DNA of 64,000 bases from contig NZ_CP009505.1 of NCBI RefSeq assembly GCF_000970045.1, positions 2,418,001-2,482,000 of the forward strand, in the 5' to 3' direction. Both the position numbers and the translations under genes were made by a program. The notes beneath the pieces are model-generated. The model saw nothing but the letters and a program-made list of their open reading frames with translations, had not been told where the DNA came from and made no database searches. This DNA comes from Methanosarcina sp. MTP4 (GTDB lineage Archaea > Halobacteriota > Methanosarcinia > Methanosarcinales > Methanosarcinaceae). Shown one piece after another: positions 1 to 64,000 of this stretch. How positions within the stretch are numbered: the first letter of the stretch is position 1; each line of letters begins with the position of its first letter.

Positions 1-1
1 T

Positions 2-505
2 CAGGGTTATGTGAATAATACGAATTCAATTCTGCAAATGATGGAGAAAGCAAGGAAAGATGGCACGGATTTTGACTATAAAGCAACCGCAAAAGCCCTG
101 GCTTTCAATATGGGTGGGCACGTCCTTCATAGCTATTTCTGGTGGGAGCTGACGCCTGCGGAAAAGGCGAGTAAGGAACCTGTCGGGGAACTGGCTGAAG
201 CTATCAAGGAAGACTTCGGGACTTTTGAACGGTTCAAAAAGGAGTTCTCCCAGGTTGCAGCAAGTGTGGAGGGTTCCGGCTGGGCAGCTTTAACTTTCTG
301 CCGTGATACGAAAAGGCTCGGGTTCATGCAGATAGAAAAGCATAATGTAAACCTGATCCCGGATTTCCCGGTACTTCTGGTTGTAGATGTATGGGAACAT
401 GCTTACTATCTTGATTACAAGAATGAAAGGGGCAAATTCATAGACGCTTTCTGGAATATCATCGACTGGGAAGAAATCGACAAATACTTCAAGACAATTC
501 GGTAA
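2..505 (+). CDS. Fe/Mn superoxide dismutase, 5' end outside window
   Basis: This gene detoxifies superoxide in the cytoplasm. The visible frame is open from base 2 and matches the C-terminal three quarters of the Fe/Mn-SOD family. It shows the metal-ligand histidine region (GGHVLHSYFWW), the Gly-rich stretch EGSGWAAL, and the C-terminal signature DVWEHAYYLDY, whose Asp and His are metal ligands. The GTG at base 11 is not a real start: the frame upstream reads QGYV, which is the usual 'HxxYVNxxN' helix of SODs, so the true start lies before the window. About 165 residues are visible of a usual 200 or so. Whether it uses iron or manganese cannot be settled from this fragment. Confidence 0.95.
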   Translation, partial: QGYVNNTNSILQMMEKARKDGTDFDYKATAKALAFNMGGHVLHSYFWWELTPAEKASKEPVGELAEAIKEDFGTFERFKKEFSQVAASVEGSGWAALTFCRDTKRLGFMQIEKHNVNLIPDFPVLLVVDVWEHAYYLDYKNERGKFIDAFWNIIDWEEIDKYFKTIR

Positions 506-820
506 TTCGGCGAATTCGGTTAAACGATATGGAATAATTCAGGTTTTTACTGTTTACCAGGACAAAGGTTGCTCTGGTTAAGCGTATGCAGGTGTCCCGC
601 CACCGTTAAAAAATAAAAAATAAGATATTATATTCTTTGGTGGTCGTTTGATTATGAAAATGGGTTAATACCTGTCTTTTTTCCTTTAATTCATCTTTTG
701 AATCTTCCCTGTCAAAGCGGGCTGGCCTCGCTACCGCTCGGGACAAGAACGACGGGGGATACCCGGTTATTTCTGTTCAGTTCACAGAAGCTTCCTGCTG
801 CCTTTGGGAATGCGGAACAA
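506..820. other. Intergenic region with a dispersed-repeat fragment
   Basis: No gene is seen. Bases 720-790 carry a copy of a dispersed sequence (CGCTCGGGACAAGAACGAC and flanks) that recurs near 5705 and 15430. The A+T-rich stretch near 608-660 could hold promoter or terminator signals, but none is distinct. Confidence 0.5.
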
Positions 821-1591
821 TCATTTACCGCTCTTCAATTCCAGGATTTCGGTCTCTCCGTTCAGTTCCACCGTGACCCTGCCGGGATTATTTCTGTCGG
901 CTTCGGTTCCACCCGAGCCTTCGTGGCGGACATAAACAGTGTTGGAAGGAGTGAAAGCCGGGTCTATTGTGTGCCTGAAGGGCCACTGTTCCGGCTGCTT
1001 AAAGCCAAAAAGTGCGGGTAATGCGATTTTTGATGTGATCTTATAACTCAGGGGACGCCCTTCGGCATGCCTGAGGGAACGCCCGGCGTAACTTCGGGAG
1101 TGTTCGAGCCTGGAAAATTCGTTCTTTATAGCAAGGATTGTCTTAGTTGAGACGGGGGACTGTATCTTTGTCGAACTTTCCCCATAATAGGTGAAATAAT
1201 TAATGAAGACATATTCATCATTATCAAAATCAGTGCCTAGCCCCTGCCCCTCTGAAGTTACCCTGCCTCCACTTGAGGGCATATAGTAAGGTATGTTAAT
1301 AACATAGGATATGTTAACCAGCTTCGGAAGAGAAGACTCCGGCAGGTTGCCTTTGTATGTTACAAGAAGAAGATAATCGTGTGTCCCGTAATAGTGAGTT
1401 TTGTTATTTGCTGTTATGAATACATGGCTTTCGTTTAGCATGTACTTTGCTTTCCAGCTTTCGTTTTCTCCCTCGAATACATCATGGAATGTGATCACCT
1501 GTTTCTCCGTGATCAGTTCTTTTCCGGAACAGATGGGAGAGATGGCCAGTAAGCAGACAGAAATTAGTAAAAAGAAACCAGTTACTTTCAT
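821..1591 (-). CDS. Secreted protein of unknown function
   Basis: I do not recognise the family. The start is set at the ATG at 1591 because GGAG lies 15 bases upstream; a GTG at 1597, nine bases from the same GGAG, is an equally possible start. Either gives an N-terminal signal peptide (MKVTGFFLLISVCLLAISP), whereas the longest frame puts 40 unlikely residues in front of it. The mature part is rich in Tyr, Ser and Asn, as expected for a beta-rich extracytoplasmic protein, and has no membrane anchor. It stands alone between convergent or unrelated neighbours. The last 30 codons overlap no repeat, but the region just past the stop is dispersed repeat. Confidence 0.65.
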   Translation of the reverse strand: MKVTGFFLLISVCLLAISPICSGKELITEKQVITFHDVFEGENESWKAKYMLNESHVFITANNKTHYYGTHDYLLLVTYKGNLPESSLPKLVNISYVINIPYYMPSSGGRVTSEGQGLGTDFDNDEYVFINYFTYYGESSTKIQSPVSTKTILAIKNEFSRLEHSRSYAGRSLRHAEGRPLSYKITSKIALPALFGFKQPEQWPFRHTIDPAFTPSNTVYVRHEGSGGTEADRNNPGRVTVELNGETEILELKSGK

Positions 1592-1824
1592 TCTCACTTG
1601 GAAAATCTCCTTCTTCAGGCCTGAAAATTTATTAACTGCATATAAATTTATAAATGTTCCTGAAATATCTTTCCAAACTGGGTTTTCAGTTTTCTTGTTT
1701 TTTACCTTCACCCTAAAAAAAAGCTGAATTTTGATGGTAGTATTTCATGCTAGGGAAAAACGACTTAATTACACATACATTGGAGATTACGTAACCAACA
1801 ATTATGCTCATAATCTGCTGTGCT

Positions 1825-2544
1825 TTACAACAAATTATCATCTGCCCATGCTTCAAAAACTTGCAATTGTTCTTCTGTATGGAAGTAATGCTCCCCGTGT
1901 TCAAGAACTTTAACTTCCGCTTGATACCTCTCTGCAAATACGGAAATCTCTTTCCATTCAGACAGATCATCACCCGAACCATACAAAATTGCAGTTGGTA
2001 TTTTCCAGTCAAAGCAAACAGAATTTTTCTTCACATAGCAGTAATAGTCCCAGTCCAGAGTCTGTCCAATCGGCAATGGAATTTGCTTTTCTACCTGCAA
2101 CCTTTCTTCGCTTACTTGAAAAGCTTCCATCATATTTCGTATGATGCGTTCCATGTTTACCACGGGGGAGAGGAACAGGCATTGCTTAATGTCAAAGTCA
2201 TGATAGGCAAGCAAACTAAAATAGGCTCCCATGCTACACGCAAACAAACTAATATCCGATGCAAGTGACCTGGCATATTTGTAAACCGCAAGCAGGTCAC
2301 TGACACAGTTTTGCGGAATACACTCATAATTATCACCTGTACGCTCACCGTGCCCGGGTAGATCGAAACTTAAAACTTGATAGCCTTTTGCAACGGCTTT
2401 TTGCGCCAGAATAGAAATCACGGTATCCTCTTTGTTGGAAAGGTTGCCGTGTACTTCAATCAGCAGTTTCGCACCCGGCTTTCCCCACAGAATGGCAGGA
2501 ATAGAAATTTTATTGTTCGATATGTTAAAATGGGTTTTCTCCAT
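1825..2544 (-). CDS. Alpha/beta hydrolase
   Basis: A 239-residue cytoplasmic hydrolase of the alpha/beta fold with no signal peptide. Visible marks are the oxyanion strand LLIEVHGN (res. 27-34), the DLPGHGERTGD turn (61-71), a nucleophile elbow ACSMGA with Ser104 in place of the commoner GxSxG, an acid region YGSGDD, and a late His in HGEHYFH. The start has a good ribosome site (GAGGAG, about 10 bases upstream). The substrate cannot be told. Homologues include esterases and peptidase-like lipases. Confidence 0.8.
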   Translation of the reverse strand: MEKTHFNISNNKISIPAILWGKPGAKLLIEVHGNLSNKEDTVISILAQKAVAKGYQVLSFDLPGHGERTGDNYECIPQNCVSDLLAVYKYARSLASDISLFACSMGAYFSLLAYHDFDIKQCLFLSPVVNMERIIRNMMEAFQVSEERLQVEKQIPLPIGQTLDWDYYCYVKKNSVCFDWKIPTAILYGSGDDLSEWKEISVFAERYQAEVKVLEHGEHYFHTEEQLQVFEAWADDNLL

Positions 2545-2696
2545 TTCTCATTTATCTCCTCTGTATAAAATTAATATTCATTGCTTTGCAAGATCAAACC
2601 AGGGGTTAAAATCAGGGGTTGAAATGGCAGCAACGGTGTATAAAAAAGCATTAAGCCCTTCAGTTTTAAGCTCTTAAGTTTTTGCTACATTTTTGA

Positions 2697-3620
2697 TTAA
2701 ATTTCACCCTTGAGCACATCGTAAAACATATCTTTTGCCTCCCTCTCAATCCACGGCCTGTGCCCGCATTTCTCCAGCAGGACATACTGGAAGTCCTTCA
2801 AGACTCCGGAAAGAGGATCTCTTACTCCCTCAAAAGGATGCGGGTCATAATCCCCATGGATCGCGATTACGGGACAGCGGATCTTCCTTCCGAGTTTCAG
2901 AAGTTTTCCGTTGCTCCTCAACTTGCTTGCATCTCCCCAGACATTTTTATTGATAACATACTGGTACTCCAGCACCTCGTCATCATGGGGAAGGGGGTCG
3001 TATGAGTCAGCAAGGGACATCAACTGCCCGAATCTTGCAAAGGATGCGTTTTTGTTTCCGTTGGAGATGTCATTTAACTCCGGTATCCGGGAATGAGTTT
3101 CCGTCCGTTCTACCTTGCTGAGCCGGCTTCCCCGTTTTCTCCTTATAATGTCAGCATATTTTTCTTCGTAGGGGCCGCTTCCGACGAGGACGAGCTTTTT
3201 TACGAATTCGGGGTGACTGGCTGCGAAAATATAGCTGAGCATTGCCCCCCAGGAAAAACCGATTAATGTGACCGGAAGGGCAGCATGCTCATTCAGCACG
3301 GCTTTCAACTCCCGCACCTGGCCGTCAAGGGTTACCGCGGTCTGAAGGGGCTCAAGGACGCCACGGCCGGAGATTGGGGGTTCGAAAGAGTCGGCAGCCC
3401 GGTCAGGATAGGCGTAATAGTTAGAATTGGCGTAATAGTCAGGATAAGCGTAATGGCCAGGATGAGCGGAATTTTCAGGATGAGCATAATGGTCAGGATG
3501 GGCGGAATGGGCAAATGAGAGTTCCCTGGCTACAGGAGCCATTTCTCCAGGGGCTCCGGGGCCGCCGTGGATAACGGCTATATCGAACGGAGGGTTTCCG
3601 TATTTCCTTAAGTTTTTCAT
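2697..3620 (-). CDS. Alpha/beta hydrolase with an in-frame tandem-repeat insert
   Basis: A 307-residue alpha/beta hydrolase, possibly prolyl-aminopeptidase or esterase-like. It has the oxyanion motif HGGPGAPGE (res. 18-26), the nucleophile elbow GFSWGA with Ser123, an acid loop HGDYDPHPFEG, and the catalytic His in EKCGHRPW. Between the oxyanion strand and the next helix (res. about 37-80) lies a low-complexity insert rich in His, Tyr, Ala, Pro and Asp, built from about six copies of an 18-bp unit (bases roughly 3400-3510). Because the unit is a multiple of three, the frame survives. Without the insert the protein would have the usual family length of about 265. It lies downstream of no obvious operon partner. 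Confidence 0.8.
   Translation of the reverse strand: MKNLRKYGNPPFDIAVIHGGPGAPGEMAPVARELSFAHSAHPDHYAHPENSAHPGHYAYPDYYANSNYYAYPDRAADSFEPPISGRGVLEPLQTAVTLDGQVRELKAVLNEHAALPVTLIGFSWGAMLSYIFAASHPEFVKKLVLVGSGPYEEKYADIIRRKRGSRLSKVERTETHSRIPELNDISNGNKNASFARFGQLMSLADSYDPLPHDDEVLEYQYVINKNVWGDASKLRSNGKLLKLGRKIRCPVIAIHGDYDPHPFEGVRDPLSGVLKDFQYVLLEKCGHRPWIEREAKDMFYDVLKGEI
3400..3512 (-). repeat. 18-bp tandem repeat inside a hydrolase gene
   Basis: About six degenerate copies of an 18-bp unit, read on the minus strand as HPDHYA, HPENSA, HPGHYA, YPDYYA and similar hexapeptides. Copies differ mostly at second positions of codons, so the array is not newly made. Confidence 0.85.
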
Positions 3621-4222
3621 GTTTGTATACGGTTAACTTCCCGTTTTACTTAAAATTAATGGGTCGGAAATTTATCTTTATTTATGAAATTTATTTTTTT
3701 TAATATTATTATTTATATTATTTAGTGTTCCTATTATTCTAATTTTTATGTAAAAATCATAAGGTATATATGTTATTATTTTTGTAGTGTATATCAGCAA
3801 GATCAGAAAATATAACCACAGAAAATGATGTGACATGAATCACATTGAAAAGGAAAAAAGACAATAAATTCCTGAAATAGTGAGGGAATGTTCATCCCAT
3901 GGCTGTTCATTCCAGGGATATTTGTTATAAAACTGTCCAGTATGAAGCTGTTACCAGACGAAAATTCTAAGATTTTTAAGATATATTAGTTTTGGTTGTG
4001 TGCCCTCGTTTTTTAGGTACCGCTTGTCTGACGGTCGGGCTTCATTTTTCTTACAGCATGTCCCGAGTCTTCTCATTGCTTTTCGCGGCAGCAGGCTGTA
4101 AAAATGCTGTTTTGCGTGTAATGATTAAGCATAGCATAAGGCTTATCTGGTTTTGTTTTTCAGGGAAGGCTCCCCGCTACTTTCGGGATTTACATTTTAA
4201 TATTAGTCAAAGGAGGAATTTT
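3621..4222. promoter_or_regulatory. A+T-rich leader between hydrolase and betaine-binding protein
   Basis: No gene is supported. Bases 3655-3790 are strongly A+T-rich and hold several TATA-like boxes (for example near 3708-3722 and 3760-3775). They probably serve the leftward hydrolase, the rightward transporter gene, or both. From about 4015 the sequence is G+C-richer and looks like decayed dispersed repeat (TGTCTGACGGTCGGG). A forward frame runs from 3992 into the next gene, but its first 77 codons lack coding character. Confidence 0.45.
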
Positions 4223-5137
4223 CTGTCTCAAAACAGATCAAAGTTTTTTGTACTTTTATGTATTTTTGCCCTGCTTGCAGTGCTTGTTTCGGGTTGCACC
4301 GAAAATTCGGAAGAAATAAACGAGCAGGATTCTGAAATTGATTCTAAACAGGCTCCTGAGCAGCAGACTGTCGTTGTGGGCGTCGGCCCCTGGGGTACGG
4401 CCTATTCCAGTTCATATGTCCTCAAGCAGGTCCTTGAAGAAGCCGGCTACAATGTAGAACTTGATTTCGTGGATATCGGGGTAGCCTACCAGGGAGTAGT
4501 CCTTGGAGACCTGGACTGCTATACGGATGCCTGGATCCCTGTATGCCATGAAAAATACATGGAGAAGTACGGGGACCAGCTTGAACTGCTCGGCTACAAT
4601 ATGAACGGGACCCGTATAGGCATGATTGTGCCTGCATACGTCCCGATCGATTCGATTGACGAACTGAAGGGCCATGCAGAAGAGTTCGATGGGAAAATAA
4701 TCAGCATTGAACCCGGTTCAGGCACTGTCCGGATGAGCGGGCAGGCTATAGAAGACTACGGGCTTGAGGGCTATGAGCTTGTCACTGGCAGTGAAGTCGG
4801 TATGCTCTCCGAGCTGAAAGGCGCAATCGAAAACGAAGAATGGATTGTCATCACCGGCTGGACCCCCCACTGGAAATTCTCCCGCTGGGACCTCAAATAT
4901 CTCGATGATCCGAAAAATGTCTATGGAGACGATGAGTACATAGGGACTATTGCCAGGATAGGCTTTAAAGAAGATATTCCCGGGGCATACGCCATACTCG
5001 ACCGCTTCCACTGGGAAGTCGAGGACATGAACTGGGTAATGTACGAAGTCGAAAAAGGGGCATCGGATGAGGAAGCCGCAGCAATGTGGATAGAAAACAA
5101 CCCCGAAAAAGTCGCGGAATGGCTGGGGGAAGAGTAA
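4223..5137 (+). CDS. Glycine betaine/proline ABC transporter substrate-binding lipoprotein (OpuAC family)
   Basis: The extracytoplasmic receptor that captures compatible solutes such as glycine betaine for an ABC importer. The frame starts best at a CTG at 4223: AAAGGAGG sits six bases upstream and the product begins MSQNRSKFF followed by a hydrophobic stretch and the lipobox LVSGC (Cys25). Longer ATG/GTG starts would place repeat-like sequence before the signal peptide. The 304-residue product has the OpuAC hallmarks: VGVGPWGTAYSS, DCYTDAWIPV and TGWTPHWKF, whose Trp residues form the usual aromatic cage. No permease or ATPase gene is adjacent, so it must work with components coded elsewhere, or the locus is an orphan receptor. 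Confidence 0.85.
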   Translation: MSQNRSKFFVLLCIFALLAVLVSGCTENSEEINEQDSEIDSKQAPEQQTVVVGVGPWGTAYSSSYVLKQVLEEAGYNVELDFVDIGVAYQGVVLGDLDCYTDAWIPVCHEKYMEKYGDQLELLGYNMNGTRIGMIVPAYVPIDSIDELKGHAEEFDGKIISIEPGSGTVRMSGQAIEDYGLEGYELVTGSEVGMLSELKGAIENEEWIVITGWTPHWKFSRWDLKYLDDPKNVYGDDEYIGTIARIGFKEDIPGAYAILDRFHWEVEDMNWVMYEVEKGASDEEAAAMWIENNPEKVAEWLGEE

Positions 5138-5262
5138 GCTTTGAAGTCTAAAATATTCAGCTAAATAAGCTATTCAACCCTATTGGATTAGCTATTCAAT
5201 CCTTTCTCGACTCTATCTAAAATATTATATGTGCAGAAGTCTTTTTACGGCTTCTGTTTTTT

Positions 5263-5424
5263 CTATTTTTTATCGTAAGAGATAGGCCGGATCTCTATCC
5301 CGTCTTCGTAGGCCAATAAGGCAACCTTATGACCTTCTCTGAACTTTTCATCCCGCAGGTCCATGGGGATTGTTATCTGGCCCTTGCTGTTCATTTTTAA
5401 ACACTTGAAGTTCAGAAGTGTCAT
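5263..5424 (-). CDS. Small AbrB/MazE-like DNA-binding protein
   Basis: A 53-residue product starting MTLLNFKCLK and containing NSKGQITIPMDLRD followed by GHKVALLAYEDGIEIRPI, the typical swapped-hairpin AbrB/SpoVT fold (family form: xKGQITIPxxLRxxxxxxxGdxv). The start ATG at 5424 has GGTGA nine bases upstream; the ATG eleven codons in is an alternative. Such proteins are transition-state regulators or antitoxins. No toxin gene of the PIN or MazF type is next to it, so it looks like an orphan regulator or the remnant of a toxin-antitoxin pair. Confidence 0.75.
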   Translation of the reverse strand: MTLLNFKCLKMNSKGQITIPMDLRDEKFREGHKVALLAYEDGIEIRPISYDKK

Positions 5425-5479
5425 TTTTGTGCTCACCTTTTATATGAGAGCTTTTTTGTTTCGGTTTTTTGAGCTTTAC

Positions 5480-5775
5480 CGGGGTTCCGGTTTCGCAGTC
5501 CAACCCCGTGCCCACCCACGGTTGCGAAGCAACCGGCTTGCCCCTGATTTTTATGAATAAAGCGAAAAAATGAAAATTGAAGCCATATTTTTTATTTTTG
5601 AATACACATCATCTCAATATCCTGGTCACTGCATGCAGCCATTGATTTTCTTCTTTCTGGATATTCATTTTTTGCGATTATTCCATTATAGCAGTCACTT
5701 TGTGACGCTCGGAACAAAAAAGACGGAAGATACCATTCCGGCTGCTTCGGGAAAGTTCGATCAAGTAGCAGAAAA
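5480..5775. repeat. Dispersed repeat, copy 1 (second copy 15188-15495)
   Basis: The left end (5480-5560) matches 15188-15268 closely, including the hairpin GGTTGCGAAGCAACC. The right end (5702-5775) matches 15430-15495 (TGACGCTCGG, then ACGG-AGAT-CCATTCCGG). The middle has diverged but keeps its length and T-rich character. No transposase frame is present, so it behaves like a non-autonomous or decayed element. Confidence 0.7.
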
Positions 5776-5840
5776 ATAGCTCCGGTATTTTGCTCCTTAA
5801 ACCCGACAAATTATTACTTCTTTTTAAAATGAGGTTTTTT

Positions 5841-5953
5841 GGCACCATAGCCACAGGTGGTGACACCCACCTATGGCTGGGACGTGATAAGCGTTGGAAT
5901 TGCGTAGTTCTAGCCATGGCTGTGGTCAGAACCTATCACATCGTATTGGTGCC
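5841..5953. ncRNA. Possible structured RNA of unknown family
   Basis: The segment closes on itself: GGCACCA (5841-5847) pairs with TGGTGCC (5947-5953). Inside are a hairpin AGCCA (5849-5853)/TGGCT (5874-5878) stacked near AGGTGG (5855-5860)/CCACCT (5867-5872), and a second arm GTGATA (5884-5889)/TATCAC (5934-5939) that holds GTTCT (5907-5911)/AGAAC (5928-5932). This gives a three-way-junction-like fold of about 113 nt. It is not a tRNA and I see no match to RNase P, SRP RNA or a riboswitch I know. The strand cannot be told because stems are symmetric. It could also be the core of a decayed mobile element. Confidence 0.4.
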
Positions 5954-6218
5954 TTGTATCGATACGTAATATTCTACGATAAGCGAGTTAAAAAGGCTTG
6001 CGAATCGATCAGTTTTTTCTGGCTAACCTTGCTGGTGCTCGGAACAATTTTTACTCAAAACTTTGCAAAATAACCTAACTTATTTATTATTTTAGCATGG
6101 ATAATGTAGTGTTATGGAAAACTAAAAGATATTATCTCCGATCTTTTTAAGATTAGACCCGCAATTCGGAATACTAACAGCCCCCTCAGTTTACTGATGT
6201 TTTCCCGGAGTTGAAAAT
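5954..6218. promoter_or_regulatory. Upstream region of the 6219 gene
   Basis: No gene is seen. Bases 6075-6120 are A+T-rich and may hold the promoter. GGAG at 6207-6210 is the ribosome site that fixes the TTG start at 6219. Confidence 0.4.
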
Positions 6219-7178
6219 TTGAAAAAGCAAAAAGCCATACTGATATTATTATTTCTCATTCCCCTCCTTCTTGCGCTGTGTATCTTCGGCCCTTTCTTAT
6301 TAATGGGTTTTGTTGACAGCTCCTGGTACTATTCCGAAGAAGTTGACATCGGGCCTCTTGACTACAGTTCCGCACTTACGAACGCGGAGAACGCCGGCTA
6401 TGAAGTGGAAGGTTCCTGGCCCTGGCCCGGAAACTTTTCAGGTTTTGAGCAGGGTGATGTCCCGGAGGTCCGGGAAAGATTCGGAGCTGCCGCTCTTGTG
6501 GAGAACATCAGGCTTAACTATGACGGGAACTCCGAGCTCATGGTCTTCATCTGTGAAGATAGACCGGAAAACGGACTGGAAGGCGGACAAAAAGCCGGGA
6601 CCTTAACCTGTGTGGTCATCTCGAACTTCAGCCACTCCGACCCCGAATCCTCCTTACAGCTATCCGAATTTCCGCCGGATGCCTGGATGCTTGAAAAATT
6701 AGGGCTCCTCTTCGGGCTGGACGAGGAGACTTTGGAAAAGTATCTTGAGGCTCTGAAAACAGCCGCACAAAACCAGACCTGGGAAGCTGAAATACAGGTG
6801 AGCGAATCTCCGGATTTCCCGGCTGCATATGCTTATCTCAAGGAAAACAGTGATGATTCCAGTTACGAAACCAGTTTGGGTATTAATGCATACCCCACAG
6901 AAGTCTTTTTAAAGGATGGAAAGCGGCTGGGTTCCGTAAAGTACTTCGTCCCGGAGGCAACGGTAACGGCTTATGATAATGAAAACAGATACATAGTTGA
7001 ACTCGATGCCTCGGGAAAGGTAAAGCTCGAAATCGTAATGCCTCCGGGAAGCAGTGGGGATACGATACCTGAAGAGGAATACCGGGCGGTTTTCAGGGAG
7101 ATTTTTGAAGAACTGGGGCTTGATCCGGAAGCGGTGGACATCTTTGATTTTTTTCACAGCTCTTCACGGGTGTGGTGA
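6219..7178 (+). CDS. Membrane-anchored extracytoplasmic protein of unknown function
   Basis: A 319-residue protein with a TTG start supported by GGAG eight bases upstream. Residues 1-30 (MKKQKAILILLFLIPLLLAL and on) form a signal anchor. The rest is acidic and rich in Trp, Tyr, Glu and Pro with no further membrane span, so it is probably displayed outside the cytoplasmic membrane. The C-terminal 60 residues (IPEEEYRAVFREIFEELGL) look like a small helical unit. I do not recognise a family, and no neighbour suggests a role. Confidence 0.65.
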   Translation: MKKQKAILILLFLIPLLLALCIFGPFLLMGFVDSSWYYSEEVDIGPLDYSSALTNAENAGYEVEGSWPWPGNFSGFEQGDVPEVRERFGAAALVENIRLNYDGNSELMVFICEDRPENGLEGGQKAGTLTCVVISNFSHSDPESSLQLSEFPPDAWMLEKLGLLFGLDEETLEKYLEALKTAAQNQTWEAEIQVSESPDFPAAYAYLKENSDDSSYETSLGINAYPTEVFLKDGKRLGSVKYFVPEATVTAYDNENRYIVELDASGKVKLEIVMPPGSSGDTIPEEEYRAVFREIFEELGLDPEAVDIFDFFHSSSRVW

Positions 7179-7532
7179 AACTGGATGAAGCTTGAGCAAT
7201 GTGTTGCTTTGTCATTTTGGAAAATGGAAGACGCTCGAAATGTGCTGGAAGAATAGAATCCTATTATTGGAATCTATCACAACGTCAACTTCTCCTCAAT
7301 GTGAGCTCTTTATATTTCTTTTTACCACCAATATTCACTCTTCTAAGATTAATATTTCATACTTTAATTTGTATATAATTACCTTCATAAATATATCGGT
7401 ACATCTAAGATTAAATTGAATTATTTATTTTTATTCTTTTCTAACAATTTCTAAACAAAAGTTTTTTCTTTAGATATGTTATATCTTAAGAAAATTACAT
7501 TTTCCATTTAAAAATCTACTCAAGGGAAAAAT
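7179..7532. promoter_or_regulatory. A+T-rich upstream region of the ATPase/nuclease pair
   Basis: No gene is supported. The base composition drops sharply to A+T from about 7310 and stays low through the next two genes, marking the left edge of an island. TATA-like runs lie near 7366-7400 and 7475-7495. A weak GGG (7522-7525) is the only ribosome-site candidate for the ATG at 7533. Confidence 0.5.
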
Positions 7533-8933
7533 ATGAAAGTTACCATAAATAATTTAGGAGCGGTTGAGAAAGGGGAAGTTAATTTAAAACCTTTAACAGC
7601 TTTTATAGGACCTAATAATAAAGGCAAGACTTGGACTGCATATACACTTGCTTATTTATTTTCTCCGACTTCTTATAAAACCTTTTTAACTTCTTATTTA
7701 GAAGAAAATTTATATAGTTATGATTGTATCGAAAATGCTGTTAAAGAAATTTTGGATAAAGGAAATACAAAAATAGATATAGAGACTTTATTCAGAGAGT
7801 ATTCGGCAAGATACATCAATGATCTTGCTAAGTTAATCCCAGGTAATTTACAATATACTCTAAGCACATCGAAAATTACATTTGAAAAAGTTGATATAAA
7901 TGTAGAATTAACTACGAGTTTCAAGAATTCATTAGATGTTATTAAAACTTTGGAAATAGACAAAGGACTCTCAGTAGATAAAGATGGTAACGCTCTTTTA
8001 ACTGCCCATAAGGAAGCAGATGACTTTTGTTTATATTTGATTACAGAATCAACTTCCAAAGTTCAAGACATTCCAGTTAAAAGCGTTAAAAGATTTGTTT
8101 CAAGTGAAGTTTTTAAATTAATACACACGTCGTTTTTCTTAGATGTTTATTTCTTACCTTCCGAAAGAACAGGAATAATACAATTAATCAGTGGGAGTAG
8201 AAGATTTGGGAAAAATGATGATAATGAAAGGGAAAAAGAAATAAAAGGTAGGAATAAGAAAGAAAATTTTGTACCTCTTCCTCTCGGAAGCCTTCTTGAC
8301 ATGCTCATTTACTCTGGTGATGAAAAACATTGGAATGAAAGAATGGAAGAGGCTAGTAAGAATGAATACATTAAAAAATACATCAAAATGGCTGAGATTT
8401 TAGAGACTGATATTCTTGGTGGTACAGTTAAAACTGTAGAAAAACCAGATGGATCAATGGAATTCCTTTATAATTTAAAAGGAAAAGAAGCTTTTGATTT
8501 ACAAGTTACTTCTTCTTGTGTAAAGGATCTAGCCCCCTTAATATACTATCTTAGGTTTTTGGCAGATAAAGGGGATTTAATTGTAATAGATGAACCTGAA
8601 ATGAATTTACACCCTGAATCACAAATAAAGATTATGGAATTATTGGCTATGATGGTAAATTCGGGAATAAAGGTAATAATTACCACGCATAGCACGTACT
8701 TAGTAGATCATTTATCCAATTTAACGAAAGCTTATACCCTTAAAGAAAAAGAAGGATTAGAAGAGAAGTTTAAGCTAAAAAATAAGGACAGTTTTATTAG
8801 TCAAGATAATGTTTCCGTTTATCTCTTTGACAATGGCACTATAAAAGATGTATATGGAAAAGATGGTTTAATTGATTGGGGTACTTTCAGTGATGAATCT
8901 GACTATGTTTCAGATTTATATTTCAATTTGTAA
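7533..8933 (+). CDS. AAA15/21-type ABC-like ATPase (OLD/AriA-like), defence candidate
   Basis: A 466-residue cytoplasmic ATPase of the SMC/ABC-like kind found in OLD, AbiL and AriA proteins. Walker A is GPNNKGKT (res. 26-33) right after an N-terminal beta strand. Walker B is LIVIDEPEMNLHP with Asp353 and the catalytic Glu354. An H-loop follows as ITTHST with His386. A central region (res. about 60-320) is helical and Lys/Glu-rich. No TOPRIM domain follows, so it is not an OLD nuclease itself. The stop is followed at once by a small gene, with 15 bases between stop and the next ATG, so the two are co-translated. Codon use is far more A+T-rich than the flanking genes, a sign of transfer. The likely role is sensing of phage or plasmid activity. 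This is inference from family and context. Confidence 0.8.
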   Translation: MKVTINNLGAVEKGEVNLKPLTAFIGPNNKGKTWTAYTLAYLFSPTSYKTFLTSYLEENLYSYDCIENAVKEILDKGNTKIDIETLFREYSARYINDLAKLIPGNLQYTLSTSKITFEKVDINVELTTSFKNSLDVIKTLEIDKGLSVDKDGNALLTAHKEADDFCLYLITESTSKVQDIPVKSVKRFVSSEVFKLIHTSFFLDVYFLPSERTGIIQLISGSRRFGKNDDNEREKEIKGRNKKENFVPLPLGSLLDMLIYSGDEKHWNERMEEASKNEYIKKYIKMAEILETDILGGTVKTVEKPDGSMEFLYNLKGKEAFDLQVTSSCVKDLAPLIYYLRFLADKGDLIVIDEPEMNLHPESQIKIMELLAMMVNSGIKVIITTHSTYLVDHLSNLTKAYTLKEKEGLEEKFKLKNKDSFISQDNVSVYLFDNGTIKDVYGKDGLIDWGTFSDESDYVSDLYFNL

Positions 8934-8948
8934 TTGAGGATGGATTAT

Positions 8949-9458
8949 ATGTCAGTTGATGAATCAGTAGTTTGCCATCTGTTGCAACATCTTTTATGTA
9001 ATACAAGTTGGAATGAAGAAGGTAATGAAATAAGTATATCTCCTCAAGCTGGAGAAAAATTTCTTTTTTTTAGAATAGATGACCAAAGTAATGAAGGATT
9101 AAAAGAATGTTTGGGGATGAATGGAAACAATCAACAAATATGTGATTTGTTGATTTACTACCAAAAAAAGGCTAATAATAATAATAGATTTATAAAAGTA
9201 GTTTGTTTAGCTGAAGGGAAAGGAAAAGATATTTCTCACGCTGTGGATCAAATTAAAAACACATTTCGAGTATTTAATAGTAAATTTAGTGGGGTTACTT
9301 GGGCTGCTTATGTAGAGATTCATCAAAAATCTAGTCCTAGAAATGTTAAAAAACAAAAGGTAGAGTTAAATTCAATAGGTCTAGAATACTGCGAGATCGG
9401 TAAATGTAAATTCCAAAATTTTATAAGAGGAATAAATTATAGTGAACTCACGAATTAA
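8949..9458 (+). CDS. Small putative PD-(D/E)XK nuclease-like partner of the ATPase
   Basis: A 169-residue protein. The start at 8949 is preferred because GAGGA lies eight bases before it; ATG 8940 and TTG 8934 are in frame but lack a site. The core reads QICDLLIYY, then FIKVVCLAEGKGKD, then HAVDQIKNTF. This spacing (Asp66, Glu89-x-Lys91, Gln101 on the following helix) resembles the PD-(D/E)XK fold, where the acidic residue, E-x-K and a helix Gln make the active site. The assignment is my reading of the motif, not a confirmed family. Gene order and low G+C tie it to the upstream ATPase, suggesting a sensor-plus-effector pair. Confidence 0.55.
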   Translation: MSVDESVVCHLLQHLLCNTSWNEEGNEISISPQAGEKFLFFRIDDQSNEGLKECLGMNGNNQQICDLLIYYQKKANNNNRFIKVVCLAEGKGKDISHAVDQIKNTFRVFNSKFSGVTWAAYVEIHQKSSPRNVKKQKVELNSIGLEYCEIGKCKFQNFIRGINYSELTN

Positions 9459-9976
9459 TTACACTTTTAATGACCAATTAAATGCATCTTGCTTGGTTTA
9501 ATAAGTGTAAATTTTTACTGTGAGGACTATAACATATTTCATATATTAATATAGTTATGTTTATGATCTTTATGTCGTGTCCGAGACTCTAAGCTTCCGA
9601 GGGAAGCAGTGTTTTCTATAACAGCTTGAAAAATGATTCCAAAACTAATTGTTTAAAGAGTCGTTCCCTTAATTCTGTAAAAGCCTGCCTTTGGCTCCAA
9701 AGGATAAAAAGAGTAACATAACTAGTTGCGATTCCAAGAAACAGAACTACGGATTTAGAGTCAGTCTTTTCTTTCCTTCAAAAGAGCAACTGAATGTCAC
9801 AAATATCCCATAAATGTTTTGAGTAAACTATATTGAATCAAAAAAGCTGAAAAATGAAACCCGAGTTAGTATTTTACTCAGGTAACTGTGATAATTAGAT
9901 GGAAAATGAGATGGGAACGTTAGGGAGCTGACAGATTTAGACTCTCTCAACCCCCATCCTCTGCACTCTTCAATCC
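9459..9976. other. Intergenic region downstream of the ATPase/nuclease pair
   Basis: This 518-base stretch lies between the rightward nuclease-like gene and the leftward lon gene. It is moderately A+T-rich and probably contains both transcription ends. T-runs follow the stop at 9458. The only coding-like trace is the short leftward frame at 9616-9777 described separately. Confidence 0.5.
9616..9777 (-). pseudogene. Short membrane-protein frame without a start codon
   Basis: A leftward frame of 53 codons bounded by TGA (9778-9780) and TAG. It reads as a single membrane span (SVVLFLGIATSYVTLFILW) followed by a charged amphipathic tail (QRQAFTELRERLFKQLVLE). The composition is protein-like, but there is no ATG, GTG or TTG before the span. 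It is either a gene fragment or a gene using a rare start; chance cannot be excluded. Confidence 0.25.
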
Positions 9977-12361
9977 TTAAACATTCTGCGTAGCTCCAAA
10001 TCCATTTCCTTCAAACGACAAAACCTGCTTCGGCAGCTCAATATCCAGCGCCTCTTTCAGGACCTCTTCAATAGTCTCTACAGGCACGAATTTGAGTTCG
10101 TTCCTGACATCTTCGGGGACGTCTTCGAGGTCTCTTTCGTTTTCTTTGGGGAGGATGACCTTCTTTATGCCTGCCCTGTGGGCTGCGAGGACTTTCTCTT
10201 TTATGCCGCCGACTGGCATTACTGCGCCGCTCAGCGTTATTTCCCCTGTCATGGCAAGTTTGGGGTCAACTGCTTTGCCGGTGATCAGGGAGGTGAGGGC
10301 GGTAAAGAGGGTCACGCCTGCTGACGGGCCGTCCTTCGGGGTTGCACCCGAGGGGACGTGGATGTGGATGTCGCTTGCGGTGAAGTTGAAGCTGTTTGCG
10401 GTGTTTGCAAGCCTGGACCTTACAAGGCTCAAAGAGATCTGGGCAGATTCTTTCATCACGTCCCCGAGCTGACCTGTAAGGGTAAGCTTTCCTTTTCCGG
10501 GCATGAATGTGCCTTCGATGAAGAGGATGTCCCCTCCCACAGGAGTCCACGCAAGTCCGGTGACTACTCCGGGTACGTTTTCTTTCCTGGCTTCTTCCTG
10601 CCTGACCAGCTCTTTTCCGAGGGTCTCCTTGAGCATGTCCGGCTTTACCACGTAAGGAAGCTCGGCTGTTCCTGAGACGATCTTCTCGGACACAAACCGT
10701 GCGGTCTTTGCAAGCTGCTTTTTAAGTTGCCTGACCCCTGCTTCGCGGGTGTACTTTTCGATGATCTGTTTCAGGGCTTCGTCTTCGATTTTGAGTTTAT
10801 CCGCATCAAGACCGTGTTCTTCCAGGGTCTCGGGAAGCAGGTGGTCTCTTGCAATCGCAAACTTCTCATTTTTCGTGTAGCCCGAAATCTCAATCATCTC
10901 CATCCTGTCAAGGAGCGGGGGCGGGATGGTTGCCAGGGAGTTGGCGGTGGCAATGAAGAGTACGTCGGACAGGTCATAGGGGACTTCCAGGTAGTGGTCC
11001 GAGAAGCTGCTGTTCTGCTCGGGGTCAAGGACTTCGAGAAGGGCACTTGCAGGGTCTCCCGAGTAGGAAGCTGAAAGCTTGTCGATTTCGTCGAGAATGA
11101 AGACCGGGTTTTTCGTGCCTGCCTTTCTCATGCCCTGGATGATCCTTCCGGGAAGGGCTCCCACATAGGTCCTGCGGTGTCCCCTGATCTCGGCTTCGTC
11201 CTTGACGCCTCCGAGGCTTGCCCGGACGTATTCCCTGCCAAGGGAATCTGCAATGCTCTTTCCAAGGCTTGTCTTGCCGGTGCCTGGGGGGCCTACGAAG
11301 AGGAGGATCGAGCCCTGTTTATCCTGTTTGAGTTTCATTACCGCGAGGTGCTGGACTATTCTTTCCTTGACCTTTTCAAGGCCGTTGTGGTTGTCCTCAA
11401 GCACACGGCGGGCTTCGACAATATCGATGCTCTTTTTATCTTCGGTTTCCCAGGGAAGGTCGAGCATGAGGTCCAGGTAATTTTTGATAACAGGGGCTTC
11501 ATGGTTGTGGGGGCCACCTGCTTCGAGTTTCTTATACTCTTCCATTGCCTTCTTTTTAACCTCTGGAGGCATCTTAGAGCTCCCGATTCTTTCCCCGTAT
11601 CCGCCTTCCCCTGAAACCGGGTCCTGTCCTCCGTTGAGCTCTTCCTGGATCATCCTGAGCTGTTCCCGAAGCATTGCTTCCCGGTTTGACTTGTTTACCT
11701 TATCGGTAACTTTTTTTGCCATCTCAAGCTGGAGGTTGATGTTCTCTTTCTGCTTCGTCAGGACCCCGAGGAATGCATTATAACGTTCCCGAACCGAAAC
11801 AATTTCCAGAAGGGCCTGCTTTTCTTCAAGCTTAATCGGGATGTACGGCATGATAAATCCCATTATCTGGTCGATGGATTCCATCTTAGCAATAGGCCGG
11901 GTAAATTGCTCGGAACCCTGAATGCTGCTGATCTCATTAATTTTATTTTTTACATTCGCCATCATCCCTGCCTGGACATCCTCACTGAGGTCCGGAAGGT
12001 CAGGAACAGGTTCGTACGCGGCATAGAAAAGTCCGTCCTTCCGGTAAAAGGAAACGGCTTCTACCCTCTGGATTACCTTAGCAGCAACCAGATATCCGTC
12101 ATCAGCAGGCTGCACAAATGTTGCCTTGAGCAGGTTTCCTGTTTTGTAAAGATTATCTTCTGACAGTTCCGAAGTTTTCGTGCCGCTCTTTGCTGTCAGT
12201 CCGACAGTATACGCATATTCGGCATTTTTCATACCGGCAAGCAGGGCTTCTCCGGTGGCTTTGTCAACCCGGATTTTTGTCCGGCTTTCCGGGTAGACCA
12301 CTACTTCAAAGAGGGGTATTACGAGGCTTTCTCTGCTGTAATCTGTTTGTTTTGTATCCAT
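9977..12361 (-). CDS. lon: ATP-dependent Lon protease, bacterial LonA type
   Basis: A soluble homo-oligomeric AAA+ serine protease that degrades misfolded and regulatory proteins. The 794-residue product has the full LonA layout: an N-terminal LON substrate-binding domain (res. about 12-200, starting VIPLFEVVVYP), a coiled linker, the AAA+ module with Walker A GPPGTGKTSLGKS (about 355-367) and Walker B VFILDEIDK, and a C-terminal protease domain. Its catalytic Ser is in PKDGPSAGVT (about 680) and its Lys in GGIKEKVLAA (about 722). It lacks the membrane segments of the usual archaeal LonB, so it was probably gained from bacteria. The end sequence GNGFGATQNV is unremarkable. A 22-bp tandem repeat lies upstream of the start. 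Confidence 0.97.
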   Translation of the reverse strand: MDTKQTDYSRESLVIPLFEVVVYPESRTKIRVDKATGEALLAGMKNAEYAYTVGLTAKSGTKTSELSEDNLYKTGNLLKATFVQPADDGYLVAAKVIQRVEAVSFYRKDGLFYAAYEPVPDLPDLSEDVQAGMMANVKNKINEISSIQGSEQFTRPIAKMESIDQIMGFIMPYIPIKLEEKQALLEIVSVRERYNAFLGVLTKQKENINLQLEMAKKVTDKVNKSNREAMLREQLRMIQEELNGGQDPVSGEGGYGERIGSSKMPPEVKKKAMEEYKKLEAGGPHNHEAPVIKNYLDLMLDLPWETEDKKSIDIVEARRVLEDNHNGLEKVKERIVQHLAVMKLKQDKQGSILLFVGPPGTGKTSLGKSIADSLGREYVRASLGGVKDEAEIRGHRRTYVGALPGRIIQGMRKAGTKNPVFILDEIDKLSASYSGDPASALLEVLDPEQNSSFSDHYLEVPYDLSDVLFIATANSLATIPPPLLDRMEMIEISGYTKNEKFAIARDHLLPETLEEHGLDADKLKIEDEALKQIIEKYTREAGVRQLKKQLAKTARFVSEKIVSGTAELPYVVKPDMLKETLGKELVRQEEARKENVPGVVTGLAWTPVGGDILFIEGTFMPGKGKLTLTGQLGDVMKESAQISLSLVRSRLANTANSFNFTASDIHIHVPSGATPKDGPSAGVTLFTALTSLITGKAVDPKLAMTGEITLSGAVMPVGGIKEKVLAAHRAGIKKVILPKENERDLEDVPEDVRNELKFVPVETIEEVLKEALDIELPKQVLSFEGNGFGATQNV

Positions 12362-12404
12362 TGTTAGTTGTCCCGTTTATTGTCTCGTTTTTTTGATTAT
12401 TAGC

Positions 12405-12463
12405 TCAAATTAACACGATTATTGGATCAAATTAACACGATTATTGGATCAAATTAAATTGTT
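12405..12463. repeat. 22-bp tandem repeat upstream of lon
   Basis: Two full copies and one partial copy of a 22-bp A+T-rich unit (TCAAATTAACACGATTATTG and two more bases), 44-102 bases upstream of the lon start. It may overlap the promoter. Confidence 0.8.
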
Positions 12464-12584
12464 ATCAGCTTGAACAATCACGGTTTTCGAGCCAGCTTAA
12501 CACTGTTAACAGCTCGAATTAACACATGTCTTACTGCATTTATTTAGTTTGAGTTTCCCTAACTAATTTGCCAGTTAAAAAAAA

Positions 12585-13004
12585 TTATCTGACCTTTTCA
12601 AGAAGCTTAATCAGGGATTCCATTTCCTTTTCGTCCAGGGAATCTGCCATCTTTTCAATAACCCTTAGTAAAGCTTTCTCTTCGGCACGGGCTATCCTCT
12701 GCCCCTTTTCGGTCAGGCGGATATAATAGATCCTGCCGTCATCGGGAGATTTTTCCCTGTAAACACACTGCATTCTGGCAAATTTGTTAATCATCTCTGT
12801 AATGGTGGGTTTTGAATGGTTGGTGATTTTAGCAAGTTTGCTAAATGTTACATCCCCATGCTCATCAATGACCTTTAAATATCCGATCTGCTTCATTGTA
12901 ATTTCCGATAACCCGCATTCAGAGAAGATCTCACAAGAGCATTCGCTTTTGATTTTGATCAGGTTTTCAAAAACTATGAATAAATGCTCTTTTTTCGCCA
13001 TCAT
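12585..13004 (-). CDS. MarR family transcriptional regulator
   Basis: A 139-residue winged-helix regulator. The DNA-binding part reads TFSKLAKITNHSKPTITEMINKF (helix-turn-helix, res. about 53-76), followed by the wing SPDDGRIYYIRLTEKG typical of MarR. The N-terminal helix carries three cysteines (CSCEIFSEC), which could act as a thiol redox or metal sensor; that is inference. Two ATGs overlap at the start and either could be used. Nothing is co-transcribed downstream before lon, which ends up on the same strand, so the regulator may control itself or lon. Confidence 0.88.
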   Translation of the reverse strand: MMAKKEHLFIVFENLIKIKSECSCEIFSECGLSEITMKQIGYLKVIDEHGDVTFSKLAKITNHSKPTITEMINKFARMQCVYREKSPDDGRIYYIRLTEKGQRIARAEEKALLRVIEKMADSLDEKEMESLIKLLEKVR

Positions 13005-13281
13005 ATCTCGATCATTCTGTTAGTTAGTATTTTATTAGCTGGTATTTAGTTAGTTATTATTTAGCAGTATTCAGTTAGTTAGCATTACCCTAATTATATT
13101 GTATGATATATATAGTTTATGGCTATGCCCGGAATACCGCTCAGCTTACTTACGGATGACAAAAACAACCCATCCCTACTTTTAATCCACTAATTTTCAA
13201 AAATATACAAAGCCTTTTATCCAAATTTCACAGTTATATTTATCCCAAAATCCAATTCCAATAGTGCCCTGGAGAATTAAA
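13005..13281. promoter_or_regulatory. Divergent promoter region between MarR and GNAT genes
   Basis: Repeated TTAGTTAG motifs at 13018-13082 and a TATA-like run ATGATATATATAGTTT (13101-13116) lie just upstream of the MarR gene, where an autoregulatory operator would be expected. GGAGA before 13282 is the ribosome site of the GNAT gene. Confidence 0.45.
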
Positions 13282-13791
13282 ATGATTATCAGAAAAGAAA
13301 CCGAGAAAGATTTTGACCGGATATACGATCTGGTGAAAGTTGCATTTCAAACCGCAAAAGTTTCTAATGGCAAAGAACAGGATTTTACCATTGAACTGCG
13401 AGGCAGCGGCAACTATATTCCCGAACTTGCGTTAGTCGCAGAGGAAGACGGCAAGCTAATCGGGCATATTATGCTGACAAAGACCTATATCACGACCGGC
13501 GATGGTAAATTTGAAGCCCTTTTGATAGCACCTATTTCCGTCCTATTGGAATATCGGAACAAAGGAGTCGGTTCCGAACTGATAAAAGAAAGTTTCAGGC
13601 TGGCAAAAGAGCTGGGTTATACGGTAGTAGTTCTTGTCGGCGACCCTGCCTATTATAATAAATTCGGGTTCAGATCGGCTGTAGATTTTGGCATCAAGCA
13701 TACACCTGAAATTCCCGATGAATATGTTATGGCCTGTGAATTAGTTCCGAATGTGTTAAATGGATTTAGCGGGAAAATTGATTTTAGCTGA
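13282..13791 (+). CDS. GNAT family N-acetyltransferase (YhbS-like)
   Basis: A 169-residue acetyl-CoA-dependent transferase. The start is the ATG at 13282, preceded by GGAGA, rather than the GTG at 13264. It opens MIIRKETEKDFDRIYDLV. The acetyl-CoA loop is YRNKGVGSELIKE (Q/RxxGxG/A motif), and the end strand is VVLVGDPAYYNKFGF, where the Tyr-Tyr and KFGF pattern is typical of YhbS-type enzymes. The substrate is unknown. Confidence 0.88.
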   Translation: MIIRKETEKDFDRIYDLVKVAFQTAKVSNGKEQDFTIELRGSGNYIPELALVAEEDGKLIGHIMLTKTYITTGDGKFEALLIAPISVLLEYRNKGVGSELIKESFRLAKELGYTVVVLVGDPAYYNKFGFRSAVDFGIKHTPEIPDEYVMACELVPNVLNGFSGKIDFS

Positions 13792-13850
13792 AATGGAAAA
13801 AGAGTCAGCGAAATAATTGATTGTGCTTGAAAGGGCAAAAAAGTAAAAAG

Positions 13851-13900
13851 GCACAAAAGCACAAAAGCACAAAAGCACAAAAGCACAAAAGCACAAAAGC
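13851..13900. repeat. 8-bp tandem repeat (GCACAAAA)
   Basis: Six perfect head-to-tail copies of GCACAAAA in the short gap between the GNAT and aldo/keto reductase genes. Perfect identity suggests recent slippage. Confidence 0.95.
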
Positions 13901-13956
13901 AATTGAATCTGAAAATTAAGGAATAAACTGATGAAGGACTAACACCGGGGCAAAAA

Positions 13957-15090
13957 ATGCTATACCGCAAATTAGGAAAAACAGGTGAAAAGGTTTCGAT
14001 TCTTGGCTACGGTTCCATGAGGCTTCCGGTTATCGACGGAGCGGTTGATAATATCGATGAGGAAAAAGCAATCGAACTCCTCCGCTACGCCATTGACCAC
14101 GGGGTAAATTACGTTGACGCTGCCTATTCCTATCACGGCGGGAAAGGCGAAGTTTTCCTGGGAAAAGCCCTTGCCGACGGCTACCGGGAAAAAGTCCACC
14201 TCGCAACCAAACTTTCCTGCAAGCGCGTAAACTGCAAAGAGGACATGGACCGCTTTTTAAACGAGCAGCTCGAAAAACTCCAGACGGACTGCATCGACTT
14301 CTATCTCCTCCACGGGGTAAAGAAAAGCTACTGGGATAAAATGAAGAAGTTCGGGATTTTCGAATTCCTGGAAAGAGCCCGCACAGCCGGGAAGATCAAA
14401 TACACCGGTTTTTCCTTCCACGATGATCTGGACGTTTTCAAAGAAGTCCTGGACGCCTACCCCTGGGACCTCTGCCAGATCCAGTTCAACTACCTGGACG
14501 AAGACTTCCAGGCAGGGGTCGAGGGCCTGAAATACGCGGGTGAAAAGGGCCTTGCCGTCGTCATCATGGAACCCCTGCGCGGCGGAAACCTGGCCTCAAA
14601 AGTTCCGGAAGAAGCCAAAAAGATCTGGGACCGTTCCAAAATCAAAAGAAGCCCCGCAGAATGGGCTTTTCGCTACCTCTGGAACTATCCCGAAATCAGC
14701 GTAGTCCTGAGCGGGATGTCGGAAATAGGGCACCTGGAAGAAAACCTGAGAATTGCGGACGAAGGGCTCCCCAATTCCCTTTCCCCCGAAGAAAAAGACC
14801 TTATCGCGGAAGTCAAAGAGATCTACAAAGCCCGGATCAAAGTCAACTGCACCGGCTGCAAGTACTGCATCCCCTGCCCTCAGGGAGTAAACATCCCGCG
14901 GAACCTCGGTTACCTGAATGACGTCTACGTGCTTGATGATGTGGAAAATGCCAGGTTCCAGTACGGAGTCCTTCTGGCCCCGGAAGAAAAGGCCGGAAAC
15001 TGCGTTGAGTGCGGGGAATGTGAGGAGGTTTGCCCGCAGGGGATTGAGATCAGGGAGATGTTGAAGGAAGTTAGGGATTCATTCGAGTGA
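13957..15090 (+). CDS. Aldo/keto reductase with C-terminal ferredoxin domain
   Basis: A 377-residue oxidoreductase. The N-terminal 280 residues form the aldo/keto reductase barrel, with DHGVNYVDAAYSYHGG (active-site Asp and Tyr), a Lys in LATKL, and HGVKKSYW in place of the usual substrate-side His. The C-terminal part has two cysteine clusters, CTGCKYCIPCPQGV and CVECGECEEVCPQGI, which bind [4Fe-4S] clusters. Such fused proteins are common in anaerobes and probably take electrons from ferredoxin-linked donors rather than only NADPH. The start ATG has a G-rich site (CCGGGG) nearby. It stands alone after an 8-bp repeat. Confidence 0.93.
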   Translation: MLYRKLGKTGEKVSILGYGSMRLPVIDGAVDNIDEEKAIELLRYAIDHGVNYVDAAYSYHGGKGEVFLGKALADGYREKVHLATKLSCKRVNCKEDMDRFLNEQLEKLQTDCIDFYLLHGVKKSYWDKMKKFGIFEFLERARTAGKIKYTGFSFHDDLDVFKEVLDAYPWDLCQIQFNYLDEDFQAGVEGLKYAGEKGLAVVIMEPLRGGNLASKVPEEAKKIWDRSKIKRSPAEWAFRYLWNYPEISVVLSGMSEIGHLEENLRIADEGLPNSLSPEEKDLIAEVKEIYKARIKVNCTGCKYCIPCPQGVNIPRNLGYLNDVYVLDDVENARFQYGVLLAPEEKAGNCVECGECEEVCPQGIEIREMLKEVRDSFE

Positions 15091-15187
15091 TATGGGTTGG
15101 TCTTTAAAAAATCCGAACCCCGGATATCGGGATTTTTAGATTGTAAGCCTGTGGTAAATTTTTTGCAATTCGATTTTCGATCTTTGT

Positions 15188-15495
15188 CGGGGTTCCATCA
15201 CGTAGTCCAACCCCGTGCCCACCCCCGGTTGCGAAGCAACCGGCTTTTCCCTGACTTTTATGAATAAGATATAGTAATCAAGCCAGAAACCGCATTTTTA
15301 TTTTTGAACAATGGGCTTCATATTGACTCAAAAAATGGCCTTCGCGTGCTTCATGTTGATTTCTTGTACCGGGGAAGTTATTTTTTTGTATGTTTTTTTC
15401 ATTTTGACAATTTTTCTGGGCGGGCCTCGCTGACGCTCGGGACAAAAACGACGGGAGATGCCATTCCGGTTGCTTCGGTGAAGTTCAGCAAACCA
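15188..15495. repeat. Dispersed repeat, copy 2 (first copy 5480-5775)
   Basis: The left end matches 5480-5560 closely, including the GGTTGCGAAGCAACC hairpin. The right end (CTGACGCTCGGGACAAAAAC to GTGAAGTTCAGC) matches the first copy's right end and also resembles bases 724-790. Confidence 0.7.
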
Positions 15496-15796
15496 ATCGA
15501 ATGACCAGCAGCGGTGTATATGGTTGTTTTCAATTCGCCAGCCACCCCAATTGACAAAACGACCTGATCAAAGTAGGTAAGACCGGGTCCGGGGTTTTGA
15601 GACGGATTAAAATTGTGCCGAAAGCGGATAGATTCGATTTTTGAAGAATTATTCAGGTCGCTTCGGTCAGTGCATGGAGAAGCGCCAGAACAAGAGAAAA
15701 ATCAAAGTTGCGCTGGCGCACCCCGCTGCAAGCAACGGGGTATGTTCGCGCCACCGCTGAAAATTCCGTAAAAGAAGACAATAGACGACTCAGTTC

Positions 15797-15840
15797 CAAA
15801 ATCCAGTGATTGATGTAAACTAAAAAATCACTGGATTTTG
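15797..15840. repeat. Perfect 15-bp inverted repeat
   Basis: CAAAATCCAGTGATT (15797-15811) and its exact complement AATCACTGGATTTTG (15826-15840) are separated by 14 bases. A related half (AAAATCACTAGATTTTG) lies near 15958-15974. It could be the end of a lost insertion element or an RNA hairpin. Confidence 0.8.
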
Positions 15841-16181
15841 AAATTTGTTGTGGTCCTTTGAACACGGCCTCTTGATTGAAGTCTTTAGATGCCGAATATT
15901 GAGTTTGATTGAAGAACGAATTCTTCCTGCAAATTCATTGTTCCAATCAAAAAATGCAAAAATCACTAGATTTTGGACCAGAGTCCAATAGACCTAATAT
16001 GATTTATTTCGAGTAGAAGTTAACAAACAAAAAGTGGAATTGAGAATTAGCATTGTCACCAACGGTTACCGGGGAAGTATCCATCCCCGCAGCAAGCTAC
16101 GGGGTATTCGACTGAAATAAAAAATAAGATTTAAAAATGGGGATATGTGTCCCGAAACCACTCCACTGTTTTTTCCTTATC

Positions 16182-18452
16182 TCAGGCTGCTCTTGCTTTT
16201 CTTTTCTCCTGGCGGGTATCCATCATCACAATAAGGGGTGGGAAGACCACGAAGGTGACGAAGATTGCCAGGAAAACATCAATAACAGTCACCAACCCGA
16301 AATTGCTCAGAATGGGGAAGGGCGAGAAAATAAGGGCTGAAAACCCGAAGACCGTTGTAGCTCCGGAAGCTATCAGGGCGGAGCCTGTGGTTGTCACTGC
16401 CTGGTTGATGGCTCCCACAGGGTCCAGCCCGTTTTCCTTTTCCTCAAAGTAGCGTTCCATCATCAGGATGGAATATTCGGACCCCACCCCAAGGATCAAA
16501 GCCCCAAGCACTGCAGTCATTGGCGTATATGCAAGGCCCAGCCCGGACATGACAAGGCCTGACCAGCCAACGACAATAAACATGGGAATTATGGGGGAAA
16601 GCGCCTTTACGGGGTTCCTGTAAACCACAATCAACCCGAGCAGCACAAGCCCTATTCCAAGCATGGTCATAAAGACTCTCCCGCTCGTAAGGGCACTTAT
16701 TATGTCAATCATCGCCACACTCTGGCCGGTAATGGTGACAGTAACGTCCGGAGGAGGCTGCATCCACTGTACATCTTCCTTAATAATGTCTCGCAGCTCT
16801 TTAATGCCCGTGATTTCGAGGTTCTCCATAGCCTGCCCTATATCCAGGTCAATTGTAAGCAGCTGGCTGCCCTGTTTGTATTCTCTACTCTGGCTGGCGG
16901 GGATTTCGCTGTATATTTCACGTATTTCTTCGGACGTTTCGGGGATGCTGCCTCCGTTTCTTTCCTTAACAAGGTCTACAATGCTCGTAGCTGCATAGAC
17001 ATGGCCCCGGTTTACAACTTCATGCCTGCTGAACTCGTCCATCCACTCCAGGACCTGCGGGTCACTGTTATCCCTAACTTTAAGAATGATATTCAGGTGG
17101 TCCCCCATTCCGGGAATTATGTCCTGCATCTGTTTAAAATGTATCAGGGAAGGCATATCCTGAGGGATGAAGCTATTCGTATCGCTCTGGATCGGGACTG
17201 ACTGGTCTGCGTAAATCCCCGCAAAACAGGTAAGAAGAGCAATTGCGAGGATGACTCTGGAATGGTTGATGGTAAAGTCGGCGACCCGGATAAGGACTTT
17301 TTCGATTGCTTTTCCTTCCTGCACCTTTGTTTCCTGCACCCCTGCCCCGGGAGAACTTTCAAGACCTGAATCAGTTTTTCCCTCTCCATTTTTCTTTTTG
17401 AAAACCCCAAGTGGATTCCTCTTTGCCAGCCAGTCGAAACTGTAAAGGGTTACAAGCCCGAAAAAGATTGCAGAGACGTAACACATAATTACTCCTATCA
17501 GGAGCAGTTTTCCGAAATCCCGAATCATGGGGATGGTGGAAGTAAAAAGAGGGATAAAGCCAAGTGCAGTCATTGCCAGGGCTATCAGGACCGCAGGGGC
17601 CGTGTGTTTGATGGTAAGGACAAGGGCCTTTCCTGAGTTCTTTCCGAAGCGGATTTCCTCTTCCATCCTGTTGTGAAACTGGATGGCATAGTCAATCCCT
17701 ATCCCGATCAGGACGGGAAAAGCTGCCATGGACACCATTGTCATTGGCACTCCGGCATATCCCATAACCCCGAATGTAAAAAAGACCCCCAGAAGCACAA
17801 CAGGAAGCGGCAGCAGCCCCCACCTTACATGCCTGAAGACGAGGAGAAGCACGACAACCATCAGAAGGGAGGCAACTCCGAGCAGGACTCCCATGCTCTG
17901 GCTTATTTCTTTGTTAATGTCAAGCCGCAGGGCAGGAGAACCAGTGATAACGAGGCTGTACCCGGGCGGAAAAGCAGCTTCTTCCAGGGAAGTGTCCAGG
18001 ACATTCAGGATGTCTTCCCGCTGCTGGTCAGTCGTGCTGCCTGCAATCTTAATCCCGATCATCATGTGGGTTTTGTCAGGCATCAGGGTTTCGAACATTT
18101 CCGGCCTGCTCTCAAGCATGTCCTGGACTTCCCGGTCCGAATCCGGAATCCTGGCCCGTCCTGAAACTTTGTAATTGATTTGCTTTATCAGGGTAGCAGG
18201 GCTGGTAGCCGACAGAACTCCCGGGACGGTCAACATCTGCTGCTCCAGCCTATCCGCGGCTTTCATCACGGCTGCAGATGTGACCTCATTTCCCTCGACC
18301 ATCACTACAATGTCTTCGGTCTGGAAGTTCTTCTTGAAAAGGTGGTCATAATCTTTATACAGTTGTGTACCTTTCGAAACAAAAGTTTCCGTCCCTGAAG
18401 CCATCTCGATCATCTGTGCCCCTTGAAAGGACAGAAGGACAAAAAGGAACAT
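16182..18452 (-). CDS. RND/MMPL family exporter (HAE3-like)
   Basis: A large membrane transporter in the cytoplasmic membrane with two repeats, each made of one membrane span, an extracytoplasmic loop and five more spans. The first loop ends before SQSMGVLLGVASLLMVV, and the second half restarts at TINHSRVILAIALLTCFAG. The signature GIGIDYAIQFHNRMEEE and its partner GVGSEYSILMMERYFEE match the Asp-containing fourth span of HAE3/MMPL proteins, though the second half has Glu. Conserved coding-like sequence continues upstream of the ATG at 18452 (KKIFEKLGVFIQSNRPTII), so the true start is probably an unusual codon near 18518. Substrates in archaea may be lipids, hopanoid-like molecules or drugs. 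A MarR gene upstream on the same strand may control it. Confidence 0.88.
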   Translation of the reverse strand: MFLFVLLSFQGAQMIEMASGTETFVSKGTQLYKDYDHLFKKNFQTEDIVVMVEGNEVTSAAVMKAADRLEQQMLTVPGVLSATSPATLIKQINYKVSGRARIPDSDREVQDMLESRPEMFETLMPDKTHMMIGIKIAGSTTDQQREDILNVLDTSLEEAAFPPGYSLVITGSPALRLDINKEISQSMGVLLGVASLLMVVVLLLVFRHVRWGLLPLPVVLLGVFFTFGVMGYAGVPMTMVSMAAFPVLIGIGIDYAIQFHNRMEEEIRFGKNSGKALVLTIKHTAPAVLIALAMTALGFIPLFTSTIPMIRDFGKLLLIGVIMCYVSAIFFGLVTLYSFDWLAKRNPLGVFKKKNGEGKTDSGLESSPGAGVQETKVQEGKAIEKVLIRVADFTINHSRVILAIALLTCFAGIYADQSVPIQSDTNSFIPQDMPSLIHFKQMQDIIPGMGDHLNIILKVRDNSDPQVLEWMDEFSRHEVVNRGHVYAATSIVDLVKERNGGSIPETSEEIREIYSEIPASQSREYKQGSQLLTIDLDIGQAMENLEITGIKELRDIIKEDVQWMQPPPDVTVTITGQSVAMIDIISALTSGRVFMTMLGIGLVLLGLIVVYRNPVKALSPIIPMFIVVGWSGLVMSGLGLAYTPMTAVLGALILGVGSEYSILMMERYFEEKENGLDPVGAINQAVTTTGSALIASGATTVFGFSALIFSPFPILSNFGLVTVIDVFLAIFVTFVVFPPLIVMMDTRQEKRKARAA

Positions 18453-18598
18453 GACAGCGATTATAGTCGGACGGTTACTCTGGATAAAAACTCCTAATTT
18501 TTCGAATATCTTTTTTATGGTGCTACCCCCCTGGAGGCATAACAGATATGATTTCTTCCTTTTGATTTTGGGACAATCTTCATCTGAAATTTTCAGGT

Positions 18599-18690
18599 GC
18601 TTTTCTGATTCATCATCAGGTTCTTTTCTGATTCATCATCAGGTGCTTTTCTGATTCATTATCAGGTGCTTTTCTGATTCATTATCAGGT
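18599..18690. repeat. 23-bp tandem repeat upstream of the MMPL gene
   Basis: Four near-identical copies of a 23-bp unit beginning GCTTTTCTGATTCAT, between the exporter gene and its likely regulator. Confidence 0.9.
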
Positions 18691-18891
18691 CCTTTTTGTC
18701 AGCAGCTTAATCCGGGAAAAATACATAGCCAAGGCTAATCAAAACCGGAATCCCCATGAAAAATGAATCAAATCTTTTAGTGCTTGTTCAGGTCCCCTGG
18801 AGCAAGAAACCCTGTTATGCAAATGCTTTATCAGTGTTATTAATCAAACCGGGCCGAATGCATGAATCCTTCAGGTAGGGATTTTTACCGG

Positions 18892-19386
18892 TCAGGATCT
18901 ATCTCCTGCCCCCTTTACGAAATCAATTTTTCTCATGATCCGTACCTCTGTTTTAAGACATTCTTCATAATCTTTGATTTCCTGTTCCTCAAGATGTCCC
19001 ATGAGAAATGCATCAACTTCTCTCATTTTCTCATTCATTACTTCATAGTACCTTTTACCCTTTTCAGTAAGGGATATCAGGACTTTTCTGCGGTCTTCCG
19101 GATCCGTTCTTCTTCCGACAATATCTTTTTTCTCGAGGGAATCTATCATCCTTGAAAGGCTGCTCCTATCCAGGTTCATGCACAGGCCCAGGTATGAAGG
19201 AATTATTTCTCCTGCCGTGCCAATTATCATGATGGCCAGAGGCTGCTGTTTGCTGAGTTTTTCGAGCTCTTCCAGGCTGGTCCGGGAGATTTTTTGATAA
19301 ACCTCTCTTTCAAATAATTTGTTGAAAAGTATCGTCCTTTCCAGCATTAACCGCCTGATTTCTTTTATTCTTTTGTCATCTAACAT
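18892..19386 (-). CDS. MarR family transcriptional regulator next to exporter
   Basis: A 164-residue MarR-type repressor. The helix-turn-helix is LGLCMNLDRSSLSRMIDSLEKKD and the wing TDPEDRRKVLISLTEKGKRYYE. The N-terminal dimerisation helix (RRLMLERTILFNKLFE) is longer than usual. It lies 370 bases upstream of the exporter gene in the same direction, the normal arrangement for a repressor that responds to the exported compound. A perfect 11-bp palindrome about 130 bases upstream of its start (19514-19542) is a candidate operator for self-control. Confidence 0.9.
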   Translation of the reverse strand: MLDDKRIKEIRRLMLERTILFNKLFEREVYQKISRTSLEELEKLSKQQPLAIMIIGTAGEIIPSYLGLCMNLDRSSLSRMIDSLEKKDIVGRRTDPEDRRKVLISLTEKGKRYYEVMNEKMREVDAFLMGHLEEQEIKDYEECLKTEVRIMRKIDFVKGAGDRS

Positions 19387-19798
19387 GCTTCCTCCAGGAC
19401 GCTATACATGTAACTAAGGCGCACAGATGCAGAGGTACCATAGCCGGATTTTAGAGTCGATTCGTAAGCTTCTGGGGATTTACATGAAGTTCATTTAATG
19501 AAAACTTAATGTTTAACAATTACAAAAGGTGTAATTGTTAATAATTGATATTTGCAACAAATAGTCGGATCTGATATTTAAACATTTTCATTTTTATTTT
19601 GAAAGTAAAAGTGACTTTTGAGATGGATTATGTTAAATTTTTCAGATAAGTTTCCGGGGATTTGAAGAAAAAGAAGTCAAACTTCAGCTTATCCCTTCTT
19701 ATTTTTTAGCATAGAATAATCTTCAGAACCTTTGTTTCAAAAGCAGTTTGAATCCGGAATGCATAGTTTTCTAATCAATCAAAATCAGGTGATTCAAT
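19387..19798. promoter_or_regulatory. Divergent promoter region with a palindrome
   Basis: No gene is seen. TTAACAATTAC (19514-19524) and GTAATTGTTAA (19532-19542) form a perfect inverted repeat with a 7-base spacer, the size of a MarR site. It lies between the leftward MarR gene and the rightward desulforedoxin-like gene and could act on both. TATA-like stretches lie near 19570-19600. Confidence 0.6.
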
Positions 19799-19957
19799 AT
19801 GCGCTGCAATGAAATGACGAAAGGCCAGGTTCTTTTTTGTGAAGACTGCGGATTCGAAGTGCAGGTTATAAAAGAATGCGGAGAGGAATGTGAACTGGGA
19901 GCCTGCTGCACAGGAGACATTTCCTGCTGCGGAAAACCGATGAAGCTAAAAGAATAA
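19799..19957 (+). CDS. Desulforedoxin-like Fe/Zn-binding mini-protein
   Basis: A 52-residue cysteine-rich protein, MRCNEMTKGQVLFCEDCGFE and on, ending SCCGKPMKLKE. The pair CxxCGxxVxV and the later CCGxPMKL match the N-terminal desulforedoxin domain of desulfoferrodoxins, which binds iron through four cysteines. Between them lies an insert with extra cysteines (KECGEECELGACC), giving ten cysteines in all. The role is probably electron transfer in oxidative-stress defence or metal handling. The ribosome site is weak (AGGTGA about seven bases upstream). Confidence 0.8.
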   Translation: MRCNEMTKGQVLFCEDCGFEVQVIKECGEECELGACCTGDISCCGKPMKLKE

Positions 19958-20054
19958 ACTGGGGAATAAACTGGGGAATAAACTCCCGGCCGTTTTAGCC
20001 ATGAATCTGACCGAAATCTGACCGGAATCCCCTCTTGTGATTCAAGAAATATTT

Positions 20055-20450
20055 TTAGGGGGCTGTCCCCCTACCTCTTTCTTCCCTCCTTCTTTCAAGG
20101 AAGCCCTGCATAAGCCTTATGAACACAAAGGAGCTGAAGAGCCAGGCCACGAGGGCAATAAGAAGGGAAAGGCCCCATTTGTTCAGGTACTGCATGCCGA
20201 GGCTGGCCACAAGCACACAGACCGTGCAGCCCATCATCCCGGCGCTTGCCCCGAGAGCAATGTCAGCGGCCCGCTCGGAACTTTCAAAGTGGCCTGCCAT
20301 AATAACAGCTGCAACCATCACTGCCGGAAAAGCGGCAAAAATCCCCGCAAAAGCCTTCCAGGGAAGGAGCTGCAGGACAAGAAAACAGGCAACAACAGAG
20401 CTTCCCCCGAGGATGAACCTTAAAGCAAGATCCCGGATATCAATTTCCAT
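20055..20450 (-). CDS. DUF3147-like membrane protein, paralogue 2
   Basis: A 131-residue membrane protein with four predicted spans. The N-terminus RDLALRFILGGSSVVACFL and IFAAFPAVMVAA closely parallel the next gene upstream (RFVLGGSAVVAS and IFAAFPAVYLAA), so the two arose by duplication. GGGAGAAATTC precedes the ATG. The end is a charged tail (ERRREERGRGTAP). It is the last gene of an operon led by dtdA. The function is unknown; paired small membrane proteins of this type often form hetero-oligomers. Confidence 0.75.
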   Translation of the reverse strand: MEIDIRDLALRFILGGSSVVACFLVLQLLPWKAFAGIFAAFPAVMVAAVIMAGHFESSERAADIALGASAGMMGCTVCVLVASLGMQYLNKWGLSLLIALVAWLFSSFVFIRLMQGFLERRREERGRGTAP

Positions 20451-20599
20451 GAATTTCTCCCTTATCTCAAATTTCCGTCTTTGACTTCGAGTTTTAATTT
20501 CTGTTTTACTTTCCGTTTTTACGTTCCGTTTACTTTCCGTTTTAATTTCCGTCTTTGATTTCCTTCACCTTACATTCAGCTACTTTTTGGGTTTTTGTT

Positions 20600-20962
20600 T
20601 CAAAAACCGTACCATGCAAAGTAAATTGCCGGTGCAAGCACGGCCCAGAACAGGAGAGCCCGGGATAAGCCCGATTTCCATCCGTATCTTAGGATCAGGT
20701 AGCTGGCTGCAAGGGCACAGCCAATATCTGCGACCATCCCTACAAGGGCACCCTTTGAGACCTGTTCGGACATAAAAAGAAGGTCCTGTCCTCTGAATTC
20801 CAGGCCCAGGCCAAGGATGGCGGCCAGGTAGACTGCCGGAAAAGCTGCAAAGATTCCCCCGATCCGGCCTCCGAAAGCCCGTGCAACCAGCGTGGATGCA
20901 ACTACCGCACTGCCGCCGAGCACAAAGCGGAGGGCAAGGGGGAAAAGCTCAATGTGAAACAT
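20600..20962 (-). CDS. DUF3147-like membrane protein, paralogue 1
   Basis: A 120-residue, four-span membrane protein with the same RFVLGGSA and GGIFAAFPAVYLAA motifs as its neighbour downstream. It begins 43 bases after the end of dtdA on the same strand. The C-terminus (LLFWAVLAPAIYFAWYGF) ends within the membrane. No catalytic residues are seen. A pair of such subunits may form one complex. Confidence 0.75.
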   Translation of the reverse strand: MFHIELFPLALRFVLGGSAVVASTLVARAFGGRIGGIFAAFPAVYLAAILGLGLEFRGQDLLFMSEQVSKGALVGMVADIGCALAASYLILRYGWKSGLSRALLFWAVLAPAIYFAWYGF

Positions 20963-21005
20963 GATTCATACGCCACTGATAATTTCTTTCCGGATCCTTA
21001 TAGCT

Positions 21006-21932
21006 TTATTCCGATCCTGAAATTTCTTCTCCGGAAAGCCCGTACTTTTCCCGGATCTCGGATTCTTTCAGGACCGAAAACCCCAGTTTTTCCACGATTT
21101 CGGTGATCCGCTTTTTGTCCGCACTTTTCATGGACTTCCTGTCAAAGTAGACGAAGTCGGCGCCGGATTTCTCGACTGCCTGCCGGATAAGGGCCTCGTC
21201 CACAAACTCAAGCTGGTACTTCGGGAAGTTGTGCCCGAAGGAGATGGCGGTTTCCAGCAGCATCCCGGTCTGGCGCATGGCATAATGCCCGCCCCCGAAC
21301 CCGACTGCTGTGGGGACTTTTTTTAGGGATACCGCAAGGATAGCCTGAGCGACGACCTCCCCGGGGACCGGTTCTTCCCACTGCCCCTCGGTGCTCCCTA
21401 TTTCGGCATAGAGGGAGGGCACAGTTAGTTCGGTTGGCCCGTGGTGGGTTACTTCCAGTGTAACGTCGTAGTTCAGCCCCTTTGCTTCGGCAAGCCTTTT
21501 CATCTCCATCAGGATGGACTTCATGGCTGGCGGGGAGGAGACTGCAAGCTCTCTCGGGTGTCCCCCGAGCCTGGCTTCGTCCGAGGAGTTTCCTGTGCAG
21601 TGCACGGTCAGGGACTTTACTTCCTGCTTGCTCCTGTGCTTGGAGGCAAAGATGATCAGGGAAGCCGGGAGCCCTGCAACTTCCAGTTTTTTATCAAGCC
21701 CATCCTGGAAAACGTGGATCTCCTCGATGTCCACAAGCCTGAACTTCCCGTCTGCGGATTCACGGGCAGCGGAGAAACCTGAGTTTTCCGGGAGTTCAAG
21801 GGGCTTCCATTCCACAAGGGCAAGGAGGTGTTTCTTTATGTTCTGGCTGGCAAGGTCAGGGGCAGAACAGATGATGGTGATTTTCGGGGCGTTTTCTGAA
21901 TTATTTTCTTCTGGATTGCTCGTTCCTGTCAT
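21006..21932 (-). CDS. dtdA: D-aminoacyl-tRNA deacylase (DtdA/DTD2)
   Basis: This enzyme frees tRNA from wrongly attached D-amino acids and from aldehyde-modified residues. The 308-residue product carries the archaeal and plant DtdA signature: SLIIFASKHRS, LTVHCTGN, LEVTHHGPTELTVPS and VGFGGGHYAMRQT. The His residues of these motifs bind zinc. The first 15 residues (MTGTSNPEENNSENA) are extra to the usual start at KITIICSAPD. It leads an operon with the two DUF3147-like genes. This protein marks the host as archaeal. Confidence 0.96.
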   Translation of the reverse strand: MTGTSNPEENNSENAPKITIICSAPDLASQNIKKHLLALVEWKPLELPENSGFSAARESADGKFRLVDIEEIHVFQDGLDKKLEVAGLPASLIIFASKHRSKQEVKSLTVHCTGNSSDEARLGGHPRELAVSSPPAMKSILMEMKRLAEAKGLNYDVTLEVTHHGPTELTVPSLYAEIGSTEGQWEEPVPGEVVAQAILAVSLKKVPTAVGFGGGHYAMRQTGMLLETAISFGHNFPKYQLEFVDEALIRQAVEKSGADFVYFDRKSMKSADKKRITEIVEKLGFSVLKESEIREKYGLSGEEISGSE

Positions 21933-22130
21933 TTTTGAATCAATCCGGGTTTTTTATCCTTATTTTCTGAACCAATCCTCTATACATTTCTTTACAGTAG
22001 ATAAAACCAACCCAGGAATTCTGACCCTGATCAAAAAGTTCCCGTTTTTTCTTTTTGAGCTTCTGGAAAAACCCCGCTTCCCATTTTGTGAAGAATACCA
22101 ATTGCAACCCCAAATCCGTTTTTGTGCTGA

Positions 22131-22167
22131 TAAGAGATCGATAAGCCTCCGCCAGCTTGCCTGGCGG
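22131..22167. repeat. 37-bp dispersed hairpin repeat, copy 1
   Basis: A 37-base sequence identical to 28011-28047. It contains the perfect hairpin CCGCCAG-CTTGC-CTGGCGG. A shorter, diverged copy lies at 49291-49308. All three follow the end of a gene, so it may act as a transcription terminator or mRNA end signal. Confidence 0.9.
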
Positions 22168-22306
22168 CTCTTTTCCTCTGCAGTCAATTGAACATTTGTA
22201 TTCTCTTCATTCAAATATTGAATGAGGGATTCATGGTTAGCTTTCCAATGCAATCCAAGCATAAACTTATTATCAAAAAAATTGAAAAGTAAAATTCATT
22301 TTTATG

Positions 22307-22756
22307 TCAAATTAAACCATAATCCCACTTCATGCCTTTTCCCGGTTCATAAGACATTTCATCCACGACAATTGGATAATACTTACTATCTTCGTCATAT
22401 AATACTATGTGAACTTTTTTAAAGTTGCTAATTTTCCCATTATATGCACTTACTGTTTTATTATCCAAAGTGATTTTAAATCTATAAGTTGTCCAACGAT
22501 TAAATTTGAACCAGGATGTTTTTGGATAAGAAGCCCCTCCCTCTGGTCCCACGGAATATTTTTCCTTGATTATAGATTGGTTGTATAAACCGAATACCTC
22601 AACAACTACCTCATGACGAGTATCGTCTTTATTATATATATCGTAAAGAGGGAGCAGAGAACCATATAAAATATAAGGAAAGATGCTATAGATATAAAAG
22701 CCTAAAAGGAGAAATACCAGAACTCCTGCAATTATGTCCATCCTCTTTGTTTTCAC
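22307..22756 (-). CDS. Membrane-anchored protein of unknown function
   Basis: A 149-residue protein with a GTG start (22756), preceded by AAGGTAAATT. Residues 7-30 form one membrane span (IIAGVLVFLLLGFYIYSIF), and the remainder is a Tyr-rich beta-type domain outside the membrane. It follows the 22768-23415 gene by 11 bases, so both are in one operon. The family is not recognised. Confidence 0.65.
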   Translation of the reverse strand: MKTKRMDIIAGVLVFLLLGFYIYSIFPYILYGSLLPLYDIYNKDDTRHEVVVEVFGLYNQSIIKEKYSVGPEGGASYPKTSWFKFNRWTTYRFKITLDNKTVSAYNGKISNFKKVHIVLYDEDSKYYPIVVDEMSYEPGKGMKWDYGLI

Positions 22757-22767
22757 AATTTACCTTC

Positions 22768-23415
22768 CTATAATATAGAGAGTCCCGGTTTTGTAGAACT
22801 TTTCTTATGAAGAATTTCAACGATTTTCTCTGCAACTGCTCTTGCCTCTTCTTCTTCGTCATATACAATTATTTCCATGAAAGCGTTTGAGATCCGGACA
22901 AAATAAATATGCCGACTGCCATATTTCTCTGAAACGACAGCAACTTCATCTCCAATTCCTGATATTCTTGTTCCATTGTTTTTATTGTTCCTGTAATCAA
23001 AATATTTCTTTGCACCATTGAGGTCATTGAAGACAAAAGTGTCCAATTCGATGAAACTCGTTGTAATTTTATTATCTGATTTTCTCAGTTGTAATATAGA
23101 ACCATCTTTCATATTTGATTCATTAAGTTTAGTTGCCATTTCCAGCAAACGTTCTTTGTCTTTTTTTGCTTCCTCAGGATTAAATCCTATTTCATCAATT
23201 TGATTAACAAAATTCTCAAGAAATTCTATCGGATCACTCATATATTGATAGTTTTCTTCTTTCCATCCAGCTCCAATTTCACCTGCAGTTATTTTAAGTT
23301 GTTTTGCACTACTAATTGTTGTAGATCGTTCCCCATTATGAGGCATATTAAATGCTAAAACAAAAATTGAAACTATGATCAAGCAGCTAATTATCGGTAG
23401 TCGGTATTTTTTCAT
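22768..23415 (-). CDS. Secreted or anchored protein of unknown function
   Basis: A 215-residue protein with an N-terminal signal anchor (LPIISCLIIVSIFVLAFNM) and no lipobox. The mature part is charged, begins SAKQLKITAGEIGAGWKEE, and ends with a helix EEEEARAVAEKIVEIL. The layout (a 'Gly-Trp near start, error-estimate-like strands, terminal helix') resembles secreted proteins often found in families in Methanosarcina, but I cannot name it. It is co-transcribed with the next gene downstream (22307-22756). Confidence 0.65.
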   Translation of the reverse strand: MKKYRLPIISCLIIVSIFVLAFNMPHNGERSTTISSAKQLKITAGEIGAGWKEENYQYMSDPIEFLENFVNQIDEIGFNPEEAKKDKERLLEMATKLNESNMKDGSILQLRKSDNKITTSFIELDTFVFNDLNGAKKYFDYRNNKNNGTRISGIGDEVAVVSEKYGSRHIYFVRISNAFMEIIVYDEEEEARAVAEKIVEILHKKSSTKPGLSIL

Positions 23416-23776
23416 CTTTGGTTTTTCCCGGAAACCCTCTACAATTTAAAGTCAAATTGGCAAATTCTATATATGGGAGCCTAAAAAATTCCCCGAACCA
23501 CACCCCACAACTTATTCACTATTATATAAAAGTCACATTTCAATATATAAATTAATTCATTAAGATAACGTTTGTTAGTAATTTAAGTAACATTAAAAGT
23601 TGCTAATCTGCTAATTTTTATCCTTAATATCATTTTTCACATCTACTTAACTATATTTTTATTTAAAAATAAGTTAATTTTTTGTAGTTATTCTCATAAA
23701 AAATACATTAGTTGTAAAAAAATAACACTTTGATCAATTAATTCTTAATTTTTCATAAATATTGTAAGGAATCCCC
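23416..23776. promoter_or_regulatory. A+T-rich divergent promoter region
   Basis: No gene is seen. The sequence is very A+T-rich from 23520 to 23760, with several TATA-like runs (for example 23523-23530 and 23645-23660), and separates the leftward secreted-protein operon from the rightward surface-protein gene. Confidence 0.5.
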
Positions 23777-26700
23777 ATGAGATGTTGTAGAAGAACCCGG
23801 ATAAACAATCATAAAATATTTTGCCTGGCAGCAGTAACAATCCTCCTATTAATAAACAGTGGCACTTCGGTGGCATCAACTATTTTCGTAAGTCCCGGAG
23901 AGTCGATCCAGGCTGCAGTAAACAATGCCTCTCCCGAGGATACGATCATCGTGAGAGACGGGACATACAATGAAAACATTTTGGTAAATGTGGAAAACCT
24001 GACCATACGATCCGAAAACGGGCCTGACTTTACCACGGTTCAGGCTCTGGTCTCCGAAAAAGACATATTTAAAATCACAAATGATTCCGTAACGATAAGC
24101 GGGTTTCACATAAGTCAAACCGGAGCTATCAGCTTTAAGTGTGGCATCTGTCTTTTTGAAGTTGAAGAGTGCAACTTAATAAATAATAGACTGTCAGAAT
24201 ACGGCTACGGCATATCTCTTATTTCTTCGAGTAATAACACACTTTCAAACAATACCGCATTTAACAACAACTACTACGGAATTTATCTGGACGATTCAAA
24301 CAGCAACACGCTTTCAAACAATACTGCGTTGTACAACTGCTACGGCATCTCTCTTACCTCTTCGAGTAACAATACACTTTCAAATAATACTGCATCGAAC
24401 AGTGAGTATGGCACCTCTATTATTTCTTCAAGCAGCAACACGCTTTCAAATAATATCGTATCTAACAATCACATCAACGGCATATCTCTTATTTCTTCAA
24501 GCAATAACGTGCTTGAAGATAACACAGCATCAAACAACTATTATGGCATATGGCTGGATTCTTCAAATAGCAGCACACTTTCAAATAATACCGCATTTAA
24601 CAACGACTACTACGGAATTTATCTGGATTGTTCGAGCAGCAACACGCTTGAAAACAACACAGCATCGAACAACTACTACGGCATCAGTCTGCATTCATCG
24701 AACAGCAGTATTCTTTCCGGAAACCTGATGCAGGGCAACACGCATAATTTTGATGTAAATGGTGGATATCTGGGCACCAATATTATCTATGCTAATAACA
24801 GAGTGGACGGAAAGCCAATTTATTATCTTGTTGAAGTTTCAGACCTTGAAATCAATTCGTCTTCAAATGCAGAAACTGTTTACCTGATTGATTGTAAAAA
24901 TATCACTGTAAAAGACTTGGCTATTAAAAAGGCAGGAAACGGAATCTTCCTTTACAATACCACGGACTCTAAACTGGAAAGCAACAGCTTGATGGAAAAT
25001 CACAATGGAATCGAGCTTCATTCATCAAGCAACAACACTCTTGGAAACAACACCGTGGATTGGAACGACAACAATGGGATCCTTCTTGCTTCTTCGAGCA
25101 GCAACACAATTTCAAACAATACTGTTTCTTTCAACGACAATGGAATCGAGCTTTATTCATCGGGTAACAACACTTTAGAGAATAACACCTTAGTGAACCG
25201 CATATACGGCATCTATCTTTACTCTTCGAGCAACAACACACTATTTAACAACAATGCATCGAAAAACGGCTATGGCATCAAGCTGGTTTCCTCGAGCAGC
25301 AACATACTTGAAAATAACAAAGTATCAAGCAGCTTCCAAGGCATCAAGCTGGATTGTTCGAGTAGCAACACGCTCTCAAAAAATACTGCTTCGTCCAACA
25401 ACAATGGTATTGAACTTTATTCATCGAGTAACAACACACTTTCAAGAAATAATGCATTGAACAACTACGAGGGCATCCATCTTATTTTTTCGAGCAGCAA
25501 CACGCTTGAAAATAATACAGCATCAAACAACGACGACGGCATTTGGCTGGATTCTTCAAACAGAAACACGCTTGAAAATAATACAGCATCAAACAACGAC
25601 GACGGCATCCATCTTTATTCTTCGAACAACAACACACTTTTTAACAACAATGCATCGAAAAACGGCTATGGCATCAATCTTGATTATTTAAGTAACTATA
25701 ATGTGCTTTTAAACAACAAGGCAGAGTCGAACACAGACTATGGCATCTATCTAAAGTCTTCTAACAGTAATCGAATCTTTATCAATTACTTTAATAACAC
25801 TTTTAATGTAGGCTTAGAAAGCTGTACTGGTAACATATGGAATTCCCCCGAAAAGGTCTGGTATATTTATAATGGGGATCTTCATAACGGTTATCTTGGA
25901 AACTTCTATTCAGACTGCACGGGAGATGACGGAGGCGACGGCGTCATAGACTACCCTGCTGCTCCCTATACGGTAAATGGAGACAAATATCCCCTGAAGG
26001 CATGGTCTATCCAGCCAGCAAACGTCAATAACACACGTACGGGTGAGTTATTTCTGACTATCCAAAAGGCTATAGAGGATCATGATACTCAAAACGGAGA
26101 TATGTTGATAGTGAAAAACGGAACATACACAGAAAACTTGGAAATTACCAAGAGCTTAACACTCCTTTCTGAAACTGGTTCTGAGGACACCATTATCACG
26201 GCATCGAATCCTGATGATCATGTTTTTGAGGTAACTGCCGATTCTGTAACAATTGCTGGGTTCAATATAACAGGGGCTAATGCAGAGACCAATAGACCTT
26301 CTGGAATCTTGCTTTCAGGGACTGAAGCCTGCCTCATAGAAAACAACAAGTTATCGGAAAACTGCAAAGGCATTTACCTGAATCTTTCCGATAATAACAT
26401 ACTTGAAAACAACAGCGCTGATTCGAACAAGGACCAGGGAATCTATCTGTCCTCTTCAAACAGCAACATGCTTGAAAATAATAAAGTGTCGAGCAACTGT
26501 TACGGCATTTATCTTGTCGCTTCGACCGGCAACTGGCTTGAAAATAACAGCGCCCTGAACAACGATTACGGCATCTTTCTGCTTTTATCAAGCGGCAACA
26601 GGCTTTTCCTTAATAATCTGCTGGATAATTCGATTCAGATAAGCGAAGATGGAAACAACTTCTGGAACAGCTCAGAACCCGTAAACTACCTCTACAATGG

Positions 26701-27838
26701 GAAAAAACAGACAAGCTACCTCGGAAATTACTATTCGGATTACAGTGGACCGGATAAGGATGAAAACGGAATTGGAGACGCTCCTTATGAATACGACATT
26801 TATCCCCTGCTGACCTCCTCTGACAATTATGTCCCGCTTGTACCCGATAACGAGGCCCCGATTGTCAATTCAGTCGAGCTAAACCAGACGTATCTCTATA
26901 CAGGAGACAGCATTCTCGTAACCGTCAATGCCACCGATAATATCGGCATACTTTCCATGAAAGCTTCCGGAATCTCCCTGAACTTCACCGGAAGAGACAT
27001 CTGGCAGGGAAGCCTCGTAGCTGAAGAAGGGACGTATCCGGTAAACGTTTCAGTAGCTGATGCTTGGGGCAACGTTGCGTGGAACAACTCAAGCATCTAC
27101 ACTGCAGTGGCAAAACCCAAATCTCATTCCTCTTCCGGTTCATCCGGCGGGGGCGGAGGTGGAGGTTCTCCCGAATCTGCCAGTAACATTGAGATAAAGG
27201 AACTCGCCCAGCAGTTCGTTACAAACGGTAACAGGGTAAAGTTCGATTTCCCTGAAGGTGTTACCTGCGTCTGCTACGTTGCATTTGATGCAAAGAGGAC
27301 TTTTGGCAAAACCTTCACTAATGTTGAGATGCTCAAAGGCAAATCCGCCCTTGTAGATGAACTGCCTGCCGGAGTAGTCTACAAAAACGTGAACATCTGG
27401 GTAGGAAACGAAGGCGTTGCAAGCCCGGAAAACATAGGAAATGCGGTGATAGGGTTCAGGGTTGAAAAAGAATGGCTTGAATCCAACGGCGTTGGTGAAA
27501 ATGCCGTTCTCCTTTACCGATACAGTGACGGAGAGTGGAATGCTCTCGTTACCCGCGTTGTAGAGGGAGACGATGAAAACCTCGTGTACTTCGAAGCCGA
27601 AACCCCGGGTTACTCCCCATTTGCGATAGCTGCCAGCCGGTTAGAAATAACTGAAAAAGAAGATTCGGCAGTTTCGGAAAATACAGGGAACCCTGTTGAA
27701 GCAAAGGTTGAAGATAATACTGCCGAAGCCGGCACTGGAGGTGGAGATGAAAAAGCTCTCGGCTTTGGAGCAGGCTTTGCTCTGGCAGGAATTGTGTGTG
27801 CCCTGTGCGTTTTGAAAAAGAGCAGGAAGCACGGCTGA
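23777..27838 (+). CDS. Giant NosD/PbH1 beta-helix surface protein with PGF-pre-PGF domain
   Basis: A 1353-residue cell-surface protein. A signal peptide (IFCLAAVTILLLINSG) is followed by a long right-handed beta-helix built of about 23-residue NosD/PbH1 repeats with the core SSSNTLENNTASNNYYGI, in two blocks (res. about 35-680 and 760-1010). Then come an Ig-like domain (APIVNSVELNQ), a Gly-rich linker (SGGGGGGGSP), a PGF-pre-PGF domain (FVTNGNRVKFDFPEGVT to YSPFAIAA), and a C-terminal hydrophobic anchor with Lys-Lys tail. Such proteins occur in the outer layer of Methanosarcina and may bind or cut surface polysaccharide. The DNA itself is repetitive at about 69 bp, which makes it prone to recombination. 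Confidence 0.9.
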   Translation: MRCCRRTRINNHKIFCLAAVTILLLINSGTSVASTIFVSPGESIQAAVNNASPEDTIIVRDGTYNENILVNVENLTIRSENGPDFTTVQALVSEKDIFKITNDSVTISGFHISQTGAISFKCGICLFEVEECNLINNRLSEYGYGISLISSSNNTLSNNTAFNNNYYGIYLDDSNSNTLSNNTALYNCYGISLTSSSNNTLSNNTASNSEYGTSIISSSSNTLSNNIVSNNHINGISLISSSNNVLEDNTASNNYYGIWLDSSNSSTLSNNTAFNNDYYGIYLDCSSSNTLENNTASNNYYGISLHSSNSSILSGNLMQGNTHNFDVNGGYLGTNIIYANNRVDGKPIYYLVEVSDLEINSSSNAETVYLIDCKNITVKDLAIKKAGNGIFLYNTTDSKLESNSLMENHNGIELHSSSNNTLGNNTVDWNDNNGILLASSSSNTISNNTVSFNDNGIELYSSGNNTLENNTLVNRIYGIYLYSSSNNTLFNNNASKNGYGIKLVSSSSNILENNKVSSSFQGIKLDCSSSNTLSKNTASSNNNGIELYSSSNNTLSRNNALNNYEGIHLIFSSSNTLENNTASNNDDGIWLDSSNRNTLENNTASNNDDGIHLYSSNNNTLFNNNASKNGYGINLDYLSNYNVLLNNKAESNTDYGIYLKSSNSNRIFINYFNNTFNVGLESCTGNIWNSPEKVWYIYNGDLHNGYLGNFYSDCTGDDGGDGVIDYPAAPYTVNGDKYPLKAWSIQPANVNNTRTGELFLTIQKAIEDHDTQNGDMLIVKNGTYTENLEITKSLTLLSETGSEDTIITASNPDDHVFEVTADSVTIAGFNITGANAETNRPSGILLSGTEACLIENNKLSENCKGIYLNLSDNNILENNSADSNKDQGIYLSSSNSNMLENNKVSSNCYGIYLVASTGNWLENNSALNNDYGIFLLLSSGNRLFLNNLLDNSIQISEDGNNFWNSSEPVNYLYNGKKQTSYLGNYYSDYSGPDKDENGIGDAPYEYDIYPLLTSSDNYVPLVPDNEAPIVNSVELNQTYLYTGDSILVTVNATDNIGILSMKASGISLNFTGRDIWQGSLVAEEGTYPVNVSVADAWGNVAWNNSSIYTAVAKPKSHSSSGSSGGGGGGGSPESASNIEIKELAQQFVTNGNRVKFDFPEGVTCVCYVAFDAKRTFGKTFTNVEMLKGKSALVDELPAGVVYKNVNIWVGNEGVASPENIGNAVIGFRVEKEWLESNGVGENAVLLYRYSDGEWNALVTRVVEGDDENLVYFEAETPGYSPFAIAASRLEITEKEDSAVSENTGNPVEAKVEDNTAEAGTGGGDEKALGFGAGFALAGIVCALCVLKKSRKHG

Positions 27839-28010
27839 AGATCAAAGCTTCAGGGAAAAACGGAATGTGGGCTTTGAGCCAGATGTGGAAGGATGTTTCG
27901 GGCAGAAAGAACTTCAATCCTGCCCGGGAATTTTCCTGATCAGCAGGGGCAAATTATGGTTTTCAGGTTCTGTTGAACGATTTTTGATCCGAAAAACCGT
28001 TTAACACTAA

Positions 28011-28047
28011 TAAGAGATCGATAAGCCTCCGCCAGCTTGCCTGGCGG
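28011..28047. repeat. 37-bp dispersed hairpin repeat, copy 2
   Basis: Identical to 22131-22167 and placed about 170 bases after the surface-protein gene. See that entry. Confidence 0.9.
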
Positions 28048-28364
28048 CCCTCTCCAAAATGAAAATGAGTGATTAATGTGAAATAAGCATGGACTTTTTT
28101 TAAATATTAATACCTTTTTTGTTGGCGTGTGTAGTTTTGCGCTGTTTTTTACTTTTCACTCGTCTTTTTCCTTTTTATTCTGGAAAAGCCGGAAGCCTTT
28201 GGCTTCCGGGACAAGAACGACTCAATGAGGCTAATATGGTTAAGTTGGTTTTCATCTTGGAGTTTTTCAGGATTTTCGCGGTTAAGTAAGAAGTGCAGAC
28301 AATATTCTGAAAACGAACGATCAGCTGGTCAAATTTTTCAAACTCCCTGCAACCGCCAATGAGC
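28048..28364. other. Intergenic region with a hairpin
   Basis: No gene is seen. A hairpin CCGGAAGCC/GGCTTCCGG (28189-28209) with the flank TTCTGGAAAAG belongs to a small family with members at about 30217 and 42412, whose stems differ in sequence but still pair. Confidence 0.6.
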
Positions 28365-29219
28365 TTATAATTTTGCCCCGCAGCGCTTACAGTATCTGGC
28401 ATCGCTGTCATTTCCTTCAAAACTGCAATTATGGCACACCCTTCCACCAAGGTATTTGCTTGCATAGGTGATCTCGGATGTTACAATGCCGGTAGGGACC
28501 GCTATGATGCTGTAACCTATTATCATAATAATCGATGCCAGGGCCTGCCCGAGATTCGTTTCGGGGACTATGTCCCCGTATCCTACGGTGGTAAGGGTTA
28601 TGATTGCCCAGTAGATGCTCCGGGGTATGCTGGTAAACCCACTATCTGCCCCTTCAATAACATACATAAGGGAGCCCAATATCACCACCAGAGTCAAAAC
28701 AGTAAATAAGAACAGGGTTATTTTTCTCCGGCTTGCACGTAAAGCTCTTATCAATAAATCAGCTTCACCAATATACTGGGCAAGTTTGAGCACCCTGAAA
28801 ACCCGGAGTAAGCGCAAACTCCGGATCACCAGCAGGTACTGGCTGCCCGGCAGCATAAGGCTAAGATAGGTAGGGAGAATTGCCAGCAGGTCTATGATAC
28901 CGAAGAAACTCGTGGCATACCGGATGGGCCGGCCAACACAGATCAGGCGTAAAAAATACTCCACTGTGAACAGTATCGTGAAAATCCATTCCAGGGTATA
29001 GAACAAATCGCCATGTATAGCCGCAATGCTGCTAACGCTGTCGAGCATAACAACAATAATGCTCAGCAGGATGGCAAGAATCAGGATTTCATCAAAAAGC
29101 TTTCCTGCGGGGGATTCTGCTTCAAATATTATTGTATATAAGGTATTTCGCCAGTTATCGTAAGGCGGCCTATTTTGCGGGTTACTTTTCACTGAAGCAG
29201 CCATTGTTAACATCCACAC
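28365..29219 (-). CDS. Voltage-gated K+ channel homologue with C-terminal zinc ribbon
   Basis: A 284-residue six-span channel. S1-S3 lie at res. about 40-125. S4 carries regularly spaced arginines (RSLRLLRVFRVLK: Arg133, 136, 139, 142). The pore helix and filter TLTTVGYGD (208-216) are those of K+-selective channels, followed by S6 (ASIIMIIGYSIIAVPTGIVTSEI). The extra C-terminal unit CHNCSFEGNDSDARYCKRCG (Cys262, 265, 277, 280) is a zinc ribbon of the kind seen on soluble regulators, unusual on a channel. It could sense metal or redox state, or help tetramers form; this is inference. Confidence 0.92.
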   Translation of the reverse strand: MWMLTMAASVKSNPQNRPPYDNWRNTLYTIIFEAESPAGKLFDEILILAILLSIIVVMLDSVSSIAAIHGDLFYTLEWIFTILFTVEYFLRLICVGRPIRYATSFFGIIDLLAILPTYLSLMLPGSQYLLVIRSLRLLRVFRVLKLAQYIGEADLLIRALRASRRKITLFLFTVLTLVVILGSLMYVIEGADSGFTSIPRSIYWAIITLTTVGYGDIVPETNLGQALASIIMIIGYSIIAVPTGIVTSEITYASKYLGGRVCHNCSFEGNDSDARYCKRCGAKL

Positions 29220-29505
29220 AGCAGGAGTTTGATAAGCAATTTAAGTTTTAAATTTTAAGCTTTTGAAGATGAGCTTATGGTGAAGCATCTTACAAAGCAG
29301 TTACGTCTATCTATGTTTCACAGGGTAATATGTATTTTCTTGCAGTGGATTTTCCCTAAAGAGAGTTCCTTAAAGAGAGCATTGCATTAGATGAGACATA
29401 TTCATTAATATAACGAAAATGATATAGTATATCCTGTACTTATATAATATCTCAAGTAACCTGGTTTCTGTGATGATTTCCAGTTTTGTTTGAAGAGGTG
29501 TTCTT
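29220..29505. promoter_or_regulatory. Divergent promoter region
   Basis: A+T-rich between the leftward channel and the rightward membrane-protein operon. A TATA-like run at 29421-29432 and 29440-29448 is well placed for the rightward genes. Confidence 0.4.
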
Positions 29506-29727
29506 CTGAATAGCAACTCGGCGGTGAAAAATCTTGGCATAGGACTGACAGTCACAGGTTTTATCCTGTTGCTTGGATATGCCCTTTATAATTTTTTTAC
29601 CATAGAATCCAGCCTGATTCTTAAAATTTCTATTGGGGCAATTGTAGCAGGCATAGTGCTGGCTTTATTGGCCCTGATTATGGAAAAAATGAGTGTTGAG
29701 GATAAGGAAATTGAAAGGAGATATTAG
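29506..29727 (+). CDS. Small two-span membrane protein
   Basis: A 73-residue membrane protein, counted from a CTG at 29506 that has GAGGTG five bases upstream; the GTG at 29524 (67 residues) has no ribosome site. Two spans are clear (GIGLTVTGFILLLGYALYNF and ISIGAIVAGIVLALLALI), followed by a charged end VEDKEIERRY. The next gene begins eight bases after the stop, so the two form an operon, and it may anchor the YbjQ protein to the membrane. Confidence 0.7.
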   Translation: MNSNSAVKNLGIGLTVTGFILLLGYALYNFFTIESSLILKISIGAIVAGIVLALLALIMEKMSVEDKEIERRY

Positions 29728-29735
29728 GTGAAAAC

Positions 29736-30056
29736 ATGATTATCGCAACCACAGATACAATAGCAGGAAAGGAGATTGTACATACCCTTGGAATGGCCCG
29801 CGGCAGTACCATTCAGGCCAAGCATATCGGCAAGGATATCATGTCAGGCCTGCGCACCGTTGTAGGGGGCGAACTGACAGAATACTCCCAGATGCTTGAA
29901 GAAGCAAGGGAAAAGTCAATCAACCGTATGGTGGATGACGCCGAAAAGATGGGAGCGGATGCCGTTGTGAATGTCAGGTTCATGACCTCCATGGTAATGG
30001 CAGGGGCAGCCGAGATCCTTGCATACGGAACAGCTGTTAAGATAGTGAATAAGTGA
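29736..30056 (+). CDS. YbjQ/UPF0145 family protein
   Basis: A 106-residue cytoplasmic protein of the pentamer-forming YbjQ family: MIIATTDTIAGKEI, then GSTIQAKHIGKD, YSQMLEEAREKSINRM, and ADAVVNVRF. The conserved Glu/Arg helix matches the family well. Function is unsettled; homologues have been linked to metal binding and membrane or stress roles. The upstream two-span gene is eight bases away and is the likely partner. Confidence 0.9.
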   Translation: MIIATTDTIAGKEIVHTLGMARGSTIQAKHIGKDIMSGLRTVVGGELTEYSQMLEEAREKSINRMVDDAEKMGADAVVNVRFMTSMVMAGAAEILAYGTAVKIVNK

Positions 30057-30594
30057 TAATGAATAAGGGATAAAAATAAGGAATAAAAAAACCACCATAG
30101 CATGGCACATAAATTATAAGTATCCTTGACTATTGATACTCAGCCCCTTCCTCTTACCGACTATGTTCGGTCGCTTTTTCTTTCCAATTATCTTTTCCCT
30201 TTTTGTTCTGAAAAAGCCGGACTTGCGTCCGGTGCAAAAAAGACAAAATGAGGCTATTCCGGTTAATTTGGCTTTAGTTCAGCAACGTTTCGGGAAGGTC
30301 ATTTAAGGTTATCTCGGCCTGAGTTCGGGGATTTTCAACCCGGCCGCTATTTTCTTTTAATCAAAAAACAGTCGGTTTTAAGGTTCCTGTACAGGATATC
30401 GAGTACCTGGGGGCATGAAAGAAGTGCAGGAAATAAAAAGAAGTGCAGGAAATAAGGAGGAAAAGCCGGACGGAGGAAAGATGGTTGCAGAACCCCTGCC
30501 CTTGCAAAACAGGGGCCCTGATTCTTTTTCCGGCAGGAAAAAGAAAAAAGGTTCGTTTTTTAAGGTTCGTTTTTAGTCGTTTTGACTATCGTGA
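30057..30594. other. Intergenic region with hairpins
   Basis: No gene is seen. A hairpin CCGGAC-TTGC-GTCCGG (30217-30232), flanked by CTGAAAAAG and TGCAAAAAAGAC, belongs to the same family as 28189-28209. A second stem, CCCCTG/CAGGGG (near 30497-30517), lies downstream of the glutamine synthetase stop and before a T-rich run, and could be its terminator. Confidence 0.5.
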
Positions 30595-32115
30595 TTAAGC
30601 AATGTGGATGAAACTGTCCACAAGCTTCTTGATTTCGTCGTTCTTGCCGTAGAGCCTCTCACTGAGCTGATCGTCGTCAAAGGCTTCAAGGAGTTTTGCG
30701 CTGTCGTCAATCATACCTTCAGTGAAGACATCGTACTGAGTGAAAACGTCCTTTTGTTTCTTCAGGGCCTGAGCGGACTCGTAGCAAGAAGCGGGGAGGT
30801 GTTCAAGCTGGGCAAGTCTGTCTTTATGTTCGTCCTTGAAGATGTTAACGCTAATATAGAGCTTGTCGGCAATTTCAAGGGCATCTTCCATCTCAAATCC
30901 ATGGCGGATACCTACAGCAAAGGCTGCTAAGAGCAGGTAAAGGTCAGCTGAAGGGTCTGCAGCACGGAATTCAAAGGTAGACTTGTAACTGTGTTCCCTG
31001 AACTCCTCGTCGTAGTTCGGATTGGCTATGGCTACCATCTTGCTGGAGCCTTTGGAGAACCAGCCAAGGGGCACACGGACCAGAGCAGAGCGGTTTCTGT
31101 CTCCCCAGCAAATATTTGTGGGAGCTTCCTGGTGAGGAACAAGGCGCAGGTAGGATGTAGGGATCCTGTTTCCAAAGGCAGTGATTCCTGACGCAACGTC
31201 AAGAAGCCCGGCCATTGCACGCTTTGCAGTGTTACTAACATCGCCGTTCTCTACCATAACGCTCTTTCCGTCCTTCAGGAGCTTCATATGGACGTGCAGT
31301 CCGCTTCCGGCTTTTCCGACAGTGATCTTCGGGGCAAAGCTGACAACTACACCGTACTGGTCTGCAAGCATCCTGAGCATCCATTTTGCAATAAGCAGAC
31401 TTTCGACACTGCTTTCAGGTGAGTCGGTCTCGAATTCGATTTCGTTCTGCTCGTAGTAGTACTTGTCGTCAGTGAAGTTTCCGACTTCAGAGTGTCCGTA
31501 TTTGATTTTTCCGCCAGCTTCGGAAACGTACATCATTGCTTCCTTTCTGAGCTGATCGAATTTGGTAAAGGGATTGGACTCGTGGTATCCTGCCTGATCA
31601 ACGGCCGGGAAACCCATGTTGACTTCATCTTTGTTGGCGATGATATAGTATTCGAGTTCGCCCATTGCCTGGAGCTCGTAGCCTGTCTTCTCAGTCAGGA
31701 TCTGGGTAGCCTTCTTCATGACGGTTTCAGAAGAGCTTTTGAGGGGGTTTCCTTCCTTGTCGAAGTAAGAACAGAGGATGTCCAGGGTGGGAATTTCTTC
31801 AAAAGGATTTACGAAGGCAGTCCTGTATTTAGGAAGGACATAGAGGTCGCTTGTGTCTGCCTCAATGTATGAAAAAAGACTTGATCCGTCTACTCTCTCA
31901 CCGGCGGAAAGTAAGTTGTCAAGATGCTCTTCGTCTCTGATTACGAAGGTGAGGGCTTTAAGCCTGCCATCGCCGCCAGCATAGCGGAAATTCAGCATCT
32001 TAATGCCGTTATCCTTGATGAACCTTATAATGTCGTCTTTAGTGAATTCGCTTGCTGGCTTATTGAGATGCTGTACCAGTCTGTTAGGATTGAGTTCTAC
32101 ATTTGATGTTTTCAT
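30595..32115 (-). CDS. Glutamine synthetase family protein
   Basis: A 506-residue ATP-dependent ligase of the GlnA superfamily. The start is at 32115 (AAGGGA upstream), not at 32157. Motifs are NFRYAGGDGRLKAL, the metal-binding MGELEYYI, ESSVESLLIAKW, GSGLHVHMKL, NRSALVRVP and the Arg-bearing FEFRAADPSADLYLLLAA. It is longer than typical archaeal GlnA (about 440-450) by a C-terminal helical part (res. about 430-506), and lacks the NLYxLxxxER end and adenylylation Tyr. It may be a true glutamine synthetase variant or a gamma-glutamyl amine ligase. It has its own upstream TATA box at 32265-32274 (read on the minus strand). Confidence 0.85.
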   Translation of the reverse strand: MKTSNVELNPNRLVQHLNKPASEFTKDDIIRFIKDNGIKMLNFRYAGGDGRLKALTFVIRDEEHLDNLLSAGERVDGSSLFSYIEADTSDLYVLPKYRTAFVNPFEEIPTLDILCSYFDKEGNPLKSSSETVMKKATQILTEKTGYELQAMGELEYYIIANKDEVNMGFPAVDQAGYHESNPFTKFDQLRKEAMMYVSEAGGKIKYGHSEVGNFTDDKYYYEQNEIEFETDSPESSVESLLIAKWMLRMLADQYGVVVSFAPKITVGKAGSGLHVHMKLLKDGKSVMVENGDVSNTAKRAMAGLLDVASGITAFGNRIPTSYLRLVPHQEAPTNICWGDRNRSALVRVPLGWFSKGSSKMVAIANPNYDEEFREHSYKSTFEFRAADPSADLYLLLAAFAVGIRHGFEMEDALEIADKLYISVNIFKDEHKDRLAQLEHLPASCYESAQALKKQKDVFTQYDVFTEGMIDDSAKLLEAFDDDQLSERLYGKNDEIKKLVDSFIHIA

Positions 32116-32724
32116 AAATATCCCTTCTTTTTTGATTAGAATATAAGCAGTATTCAAAGCCTCATTTCAATACTGAATATTCTTCAGGCTTCAATGGTTC
32201 CCACATTAGTCAATTATTTTTTATTTCATTGCCTGACAGGAAGTAGTTAACTGCTTGGTGACTATATATAGTTTTCATTTGGTACTTTTTAGGTATGCTT
32301 ATTAATATTAATAAGGAAAGAAGAAGATTATTAACATATATATAAATTTTTAGCAACTTTTATTTAAAAAAATGTTTGGTTGGGATACGGAATTGGGGAA
32401 ATGAACTTAAGCAATGCCCCCGAAACTAAAAATTTTTGTAATCCATTATTATTTCTTACGGAGCTTTCCGAATTAGGCATTATATATAATGCAGTAGTTA
32501 ATTCTTAAAAGAACATTGCTTGCAGTCAGGCCTGATAACAGTTGAAATGACACATTGTATAGTTTGGATGGAATCAGCTTATGTGAAAACATTTCATGTG
32601 ACACCGGTTAAGGTGAAAACATTTCATGTGACACCGGTTTTCTGCTGTATTTCTTTGAATGGCACCCTGAATGCCTCGCTGCTTTTCGGCCGGAGTAATG
32701 TTCCGGAAAATGGGGGAATAAGAT
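32116..32724. promoter_or_regulatory. Divergent control region of glutamine synthetase and flavodiiron genes
   Basis: No gene is seen. The leftward promoter TATA is near 32265-32274. For the rightward gene, two copies of a 27-base sequence (32583-32609 and 32613-32639) each hold the palindrome TGAAA-ACA-TTTCA followed by TGTGACACCGGTT. They end about 85 bases before the flavodiiron start and look like a paired operator. A+T-rich sequence at 32300-32370 offers further TATA boxes. Confidence 0.6.
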
Positions 32725-33906
32725 ATGGAAAGTTATTACGTACCTGAAATTGCTGACAATGTATTCTGGGTAGGGGCAAAAGACTGGAACCGCCGGCTCT
32801 TTGATGCCCTGGTCCCTCTTCCGGAGGGCACCAGCTACAATTCGTATCTTGTGAAGGGCACGGAGAAAACCGTTCTTATCGATACCGTGAACCCGGGGTT
32901 TGAGAAGGAATTCGTGGAAAAAATCAATAAAGTAACCGAGCTCGAAAAGCTCGACTACCTTATAATGAACCATGCCGAGCCTGACCACTCCAATGCGATA
33001 CGTTTCATCATGGAAAGAGCCCCGAAAGCCGTGCTAGTCACCACGAAAAAGGGAATAGGGATGGTCAGGAATTATCATGAGATCCCGGATGAGCGGGTAA
33101 AAATCGTTGGGGACGGAGACCTGCTCGATCTAGGGGGAAAAACCCTCAGGTTTATTGAAGCCCCCTGGCTTCACTGGCCTGAGACCATGTTCACCTATCT
33201 TGAGGAAGATAAAATCCTTTTCTCCTGCGACTTTTTCGGGGCTCACACAGCTCAGGGCGTTTATGACGAGGACATTGAAGACCTGATACCCATGGCCAAG
33301 CGCTACTTCGGGGAGATCATGATGCCCTTCAGGAAACAGGGGGCAAAGGCTCTTGAGAAAATAAAGGATCTTGAAATCCGGGTCATTGCCCCCAGCCATG
33401 GACCAATGTACAAAAACCCTGAAAGGATCCTGGGACCTCACAGGAAATGGACATCAGGAGAAAGCGAAAAGAAAGCCCTCGTCGTCTACGCAAGCATGTG
33501 GGGCTCCACGGAAAAACTGGTTAGGGAAATGGCCGAAACCCTGCTCTCAAAAGGCATTGACGTCCGCCTCTACAACCTTGCAGTCTCAGACATCGGGGAC
33601 CTTGCCCGGGAACTCGTGGACAGCCGGGCCGTGGTGCTAGGGAGCCCGACAGTCCTTGGCGGGATGCACCCGCTTGCCATGCAGGGAGCTTACCTGGTAA
33701 AAGCTTTCAAGCCACCCATTAAGTATGGGGTTCTTCTCGGCTCCTACGGCTGGGGGGGCGGTGCCCTGAAGCAGGCAGCTGAAATGCTGGCCCCGACAAA
33801 AATCGAAGTTGTGGGAACGCTCCAGGTGAAAGGGGCTCCGAAAGAAGAGGACCTTAAGGAAGTACAAAGAATAGCCCTGGAACTTGCGGAAAAGATGGAA
33901 GAATAA
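32725..33906 (+). CDS. fprA: A-type flavodiiron protein, F420H2 oxidase (FprA)
   Basis: The enzyme reduces O2 to water with electrons from reduced F420 and protects the anaerobe from oxygen. The 393-residue product has a metallo-beta-lactamase-like domain whose diiron ligands are visible: HAEPDH (His83, Glu85, Asp87, His88), His150, Asp169 and a last His in APSHGPMY. A flavodoxin domain starts at ALVVYASMWGSTEKL (about res. 255) and continues with GSPTVLGGMHP and GSYGWGGGA. No rubredoxin domain follows, as in the methanogen F420 type. The duplicated palindromes upstream may control it. Confidence 0.93.
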   Translation: MESYYVPEIADNVFWVGAKDWNRRLFDALVPLPEGTSYNSYLVKGTEKTVLIDTVNPGFEKEFVEKINKVTELEKLDYLIMNHAEPDHSNAIRFIMERAPKAVLVTTKKGIGMVRNYHEIPDERVKIVGDGDLLDLGGKTLRFIEAPWLHWPETMFTYLEEDKILFSCDFFGAHTAQGVYDEDIEDLIPMAKRYFGEIMMPFRKQGAKALEKIKDLEIRVIAPSHGPMYKNPERILGPHRKWTSGESEKKALVVYASMWGSTEKLVREMAETLLSKGIDVRLYNLAVSDIGDLARELVDSRAVVLGSPTVLGGMHPLAMQGAYLVKAFKPPIKYGVLLGSYGWGGGALKQAAEMLAPTKIEVVGTLQVKGAPKEEDLKEVQRIALELAEKMEE

Positions 33907-34004
33907 GCGGGAAATGCCTGAGTTTTCGATCGGAATATGGAAGAATAAGCGGGAAATTCCCTGGTTTCCAATCGGGGTTTACCTGAATTCTTCCGGGCCT
34001 GCGT

Positions 34005-34865
34005 TTATAGGCGTGCCCGGATCAGTTCCAAAAAAGCATACAGGAAAATCCCGATCACTGCGCTCCATAAGGGTATAAAGAGTTCCACTCCATGCCACCC
34101 TTCCAGGGCTGCAAGCGCAAGAGCACCCAGTAGTGCTGTGACCTGGGCTGCCTGAATTCTTCCGGGATCAAGGGGTAGCCCGTTCCGGTCACCTTTTGAC
34201 TTTATTTTACGGGAAGCCAGGATATGCGGCACGAAAAAGATTGCCGGAATAAGCAGAATCAGAATCAAACCCGTTACCTGCAGAGGAGTGGCTTCGCTTA
34301 CTCCGCCTCCCCATAATCCAGTTTTCAACTCCCTGAGGAGTGTAAAAGCTGAGGTAAGAGCTGCGGCACCTGCAAAAAAAAGCTGCTGCCTCTTAGGCTC
34401 TGAAAGCCTGCTGTCCAGGAAGAAAGCCGCAGCAGCCGTAGCCCCGAAAATCCAGTTTTCCTGCAGGGCGAGCCAGCCTGAAAGTAAGAGTATCACCAGG
34501 GAATCGAAGCTTTTTGCGGGGAGGCCGGTACTCCTGTTCAAAATCCTGATTAAAAGGAGAAACAAAACCGAAGCAAGCAACCCGGGGACAGGGAAATACA
34601 GGAGTGCGACACAGGCAAGAAAAGCTGCAGTAAAAGCCGAAAGTTCATTGTCGGGGTCCAGTTCACGGGCAAGCGCCCAGGCAAGAAAGACGTAGATTCC
34701 GGTTCGAATACCTGGTATTAGCACCTTTACCGGAGGGATACCTGAAAGAACCTGAAAGCCTGCACTTGCGAAGATGACGAAGAGAGTAAGGATCAAAATT
34801 GCCCGGTTTGTCGGATAGTTAGGGTCGATCGGGCGAGCAATGGAGCTGAACCTGGAAATATCCAT
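34005..34865 (-). CDS. Multi-span membrane protein of unknown function
   Basis: A 286-residue integral membrane protein with about eight hydrophobic segments and a short cytoplasmic N-terminus (MDISRFSSIARPIDPNYPTN). Charged loops (DSRLSEPKRQQ, SRKIKSKGDRNG) sit between spans. I see no transporter or enzyme signature. It is convergent with the flavodiiron gene and divergent from the permease. Confidence 0.65.
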   Translation of the reverse strand: MDISRFSSIARPIDPNYPTNRAILILTLFVIFASAGFQVLSGIPPVKVLIPGIRTGIYVFLAWALARELDPDNELSAFTAAFLACVALLYFPVPGLLASVLFLLLIRILNRSTGLPAKSFDSLVILLLSGWLALQENWIFGATAAAAFFLDSRLSEPKRQQLFFAGAAALTSAFTLLRELKTGLWGGGVSEATPLQVTGLILILLIPAIFFVPHILASRKIKSKGDRNGLPLDPGRIQAAQVTALLGALALAALEGWHGVELFIPLWSAVIGIFLYAFLELIRARL

Positions 34866-34941
34866 CTACTTTAATTACTGGTTGTGAACGTTTAACTGTT
34901 ATGGCGAGTAACATTTACTAATATTTACTAATCATGGCTAC

Positions 34942-35043
34942 TTTTTTCAGGATCACAGCTTCCTCAGGTAATGCTACGTTTTTTCAGGATCACAGCTTCC
35001 TCAGGTAATGCTACGTTTTTTCAGGATCATAGTTTCCTCAGGT
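34942..35043. repeat. 37-bp tandem repeat before the permease gene
   Basis: Three copies of a 37-bp unit containing TTTTTTCAGGATCACAGCTT; the third differs at two bases (CATAGTTT). The array ends 40 bases before the permease start. There are no spacers, so it is not CRISPR. Confidence 0.9.
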
Positions 35044-35082
35044 CTATAATTGCTTGAATTTCAAATGTAGTTTCCATAAAAA

Positions 35083-36435
35083 GTGATTTTTTTCTCACAG
35101 GCCCGGGACCGAAATTTCCGGGGACATGGGGGTTTGCTTACGGACAGGGAACCGGCATTAAAGCGTGAATTGAGCCTGGTAGAGGTTACACTAACCGGGG
35201 TGGGCAGCATCCTCGGGGCCGGGATTTACGTGCTTGTGGGAAAAGCCGCCGGGCTTGCAGGCAACCTTGTCTGGCTTTCGTTTTTATTTGCAGGTACCGC
35301 TGCGTCCCTCTCTGCCCTGAGTTATATGGAGCTTGCTTCAATGTACCCCCGGGCCGGGGCTGAATACGAATTTGTAAGGAGGGCTTTCGGGGAAAAGGTG
35401 GGGCTTCTTGTGGGCCTGCTGATTATTTACGTGGTGGTTATCACGGCTTCCGCAGTTGCCCTGGGCTTTGGGGGTTACTACAGTTCTCTTTTCGGGGCCG
35501 GAATTCTGGAGGGGGCGATTGGGGTGCTGCTGCTCCTCGGTTTTGTCATGTTTTACGGGATCAAAGAATCGGCCCGGCTTGCAATCCTCATCACGCTAAT
35601 CGAGTTTTCGGGGCTGCTGATAATAATCTACATAGGGATTCCGTTCCTGGGGACAGTCAATTACTTCGAGATGACAAGCTTTTCAGGGGTATTTGAAGCC
35701 TCTGCCCTCATCTTTTTTGCCTTCCTGGGTTTTGAAGACATCGTAAGGCTTGCCCAGGAGACAAAGGACCCCGAGAAGACAACCCCAAAGGCCCTGATCC
35801 TTGCAATTTTTACCACTGTCATCCTTTACGTCTGCGTGGCAGTGGTGGCAGTAAGTGTGCTCAACTACCGGACCCTCGGGGTTTCAGCTGCGCCTCTTGC
35901 CGAAATAGCAACCGTGGTCTTAGGGGACAAAGCCTTTGTCCTCCTTTCCTGGATTGCCCTCTTCTCCACGGTAAACACCGTGCTGGTTGTTATGCTGGGG
36001 GGTTCGAGAATCATCTATGGCATGGCAGCTTCCGGCTCCCTTCCCAACATCCTTTCCCGGATCCACCCTTCCCGTGGGACTCCCTGGATTTCTATCCTCG
36101 GCGTCGTGGGGCTTTCAATCCTTTTCGTATTCTTGAGGGACATCGCAACCGTTGCAAACATTTCGAACTTCATGATTTTCATCGTATTCATCATGGTCAA
36201 CCTCTCCCTTATCAAGCTCCGTTACACCGAACCCGAGAAAAGGCGGCCTTTCAGGGTCCCTCTCAGTATAGGGAAGTTTCCGATTCCTCCTGCCCTCGGA
36301 GCCCTCTCGGCCCTCTTCCTTTTTACCCAGCTAAGTGCCATGGTTATGGCCTACGGTTTTGCTCTTGTGGGTGTCGGTTTTGTGCTGGTGTTCCTGAAAA
36401 CCAGAAAGAAAAATAAGACCTTAAAGCAGGCGTAA
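35083..36435 (+). CDS. APC superfamily amino acid permease
   Basis: A 450-residue transporter with twelve predicted spans. The first span has the family motif TLTGVGSILGAGIYVLVGKAAGLAG (unwound helix binding site), and later LSALSYMELASMYPRAGAEYEFVRRAFG and FFAFLGFEDIVRLAQETKDPEKTTPKA are classic APC loops. It takes up amino acids or polyamines; the following decarboxylase gene makes a cationic substrate plausible, but this is inference. The annotated start is a GTG without a clear ribosome site. A TTG at 35134, next to GGGGG, would remove 17 residues. Confidence 0.92.
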   Translation: MIFFSQARDRNFRGHGGLLTDREPALKRELSLVEVTLTGVGSILGAGIYVLVGKAAGLAGNLVWLSFLFAGTAASLSALSYMELASMYPRAGAEYEFVRRAFGEKVGLLVGLLIIYVVVITASAVALGFGGYYSSLFGAGILEGAIGVLLLLGFVMFYGIKESARLAILITLIEFSGLLIIIYIGIPFLGTVNYFEMTSFSGVFEASALIFFAFLGFEDIVRLAQETKDPEKTTPKALILAIFTTVILYVCVAVVAVSVLNYRTLGVSAAPLAEIATVVLGDKAFVLLSWIALFSTVNTVLVVMLGGSRIIYGMAASGSLPNILSRIHPSRGTPWISILGVVGLSILFVFLRDIATVANISNFMIFIVFIMVNLSLIKLRYTEPEKRRPFRVPLSIGKFPIPPALGALSALFLFTQLSAMVMAYGFALVGVGFVLVFLKTRKKNKTLKQA

Positions 36436-36572
36436 TTCATGTGTATAGGGTTTAACTCGAAGAAAATTTGACGGTGTTGAAAATTATTCCATCTTTATAA
36501 TATTCAATGGAATAATATATTTCAATACTCGCATTGAATTTGAAGCGATTATGATATATATTCATAGTTACT
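36436..36572. promoter_or_regulatory. Promoter of structured RNA copy 1
   Basis: The sequence GCGATTATGATATATATTC (36545-36563) fits an archaeal BRE/TATA placed about 25 bases before the predicted RNA start. The same box occurs before copy 2 (38966-38983), although the flanks differ. Confidence 0.55.
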
Positions 36573-36712
36573 TATAAAAAATCACAGATTGAGAGTTAAA
36601 GGGTTTCCTCTCAATCTCCTGGGTTGGATCATTGGTAGGAGCCGGAAAGTGGGAACATCGGGCTCCTATCCACTACTTTTCCAACAATTTTGACCTTGCC
36701 TACCTGTTTTTT
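36573..36712 (+). ncRNA. Structured small RNA, copy 1
   Basis: About 140 nt. Hairpin 1 is GATTGAGAG (36587-36595)/CTCTCAATC (36608-36616) with a 12-nt loop. A conserved linker GGGTTGGATCATTG follows, then hairpin 2, TAGGAGCC (36636-36643)/GGCTCCTA (36661-36668). It ends at a T-run (36707-36712). Copy 2 at 38995-39215 has the same first hairpin and linker but a different second stem that still pairs perfectly, and both share the TATA box and the terminal CTGTTTTTT. No coding frame is kept between them. The function is unknown. Confidence 0.7.
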
Positions 36713-37336
36713 CTAACGTCTTCATTTAAAATAAAGCTTGTGAGTGGTCCTAAAAAAATTTATATTTTTCAAGAGATTCTAACGCACTTGTTTTTGGTCA
36801 TGCAGCAAATTCTATTTGCTAAAATACCGCACACCAATTCGATTTGATAAAATACCGTAATCTATTCCGGTTCTGCTGAGTTCCTGTGCCCGGGGAGTTC
36901 CTGGCCCCGGGGTGCACTACATAGCAGCTCTTCTTCCGAAAACATCAGCGGTTTTAAATCTCAATTAATTTGAAAAGCCGGAAGAGCTCATTTCCTGCCC
37001 CGGGCCAATAATGGGAATTAAAAGGTTTTTTTACAATAGGGGGGATTTTGAGAAATATTTGATGATTTAAAGAACTTTTTGTGAAATATTTTTTGATTTA
37101 AAGCAATTAAACTACCTTTATTTCAAAATATAATGAATTATACTGAATATATTTCGAATTAAAGCTTTTAAAATAGTAATAAATCATTATAATTAATTTT
37201 ATATGCTTTAAATGCTATTTGAATTGATTTATACCCATTTAATTTCAAATAAGTGGTTATAAATCGTTTAAAATAGATTTAAAGCGCTAAAATACTAAAA
37301 ATTACAAATCAGTTTAAAGGTGGCAAAGGAGCAGAT
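36713..37336. promoter_or_regulatory. A+T-rich leader of the decarboxylase gene
   Basis: No gene is seen. Bases 36725-36765 are still homologous to the region after RNA copy 2. From 37020 to 37310 the sequence is extremely A+T-rich, with repeated ATTTAAAG-like words (six or more copies), and is likely to hold the promoter and a long leader. GCAAAGGAG at 37323-37331 is the ribosome site. Confidence 0.45.
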
Positions 37337-38509
37337 ATGAGAAAAGAGCCTTATGAGTTTCCGCTGGAGGAATTTATTTCGGGGGAAGAGTTCAAGAAGA
37401 TCAAAAAATTTTCACGGGATAAAGAAACTCCTTTTTTGATCGTGGATCTACAGAAAGTGGAGCGAATGTACGATAAAATTATAGAGAATATGCCTTTCGC
37501 AAAAATTCATTATGCTGTAAAGGCAAACCCCCTGGATGAGGTAGTCCTTTCCCTGAAAAACAAGGGGTCCAACTTTGATGTGGCAACGGTCTACGAACTT
37601 GACCAGCTGCTGAGTCTCGGAGTGGAACCGGAGAGGATAAGTTACGGGAACACGATTAAGAAGGAAAAGGATATCGCCTATGCCTTTGAAAAAGGGGTCA
37701 GACTTTTTGCTACGGATTCGGAAAGCGACATGAAGAAGCTTTCAAAATATGCCCCGGGGTCCAGGGTCTTTTTCCGGATCCTCACGGAAAGCGACGGAGC
37801 GGACTGGCCGCTTTCCCGGAAATTCGGGGCGCACCCTGACCTGATCTACAAAATAATCATGAAGGCTGAAAAACTGGGGCTCGAACCTTACGGGCTTTCC
37901 TTCCACGTGGGCTCCCAGCAAAGAGACATCGGGCAGTGGGACAGTGCGATTGCCAGGTGCAAATACCTCTTCGAGGCCGCAGCTTCAAAGGGAATAAAAC
38001 TTAAGATGATAAACCTGGGCGGAGGTTTTCCGGCAAAATACCTCTCCCCGACCAATGACCTTGAGACCTATGCAAGGGAAATCTACCGTTTCTTATCCGA
38101 GGATTTTGGGGACGAGCTGCCTGAGATCCTGATCGAACCGGGCCGCTCCCTGACCGCCGATGCCGGAATAATCGTAAGTGAAATCGTAATGGTCTCCAAA
38201 AAAGCCAGGTTCAACCAGTACAGATGGGTCTTCCTTGACGTCGGGAAGTTCGGGGGCTTAATTGAAACCCTTGATGAGTGCATCAAATACCCCATCTACT
38301 GTGAAAAAAAAGGCTGCGCTGAAGAGGTAATCCTGGCAGGTCCTACCTGCGACAGCATGGACATACTCTATGAAGACCACAAATACTCTTTTCCCCATAC
38401 CCTGAGAGAGGGAAACAGAGTCTATATCTTCACCACCGGCGCCTATACCCAGAGCTACAGTTCCGTAAGTTTCAACGGGTTCCCACCTCTCAAGGCGTAT
38501 GTAATTTGA
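37337..38509 (+). CDS. Ornithine/arginine/lysine decarboxylase family, fold III PLP enzyme
   Basis: A 390-residue PLP enzyme of the eukaryote-like ornithine decarboxylase family, which makes polyamines. The PLP lysine is Lys62 in HYAVKANP. Other marks are FDVATVYELD, SFHVGSQQ, NLGGGFP, EPGRSLTADAG, the active-site Cys338 in GPTCDSMD, and GAYTQSYSSVSFNGFPP at the end. The GPTCDSMD/FNGF pair favours ornithine-type over diaminopimelate decarboxylase, but lysine or carboxynorspermidine-type activity cannot be excluded. It is flanked by two copies of the structured RNA, which may be linked to its control. Confidence 0.92.
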   Translation: MRKEPYEFPLEEFISGEEFKKIKKFSRDKETPFLIVDLQKVERMYDKIIENMPFAKIHYAVKANPLDEVVLSLKNKGSNFDVATVYELDQLLSLGVEPERISYGNTIKKEKDIAYAFEKGVRLFATDSESDMKKLSKYAPGSRVFFRILTESDGADWPLSRKFGAHPDLIYKIIMKAEKLGLEPYGLSFHVGSQQRDIGQWDSAIARCKYLFEAAASKGIKLKMINLGGGFPAKYLSPTNDLETYAREIYRFLSEDFGDELPEILIEPGRSLTADAGIIVSEIVMVSKKARFNQYRWVFLDVGKFGGLIETLDECIKYPIYCEKKGCAEEVILAGPTCDSMDILYEDHKYSFPHTLREGNRVYIFTTGAYTQSYSSVSFNGFPPLKAYVI

Positions 38510-38573
38510 AGGGAAACAAGCTTCCCTTTTTATTTTTCATTCCTGCCCAGTTTCGGTTTAATCCCGTTTTCCC

Positions 38574-38827
38574 TTCCTGTTTCAGGTTTTATTTCATCAT
38601 GTTTCAGGGTATCTTTTTTAGTTCCTGTTTCAGGGTATCTTTTTTAGTTCCTGTTTCAGGGTCTCTTTTTTAGTTCATCATGTTTCAGGGTCTCTTTTTT
38701 AGTTCCTGTTTCAGGGTATCTTTTTTAGTTCCTGTTTCAGGGTATCTTTTTTAGTTCCTGTTTCAGGGTCTCTTTTTTAGTTCCTGTTTAGGATCTCTTA
38801 TTTAGTTCCTGTTTCAGGGTATCTTTA
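38574..38827. repeat. 26-bp tandem repeat array
   Basis: About ten copies of a 26-bp unit (core GTTCCTGTTTCAGGGTATCT followed by a T-run), some with TCATCATG in place of CCTG. The copies abut without spacers. The T-runs after a gene could end transcription many times over. Confidence 0.9.
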
Positions 38828-38994
38828 TTCCTGAGATTCCAGGTTGAAATTTCAATGGCGTTGAAAAATACAAGGCTGGGAAAAAATAAAGCCGACTTAA
38901 CATTTTTTGGCATCGCTAAAATAGTAATAAGAATTGAATATTTCAGTAGCGCCAAATAATTTTGATCGATTATGATATATATGGACAAGTCCTT

Positions 38995-39215
38995 ATAAAA
39001 AAGCTGTAGATTGAGAGTTTAAGGGTTTCCTCTCAATCTCGTGGGGTTGGATCATTGATAGGGGGACGCCGGACGGGAACCGGCCCCTATCAATCACTTC
39101 TAGCTATTGATCACTTGATATTGATCATTTTAGCTGTTGATCGCTTATAGCTATCAAACACTTGTGAAAACTCAAAAACTTAGTGAATACTTTTTGCGTC
39201 GAACTTCTGTTTTTT
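38995..39215 (+). ncRNA. Structured small RNA, copy 2
   Basis: Hairpin 1 is GATTGAGAG (39009-39017)/CTCTCAATC (39030-39038), as in copy 1. After the linker GGGGTTGGATCATT comes hairpin 2, TTGATAGGGG (39055-39064)/CCCCTATCAA (39084-39093), extended by GCCGG/CCGGC. The stem sequence differs from copy 1 while pairing is kept. Before the T-run (39210-39215) there is an extra stretch of about 90 bases with repeated TAGCTATTGATCACTT-like words, absent from copy 1, so the true RNA may end earlier. A TATA box lies at 38970-38982. Confidence 0.65.
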
Positions 39216-39468
39216 GTAATGTCCTGTTTCATAATAAAGCTTATGAGCGGATTTTAAAAATTAAAAAAAGTTCACAGTGAAGCGGTTTAAAGGGTTTTGT
39301 TCACATTTTTCTCTATTTTGCATGCGGGTTTTTTGAAAATAGGGTGAAGGGCATAGCCTTTTCAAAAAAGATTGGTTTGGGGCTAAAGTTTTTTAATTCC
39401 CCTCAAGTCTCCGGGTGATTTTGGGGTGCTATTTGCGGCCGACCCCGGAATAAAACGGAAGAATCGGT
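39216..39468. other. Region between RNA copy 2 and secreted-protein gene
   Basis: No gene is seen. Bases 39217-39262 keep homology to 36713-36762 (CATAATAAAGCTTATGAG against TAAAATAAAGCTTGTGAG). Confidence 0.4.
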
Positions 39469-40329
39469 TCACTTGCCCTTTTTCGTCTCCTTTTTCGTCT
39501 TTGATATCCCTGCAAGGAAGAGCAGTCCCGTGAGAACTCCTGCCATCAGATAGGAGATATTCGAAAAGCCCTCGCTTTTCCCGGTCTCCCGGGTCTTTTC
39601 TTCGGCAGGCACATTTTCTTCCCAGACCTCATCCCGGACGGAAGCCCCTGACGCACTTATTGCCCCGTCCGTTTCTGCTGCCGTATTTTCCCCCGGATGG
39701 ATGGTCAGGCTTCCCTGCCTGGGAGGGTTGGGGCCTTCACTAATCCCCTGCCCTGCGGGACTCAGGGTTACCTTCTTTGCTGAGCTGCCGACCTTCACTT
39801 CGTAGTCCCCTGCAGGCAAGGCTTCAGTGTAATATGTATAGCTGAATATCCCGTCGGACCCTGTCATCACCCTTTGCAGGGCGCTGATCTTCAGCTTCAC
39901 GGTTGTAGCTTCCCTTTCCGCATACCCTCCTACATTAAACTGGTAATTCCCCGGAGGGATGCCTGTATGGGACGCAATGGCTGTCCCTTCCCTTGATATG
40001 GAGCTGTTCGTTTTCCAGAAAAGCATTTTCCAGCCCACGTTCAGGTCCTCTACCCCTTCTGCCCTGACAGTGACCTGGTTGTTGAAATCCAGGATTTCAA
40101 TCCCCTCAAGTTCGTAACTGTACTCTCTAAGGTAGACCGGAACCGTTTTTTCAAAAGAAACCAGAATCCCGACTTCCTCTCCGGGCTCAGCGTTCCCCCT
40201 GATCTTCAGGCCATCTCCTACAGCCGGATTTTCAGGGATTACTTCCCAGCCGCCGACTTCCCCCGCAGCAGGCTGGATAATCAGTCCCAGAAATATGAGA
40301 AGTAAAACTAAAAGTATACTACGTGACAC
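39469..40329 (-). CDS. Secreted beta-domain protein with C-terminal anchor
   Basis: A 286-residue surface protein. The GTG start at 40329 has GGGGGAAAT immediately before it. A signal peptide (SILLVLLLIFLGLIIQPAAG) is followed by two Ig-like beta domains (res. about 25-185), then a Ser/Glu/Pro-rich linker and a C-terminal membrane span with Lys-rich tail (YLMAGVLTGLLFLAGISKTKKETKKGK is split span plus tail). This layout is that of archaeal surface proteins of the DUF3821 type, although I cannot confirm the family. Function is unknown. Confidence 0.7.
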   Translation of the reverse strand: MSRSILLVLLLIFLGLIIQPAAGEVGGWEVIPENPAVGDGLKIRGNAEPGEEVGILVSFEKTVPVYLREYSYELEGIEILDFNNQVTVRAEGVEDLNVGWKMLFWKTNSSISREGTAIASHTGIPPGNYQFNVGGYAEREATTVKLKISALQRVMTGSDGIFSYTYYTEALPAGDYEVKVGSSAKKVTLSPAGQGISEGPNPPRQGSLTIHPGENTAAETDGAISASGASVRDEVWEENVPAEEKTRETGKSEGFSNISYLMAGVLTGLLFLAGISKTKKETKKGK

Positions 40330-40716
40330 ATTTCCCCCACTCTTAAATGTCTATGATCCTAATTTTTTTGAAGCTAATTTCTTTGACGCTACGGTAGCCT
40401 CTAGTGTTTTTTTGCGCCTCAAATTCACGTTTTTGCATCTCCTCGTTTTTCAGATCGTTTTTTTCAGTTCAAACTCTCCCGGAAATATTTTGGGCTTCAA
40501 AGTACTTATACTTTTTATTTTTTTGAATCTATCTATCCCCCATTTTTCACTCAGTTGGCAAGCAAAATCCGGAGAAAAAGCACTTTATCAGAATAAAACG
40601 GTGTGAGATTAAAAGAAATCATGGAATAAAAAGAAACAGAAGTTGAAGAGAAAACTTCAACTTTGCCTTTCCTTCGAATTTGGATTCTACTTTGGCTTCA
40701 AATTTGGCTTGTCAAG
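40330..40716. other. Intergenic region
   Basis: No gene is seen. The strand is T-rich and shows no clear repeat. The T-rich stretch beside 40329 probably contains the promoter of the leftward secreted-protein gene. Confidence 0.4.
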
Positions 40717-41382
40717 TTAGATCCAGCCTTTTTCCGTCCAGTAGTCGCAGTTGTGCGGCCAGTGCTCTTTATTGGCAAGGATGACATACTTAAACTGTCC
40801 TCTCCAGGCTTCATGTGCAGCTTCCTGTTCCGGGTACTGTCTCTTCTCCTTTATCGCTTCAACGAGGTCTTTACCCATTCCCTGCGATTTTTCGATTGCT
40901 GCTGCCATTGCCGAGGGGCCCTCTGCCATTGAGCAGCCCACTCCTCCGGTGAAGTTGCCTCCGCAGTGTGCCATAAAATTATTCATGATGTCAAGGACAA
41001 AATCTATTTCCCCGCTGCCCGCAGTCGTCAGGGAAAAGCCGTACTTCCCATCAAAGAGCTGCTCATGAATAACACGGGGACATCTGTCGAAAAGGGTCTT
41101 GAGCTGAGCTGTCACGTTTGTTATGTAATTGGGGCTGCTCAGGATTATGCCGTCCGCGGCCAGAAGTTTTTCAATTACGGGCTGGTAGTCGTCTTTTATT
41201 GAACATACACCGGTTTCATGGCAGGAATTGCATGCAGTGCAGTATTTGAGATTCAACTTTGCAACGTCGATTTTCTCGACTTCGGCTCCTGCTCTTGCGG
41301 CTCCAGCCAGGGCTGCGTCCAGAAGTTTTAAGGTGCTACTGTTTTTGCCTCTTGGGCTTGATGATATTCCAATTATTTTCAT
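40717..41382 (-). CDS. Iron-sulfur flavoprotein (Isf family)
   Basis: A 221-residue NADPH-dependent-FMN-reductase-like protein with the compact cysteine motif CTACNSCHETGVC (Cys48, 51, 54, 60) that binds a [4Fe-4S] cluster next to FMN. The phosphate loop is GISSSPRGKNSSTL and the isoalloxazine region SSPNYITNVTAQLKTLFDRC. Isf proteins of Methanosarcina pass electrons from ferredoxin to O2 or peroxide. The start at 41382 has GAGAGGGT upstream. The FMN site includes TAGSGE. Confidence 0.93.
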   Translation of the reverse strand: MKIIGISSSPRGKNSSTLKLLDAALAGAARAGAEVEKIDVAKLNLKYCTACNSCHETGVCSIKDDYQPVIEKLLAADGIILSSPNYITNVTAQLKTLFDRCPRVIHEQLFDGKYGFSLTTAGSGEIDFVLDIMNNFMAHCGGNFTGGVGCSMAEGPSAMAAAIEKSQGMGKDLVEAIKEKRQYPEQEAAHEAWRGQFKYVILANKEHWPHNCDYWTEKGWI

Positions 41383-42592
41383 GGTTACCCTCTCTGATTT
41401 TACAACAATTTTGCAAAATACTAATGGTGTATACAATTAAAACTTTATTATATTCTTTGCTGAGAAATTACGAATTGCAGCAATTTAAAGATTCATCTTT
41501 TACCCGCAGGCTATTTGGAAATTAATCATTATTTGAGAATTCCCAATCAGAAAATTCATCATCCAATTTTGGTGCAGAATAGTACCCGGTTGGCTGAAGG
41601 GTGCATAACTGGATAAATAAACTTCAAATTTATCGATAGTATTTTATAATATTACGCACATATTATAAAATGGTTCACCGGGGAGTAAGCTGTAAAATGG
41701 AGCAAATTCAGGACGGTTTCACCGATCCCGTAACATACTTCATTGGCGTGCAGACTGTTAAATGGAGCAAATTCAGGACAGTATCAAACCTGATCCCGTA
41801 ATATACTTCATTGGCGTGCAGACTGTTAAATGGAGCAAATTCAGGACGGTTCCAAACCTGATCCCGCAATCACTTCATTGGTGCAGGATAACCCTTGTGA
41901 ACCACCTTATAAGCTTTATTATTCAACACTCAAGCCTATTGATACTCTTTTCTCAGATTTTATCGTTTTTCCCATCTTTTGTTTCTTATCTCAGCTTTTC
42001 GTCCCTGTTGTGAACGCAGTTTTATTTCTTCCAAAATTTCGTGCCCTGAGGACAGGACAATATTATTGTCGTCATTTCGAAAGAAGAGTATCAATAATTG
42101 AAAGAAGGGCTCTGTAGAAATCCTGTATATGGCTTGAAATGGCCCTGGTTTTTGTTACCGGGTTTACTAATGATTCCAGTTCCGAGAATTTTCGTTCTTA
42201 ATATCGGTAACAAGGGCCCTCACCGCTTGCGAAGCAAGCGGCCCTTTCCGAAATTTCCGAAAAAAAGCGACTGCAAAATAAACTGCAATTATTGGCTTTT
42301 AGTTTTATTCAACTTACTTCACGTCATATTCTGATTTTTTAGTTATCCATACATATTTTTTTGGGAACATCTATACTATTTTTAGTCATTTTAATGCATC
42401 TTCTGGAAAAGCCGGTCGTCTTCGACGATCGGTGCAAATGCCGGTACCTATAAAGCAAGTCGAAAAAAGATTTCGGGAAAAGCTGAACAGGGGAATTACA
42501 GCTAATCCTTTACTGGTTGATTTAGATAGGTTTTCTACAAAGCCGAAAGAAGGGATATATGTAAAGCTGCGAAAACAACTTAACTGTTTGGT
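41383..42592. other. Gene-poor region with tandem and hairpin repeats
   Basis: No intact gene is supported. It holds a 65-68 bp tandem repeat (41696-41886), the hairpin CGCTTGCGAAGCAAGCG (42224-42240), and a third member of the AAAAGCCGG hairpin family (CCGGTCGTC/GACGATCGG, 42412-42432). It runs into a broken gene. Confidence 0.5.
41696..41886. repeat. 65-68 bp tandem repeat, three copies
   Basis: Three copies, each beginning AATGGAGCAAATTCAGGAC and ending CTTCATTGGCGTGCAG, differing by small changes; the third is truncated. No spacer logic and no short repeat core, so not CRISPR. Confidence 0.9.
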
Positions 42593-42885
42593 TTGAGAAT
42601 CAAAAAGAAGGAAGATACACTTCGCACTTTATATAAGAGCTTAAAAGAAGCTCGAAAAAGTACAAAGAAGACCATGGGCTTGCATCAGAATCCGATGTAA
42701 AGGACTATCTGACCGCTGAACAGAAAGAGGCAATATATGACCTCCAAATCACCACTACAGGCTTAATAAAGGAGATAATTGAGTATAAAGAAAGGAAATC
42801 CCTTTTGAAGAAGCGATATCAAAATTTACCACTTCGGCTGGTAGTGCCCCGTATTGAACAGAAACAAAAGAGTGAAATGACCTAA
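42593..42885 (+). pseudogene. Frameshifted remnant of a helical protein gene
   Basis: Two overlapping forward frames together read like one protein. The first (42593-42700) gives LRIKKKEDTLRTLYKSLKEA, the second (42637-42885) gives LASESDVKDYLTAEQKEAIY and then EIIEYKERKSLLKKRYQNLP, ending at TAA 42885. The shift falls around 42640-42690. The product is basic and strongly helical, like the tail of a replication or recombination protein, but I cannot name it. The upstream part is lost in repeat sequence. Confidence 0.45.
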
Positions 42886-42986
42886 ATTAATTCAGGTCTG
42901 CAGACTCGTGATTAGCAATTTGGAAAATGAAGCAGTATCTTCCCAAAAACAAGAATCCCAGAAATAGAAAATTATAATAAGTTTAG

Positions 42987-43069
42987 TGCGAGGGAAGGGA
43001 GTCGAACCCTTGAACCCCTGCGGGAATGGATCTTGAGCCCATCGCCTTTAACCACTCGGCAACCCTCGC
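42987..43069 (-). tRNA. tRNA-Leu (anticodon CAA)
   Basis: The minus strand folds as a class II tRNA. The acceptor is GCGAGGG/CCCTCGC, the D arm TTGCCGAGTGGTTAAAGGC, and the anticodon stem ATGGG/TCCAT encloses CTCAAGA, giving anticodon CAA, which reads UUG. A long variable arm (TCCCGCAGGGG) and a T arm AAGGG-TTCGACT-CCCTT follow. The discriminator is A (base 42987), and CCA is not encoded. No intron is seen. Confidence 0.97.
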
Positions 43070-43353
43070 GCAATTGATTTATTTCTCGGTCTAAATATTC
43101 TCCAGGCTTCCTAATTAATTACATGTTGAACCTGTAACCGTTGACCGTCTGGTTACTCCTGCTTATGGATGAGTACCAATATGGTAACGATGAAACTACC
43201 ATATAAAGCTAATCCTGTAAACAGGGCAGATACAACGCCCTGGAGCCGACAGGAAAAGCAAAGTTTTCCCCCGGAGCCGGGTGGTGGAAGGACGCTCTCT
43301 CTTGAAAAACTCTTTTCCGGAATCTCTGTCCCCTATAAACTCCGGGAACAGGC

Positions 43354-43704
43354 TTAGAGGTCCCCGGAATTTTTCTCGCCTGACTTGTTTATTTTTTCTC
43401 CCGAACTGTTTACCAGTACCCAGTCGAGGTACTCCTGCTCCCCTCCGATCTCCCAGAACTCGATCGCAGGCAGTTCATACGTATGGAGGGCTTTTACAAG
43501 CTTGCAGATCTCATCAAAGCGGGAAGAGTCGGTTTTAACGATCATTGCAATTTCGGAATCATCCTCAATTTTGCCTTCCCAGGTGTAGACCGATGATATG
43601 GGAAACATGTTCACACAGGCTGCAAGCTTCTTTGAGACCAGCGCTCTTGCAATGGTAGAAGCGTTCTTCATGTCCCCAGTTGTTATGTATACGATTCCCT
43701 GCAT
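43354..43704 (-). CDS. cutA: CutA divalent-ion tolerance protein
   Basis: A 116-residue trimer-forming protein of the CutA family, linked to copper and other divalent-ion tolerance. Starting at 43704 it reads MQGIVYITTGDMKNASTIAR, then LAACVNMFPISSVYTWEGKI and HTYELPAIEFWEI, the family signature. The C-terminal extension SSGEKINKSGEKNSGDL is variable. The ten codons upstream in frame are not needed because GGAGG precedes 43704. It stands alone. Confidence 0.94.
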   Translation of the reverse strand: MQGIVYITTGDMKNASTIARALVSKKLAACVNMFPISSVYTWEGKIEDDSEIAMIVKTDSSRFDEICKLVKALHTYELPAIEFWEIGGEQEYLDWVLVNSSGEKINKSGEKNSGDL

Positions 43705-43734
43705 CTTACCCGGAACCTCCGGAAACATTAACAA

Positions 43735-44213
43735 TTTAAATGATGTTATTGTTTAACGATTTCAAGCCAATAAGTAATTCCAGCTAAATCACTTCAAACC
43801 AACAATTTCAAACCAGCAATTTCAAACCAACAATTTCAAACCAACAATTTCAAACCAACAATTTCAAACCAATAAGTAATTCCAGCTAAATCACTTCAAG
43901 CTAATATTAATTCAAGCCAATAAGTAATTTAGGCTAATAGAAAGTGTTATACCTTGTGATAAATTATAAATGGTAATTACAAAAAATGGGCTTTGTACGG
44001 GAAAGCAGGCATGAGTATTTATATATTGATTTTAATATAATTACTCAGATTTAGATGCGACATGTTTTGTTTGATTGCTATTTGGCCCTCTGACTTTTCT
44101 GCACTGTCTCAAGATTTGGCCTATAACATAATATAATAAAACGTTTTATTTGCTTTAAGTTCCGAATAATTCGATTCATACCCAAGATCATTTCATATTC
44201 TCGGAGAATTTCT
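43735..44213. repeat. Short tandem repeats upstream of cutA
   Basis: Bases 43796-43872 hold about five copies of a 14-bp unit (CAATTTCAAACCAA or close). A second block with CAAGCCAATAAGTAATT and AGCTAAATCACTTCAA recurs at 43764-43800, 43868-43905 and 43914-43934. No gene is seen. GGAG at 44201 is the ribosome site of the S2P gene. Confidence 0.75.
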
Positions 44214-46025
44214 TTGAGTGGCACAAGCATTGCAATAAGCATATTCATACTGTACTGGTTCCTTGTCTCTATCCTGGACAGGCGGGGAATTCTGGAAAAA
44301 TACAATATAAGCACCTTCGGTCCGCTGCCCATCCTTATGATCAGGACCACAAAAGGGCTCAAACTGCTTGACATCCTGGCCCGCCCCAAATTCTACTGGC
44401 GGGTTTTTGCAAACCTCGGGATCTGGCTTATGTTTGTAGGCATGATTGCCATGTTCCTGGTAATAGCGATCTCAGACTTTGCGCTGTACACGTCCTTCCT
44501 GAACAACAACGTCCCGGAACCGGGCAAGTACAATGCTGCCAGGAATATCCTGCTTATCCCCGGCCTAAACGAGTTTATCCCCTTTACCTGGGGAGTTATT
44601 GCGCTAATCGTCACTCTCGTGGTGCATGAGTTTTCCCACGCAATCCTCTGCCGGGTGGAAGGCATCCGGGTCAAGTCCATGGGAATCCTGCTTGCCCTTG
44701 TGCCTATCGGAGGTTTTGCGGAACCCGATGAAGAACAACTTTTCGGCAAAAAAGAAAAGCCAGTAGAAGAAAACGAACTTCCTCTTACTGCCTCGATTGA
44801 TGAAATAGAAGAATGGGAACGGCAGGAAGAGCAAAGGAAAAGGGAAATACCTCTCAAAGTCAAGGAACAAAAACCTGCTCAGGAGCCTGAAAAAATTGCA
44901 ACTAGGGCCCAGCGGTCCAGAATCCTGGCTGCCGGGGTGATGGCAAATTTCTGTGTTGCCTTCATCGCTTTACTGCTCTTCTTCGGGCCCGTGCTCGGGG
45001 CAATCGCTCCCCTGAGTGATGCCATGGTCCTGAGTGTAAACGAAAGTTCCCCTGCTGACCTTGCAGGAATCCGGGAGGACATGGTAATAACCCGGATAGA
45101 TGACACCAACATCACCAACGCCATGGACGTCCTTTACTACCTGGAAACCGTTGAGTCCGGGGACATAATACAAATCCATGCCCTGGAAGACGGAGTAGTT
45201 TCGGTGTATGAGATCGAAGCTTCCGAGCTGGCCGACGGCCACATCAATGGGGTGCCGATTGGAGGGGTTGTGGAAGAAAGCCCTGCTGAAGCCACCGGTT
45301 TCGAGGAAGGGATGACCATGATCCGGCTCGATGACACGGAGATACAAGACGTCGCCGATTTTGTAAATTTCATGGAAAATACTCAGGCCAACCAGACCAT
45401 CCGGGCGGAACTGCTTCCCCCTGCAAACTATACGGGAGCCCTGACGGAAAACGGCACGGTTGTACTTGATGTTAAACTGGCTCCCCATTCCATTGACAGT
45501 GAGCGTGGGTTCCTGGGAGTTATGTACGGAATGGACGGGATTGTCGAATGCCCGATGCTCGGCGTTTCCCTGTGGATGCCCCAATCAAAATACTATCTTG
45601 AAGCCCTCAAACAGATCCCCTCCCTGCTCACAGGACTTGCTGGCTGGCTGATCCTCTTCGGGCTTCCCATCTACGGGTTTGCAGGGGAAGGTTTCCGCGG
45701 CTTTTCAGGCACTATTGCCCAGTTCTACCAGCCCGTAGGCTGGGCCGAACCCCTTGGAGTGGGCATCTTCTGGATAGCCAATACCCTGCTCTGGATAGGC
45801 TGGCTGAACTTCTATGTGGGGCTCTTCAACTGCCTGCCCGCGGTACCCCTGGACGGGGGTCACGTGTTCAAGGACTACACCTACTCCCTTGTGTACCGGA
45901 TTACAGGAAAGGAAGACGTCTCTGCAAGAGTCTCCAATTCTATTTCAGCAACCTTCTCAATGCTGATCCTGTTCTCGTTTATCTTTATGATAATCGGGCC
46001 GTTCATAGGGCAGTGGTTGAAATGA
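44214..46025 (+). CDS. Site-2 protease family membrane metalloprotease with PDZ domains
   Basis: A 603-residue intramembrane zinc protease of the M50/S2P family, which cuts membrane-spanning regulators. The zinc site is HEFSH (His138, Glu139, His142), and the third ligand is in NCLPAVPLDGGH near the end. Between the spans are a charged cytoplasmic or external loop (res. about 175-230, Glu/Lys-rich) and two PDZ domains (about 285-420; VNESSPADLAGIREDMVITRI and VVEESPAEATGFEEGMTMIRL). The TTG start has GGAG eight bases upstream. It stands alone, so the substrate is unknown. Confidence 0.92.
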   Translation: MSGTSIAISIFILYWFLVSILDRRGILEKYNISTFGPLPILMIRTTKGLKLLDILARPKFYWRVFANLGIWLMFVGMIAMFLVIAISDFALYTSFLNNNVPEPGKYNAARNILLIPGLNEFIPFTWGVIALIVTLVVHEFSHAILCRVEGIRVKSMGILLALVPIGGFAEPDEEQLFGKKEKPVEENELPLTASIDEIEEWERQEEQRKREIPLKVKEQKPAQEPEKIATRAQRSRILAAGVMANFCVAFIALLLFFGPVLGAIAPLSDAMVLSVNESSPADLAGIREDMVITRIDDTNITNAMDVLYYLETVESGDIIQIHALEDGVVSVYEIEASELADGHINGVPIGGVVEESPAEATGFEEGMTMIRLDDTEIQDVADFVNFMENTQANQTIRAELLPPANYTGALTENGTVVLDVKLAPHSIDSERGFLGVMYGMDGIVECPMLGVSLWMPQSKYYLEALKQIPSLLTGLAGWLILFGLPIYGFAGEGFRGFSGTIAQFYQPVGWAEPLGVGIFWIANTLLWIGWLNFYVGLFNCLPAVPLDGGHVFKDYTYSLVYRITGKEDVSARVSNSISATFSMLILFSFIFMIIGPFIGQWLK

Positions 46026-46243
46026 AATGAAATGAAATTTTTCAGTTAATATCCCGGACACTGCGGTGGAGCTTGGAAATTTCGGGACTGGAAGTTTCGG
46101 GGCCTGTTATCCGTAAAGCTCCGGATATTTTATTTTCTTTTTTGAGGTGCCATGTTAACCGGCTTTCACAATAATTATAAGATATCCCCGCTAACTTATA
46201 ACAGTAATAATGAAAACAGGGTGTTTGAAAACAAGGTGTATTA

Positions 46244-47287
46244 ATGGCTCTTCCAAGATCCGGTAGACCTGCAGGCAAGGCGAAAGTTCATAAAATAATG
46301 AGGAAAAGGCCTCATTCAGCTTACAAGATTGCAGCTTTGCTTATGGTAATAATTTATATCATTCTCTTCGAGTACCTGATGGTCCTGGAAGGCCAGCCCG
46401 AGCATGCAAATCCGATAACTGCTATCTACTGGGCAACCACTACTATTGCGACGGTAGGTTACGGCGACATTGTCTTTACTTCCCTGGCAGGTCAGCTTTT
46501 TTCGGTGCTCGTGCAGGTAGTAGGCATTATCATGATTTCCGGTTTCTTTCTGACATACGTGATTATGCCCTGGCTGGACAAGTCAATCAAGTTCAGGCTT
46601 CCCAGGAAGGCCCCCCCCGGTTTGAAAGAGCACATCATCATTTGCGGATACAACCAGCTTGTGGAAACCCTTATAGATGAACTGGCTGCGCAGGATATCC
46701 TGTTTGTGATAGTTGACGATGATACGGAACTTATAAGGGAACTCGCCTACAAAGATATCCCCTGCATCCTCGGGGTCCCCAGCGACAAACATACACTTCT
46801 GAACGCCAATGTCGAAAAGGCCAGGATCCTGATTGCAAACAAGTCCGATGAAAGGAACGCAAATATCGTGCTGACTGCACGGGAGTTCGAACACCTCCGG
46901 ATCATTGCCATCGTAGAGGACCGCTCCAACTCCAAATACCTCAAGTATGCCGGAGCCGACACCGTGGTATCCCCCAAGTCCATGTTCGGGCAGTTCATAG
47001 GGAGAAAGGCTATGGACAGGCTTGTGAGCAGGGTTACCGGAGCAACCGAAATCTTTGAAGGGGTACACATCACCGAATTTCCCATATACCTGAAAAGCCC
47101 CCTTATAGGAAAGACCCTGAAGGACGTTTCCAGCCAGAGGCTTACCGGAGCACGCATTGTTGGGATCTGGATAAGCGGGACTCTTTCCTTTGACCCAAAA
47201 GAGGACGATGTGATCCGGGACAATTCCGTTCTCCTGGCCGTGGGAACCCCCGAACAGCTTTCAAAACTGAAAAAACTAACCCATTGA
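46244..47287 (+). CDS. Two-span K+ channel with RCK domain (MthK-like)
   Basis: A 347-residue channel. The N-terminus is basic and is followed by one span (IAALLMVIIYIILFEYL), the pore helix and filter TTIATVGYGD (res. 66-75), and a second span (LVQVVGIIMISGFFLTYVI). From about res. 112 a TrkA-N/RCK Rossmann domain starts at HIIICGYNQLVETLIDEL, and a TrkA-C domain lies at about 265-345. This is the MthK plan, gated by Ca2+ or nucleotides. The next gene encodes a free RCK protein, which may join the gating ring. Confidence 0.94.
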   Translation: MALPRSGRPAGKAKVHKIMRKRPHSAYKIAALLMVIIYIILFEYLMVLEGQPEHANPITAIYWATTTIATVGYGDIVFTSLAGQLFSVLVQVVGIIMISGFFLTYVIMPWLDKSIKFRLPRKAPPGLKEHIIICGYNQLVETLIDELAAQDILFVIVDDDTELIRELAYKDIPCILGVPSDKHTLLNANVEKARILIANKSDERNANIVLTAREFEHLRIIAIVEDRSNSKYLKYAGADTVVSPKSMFGQFIGRKAMDRLVSRVTGATEIFEGVHITEFPIYLKSPLIGKTLKDVSSQRLTGARIVGIWISGTLSFDPKEDDVIRDNSVLLAVGTPEQLSKLKKLTH

Positions 47288-47429
47288 GCCCGTTTCCCGG
47301 ATCAGGTTCCCTGGCAATGTAACAAAAAAAGTTTATTGTTTCAGAACATAACAGGCAGAGAAAAAACTGCCAATTATAAAGTCAAAGAATGAATCTGATG
47401 ATTTCGATCTGAAGATTCCGGAGTGAAAA

Positions 47430-48107
47430 ATGGAGCCAAAGGGACATCTGGTCGTGCTGGGATACGGAGACGTCGGAAAGAGCCTCGTAAAGGTGCTCAA
47501 GAGCGGACCTTTTCGTTTTGTCGTCGTGGATTCGGATGAAAAGGTCTTCGAATACGCAGACTTCGAGCATATCGTGGGGAACGGAGCCGACGAGGAAGTG
47601 CTCATTTCAGCGGGGGTGAAGACGGCATCCTTTATTTTCGTGGCCCTGAACGACGATACGAACGTCATTTTTGCAACCCTGATTGCAAGAAGCCTTAATC
47701 CGAACTCAACCATCGTAGCTAGGGCAAACTCCGTAAAGTCCATCGACAAGATCTACAAGGCCGGGGCGGATTACGTAGGGTCCCTTTCCATCGTGGCAGG
47801 GCAGATGCTTGCCAAAATGACTGCCAGCTGTGTGGGAAAGTCCTGCAGGATAGATGAAGATATAATGCTCTACGAAGGCATAGAAATCGAAATACATCAT
47901 GTGGAAAAGGGCTCTCACATGGATAAAAAGTCAATCGGGACCCTGGACCTTGAAAATAAGATCGGATGCACCATAGTAGGCATTGAACGCGGGGGCCTTG
48001 CCATGACTGATCTCACTAAGAAGACTTTAATAAGGGCAGGGGACGTGATTGCTGTCGTCGGAAGCAGTAAACAGATTTCAGAGTTTAAAGAAAAATATAT
48101 TGAATAA
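47430..48107 (+). CDS. Stand-alone RCK (TrkA-N/TrkA-C) protein
   Basis: A 225-residue soluble protein with a TrkA-N Rossmann domain (HLVVLGYGDVGKSLVKVLKS, nucleotide loop GYGDVG, Asp in VVVDSDEK) and a TrkA-C domain (res. about 145-225). It lies 142 bases after the K+ channel gene in the same direction. Its N-terminal half is closest to the channel's own RCK domain in layout, which suggests that it forms mixed gating rings with the channel or controls another transporter such as TrkH. Confidence 0.92.
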   Translation: MEPKGHLVVLGYGDVGKSLVKVLKSGPFRFVVVDSDEKVFEYADFEHIVGNGADEEVLISAGVKTASFIFVALNDDTNVIFATLIARSLNPNSTIVARANSVKSIDKIYKAGADYVGSLSIVAGQMLAKMTASCVGKSCRIDEDIMLYEGIEIEIHHVEKGSHMDKKSIGTLDLENKIGCTIVGIERGGLAMTDLTKKTLIRAGDVIAVVGSSKQISEFKEKYIE

Positions 48108-48497
48108 GAAGTATAGTATGTAATTTCAGGGGAACTTTTGAGGAAGAATTTTGAGGGGGACTTTTTCGAAAGAATTTTCAGGAGAACTTTTTAGGAAGAA
48201 TGTTCAGGGGAACTTTTTAGGGAGAATATATCTGTTATTAGGGCTTATGCAATAAATGGAAACTGAGCCACAGCTAGAAATTGTTTGTAGTCGATGGTCA
48301 CAGCTAATGATTATTTACAGCTAATGATTCGCAGTTAATGATTCGCAGTTAATGATTCGCAGTTAACGATTCACAGTTAACGATTCGCAGTTAATGATTC
48401 GCAGTTAACGATTCACAGTTAACGATTCACAGTTAACGATTCACAGTCAAGAATAATGTACAGTTATAAAATTATTTACCGTTAAAGATGTGATAAA
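48108..48497. repeat. Tandem repeats between RCK and KaiC-like genes
   Basis: Two arrays. Bases 48125-48230 carry four copies of a loose unit AGGGGAACTTTTTAGGAAGAAT. Bases 48305-48455 carry about twelve copies of a 15-bp unit (GATTCGCAGTTAATG or GATTCACAGTTAACG). No gene is seen. The arrays precede the KaiC-like gene. Confidence 0.85.
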
Positions 48498-49217
48498 ATG
48501 GAGAGCTTATCTACCGGGATTGAGGGGCTTGATTTGATGATAGATGGCGGATACCCTAAGGGGAGGAGCGTACTTATCACGGGCCCTCCGGGTTCCGGAA
48601 AAACCATTCTCGGGCTGCAATTCTTGCACAGGAGCTGTGCGGAAGGCAAGAAATGTGTTATGATCCTTACCCGGGAACTCACGGAAGACCTCCTCAAGCA
48701 GGCAAAAAGCCTGGGGCTCGACCTTGACCCCTTCGTTGAAAACGGGCAGCTTATCATAAAGAACATCTTCGAGGAAAAAATTAACAAGATCAAAAGTTTC
48801 TCAAAATTCGGGAAGGGGCTCAGTACGGTAGATGCAGACATTCTCGACCACCTGAGCGGCATGAGCCCTGATGTCGAGGTCGTGGTCCTTGACAACATCG
48901 GGGTAATGGCCATTGACCACGATATCAAGGAATTTGCGGACAAGTTCAGCTCAATAAGTATCATCCTTATGAAAAACGGCTGTACGGGCTTCTTCGTCAT
49001 GGACGAGGATTCCTACGAACTTACCCACAGGCTTACCGGCTACATGGTTGCCGGGCTTATCCGTTTCCTGGTGAAAGAAAACCTTAGTGTCGGGAGGACC
49101 AGCCAGTATATTTACGTCCAGAAAATGCGAAACAAGCAGGTGCCTGTAAAATATTCCCTGTATGACATTAGTTCCAGAGGGATTGAAATAATCAATAGCA
49201 TAAAAGGAAATTACTGA
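48498..49217 (+). CDS. Single-domain KaiC/RadA-like ATPase
   Basis: A 239-residue RecA-fold ATPase of the archaeal KaiC-like type. Walker A is GPPGSGKT (res. 29-36) and Walker B is EVVVLDNIGVMA. RELTEDLLKQAKSLGLDL is the usual KaiC region for the Glu pair, though here Arg-Glu-Leu-Thr replaces EExPED. It has one domain only. The leftward KaiC-like gene at 50258 is a paralogue (both start STGI(E/D)(G/E)LD). Such proteins are found next to signalling proteins in methanogens, and this one is convergent with a response regulator. Confidence 0.88.
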   Translation: MESLSTGIEGLDLMIDGGYPKGRSVLITGPPGSGKTILGLQFLHRSCAEGKKCVMILTRELTEDLLKQAKSLGLDLDPFVENGQLIIKNIFEEKINKIKSFSKFGKGLSTVDADILDHLSGMSPDVEVVVLDNIGVMAIDHDIKEFADKFSSISIILMKNGCTGFFVMDEDSYELTHRLTGYMVAGLIRFLVKENLSVGRTSQYIYVQKMRNKQVPVKYSLYDISSRGIEIINSIKGNY

Positions 49218-49410
49218 ATTTTAGGGTTTGTTCCTTTTATTTATTCTTGAACCCGAAAACGCTTTTTGATCCAAGTGTAATAAAGTGCTTCCGCCAGCTT
49301 GCCTGGCGACGCTTCTCAAAAGGAATAAAAAAAGATGTGAAAATAGTATTTCAGGCTGTACTTATTTCTGTTTTGTTTGAACCGTTATCGGTTTATCGGC
49401 CGCTTTTATA
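49218..49410. other. Convergent gap with a hairpin-repeat relic
   Basis: CCGCCAG-CTTGC-CTGGCG (49291-49308) is a diverged third copy of the 37-bp dispersed repeat, in the gap between two convergent genes, where a shared terminator would fit. Confidence 0.6.
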
Positions 49411-50268
49411 TCAGATTTCCTTTATCCTGAAATAACAGCATTCATTTCGGTTTCCAATGGTTTTATACACTTCGACTCCCCATCTGCCGGGCATTTTCGA
49501 GGCAACATTTGAGAAGATCTTTCTTGTGAGGGTACAGAGAATCGGGTTTCTGCGCGCCTGTTCTTTACCCCAGGGACAGGCTATCCCTTCAATTATGCAG
49601 GCGGTTCCTTCATCGTCTGTTTTCGAACTGAAATCCCCTCCGAGCTGGTTCATAATATCTTCACAGATTTTCCCTGTGTAGGCAAGGTCCAGGTCTTCCA
49701 GGTCAAAGGAGTACATATCGATCAGGGTTTTCTGGACCATGCCGGTCATCTGGTTGATCATTATCTTTTTCTCTTCGTAAGAGATTGCCTGAAGAAGAGT
49801 GGGAATGATTTCGGTCAGGATGCTCTGAATCCTGTTTTTAACCTCGAGGCTGTCGCGTTCGGCCGCCAGTTTGTCGTGGAGGTCTTTTACCCTGAGCAGG
49901 GACTTAACTCTTGTAGTGAGTTCAAGCTTGTTTATGGGCTTCGTAAGAAAATCGTCAGCTCCCACATCGATCCCCCTTATACGGTGCTCGAGCTCCGAGA
50001 GGGCCGTAAGCATCAGGACCGGGGTGAACTGGGTTTCACTGTCAGCCTTAAGGAGCCTGCAGACCTCATAGCCGTCCACTTCGGGCATCATGACGTCCAG
50101 GAGGACCATGTCAGGTTTTTCTTCCCTGACCTTCCGAAGAGCCTCTTTTCCGCCGTAAGCGGTAATCGTTGTGTAGGGTTCCGATAAAAGGTAAGCTTCC
50201 ATCAGTTCTACATTGATCTCTTCGTCATCGACAATCAGGATTTTGGGCGTTTTTTCTTCAATCGACAA
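49411..50268 (-). CDS. Response regulator with methanogen-type output domain
   Basis: A 285-residue CheY-like regulator. The TTG start at 50268 has GGAGGGAC seven bases upstream and overlaps the last codons of the KaiC-like gene, so translation is coupled. The receiver domain shows Asp14-Asp15, phospho-acceptor Asp58 (VLLDVMMP), Thr88 and Lys110. A coiled-coil follows (HDKLAAERDSLEVKN), then a C-terminal domain with CPWGKEQARRNPILCTLTRK and NECCYFRI. This Cys/NPxC layout is like the 'metanogen output domain' of Methanosarcina signal proteins; that family name is tentative. There is no HTH, so output is by protein contact. Confidence 0.9.
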   Translation of the reverse strand: MSIEEKTPKILIVDDEEINVELMEAYLLSEPYTTITAYGGKEALRKVREEKPDMVLLDVMMPEVDGYEVCRLLKADSETQFTPVLMLTALSELEHRIRGIDVGADDFLTKPINKLELTTRVKSLLRVKDLHDKLAAERDSLEVKNRIQSILTEIIPTLLQAISYEEKKIMINQMTGMVQKTLIDMYSFDLEDLDLAYTGKICEDIMNQLGGDFSSKTDDEGTACIIEGIACPWGKEQARRNPILCTLTRKIFSNVASKMPGRWGVEVYKTIGNRNECCYFRIKEI

Positions 50269-50986
50269 GTTCTGTCCCTCCGGATTCCCGTATTTTGATC
50301 CCCTCGGGTGTAATTTCAAAGACCGACATGTCAGGAGAAATAGGGGTGCTGCGCATTTTGGAAATATTCAGGTAGCGCTCCATTTTTCCAAGGTACGCGT
50401 TTTCTTTTACAAGAAGCCGGATTGAGCCGTATGCCGTGTACTCCGCCAGTTGCTGGCTCATGTTGTATGCGGCTTCGTCCATAATCAAAAGGGTTGTGCA
50501 TCTTTTTTTTCTAAGAAGGTAGTTCATCCCGTCTAGCTGGTCCCGCAATTTTCTCGTGGAAATCCGGAGGGCGAACACCCCGACATTATCAATAACAAGG
50601 CATTCCGTGTCTTCGGGTACAAGTTCTACGAGATTGGGAAGTTCGATTTCAAAACTTTCGGGCTTGAATCCGACCCTGGTCTGCCCTATTCTTTCCGAGC
50701 GGTTTTCGAAGATCCGTTCGATGATAAGCTGCCCGCTTTCGTAGTAAGGCTTGAGATCGTGGCCCAGCAGGCTTGCCTGGTAGAGAATATCTTCGGGAGT
50801 TTCCTCCGTTGCTATCATCATACACTTCTTGCCTTCAAGGCAGGACCTGTAAAGAAAATGGATTCCGAAGATGGTTTTCCCGGAACCGGCTACCCCTGTT
50901 ATAAGGATAACCTTCTCCCCGGGATAGCCCCCGCTCAGCTTCTTATCCAGTTCATCTATACCCGTTGAAAACCTTTCCATTTTCAC
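50258..50986 (-). CDS. KaiC-like ATPase coupled to response regulator
   Basis: A 242-residue single-domain RecA/KaiC ATPase. Walker A is GVAGSGKT (res. 31-38). The TEETPEDILYQASLLGHDL region carries the KaiC catalytic Glu pair, and CLVIDNVGVFAL is Walker B. It resembles the 48498 paralogue. Its stop overlaps the start of the response regulator by 11 bases, so the two probably act together: an ATPase that reports cell energy or switches the receiver-output protein. Confidence 0.9.
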   Translation of the reverse strand: MKMERFSTGIDELDKKLSGGYPGEKVILITGVAGSGKTIFGIHFLYRSCLEGKKCMMIATEETPEDILYQASLLGHDLKPYYESGQLIIERIFENRSERIGQTRVGFKPESFEIELPNLVELVPEDTECLVIDNVGVFALRISTRKLRDQLDGMNYLLRKKRCTTLLIMDEAAYNMSQQLAEYTAYGSIRLLVKENAYLGKMERYLNISKMRSTPISPDMSVFEITPEGIKIRESGGTELVD

Positions 50987-51413
50987 CCTGACCCTTTATG
51001 CTTCTGGGCCCCCGGCCTCTGTCCGGCTTTTGCACCGGATCGAATCGGAAGTCTTTCTGTATGTAGTTGTATCCCGCTAAAACTGAGTTTAAGATTTTAG
51101 GAATACTCTATTAATTAAAAGTAAAAATGATCTTCATATTTAATATTGTTGATGTAGGTAATGTTATATCAATCATATAAATATTGTTTAATCGTTATTG
51201 TTTAATCGTAAAAGATTAATGTCCACTAGCCAAACCATATGCCACTTTGCATTTTACATTATATTGTCCGGCCATTTTTTGACTGCGGGAGGCAGAAAAT
51301 TCGGTTTTCTCCAGTTGAGAGGTTAAAGTAAACGTTTCTCTCCTGCCCGGGCATTCTTTCATTTCAAGAGAAAACTTTAATATGGGTAGTTCCTATCACT
51401 ACTGCTACATTGC
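50987..51413. promoter_or_regulatory. Promoter region of KaiC-like operon and tRNA-Arg
   Basis: No gene is seen. A relic of the AAAAGCCGG-type hairpin (GTCCGGCTTTTGCACCGG) lies at 51017-51039. A+T-rich sequence with a repeated TTGTTTAATCGT (51185 and 51199) follows. TTTAATATGGG at 51375-51385, about 30 bases before the tRNA, is the likely TATA box for tRNA-Arg. Confidence 0.45.
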
Positions 51414-51527
51414 GGGCTCGTAGGGTAGCCAGGATATCCTAATGGGCTTCGAAGTAAAGTCTTTTACGAGGTGTAAAGTCTTTTACGAAGATACCCATTG
51501 ACTCGTGTTCGAATCGCGGCGGGCCCG
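51414..51527 (+). tRNA. tRNA-Arg (anticodon TCG) with a 40-nt intron
   Basis: The acceptor is GGGCTCG/CGGGCCC with discriminator G, and the D arm reads TAGGGTAGCCAGGATATCC. The anticodon stem ATGGG/CCCAT holds CTTCGA before the intron, giving anticodon TCG (51449-51451). The T arm is TCGTG-TTCGAAT-CGCGG. The intron (51453-51492, after position 37) contains GTAAAGTCTTTTACGA twice, each copy a small hairpin; a single copy would already form the bulge-helix-bulge splicing site. CCA is not encoded. Confidence 0.93.
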
Positions 51528-51745
51528 TTAAGTATTTTTGCTTGCAGTCAGTTTTTTCCTTTACTTCACTGAAGTAAATTTTCTACCAGCTATTCAAACA
51601 TATTTTTACCAGGTAATTACGTTCCCTCCGTATTTAAGCAATTCCAAAAATTAATTGCAGTTGGGGCAATTAGTAAGTTATTCGGTAAGTCACTAAGTAA
51701 GAGGACCCGTATTATCGAAATTTACTTCCTGAAGATATCCAGGAC

Positions 51746-52228
51746 ATGAATTTGAAATTAAATAATATGGAATTTTCACATATGGATCTGAAGCAAGAGC
51801 ACTCTTTTGAGATAAAATGGATCCGGGGAAACCTGGATCTTGAGGACCCCTATTATGTCCGCCAGGAGGTCTTCATGAAAGAGCAGAATGTTCCGGAAGA
51901 AGAGGAGATGGATGCCGCAGATGCCGTTTCCTGGCATGTTGTCGTATACGAAAATTCGAAACCTGTGGCTACCGGAAGAATTTTTAAGGACTGTGAGGTG
52001 TGGTTGATAGGGCGTATCGCCGTCCTGAAAGAATACAGGGGAAAGCAGGTCGGCAAACTGGTTGTGGAAAAGCTGCTTGAAAGAGCCGTCGAGCTGCAGG
52101 CAGGAGAGGTCCATGTCCATGCCCAGACCTATGCTGCGGGTTTTTACGAAAAGTTGGGCTTTGTGGCTTACGGGGAAACTTTCATGGAATCGGATATCGA
52201 GCATATCGGTATGATAAAAAAAATGTGA
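51746..52228 (+). CDS. GNAT family N-acetyltransferase (ElaA-like)
   Basis: A 160-residue acetyltransferase. The fold reads EIKWIRGNLDLEDPYYVRQEVFMKEQNVP, an ElaA/YjcF-like start, then IGRIAVLKEYRGKQVGKLVVEKLLE (acetyl-CoA loop with RGKQVG) and QTYAAGFYEKLGFVAYGE (final Tyr and LGF). The exact start is uncertain: 51746 or the ATG at 51782, which gives MDLKQEHSF. The substrate is unknown. Confidence 0.88.
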   Translation: MNLKLNNMEFSHMDLKQEHSFEIKWIRGNLDLEDPYYVRQEVFMKEQNVPEEEEMDAADAVSWHVVVYENSKPVATGRIFKDCEVWLIGRIAVLKEYRGKQVGKLVVEKLLERAVELQAGEVHVHAQTYAAGFYEKLGFVAYGETFMESDIEHIGMIKKM

Positions 52229-52296
52229 AGCCCCTTCAATCTATCAAAATTAAATTTAACTGATACGTACTTATTCCTTAAAATTGATTCTGTATC

Positions 52297-53331
52297 ATGG
52301 GATGGTACGGCATAGATGCGGTTGACAGGGCTTTTTCCCGGACGAGGAAAGCTCTTTTTGAACCTTTTGACTTCTGGAAATGGGCGAAACTTGCGCTCAT
52401 CATATTTTTAATAGGCGGCGCAGGCTCCAATTTTGGGGGCAATTACGGAGGCTCGGGGAACAACTACCAGGCGAGTCCCGACGAATTCGAAGATATTTTC
52501 CCGGAGATCGACCCCGGGCAGATTGCCGAAGTTTCCGGGATTATTATTGCAGGAATAGTGCTGGTCTTCTTGCTGGTTCTTGTTTTTTCCTACATCTCCA
52601 GTGTCATGGAGTTCGTTTTTGTGGAGTCTCTGGTAAAAAACGAGGTACTCTTCTGGGCTTATTCCAGAAAATTCCTTGGCAAAGGGTTCAATCTCCTGCT
52701 CATAAGGTTCGGTATCGGGCTTGTTTTCCTGCTGCTCATTGGGATTGCTGCACTCCCCTTAGTCTCCAAACTGCTTGAAAATACCTCGGATTTTTCCTGG
52801 CCTGCCCTGGTAGGTGGATTTATCTGGCTTTTTGCCGTGATTACGGGGCTTGCGATCCTGGGATCGTTTATCAATTCTTTCCTTAACTTTGCAATTCCTC
52901 TCTCCATCTATCGGGAAACAGGGATTCTCTCGGCTTTCGGGCTTGCCTTTGGAAATATCAGGAAAAGCTGGAAAGAGCTACTGGTTTACTGGGTAGTCAG
53001 GTTTTTCCTCATGATCGGAATCACAATCTTTGTCGTAATTCTTTCTTTAATTCTCTTTCTGGCGTTCGGGCTGGTATTCCTGATTGTCGACGGAGTCCTG
53101 TATTTCCTCTTCTCGGCCCTGGTGTCGGGAACCATGCTCTGGGTGCTTCTGATCCCCTTTGTCCTGCTTGAACTGCTGGTGATCTTTGTGGCAATGCTTT
53201 TCCTGGGCGTGCCCTTTGGCGTTTTCACCAAGTACCATATGCTGAGTTTCCTTGAAGCCTGGTATACCGAATCGGAAATTCCGATTTTTAACGGTTTTTC
53301 CCGTTCCGAACCGGAAATCACGGGATTTTAA
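52297..53331 (+). CDS. Multi-span membrane protein (DUF7544/glpQ-membrane-domain-like)
   Basis: A 344-residue membrane protein with about seven spans. The start MGWYGIDAVDRAFSRTRKALFEPFDFWKWAKLALI is characteristic of a family found in methanogens and haloarchaea, with the Gly/Asn-rich loop (GSNFGGNYGGSGNNYQ) after span 1. The repeated pattern 'AFGLAFGNIRKSWKELLVYW' between spans resembles the membrane domain of glycerophosphodiesterase-like proteins. It has no catalytic domain. The C-terminus is cytoplasmic. Confidence 0.75.
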   Translation: MGWYGIDAVDRAFSRTRKALFEPFDFWKWAKLALIIFLIGGAGSNFGGNYGGSGNNYQASPDEFEDIFPEIDPGQIAEVSGIIIAGIVLVFLLVLVFSYISSVMEFVFVESLVKNEVLFWAYSRKFLGKGFNLLLIRFGIGLVFLLLIGIAALPLVSKLLENTSDFSWPALVGGFIWLFAVITGLAILGSFINSFLNFAIPLSIYRETGILSAFGLAFGNIRKSWKELLVYWVVRFFLMIGITIFVVILSLILFLAFGLVFLIVDGVLYFLFSALVSGTMLWVLLIPFVLLELLVIFVAMLFLGVPFGVFTKYHMLSFLEAWYTESEIPIFNGFSRSEPEITGF

Positions 53332-53487
53332 ATTTTTTAATTTCTCTTCAATTTTTTCTTTTCTGTGCTTTTTTCCCGTATCAATATTCAGAACCTTTGT
53401 TTTCACAATGTATATGGCTATTAAAATACAATTGATAATATGAAAACACCGGTTTTAAACAGAATTGATCATAGGGGGAGTTGGAAC

Positions 53488-53682
53488 ATGAAACAGGAAT
53501 TCATAGAAAAGTACTATTTGGGAAAGGAAGTTGAAATTGACGTTTGTGGGAGAAACACGTATCGTGGAATTGCTGCCGAATGTAAGGACGGGGTACTGAG
53601 CCTCAAATGGAATATAAAAGAAGAGGGCTACACACATATCGATATCGAAAGTATTGCCGCCATTTGGAAAATCCTGAAATAA
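53488..53682 (+). CDS. LSm-like small protein
   Basis: A 64-residue protein. The start at 53488 is set by GGGGGAG eight bases upstream, which cuts 16 unlikely residues from the longest frame. It reads FIEKYYLGKEVEIDVCGRNTY, then RGIAAECKDGVLSLKWNI and HIDIESIAAIWKI. This is the bent five-strand pattern of Sm/LSm folds (Gly at strand 2, 'G.a.e..dG.l.l', last strand with I.a...). It could bind RNA or be a small structural unit. Related short proteins are common in Methanosarcina. Confidence 0.7.
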   Translation: MKQEFIEKYYLGKEVEIDVCGRNTYRGIAAECKDGVLSLKWNIKEEGYTHIDIESIAAIWKILK

Positions 53683-53761
53683 AGAACATAGATGCAAAAA
53701 GCATAGGTACTCAATAACCGTGAATCCGAAAAGAATGGAATTAAACGAGGGAGTGGGAAAC

Positions 53762-54190
53762 ATGAGAAATATAGTGGAAACTGCTATTGACGCAGGAGTA
53801 TTCAAGACTCTTGTCCAGGCTGTAGAGGCTGCAGACCTGGTCAAAACTCTGAGCGAGGAGGGACCTTTTACGGTCTGTGCCCCGGATGACGAGGCTTTTT
53901 CAAAACTTCCCGGGGGAGCCCTGGACATTCTTTTAAAAGATCAAGAAAGCCTGAGACAGGTCTTGCTCTTCCATGTGGCTTCAGGGCAGGTCATGTCCCG
54001 GGATATCGTGAAAATGCAGTCTGTACAGACCCTGCAGGGCGAGGAACTCAAGATCGATATCACCCAGGGAGTCCAGATTGGAGATGCACAGGTAACCCAG
54101 CCGGATATCGAGTGTTCTAATGGTGTCATCCATGTAATTGACAGGGTATTAATCCCGAAATCAATTAAAATGCATGCTGCCCCCCGTTAA
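53762..54190 (+). CDS. Fasciclin-domain protein
   Basis: A 142-residue protein made of one FAS1 domain: IVETAIDAGVFKTLVQAVEAADLV, GPFTVCAPDDEAFSKLP, VLLFHVASGQVMSRDI, and CSNGVIHVIDRVLIP. GAGGGAGTGGGAAAC before 53762 sets the start and excludes the longer ORF. It has no signal peptide or anchor, as in many methanogen fasciclins. The usual role is adhesion or protein binding. It follows the LSm-like gene by 80 bases. Confidence 0.92.
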   Translation: MRNIVETAIDAGVFKTLVQAVEAADLVKTLSEEGPFTVCAPDDEAFSKLPGGALDILLKDQESLRQVLLFHVASGQVMSRDIVKMQSVQTLQGEELKIDITQGVQIGDAQVTQPDIECSNGVIHVIDRVLIPKSIKMHAAPR

Positions 54191-54200
54191 ACTTCTTCTT

Positions 54201-55865
54201 TCAAACTCCTTTCCTTTTTTCGATTTCAGCTTCCTGGATTTTATCAGGCAAATACTCAAAAAAAGCTCCGAGCCCGGCTGCGCATTTCAAGCTATTAAAT
54301 ACAGCCTTTACTGTCGATTTTTTAACGTAGACGCTTTCTTCTTCAAGCTTAAAGATCTCCCAGGACTTCCCTGCAAGAGAAAAGCTCTGGCAGGCTCTAA
54401 TGCAGCCTGGGGAAAGCCGGGCTTCCCCTATTTTTTTGTTTGTCCGGGAGTTCACGACTTCCACAAACCTTTCGAGAGGAATATTGGAATGGAGCGTACC
54501 CTCCTCGCCCTGGTTCATGATGAACTCCGAGGCGTAAATTTTCCGGTTTCTGGAGCTTATCAGCCCTGAAGCAAGCAGTTCTTCTATGATGCTTTTCAGG
54601 TCTTCGTAGGCACAGAAATTGTTGAATAGCCTGTACAGGTAGTCTTCATCCACGCCCCAGGGGTTTGAGAACAGGACGGAAAAAATTTGCTGGACTGCAA
54701 CGGAAAGGTCCGGGACATACACTTTATTTCCAGGGAAGTTTTCTTTTGCATGGTCCAAAAGAAGTTCGAATAAGGGCATTGATTTGCTGTCGCAGAGGAA
54801 AAAGACCCTCGCAAACCCTGTTGTTTTCCCGGCGCATTCAAAGCCCCGGGCAAATGAATGAAGGTTCCCCGGAATCCCGGCAAAGACCACGGCATCAATA
54901 TCTCCAACACTGATTCCGGCATCATGAGCAACTGATGAAATGCAGACGGCTCTTTCGGCATTTTTGAAAAAGTTCTCCACTTCTTCTTTTTCGGACCCTG
55001 AAAGTCCTTCATGGAGGACGGCCAGATGGGCGGCTGCTGTCAAAGGATCCCGGAACTTCTTCAGCAGGGTCTCGACTTCTTCGCTTTTCTCCCTGCTGCC
55101 GCAAAAAACAAGGATTTTTTTTATGTATTCCTTCCCGGCAAGCTCGAAGATCTCCTCGAATGAAGCTGCATAAGTCTCCTTTATCTCCCTCTCTTCTTCC
55201 ACCCGGATTACCTGGAAATCGTCCATGTACCGTTCCCCGACCTGTACCGCGTTTCCGACAGGGGTTGAGAGGGCGTAGACGGAAAACTTTCCTGCAATTT
55301 CCCTTAAGCGTTCCAGGAGGAGGCGGACCTGGTCTCCCCGGTATCCCCCGTCGATACCGTGGACCCCATCAAGGACCACAGCCCGTACCCTCTCCAGCCC
55401 TTCCGGATACCTGCAGAGCAGGGAGTCCAGGGCTTCGGGGGTCGTTATCAGGAAGTCAGGGGGGTTATCCGCATTTATAAAGACCCTATACGCTGTTTTT
55501 TTAGATACCCTCAGGCCAGGCCTGGCAAGCTGTTCACGGAGCCGGCCAAATATTTCATTTGCCCGCGCCCGGGTAGGGGTGAGGTAAAGCACAGCCAGCC
55601 CTTTTCTCTTTTCTTCGAGGACAGTTTCGCACAACGGAGCAAGCACAGCTTCGGAAATCCCCTCTTTTTCCGGAGCCGCGATGACCGCATTTTTTCCCTC
55701 AAACACGGTCCTAATAACCATTTTCCGGACAGGAGATAAGGGCGCAGACCGGCTAAAAAAGATGTACCAGGTCCTTTTCAGGAGCCGTTTTATATCCTGG
55801 TTTTCATCCCCTGTTTTTACCCTTCCTTCGTATACTGTTCGCTCATTTCCTTCTTTCTCACTCAT
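54201..55865 (-). CDS. Lhr/Ski2-like helicase homologue with degraded active site
   Basis: A 554-residue protein with two RecA folds and a winged-helix C-terminal part. The helicase shape is clear from motif Ia (LYLTPTRARA), motif Ib (ITTPEAL), motif III (ALSTPVGN), and VFCGSREKSEEVETLLK and VLHEGLSGSEKEEVENFF of the second fold. Catalytic motifs are lost: Walker A is AAPEKEGIS (res. 63-71) instead of APTGSGKT, motif II is LDGVHGID (Asp166-Gly-Val-His) instead of DExH, and motif VI is FECAGKT instead of QxxGRxGR. It probably no longer hydrolyses ATP and acts as a DNA- or partner-binding scaffold. It closes the cluster with two BrxD-like ATPases. Confidence 0.85.
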   Translation of the reverse strand: MSEKEGNERTVYEGRVKTGDENQDIKRLLKRTWYIFFSRSAPLSPVRKMVIRTVFEGKNAVIAAPEKEGISEAVLAPLCETVLEEKRKGLAVLYLTPTRARANEIFGRLREQLARPGLRVSKKTAYRVFINADNPPDFLITTPEALDSLLCRYPEGLERVRAVVLDGVHGIDGGYRGDQVRLLLERLREIAGKFSVYALSTPVGNAVQVGERYMDDFQVIRVEEEREIKETYAASFEEIFELAGKEYIKKILVFCGSREKSEEVETLLKKFRDPLTAAAHLAVLHEGLSGSEKEEVENFFKNAERAVCISSVAHDAGISVGDIDAVVFAGIPGNLHSFARGFECAGKTTGFARVFFLCDSKSMPLFELLLDHAKENFPGNKVYVPDLSVAVQQIFSVLFSNPWGVDEDYLYRLFNNFCAYEDLKSIIEELLASGLISSRNRKIYASEFIMNQGEEGTLHSNIPLERFVEVVNSRTNKKIGEARLSPGCIRACQSFSLAGKSWEIFKLEEESVYVKKSTVKAVFNSLKCAAGLGAFFEYLPDKIQEAEIEKRKGV

Positions 55866-55995
55866 ACTCAGGGCTTCCGGAATTATTTATAGGGCTTTTT
55901 TTGCCTTCCTTTCAGGTCTGGCTTTTTCATCTGGGCTTTTTAGGTCTGATTTTCTCCATCTAATTTTATTCCGTCTGACCTTTTGCATTTCAGAT

Positions 55996-58900
55996 TCATT
56001 TGAATCTTTCATCGGAACCGCTGTCCGGATGGTAGCGCATGAGGTCCAGCCCTTCCACCGCAGCCTTGACAAAGCTTCGGGGCCTGTCAAGCGGGAGATA
56101 GGAGTAAAGGTTTTTTTCAGACGAATAACCGTAGGCTTCGGAGTAGATTTTTTCTATGTTCCCTAGCAGGGTTTGCAGAGAAGGTTCGTCCAGGGTTTCA
56201 AGTTCTATCCGGCCCATGGAACCAAAGAGGGAGGATATTTTTGAAAATTGTTCCATGGATTCAAGCATTTCGGGCACGAATGAAAAGATAAGTTTCAGGT
56301 CCGATTCCCTCTCCCAGAGGTAAGGGATAGGCTGCTGTGTCATTTTGCTGTAGATCAGGCCGCTTTTCTTCCCCAGGTTGTCAGCGTCCGGGGTGTCGTC
56401 TATCAGGGACTCGTCTGAATTGCTTAGCAGGACAAGCCCCCTGAGGGTGTTAAGGGCCTTGTCGAACTGGTAATTCGTATACCAGTAAGGGTCAACAGTC
56501 TCGGCTTCGTCGAAAAGGATGAGGACCCCTTCCAGCCCCAGGATGTGCTTTGCAGCCCAGCTTAAGCCGTTGAGCAGGTTGGCGTAAAGGTTTGCCGCAG
56601 TCTGGTGTTTCTGGAGGACCGGGAAACCTGCAGGCCCTTCCCTCCTACCTTCGATCCATTCGAAAAGCCACTCCCGGTCCTTCCCTTCCTGCCAGGCCTC
56701 CTGCATTTTGCCAAGGTAGGGATGGCTACGGATCTTTTCTACCTCAGGACTTTCACTTTCGTTCAGGAGGGTAAGGAATGCCCTGAAATCTCCCAAAGCC
56801 CCGTTTTCCCTGAAACAGAAATTGTTTACAAAACTTTCATACAGCTGGTGCGGTTTGTGGAACGGAGTCTCCTGGGCATCGATTTCGATCCTTGCAACCC
56901 CCCAGTTTTGCCTGAGCGCCGTTTCCGAGAGCATCTCAAGGAAATGAGTCTTTCCACTTCCGTATTCCCCTATGACCTGCAGGGCTCCTCTTCCTGAATC
57001 GAGCCAGCTACAGGCTTCAAGGAATTCTTTCTCCCTGCCCACTGAATACTTTTCAACACAGGAAAGAGGTACACCTCCAAGCCTTAGTGCCTCAATTATC
57101 CTGCGGGCTGCAATTCTCGGTTTGACATCCTCTCCGGGAGCGTTTCCATTCCCGGGACCCGGGACTTCCGCTTTAAGCTCGGCAGCATTTTGTTCAATTT
57201 CCGAAGATACGATTTCAGGAGATTCAATTTCCGAAGATTCGAGTTCAGAAGATTCAATTTCCGAAGATTCGAGTTCAAGAGATTCAATTTCAGGAGATTC
57301 AATTTCAGGAGATTCAATTTCAGGAGATTCAATTTCAGGAGATTCAATTTCAGGAGATTCAATTTCAGGAGATTCAATTTCCGAAGATTCGAGTTCAAGA
57401 GATTCAATTTCAGGAGATTCAATTTCAGGAGATTCAATTTCAGGAGATTCAATTTCAGGAGATTCAATTTCAGGAGATTCAATTTCCGAAGATTCGAGTT
57501 CAGGAGATTCAATTTCAGGAGATTCGAGTTCAGAAGATTCGAGTTCAGAAGATTCGAGTTCAGAAGATTCGAGTTCAGAAGATTCGAGTTCAGAAGATTC
57601 GAGTTCAGAAGATTCGAGTTCTGGAAGTTCGTTTACCTCTCCGGTAAGTTCAGCAATTGATTTTAGAAGTGTTTCAGTGCCTATTCCAGCAGAAGTCACA
57701 GGAGTTGCAGAAACAGTAGATTTGGATGCCACATGTTCGGACTCTACAGGTTCAATTGCTGTGGGTTCAGATACTACAAGTTCAGAAACAGCAGATTCGG
57801 ATTCCACAGGTTCAGATACTACAAGTTCAGAAACAGCAGATTCGGATTCCACAGGTTCAGATACTACAAGTTCAGAAACAGCAGACTCGGATTCTACAGG
57901 TTCAGAAACAGCAGATTTGGATTCCACATATTCGGACTCTGCAGGTTCAAGTGCTGTAGGTTCAGATACTACAAGTTCAGAAACAGTAGATTCGGATTCC
58001 ACAGGTTCAGAAACTACAAGTTCAGAAACAACAGACTTGGATTCTACAAGTTCAGAAACAGCAGAATCGGATTCCACAGGTTCAGAAACAGCAGAATCGG
58101 ATTCTACAGGTTCAGAAACAGCGGGTTCAATATCTGGTTCCGTGGTTATTTCGGGAGAAGCACGACTTATTTCTTTATCTTTCTCTGTATCTTCTTCTGT
58201 GTCATCAATTTGTTCGTATTTCTGCTTTTCATCCGAAGTAATCGAATTTATGGTAGCCAGCAAATTAGAGATTCCTGTCGAATCCTTATTTATTTCCGCT
58301 TCCGAGGTTGCTGCAGGAGCTGAAGTTGCTGAAGGTTCGGTCTTTTGCGCAGGTTCTGGTACTTCCTCTGAGAAGGAAACGTTCGGAACTGGACCTTCTG
58401 GAGCCCGTTCGTCCTCTAAAGGCTCAGGGGTTTTCAGCAAATTCAGAATTTCGTCAAGAGGCGAAGATTTTTCCGGGGCAGTCACTTGCGAGTCCGTTAA
58501 ATCAGCTGTTTTTCCGGAATTCGGGGATGTCGGATTGGAGGGGACTTCCAGCTGGTTTATCAGTTCTCCATTGTGCATTACTTCCGGAAGTTCAGGGACC
58601 TTCAAAATATCCGAAATTTCTATCGGCTCCATTTTTACGGGAGCCGGGCTTTCAACCGGAGCAAGCACCTCCAATACGGCTTTTTCCTCAGCAGGCTCCT
58701 TTACCCCTTCAGGTTCGGGTTTATCCAGTTGATTTGAGACTTTCAGCAGGTCGAAGATTACGGGGACTGCCGGGGTTTGTGCTGCTTCCGGTGTTTTCTT
58801 TAAGGCGGGGGGTTTTGTCAGATCAGAGATTTTGGTAAGATCAGAGACTTCAGTCGGATCAGATGTTTTAGTCGAATCGGGGGTTTTTGCCAGATCCGGG

Positions 58901-59235
58901 GTTTCCATTGAATCCGGAAGACTGATTGAGGAAAGAGTTTTAATGTCAAGGGCAGCTCTGGGAGGAGGGCTGATTTTTTCCACCCTGCGGCCTTCGGAGG
59001 ACAGAAGACTTGTCTCCTCAGGCAGGGATAAGGGCAGGGCTTCGACTGTGTCAATTGCCTTTTCAGGGGGTTTGCTGCTTTTCAGTATCTCCTTTGCTTT
59101 CCCGGTTTCTTTTGTTTTCCTTTCGGCTTCTGCTTTTGAAGAGCCTCCAAAAATCCGGCGGCTCAATTTACTCAAAATTTCAGTGAATTTTCCAAAGATA
59201 GGGAGTCTAAGTCCTAAAAAATTTTTTCCGGCCAC
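55996..59235 (-). CDS. BrxD-like (DUF2791-type) ATPase with long repetitive N-terminus
   Basis: A 1079-residue protein. GTG 59235 has AGGTGGTGCC before it. Residues 1-40 are basic, then about 650 residues are low complexity, rich in Pro, Ser, Glu and Val, ending in a 15-residue repeat (SELVVSEPVESESAV) and about 29 pentapeptides (ELESS/EIESP). The ATPase domain starts near res. 715: GGVPLSCVEKYSVGREKEF, Walker A GEYGSGKT (756-763), ETPFHKPHQLYESFVNNF, Walker B GVLILFDEAETV, and a sensor-like IFSFVPEMLE. It is a paralogue of the 59621 protein. The acidic, repetitive arm may tether partner proteins or mark the surface of a DNA-bound complex. Confidence 0.82.
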   Translation of the reverse strand: MAGKNFLGLRLPIFGKFTEILSKLSRRIFGGSSKAEAERKTKETGKAKEILKSSKPPEKAIDTVEALPLSLPEETSLLSSEGRRVEKISPPPRAALDIKTLSSISLPDSMETPDLAKTPDSTKTSDPTEVSDLTKISDLTKPPALKKTPEAAQTPAVPVIFDLLKVSNQLDKPEPEGVKEPAEEKAVLEVLAPVESPAPVKMEPIEISDILKVPELPEVMHNGELINQLEVPSNPTSPNSGKTADLTDSQVTAPEKSSPLDEILNLLKTPEPLEDERAPEGPVPNVSFSEEVPEPAQKTEPSATSAPAATSEAEINKDSTGISNLLATINSITSDEKQKYEQIDDTEEDTEKDKEISRASPEITTEPDIEPAVSEPVESDSAVSEPVESDSAVSELVESKSVVSELVVSEPVESESTVSELVVSEPTALEPAESEYVESKSAVSEPVESESAVSELVVSEPVESESAVSELVVSEPVESESAVSELVVSEPTAIEPVESEHVASKSTVSATPVTSAGIGTETLLKSIAELTGEVNELPELESSELESSELESSELESSELESSELESSELESPEIESPELESSEIESPEIESPEIESPEIESPEIESPEIESLELESSEIESPEIESPEIESPEIESPEIESPEIESPEIESLELESSEIESSELESSEIESPEIVSSEIEQNAAELKAEVPGPGNGNAPGEDVKPRIAARRIIEALRLGGVPLSCVEKYSVGREKEFLEACSWLDSGRGALQVIGEYGSGKTHFLEMLSETALRQNWGVARIEIDAQETPFHKPHQLYESFVNNFCFRENGALGDFRAFLTLLNESESPEVEKIRSHPYLGKMQEAWQEGKDREWLFEWIEGRREGPAGFPVLQKHQTAANLYANLLNGLSWAAKHILGLEGVLILFDEAETVDPYWYTNYQFDKALNTLRGLVLLSNSDESLIDDTPDADNLGKKSGLIYSKMTQQPIPYLWERESDLKLIFSFVPEMLESMEQFSKISSLFGSMGRIELETLDEPSLQTLLGNIEKIYSEAYGYSSEKNLYSYLPLDRPRSFVKAAVEGLDLMRYHPDSGSDERFK
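57190..57630. repeat. 15-bp tandem repeat in ATPase gene
   Basis: About 29 copies of a 15-bp unit (GATTCAATTTCAGGA, GATTCGAGTTCAGAA and mixtures) encoding EIESP or ELESS on the minus strand. The two alleles of the unit alternate in blocks, suggesting repeated slippage and gene conversion. The frame is kept because the unit is a multiple of three. Confidence 0.95.
57735..58130. repeat. 45-bp tandem repeat in ATPase gene
   Basis: Degenerate copies of a 45-bp unit encoding VVSEPVESESAVSEL-like 15-mers on the minus strand, with shorter 30-bp pieces. It is separate from the 15-bp array. Confidence 0.9.
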
Positions 59236-59620
59236 GGCACCACCTGGGGGAGTAATTTGAAAATAAATACTGGGAACTAATATTGGGAATTAATATTGGG
59301 AATTAATATTGGGAATTAATATTGGGAATTAATATTGGGAATTAATATTGGGAATTAATATTGGGAATTAATACTGGGAATTAATACTGGGAATTAATAC
59401 TGGGAATTAATACTGGGAATTAATATTGAAAATCGAGGATTTGAATAAAAAGCAAAGAGTATAATATATTAAATTTATTTAATGCTTAATAGAAGTTACG
59501 CACTTGGGAAGTAAAAACAAGCACATGAGACCTTACCAATAAAATAATTATTTAGATAGTTTGGAGTCTCATCCCACTGTTTTTTTGTTTCAACTGCGTA
59601 AGTCCTGGCTTAAATTTTTA
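59236..59620. repeat. 13-bp tandem repeat between the two BrxD-like ATPase genes
   Basis: Bases 59268-59428 carry about twelve copies of a 13-bp unit (ATTGGGAATTAAT, later ACTGGGAATTAAT). No gene is seen. The array lies upstream of the larger ATPase gene and could change its promoter strength by copy number. Confidence 0.95.
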
Positions 59621-60865
59621 TCAGGTTTTCTCCGCCCCCTTCGCATTTTCCATACTGTTTGCTTTCAGGGCATGGAAGGAAGGAACAATCAGCTGGACAA
59701 AGAGGCGGTTGTATGCGATTTCTCCGTAGCTTTCCTGGTCGGCTTTTTCAGCAACTTCCCTGATCGTGGTTTCCAGTTCGGCCTCATCGAATTTCACTTC
59801 GTGGGCGATTTCGTAGATCCTGGCAAGCTTTGCCCCGATTTCGATCAGGAGGTCCACGGGGTCTTTTGAGAGGTTTTCAAGGTCAATCTTGACTCCCGTG
59901 GGGTTGATTTCTCCTTCAAAGGTGGTCGAAAGGCGCTGGTTGAGGGCTTCGTAGACATTTGTCCTGCCTTCCAGGAAGCTCTCGTCAGGCACGGCATAGA
60001 AGACCATGGTCCCTTTCAGGGCACCCCGGCTGCAGGCATCCACCAGTTCCCTGAGGTTCTGGAGGAGGGTGCTGCGTTCCCTTGTGCTCATGCTAGGGGT
60101 CTGTTCGGCTTCGTCCAGCAGGACTATAAGCCCCGAATACCCGGTTTTCAAAACAAACTGGACAAGACAGCGGAGCATTTTGAAGGCTGTTGACCTGTCA
60201 ATTTTCTCATATATGTGGAGCTCGGTTAACAGTTTCGAGGAGGGGTTTTCTCCTTTCAGCCACTGCACAATGAGGTCGAAAAGTTCTTCCTCTCCCTGGT
60301 AAAGGGCAGTAAAAGCTTTTTTCACCGCGTTCTGGAAACTTGTGCTTTCAAAGGACCCAAGTGCCCGGAGGTAATTTTCCACCTCCTCTCCCGGACGGTA
60401 GGGGGGAACCAGGGGCAAAATCTCAATGGTTTCCCTGTACCACTTTCTCAATACCGCCTCAATCCCTTTTTCAGGTTCATCCAGAAGGGCGGCAGTTTCC
60501 TGGGGGAAGATCAGATTGGAAACAATGGCCCTGTACACCTCTTCCAGCTTGTGGAAGGGCACGGAATTGGCACTCAGCTCGATGTAAGAAGTGATGTAAT
60601 TATGTTCCCAGGCCCTCCCGAGTACATTGTACAGGAAATGGGTCTTACCCCCTCCGTAGGCTCCCACGACCATTTTGAAGGAGCTACCGCCGTATTTTAT
60701 GTAGTCTTTCAGGTACTCGGCTTCGATCGTTTCCATGTACCTGTCCAGGCCCGCCGTGAAAAACTGGTATCCGTAAAGGGGAGGCTGTCCGGTCCCTCCT
60801 ACCTCGTTTATGATCCGCTTTGCCAGGGTCCTGTCGAGATTTTCAAATTCGGTTTCATCACCCAT
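59621..60865 (-). CDS. BrxD-like (DUF2791-type) ATPase
   Basis: A 414-residue P-loop ATPase of the BREX BrxD kind. The start region (FENLDRTLAKRIINEVGGTGQPP) is followed by YGYQFFTAGLDRYMETIE, Walker A GAYGGGKT (res. 68-75), NSVPFHKLEEVYRAIVSNL, Walker B LIVLLDEAEQT (Asp251, Glu252) and a sensor IFYAVPDESFLEG-like strand (MVFYAVPDESFLEGR). It lacks the long N-terminus of its paralogue. GGGAGAGG precedes the ATG, and the upstream gene ends 20 bases before it, so the two are one operon. The role is probably assembly on DNA or control of the helicase homologue; this is inferred from BrxD family context. Confidence 0.88.
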   Translation of the reverse strand: MGDETEFENLDRTLAKRIINEVGGTGQPPLYGYQFFTAGLDRYMETIEAEYLKDYIKYGGSSFKMVVGAYGGGKTHFLYNVLGRAWEHNYITSYIELSANSVPFHKLEEVYRAIVSNLIFPQETAALLDEPEKGIEAVLRKWYRETIEILPLVPPYRPGEEVENYLRALGSFESTSFQNAVKKAFTALYQGEEELFDLIVQWLKGENPSSKLLTELHIYEKIDRSTAFKMLRCLVQFVLKTGYSGLIVLLDEAEQTPSMSTRERSTLLQNLRELVDACSRGALKGTMVFYAVPDESFLEGRTNVYEALNQRLSTTFEGEINPTGVKIDLENLSKDPVDLLIEIGAKLARIYEIAHEVKFDEAELETTIREVAEKADQESYGEIAYNRLFVQLIVPSFHALKANSMENAKGAEKT

Positions 60866-60885
60866 CTTTCCTCTCCCTTTCTGTG

Positions 60886-61728
60886 TTACTTCACTTCCCT
60901 GAACTTAACCTGGGATATGGATTCGCCCAGGCCTTTTCCGGACTGCGGGGGGATCCAGAGGAAAGCTGATTTTCGTTTTGTTTCCGCTCTCCTTGCCGTT
61001 ATGAGCCTGAGTTCGAAACCTTCAAGCCTCCGCTTTCTCAAGCGTGAGAGGTCATAGCTGAACATGATCCGGCTGTATTCACCGTAGTATTTTTTCAGGG
61101 GGTTTTCCCTGAACTTTTTATCCTGAATGACAAAAGAGTACGCAGAAATGATCTCGGAAACCGGGATTTCTTCATCAAAATTCTTATTCTCCCGGAGCAG
61201 GCAGATCCTGTAGGCTTCCAGCAGGTTGTTCAGGAACTCGTCGTCATCGAATTGCCTGCTGCTTATGGTTTCGTCCCATTCCAGCAGCTTTGCCGCAGTC
61301 AGGTCCGGGCTGGCTTTAACCGTGTCAATCCTCTCGAATTCGGGCCCGTAGTAGATGTCTACCTTATTTGCGTCCAGCTTTACCACAAACGTGTACATCG
61401 AGGTCCTGAGCCGCGGGTAATGGCCTTCCAGGGAAAAACCTTGGTCCTTCAGGTTTTCAGCCAGTTTTCGTCCGAAATCCGCCTTTACAAGGGCTTCGAG
61501 ACTTGAAATCTCAGCCCTGTATGCTTTAAGCTCCGAATTTATCCTGCCCTTAAAAACAGGGTCGAACAGGCAGTTTTCCAGGTACCTGTCCATTTTCTTC
61601 ACTTCGTCTTTCAGGATGCTCAAACGTCTGGAAGGGTTCTCTTCCTCTTTGCCAATTTTTCTAAGGGCCAGCCTCATGTTTTTTGCTAATGTGGCCTGGC
61701 TCCCGAGTTGTTTGATTATTTCTTCCAT
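60886..61728 (-). CDS. Helical protein at the head of the BrxD-like cluster
   Basis: A 280-residue protein of unknown family. The first 110 residues are strongly helical and charged (LALRKIGKEEENPSRRLSIL and RYLENCLFDPVFKGRINSELKAY), suited to coiled-coil packing. A mixed alpha/beta part follows (SMYTFVVKLDANKVDIYYGPEFE, a beta sheet), ending in helices and a basic tail (RLRKRRLEGFELRLITARR). GAGGG precedes ATG 61728. It is 20 bases upstream of the BrxD-like gene and likely encodes a structural partner of the ATPases. Confidence 0.75.
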   Translation of the reverse strand: MEEIIKQLGSQATLAKNMRLALRKIGKEEENPSRRLSILKDEVKKMDRYLENCLFDPVFKGRINSELKAYRAEISSLEALVKADFGRKLAENLKDQGFSLEGHYPRLRTSMYTFVVKLDANKVDIYYGPEFERIDTVKASPDLTAAKLLEWDETISSRQFDDDEFLNNLLEAYRICLLRENKNFDEEIPVSEIISAYSFVIQDKKFRENPLKKYYGEYSRIMFSYDLSRLRKRRLEGFELRLITARRAETKRKSAFLWIPPQSGKGLGESISQVKFREVK

Positions 61729-62436
61729 TCAAACCCTCGCGTCCTGCTCTCGTAGCAAAGTATCTTTATACGGAGTACATAAATCTGCCTATATTTATAT
61801 CTGAAGTGAATAATTCTATTTAAAATATAATAATATGGTATGTAATTTTTAATGCAAGGATTTTTCCGGAGAGACCCTTCAAATTTCACAAAAAAGATAG
61901 TCTGAGCTTCAACAATAAAGCTACTGCGAATTTTAACGAAAAAGTTAGCTGTTCTTGAGCCATGGGAGCCCCGGTATACCCTGGCCCTCAGCCAAAAGGA
62001 TCATCGAAGTTCGGTAAAAAAACGTTGAAATATCCATTTCAGGTCCATCTGCGGGGAGGCAACAGGCTCCTTTTCCATGTTTCTATAATAAAGCTTAAAT
62101 TGAGTGCAGTAATTACTGAATAAAATGTACTGACTGACCGGACCTGATAACCGGACTTGATAAACTAAATTATAACCGAAGCATGTAAAGAATAGGATGC
62201 TTTTACGCTCTAAAAGGAGCAGGTTTACTTCACCAATTAACCTTATCGATTAACCTTATCGATTAACCTTGTCGATTAACCTTATCGATCAACCTTGTCG
62301 ATTAACCTTATCGATTAACTTTATCAATCAACTTTATCAATCAACTTTATCAATCAACCTTATCAATCAACTTTATCAATCAACCTTATCAATCAACTTT
62401 ATCAATCAACCTTATCTTTCACAGGGAGACCCCCAC
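61729..62436. promoter_or_regulatory. Divergent region between the BrxD-like cluster and ileS
   Basis: No gene is seen. Bases 61790-61850 are A+T-rich and are the likely promoter of the leftward cluster. Bases 62232-62412 carry about fourteen copies of a 13-bp unit (AACCTTATCGATT, later AACTTTATCAATC) ending 25 bases before ileS. GGGAGACCCCCAC precedes its ATG. Confidence 0.6.
62232..62412. repeat. 13-bp tandem repeat upstream of ileS
   Basis: About fourteen copies of a 13-bp unit, graded from CTTATCGATTAAC-type on the left to CTTTATCAATCAA-type on the right, the usual sign of stepwise slippage. Confidence 0.95.
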
Positions 62437-64000
62437 ATGATAAAAGAAATTACTGCCAAGTATGATGCAGGACAAATCGAACAAAAGGTAACGCAATTCT
62501 GGGAAGACAGCGACGCGTACCGGAAGACCCGGGAACACCGCAAGCCCGGAAAAAAGCTCTTCTTCGTAGACGGCCCGCCCTACACCACAGGGCACATTCA
62601 CCTGGGGACTGCCTGGAACAAGATTATCAAGGACTCCATTCTCCGCTATTATTCCATGAATAACCGCAACATCATGGAGCGGCCGGGCTGGGACATGCAC
62701 GGACTGCCGATTGAGGTTAAGGTAGAAGGCTTGCTCGGCTTCAAGTCCAAGAAGGACATCGAGAGCTTCGGGGTAGGCAACTTCATCGGGAAGTGTAAGG
62801 AATTCGCCATCACCCAGAAGGAGGCTATGACAGAGCAGTTCGAGCGCCTCGGGACCTGGCTCTTGTGGGAAGACCCCTACATGACCCTGAAAGACGAGTA
62901 CATCGAAGCTGCCTGGTGGACTCTCAAGCAGGCCCAGGAAAAGGACCTCCTGGATGTGGGCAAGCGTGTGGTCAACTGGTGCCCCCGCTGCGAAACCGCA
63001 ATTGCAGACTCCGAGGTCGAGTATGAGGATAGGACCGACCCTTCCATCTATGTCAAGTTCAAGGTCAAGGGGGAGGAAAACACCTTCATCGTGATCTGGA
63101 CCACAACCCCCTGGACCATTCCCTCGAACATCGCCGTTGCTGTCCACCCCTCCTTTGAATACGCTAAGTTTAGGGTGGTAAGGCAGGACGGAAAGGAAGA
63201 AATCCTGATCGCCGCAACCCCCCTCATCGAAAACGTGCTCAAGAAGGGCAGGTACACGGACTACGAAATCCTTGAGACCATGCTCGGGGAAGACGTTGCA
63301 GGGCTTGAGTACGAAAGCCCGCTCGGGGACCTGGTGCCTGTCCAGAAAGAGTTCAAACACAACGTCTATGAGGCCGAATACGTAACTGCAGAAAATACTG
63401 GCTGTGTGCACATCGCCCCCGGACACGGGATGGACGACTTTGCCGTGGGGATCAAGAATAAGCTGCCCATTTTCTGTCCCGTAGGCCCTAACGGCTCTTA
63501 CACCGAAGAAGCAGGCAGCTACGCAGGCCAGAACATCCGGGAGGCAAACCCCGGGATCATCAAGGACCTGCAAGAGCGCGACCGCCTCCTTGCCGAAGAG
63601 ACCATCACCCACAGGTACGGGCACTGCTGGCGCTGCAAGACTCCGATCATCTACCTGGCAACAGAACAGTGGTTCCTTAAAATTACCGATCTCAAGGAAA
63701 AAATGCTCCAGGAAATCGATGCCGTGGACTGGTATCCTGACTGGGCAGGCTCAGCCCGTTTCAGGACCTGGGTGGAAGGCGCACGGGACTGGTGTATCTC
63801 CAGGCAGCGCTATTGGGGAGTCCCGATTCCGGTCTGGAAATGCCCGAAGTGTAACAGCATAGAGGTCATCGGGACCAAGGAAGAACTGATTGAGAGGTCC
63901 TCCAACGCAGGGGGGGAAATCGAGCTGCACCGGCCCTATGTGGACGAAGTGACCATCCCCTGTGAATGCGGCGGCGAGAAAAAGCGTGTTGAAGACGTCT
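62437..64000 (+). CDS. ileS: Isoleucyl-tRNA synthetase, 3' end outside window
   Basis: A class I aminoacyl-tRNA synthetase. The frame is open from ATG 62437 to the window edge (521 codons seen of a usual 1050 or so). Marks are the signature [17 protein letters not shown] (HIGH motif as HIHLG), [16 protein letters not shown], the zinc-type cysteines in [24 protein letters not shown], the CP1 editing domain ([25 protein letters not shown]), and [22 protein letters not shown]. The KMSKS loop is beyond the window. The ribosome site is GGGAG (62424-62428). Confidence 0.96.

What the first reader, a model, noticed from the sequence alone, without database searches (positions are those of the whole stretch)
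54201..61728. Four-gene cluster with two BrxD-like ATPases and a dead helicase
All four genes run leftward: a helical protein, a BrxD-like ATPase (20 bases later), a larger BrxD-like ATPase with a repetitive arm, and an Lhr-like helicase homologue. BREX type 2 pairs BrxD with BrxHI, and Ter-associated loci pair similar ATPases with SF2 helicases, but there is no methyltransferase, PglZ or PglW here. The duplication of the ATPase and the loss of helicase motifs suggest a new scaffold-type complex, perhaps for DNA processing or transfer rather than restriction.
Basis: partly seen in the sequence, partly recalled or inferred. Interest (0 to 1): 0.75.

Follow-up and report, generated by a model that had tools for sequence, protein, structure and literature searches.

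The report
Patchy four-gene module, derived dead helicase
This is a conserved four-gene set with a patchy distribution in archaea and some bacteria, built from two DNA-loader-type ATPases, a helicase and a protein of unknown fold; it resembles anti-virus systems such as Shango and BREX without being either, and in this methanogen's lineage the helicase has lost its catalytic parts but is still kept by selection.

Summary
In detail: four leftward genes, hel (280 aa), atpA (414 aa, BrxD-like), atpB (1079 aa, BrxD-like with a 707-aa repetitive acidic arm) and lhr (554 aa, helicase motifs lost).

It is a real module. The same genes in the same order occur in Methanosarcinaceae, ANME-1/ANME-2 lineages, Archaeoglobaceae, a korarchaeote and bacterium-labelled contigs. 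In three ANME-2 genomes hel-atpA-atpB stand alone, but an intact helicase of the same family lies elsewhere in the genome. Distribution is patchy (hel in 18 of 186 genomes of the order); three Methanosarcinaceae relatives have an empty site. About half the non-Methanosarcinaceae loci inspected have defence genes nearby.

It is not BREX (no PglZ in the genome) nor Shango (no TerB protein; separate clades). The two ATPases are old paralogues. Every readable helicase outside Methanosarcinaceae keeps its catalytic motifs; all five Methanosarcinaceae copies have lost the Walker lysine yet remain constrained (dN/dS 0.21-0.32, against 0.14-0.22 for intact relatives). So the dead helicase is a derived state of one lineage, not the nature of the system.

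Best reading: a new four-gene variant of the BrxD-helicase defence architecture. Anti-virus function is inferred, not shown.

The parts
60886..61728 (-). hel: first gene; 280-aa protein of unknown family, the marker of the system
   Evidence: No Pfam or PADLOC family; homologues seen as first gene of the module; AlphaFold pLDDT 90.3, no confident fold match in PDB or BFVD; dN/dS 0.13-0.19 in comparisons of the window copy
59621..60865 (-). atpA: BrxD-like AAA+ ATPase, Walker A GAYGGGKTH and Walker B LLDEAEQ intact
   Evidence: PF10923 E 3e-49, PADLOC BrxD E 5.5e-42, SngB E 9.6e-21; own clade 100/99 in the tree
59262..59428 (.). 13-bp tandem repeat, 12.8 copies, in the atpA-atpB gap
55996..59235 (-). 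atpB: second BrxD-like ATPase with long N-terminal arm, 1079 aa
57115..59235 (-). N-terminal arm of atpB (residues 1-707): 24% D/E, 7% K/R, low-complexity repeats; takes the place of the short Tudor-like domain of most relatives; residues 13-30 could form an amphipathic helix
   Evidence: Tudor PF21196 E 5.8e-4 in the KSB1 relative, below the curated cut-off
57193..57615 (-). 15-bp tandem repeat, 28.2 copies, coding five-residue units of the ELESS/EIESP kind
55996..57114 (-). AAA+ domain of atpB (residues 708-1079), Walker A GEYGSGKT and Walker B LFDEAE intact
54201..55865 (-). lhr: SF2 helicase homologue (DEAD + Helicase_C + C-terminal part), shorter than BrxHI/SngC (554 against about 700 aa)
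55647..55676 (-). helicase motif I, degenerate: APEKEGISEA
55356..55373 (-). helicase motif II, degenerate: LDGVHG
54819..54857 (-). helicase motif VI, degenerate: SFARGFECAGKTT

Best explanation
The cluster is the Methanosarcinaceae branch of a distinct four-gene module, spread patchily and probably by horizontal transfer, that most likely defends against viruses or other mobile DNA. Proposed working: the two ORC/Cdc6-type AAA+ ATPases (AtpA and AtpB) form an ATP-driven clamp or loader on foreign DNA, AtpB adding a Tudor-like contact domain in most lineages; they place an Lhr-core helicase on it, which unwinds or remodels the DNA and stops replication or exposes it to host nucleases; Hel is the adaptor or sensor. 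In Methanosarcinaceae the helicase has become a pseudoenzyme kept as a structural or nucleic-acid-binding subunit, so any motor work would come from the AAA+ pair. Shown by computation: the module, its usual order, patchiness, empty sites, separate clades, motif loss and continuing selection. Inferred: complex formation, loading, defence, the role of Hel and of the dead helicase.
For: Order and strand hel-atpA-atpB-lhr conserved in all loci that extend past atpB except three ANME-2 loci; in those three genomes (G470, G471, G049) an intact helicase of the same family, 83-85% identical to the linked one of UBA261, is encoded elsewhere, so the four genes stay together in a genome even when unlinked. 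Patchy: 5 of 112 genomes of the family, 18 of 186 of the order, 15 of 393 of the phylum sample; also a korarchaeote and bacterium-labelled contigs, one of which (L071) has flanking genes that look bacterial (ECF-sigma-like, BatA/VWA). Three relatives of the neighbouring genus lack the cluster at the same ileS site. Defence-type genes beside or within a few genes: Type I restriction enzyme and GmrSD/HEC-05-like gene (L058), Druantia DruE (L059), HEC-01A/B (L060), OLD/Gabija-like (L054), HEC-01A/PDC-like (L055), GmrSD N-domain (L083), SIR2-like fragment (L053). Closest relatives are components of Shango, a tested anti-phage system (PMC10250203), and of BREX-2, where BrxD is classed as ORC-Cdc6 AAA+ and proposed to load BrxHI (PMC12839542). 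ORC, Cdc6 and DnaA structures are among the Foldseek matches of atpB with the lowest rmsd. Selection on the dead helicase: dN/dS 0.21-0.32 against 0.14-0.22 in intact relatives, no internal stops.
Against: No nuclease, methylase or known effector in the module. The neighbour genes were chosen by eye, those were mostly nearest neighbours, and no background rate was measured. Several loci (GMC4, Archaeoglobaceae, ANME-2, Methanosarcinaceae) have housekeeping neighbours. In Methanosarcinaceae the locus is stable beside ileS. No hit of hel in plasmids, phages or viral contigs. The atpB model is of modest confidence (pLDDT 70.8; TM-scores in the list not above 0.42), and its top Foldseek hits by E-value are proteasomal AAA+ proteins.
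Confidence: 0.55

Rival explanations
1. A chromosomal maintenance module (replication-fork or repair remodelling, ORC/Cdc6-like ATPases with an Lhr-core helicase), inherited with the chromosome in Methanosarcinaceae and unrelated to viruses.
For: Same position beside ileS in five Methanosarcinaceae genomes of two genera; strong constraint on atpA (dN/dS 0.07-0.14); in two f5 genomes the module directly follows a gene pair that looks like topoisomerase VI B and A (by sequence look only); housekeeping neighbours in several loci; helicase unlinked but kept in ANME-2 genomes.
Against: Patchy presence, empty sites in relatives, bacterial copies, defence neighbours in about half of the other loci inspected.
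Confidence: 0.22
2. In this genome the system is a decaying relic of a defence module: the helicase is dead and the rest will follow.
For: Stepwise motif loss: KYL-1 keeps DEIH and most of motif VI, BL5 keeps DEIH, the other three have DGVH. Slightly higher dN/dS than intact helicases, highest in the second RecA domain (dN 0.126, dS 0.341).
Against: No frameshift or internal stop in the helicase of any of the five genomes; hel is full length in all five and atpA in four (in the UBA9310 draft atpA is split by a frameshift); both ATPases keep Walker A and B; dN/dS far below 1 in all four genes, also in comparisons across the two genera.
Confidence: 0.15
3. It is a Shango or BREX-2 system whose missing parts are encoded elsewhere in the genome.
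For: Same ATPase-then-helicase core; Natrinema, DL31, Paenibacillus, Hymenobacter and Sulfitobacter carry TerB-BrxD-helicase in the same order. ANME-2 genomes show that parts can be unlinked.
Against: PglZ not found in the genome, with the control search ringing elsewhere. TerB_C not found, though its control rang nowhere, so that search is weak. hel shares no detectable profile similarity with Shango TerB proteins (hhalign E 0.39). Separate clades for atpA (100/99), atpB (100/100) and the helicase (100/99).
Confidence: 0.05

Closest known systems
Shango (SngABC)
   Same: Short operon: accessory protein, BrxD-like ATPase, Lhr-type helicase, in that order; defence-island setting (PMC10250203)
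   Different: The first protein carries TerB domains, hel does not; one ATPase, not two; helicases about 720-750 aa; ATPase and helicase fall in other clades
BREX type 2 BrxD-BrxHI pair
   Same: Best PADLOC profiles for atpA (BrxD) and lhr (BrxHI); ATPase and helicase encoded close together
   Different: No PglZ, PglX, PglW or BrxC beside the genes; PglZ absent from the genome; PMC12839542 reports no type 2 BREX in archaea; the helicase lacks about 180 positions at the C-terminal end of the BrxHI profile
ORC/Cdc6-type AAA+ loaders
   Same: AAA+ fold; ORC, Cdc6 and DnaA are among the atpB structure matches; BrxD is classed there by PMC12839542
   Different: Distant in sequence; loading has not been shown
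PcrA/UvrD Tudor domain
   Same: Short N-terminal domain of most atpB relatives resembles it; PF21196 E 5.8e-4 in the KSB1 copy, below the curated cut-off
   Different: Absent from the Methanosarcinaceae copies, which carry a long arm instead

Membership tests
Shango | TerB-domain protein as first gene | tested here: not met
   No TerB hit in hel; hhalign of hel against four Shango-like TerB proteins E 0.39
Shango | BrxD-like ATPase followed by Lhr-type helicase | tested here: inconclusive
   Both present, but a second ATPase lies between them and both belong to separate clades
Shango | Anti-phage activity | not testable with these tools
   No experiment
BREX (any type) | PglZ/BrxZ | tested here: not met
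   PF08665 not found in the own genome; two control genomes ring
BREX type 2 | PglX methyltransferase and PglW | not tested
   None noticed in the neighbourhoods listed; no genome-wide search was run
BREX type 2 | BrxD and BrxHI as adjacent pair | tested here: inconclusive
   Homologues present but in separate clades and with a second ATPase between them
PF10923 BrxC_BrxD ATPases | Profile match over the curated cut-off with intact Walker A and B | tested here: met
   atpA 168.5 bits, atpB 65 bits, cut-off 22.2; Walker motifs
Active SF2 helicase | Motif I GKT, motif II DExH, motif VI QRxGR | tested here: not met
   GIS, DGVH and no QRxGR in the window copy; present in relatives outside Methanosarcinaceae

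The most novel reading that the evidence does not exclude
A so far undescribed prokaryotic immune system with a paired ORC/Cdc6-like AAA+ motor, in which one lineage has replaced helicase unwinding by a pseudo-helicase scaffold and a long acidic arm on the second ATPase, so that the AAA+ pair does the whole job.
Probability: 0.27. Interest if true: 0.72.

Novelty: new variant of a known kind. Interest (0 to 1): 0.5.

Why it matters
It adds a candidate immune system, mainly archaeal, in ANME and methanogen lineages, and gives a natural experiment: the same module with a live helicase in most hosts and a selected dead one in Methanosarcinaceae. Comparing the two would test whether BrxD-type ATPases work as helicase loaders, as proposed for BREX-2, or as motors in their own right.

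Tried and rejected
Recent ATPase duplication: rejected, the two ATPases form separate old clades. hel as a TerB relative: no profile similarity. hel as a known fold: no confident match in PDB (best E 0.53) or BFVD (best E 5.3e-3, partial). The weak NCBIfam hits of hel (LIC_10202, E 3.3e-4, one member of 20; QatB, E 0.002) were taken as chance. Loss of the helicase in ANME-2: suspected when no helicase followed atpB in L069, L073 and L079, rejected because an intact one lies elsewhere in each genome. Mobile-element carriage: no hit of hel in plasmids, phages or viral contigs. Searching bacterial phyla with a bacterial locus as centre was not possible. The radical-SAM gene beside L066, which hits viperin profiles, was not counted as defence because the same gene lies in a relative at a place without the module (L032). 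No paper describing the module was found; the library holds open-licence papers only, so a description elsewhere is possible.

Full report
What is there. Four minus-strand genes lie at 54201-61728: hel (280 aa), atpA (414 aa), atpB (1079 aa) and lhr (554 aa). hel and atpA are 20 bases apart; atpA and atpB are separated by 385 bases with a 13-bp tandem repeat; atpB and lhr by 130 bases. atpA is a BrxD-like ATPase over nearly its whole length, atpB only in its C-terminal part (Pfam match at residues 709-813), and lhr is nearest to BrxHI and SngC. hel has no family.

The module is conserved. tblastn and gene calls in relatives show hel-atpA-atpB-lhr in the same order and strand in three genomes of the same genus, in Methanosarcina sp. 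KYL-1 (G327/L065), and in genomes of the unnamed families f2, f3, f5, f9, f10, f19 and f27; in f2 the held contig ends within atpB. A scan of 84,980 species genomes gave 22 loci: Methanosarcinaceae, ANME-1 and ANME-2 relatives, a korarchaeote, Archaeoglobaceae, and contigs labelled bacterium GMC4, Deltaproteobacteria, Cloacimonadota and KSB1. The GMC4 contig ends inside the helicase and the KSB1 locus ends at atpB. GMC4 flanks look bacterial; the Deltaproteobacteria copy is so close to the ANME-2 ones (73-87% identity) that misbinning is likely.

Exceptions. In three ANME-2 genomes (G470, G471, G049; loci L073, L069, L079) hel, atpA and atpB are not followed by the helicase. Each genome does encode an intact helicase of the same family elsewhere, 83-85% identical to the UBA261 copy, with GKT, DEIH and QRIGRG. 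Some draft contigs have atpA split (UBA9310; G338, with masked sequence).

Patchiness. hel was found in 15 of 393 genomes of the phylum sample, 5 of 112 of the family and 18 of 186 of the order (one of these is a short weak match). In three genomes of the second genus (G033, G193, G023) the genes that flank the cluster on its far side in the window lie close to ileS, without the cluster. The fasciclin-like gene at 53720-54190 was not tested separately in those sites.

Neighbourhood. Outside Methanosarcinaceae, PADLOC or Pfam matches near the module are: Type I restriction enzyme and GmrSD/HEC-05-like gene (L058), Druantia DruE (L059), HEC-01A/B (L060), OLD/Gabija-like (L054), HEC-01A/PDC-like gene (L055), GmrSD N-domain (L083), SIR2-like fragment (L053). 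GMC4, Cloacimonadota and Archaeoglobaceae loci showed none among the genes tested. The genes were picked by eye, so the association is suggestive, not measured.

Families. In IQ-TREE trees the helicases of the module form one clade (100/99) apart from BrxHI and SngC; atpA (100/99) and atpB (100/100) form two clades, each apart from BrxD and SngB. The tool warns of long branches, so the order of these clades is unsure. Most atpB relatives begin with a short Tudor-like domain, absent in some ANME-1-type copies; Methanosarcinaceae copies have an arm of about 490-710 residues instead, acidic in the window's genus (22-24% D/E in the three unmasked copies) but not in KYL-1 (17% acidic, 15% basic). 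The hel model (pLDDT 90.3) has no confident fold match; the atpB model (pLDDT 70.8) matches AAA+ proteins, ORC and Cdc6 among them.

The dead helicase. Motif I is GKT in every helicase outside Methanosarcinaceae whose motif could be read, and motif II is DExH (DDIH in the korarchaeote); some contigs end before motif II or VI. In the five Methanosarcinaceae copies the lysine is gone (GIP in KYL-1, GIS in the others); KYL-1 and BL5 keep DEIH, the other three have DGVH; motif VI is nearly intact in KYL-1 and lost in the rest. These five form one clade (100/100), so the loss most simply began once and went on in steps. dN/dS of the dead helicases is 0.21-0.32, of intact ones 0.14-0.22; hel 0.03-0.19, atpA 0.07-0.14 and the atpB domain 0.08-0.22 in the same lineage; ileS 0.04-0.08. 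These are simple pairwise Nei-Gojobori estimates.

What it is not. PglZ is absent from the genome, with the control search ringing. TerB_C was not found, but that control rang nowhere; the direct test on hel is negative. PMC12839542 reports no type 2 BREX in archaea.

How it may work. Shown: module, usual order, patchiness, empty sites, separate clades, motif loss, selection. From the literature: Shango inhibits phages (PMC10250203); BrxD is proposed to load or activate BrxHI (PMC12839542). Inferred: AtpA and AtpB act as an ATP-driven DNA clamp or loader, Hel as adaptor or sensor, the helicase as effector in most lineages and as structural subunit here. Transfer or conjugation has no support: no transfer genes were noticed in the neighbourhoods listed.

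Verdict. A real, conserved and, as far as the searched library shows, undescribed four-gene variant of the BrxD-helicase architecture, probably a defence system, with an unusual selected pseudo-helicase in Methanosarcinaceae.

Noticed in passing
L127 4607-12679; L128 1-5037: In two f5 genomes (G500, G497) the module directly follows two genes that look like topoisomerase VI subunits B and A (identified by eye, no profile run).
   Followed up: no
L069, L073, L079 against L134-L136: In three ANME-2 genomes the helicase gene has been separated from hel-atpA-atpB but is kept intact elsewhere in the genome.
   Followed up: partly
window 62234-62416: 13-bp tandem repeat of 14 copies upstream of ileS, different in sequence from the repeat in the atpA-atpB gap (59262-59428).
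   Followed up: no
L111, L112, L113: Genes that look like an N-type ATP synthase operon sit near the empty site in three relatives; none was seen at this place in the window.
   Followed up: no
L094 4987-18789: Deinococcus psychrotolerans plasmid carries a BrxD-like ATPase and helicase twice, with other unknown partner genes.
   Followed up: partly
L084, L085: Natrinema zhouii and halophilic archaeon DL31 plasmids carry a Shango-like TerB-ATPase-helicase operon (TerB proteins 90% identical) followed by metallophosphoesterase and SMC-type genes.
   Followed up: partly
L080: Deltaproteobacteria-labelled contig with an ANME-2-like module, probably misbinned.
   Followed up: no
window 49411-50986: Response regulator and KaiC-like ATPase gene pair near the cluster, conserved in the relatives.
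   Followed up: no
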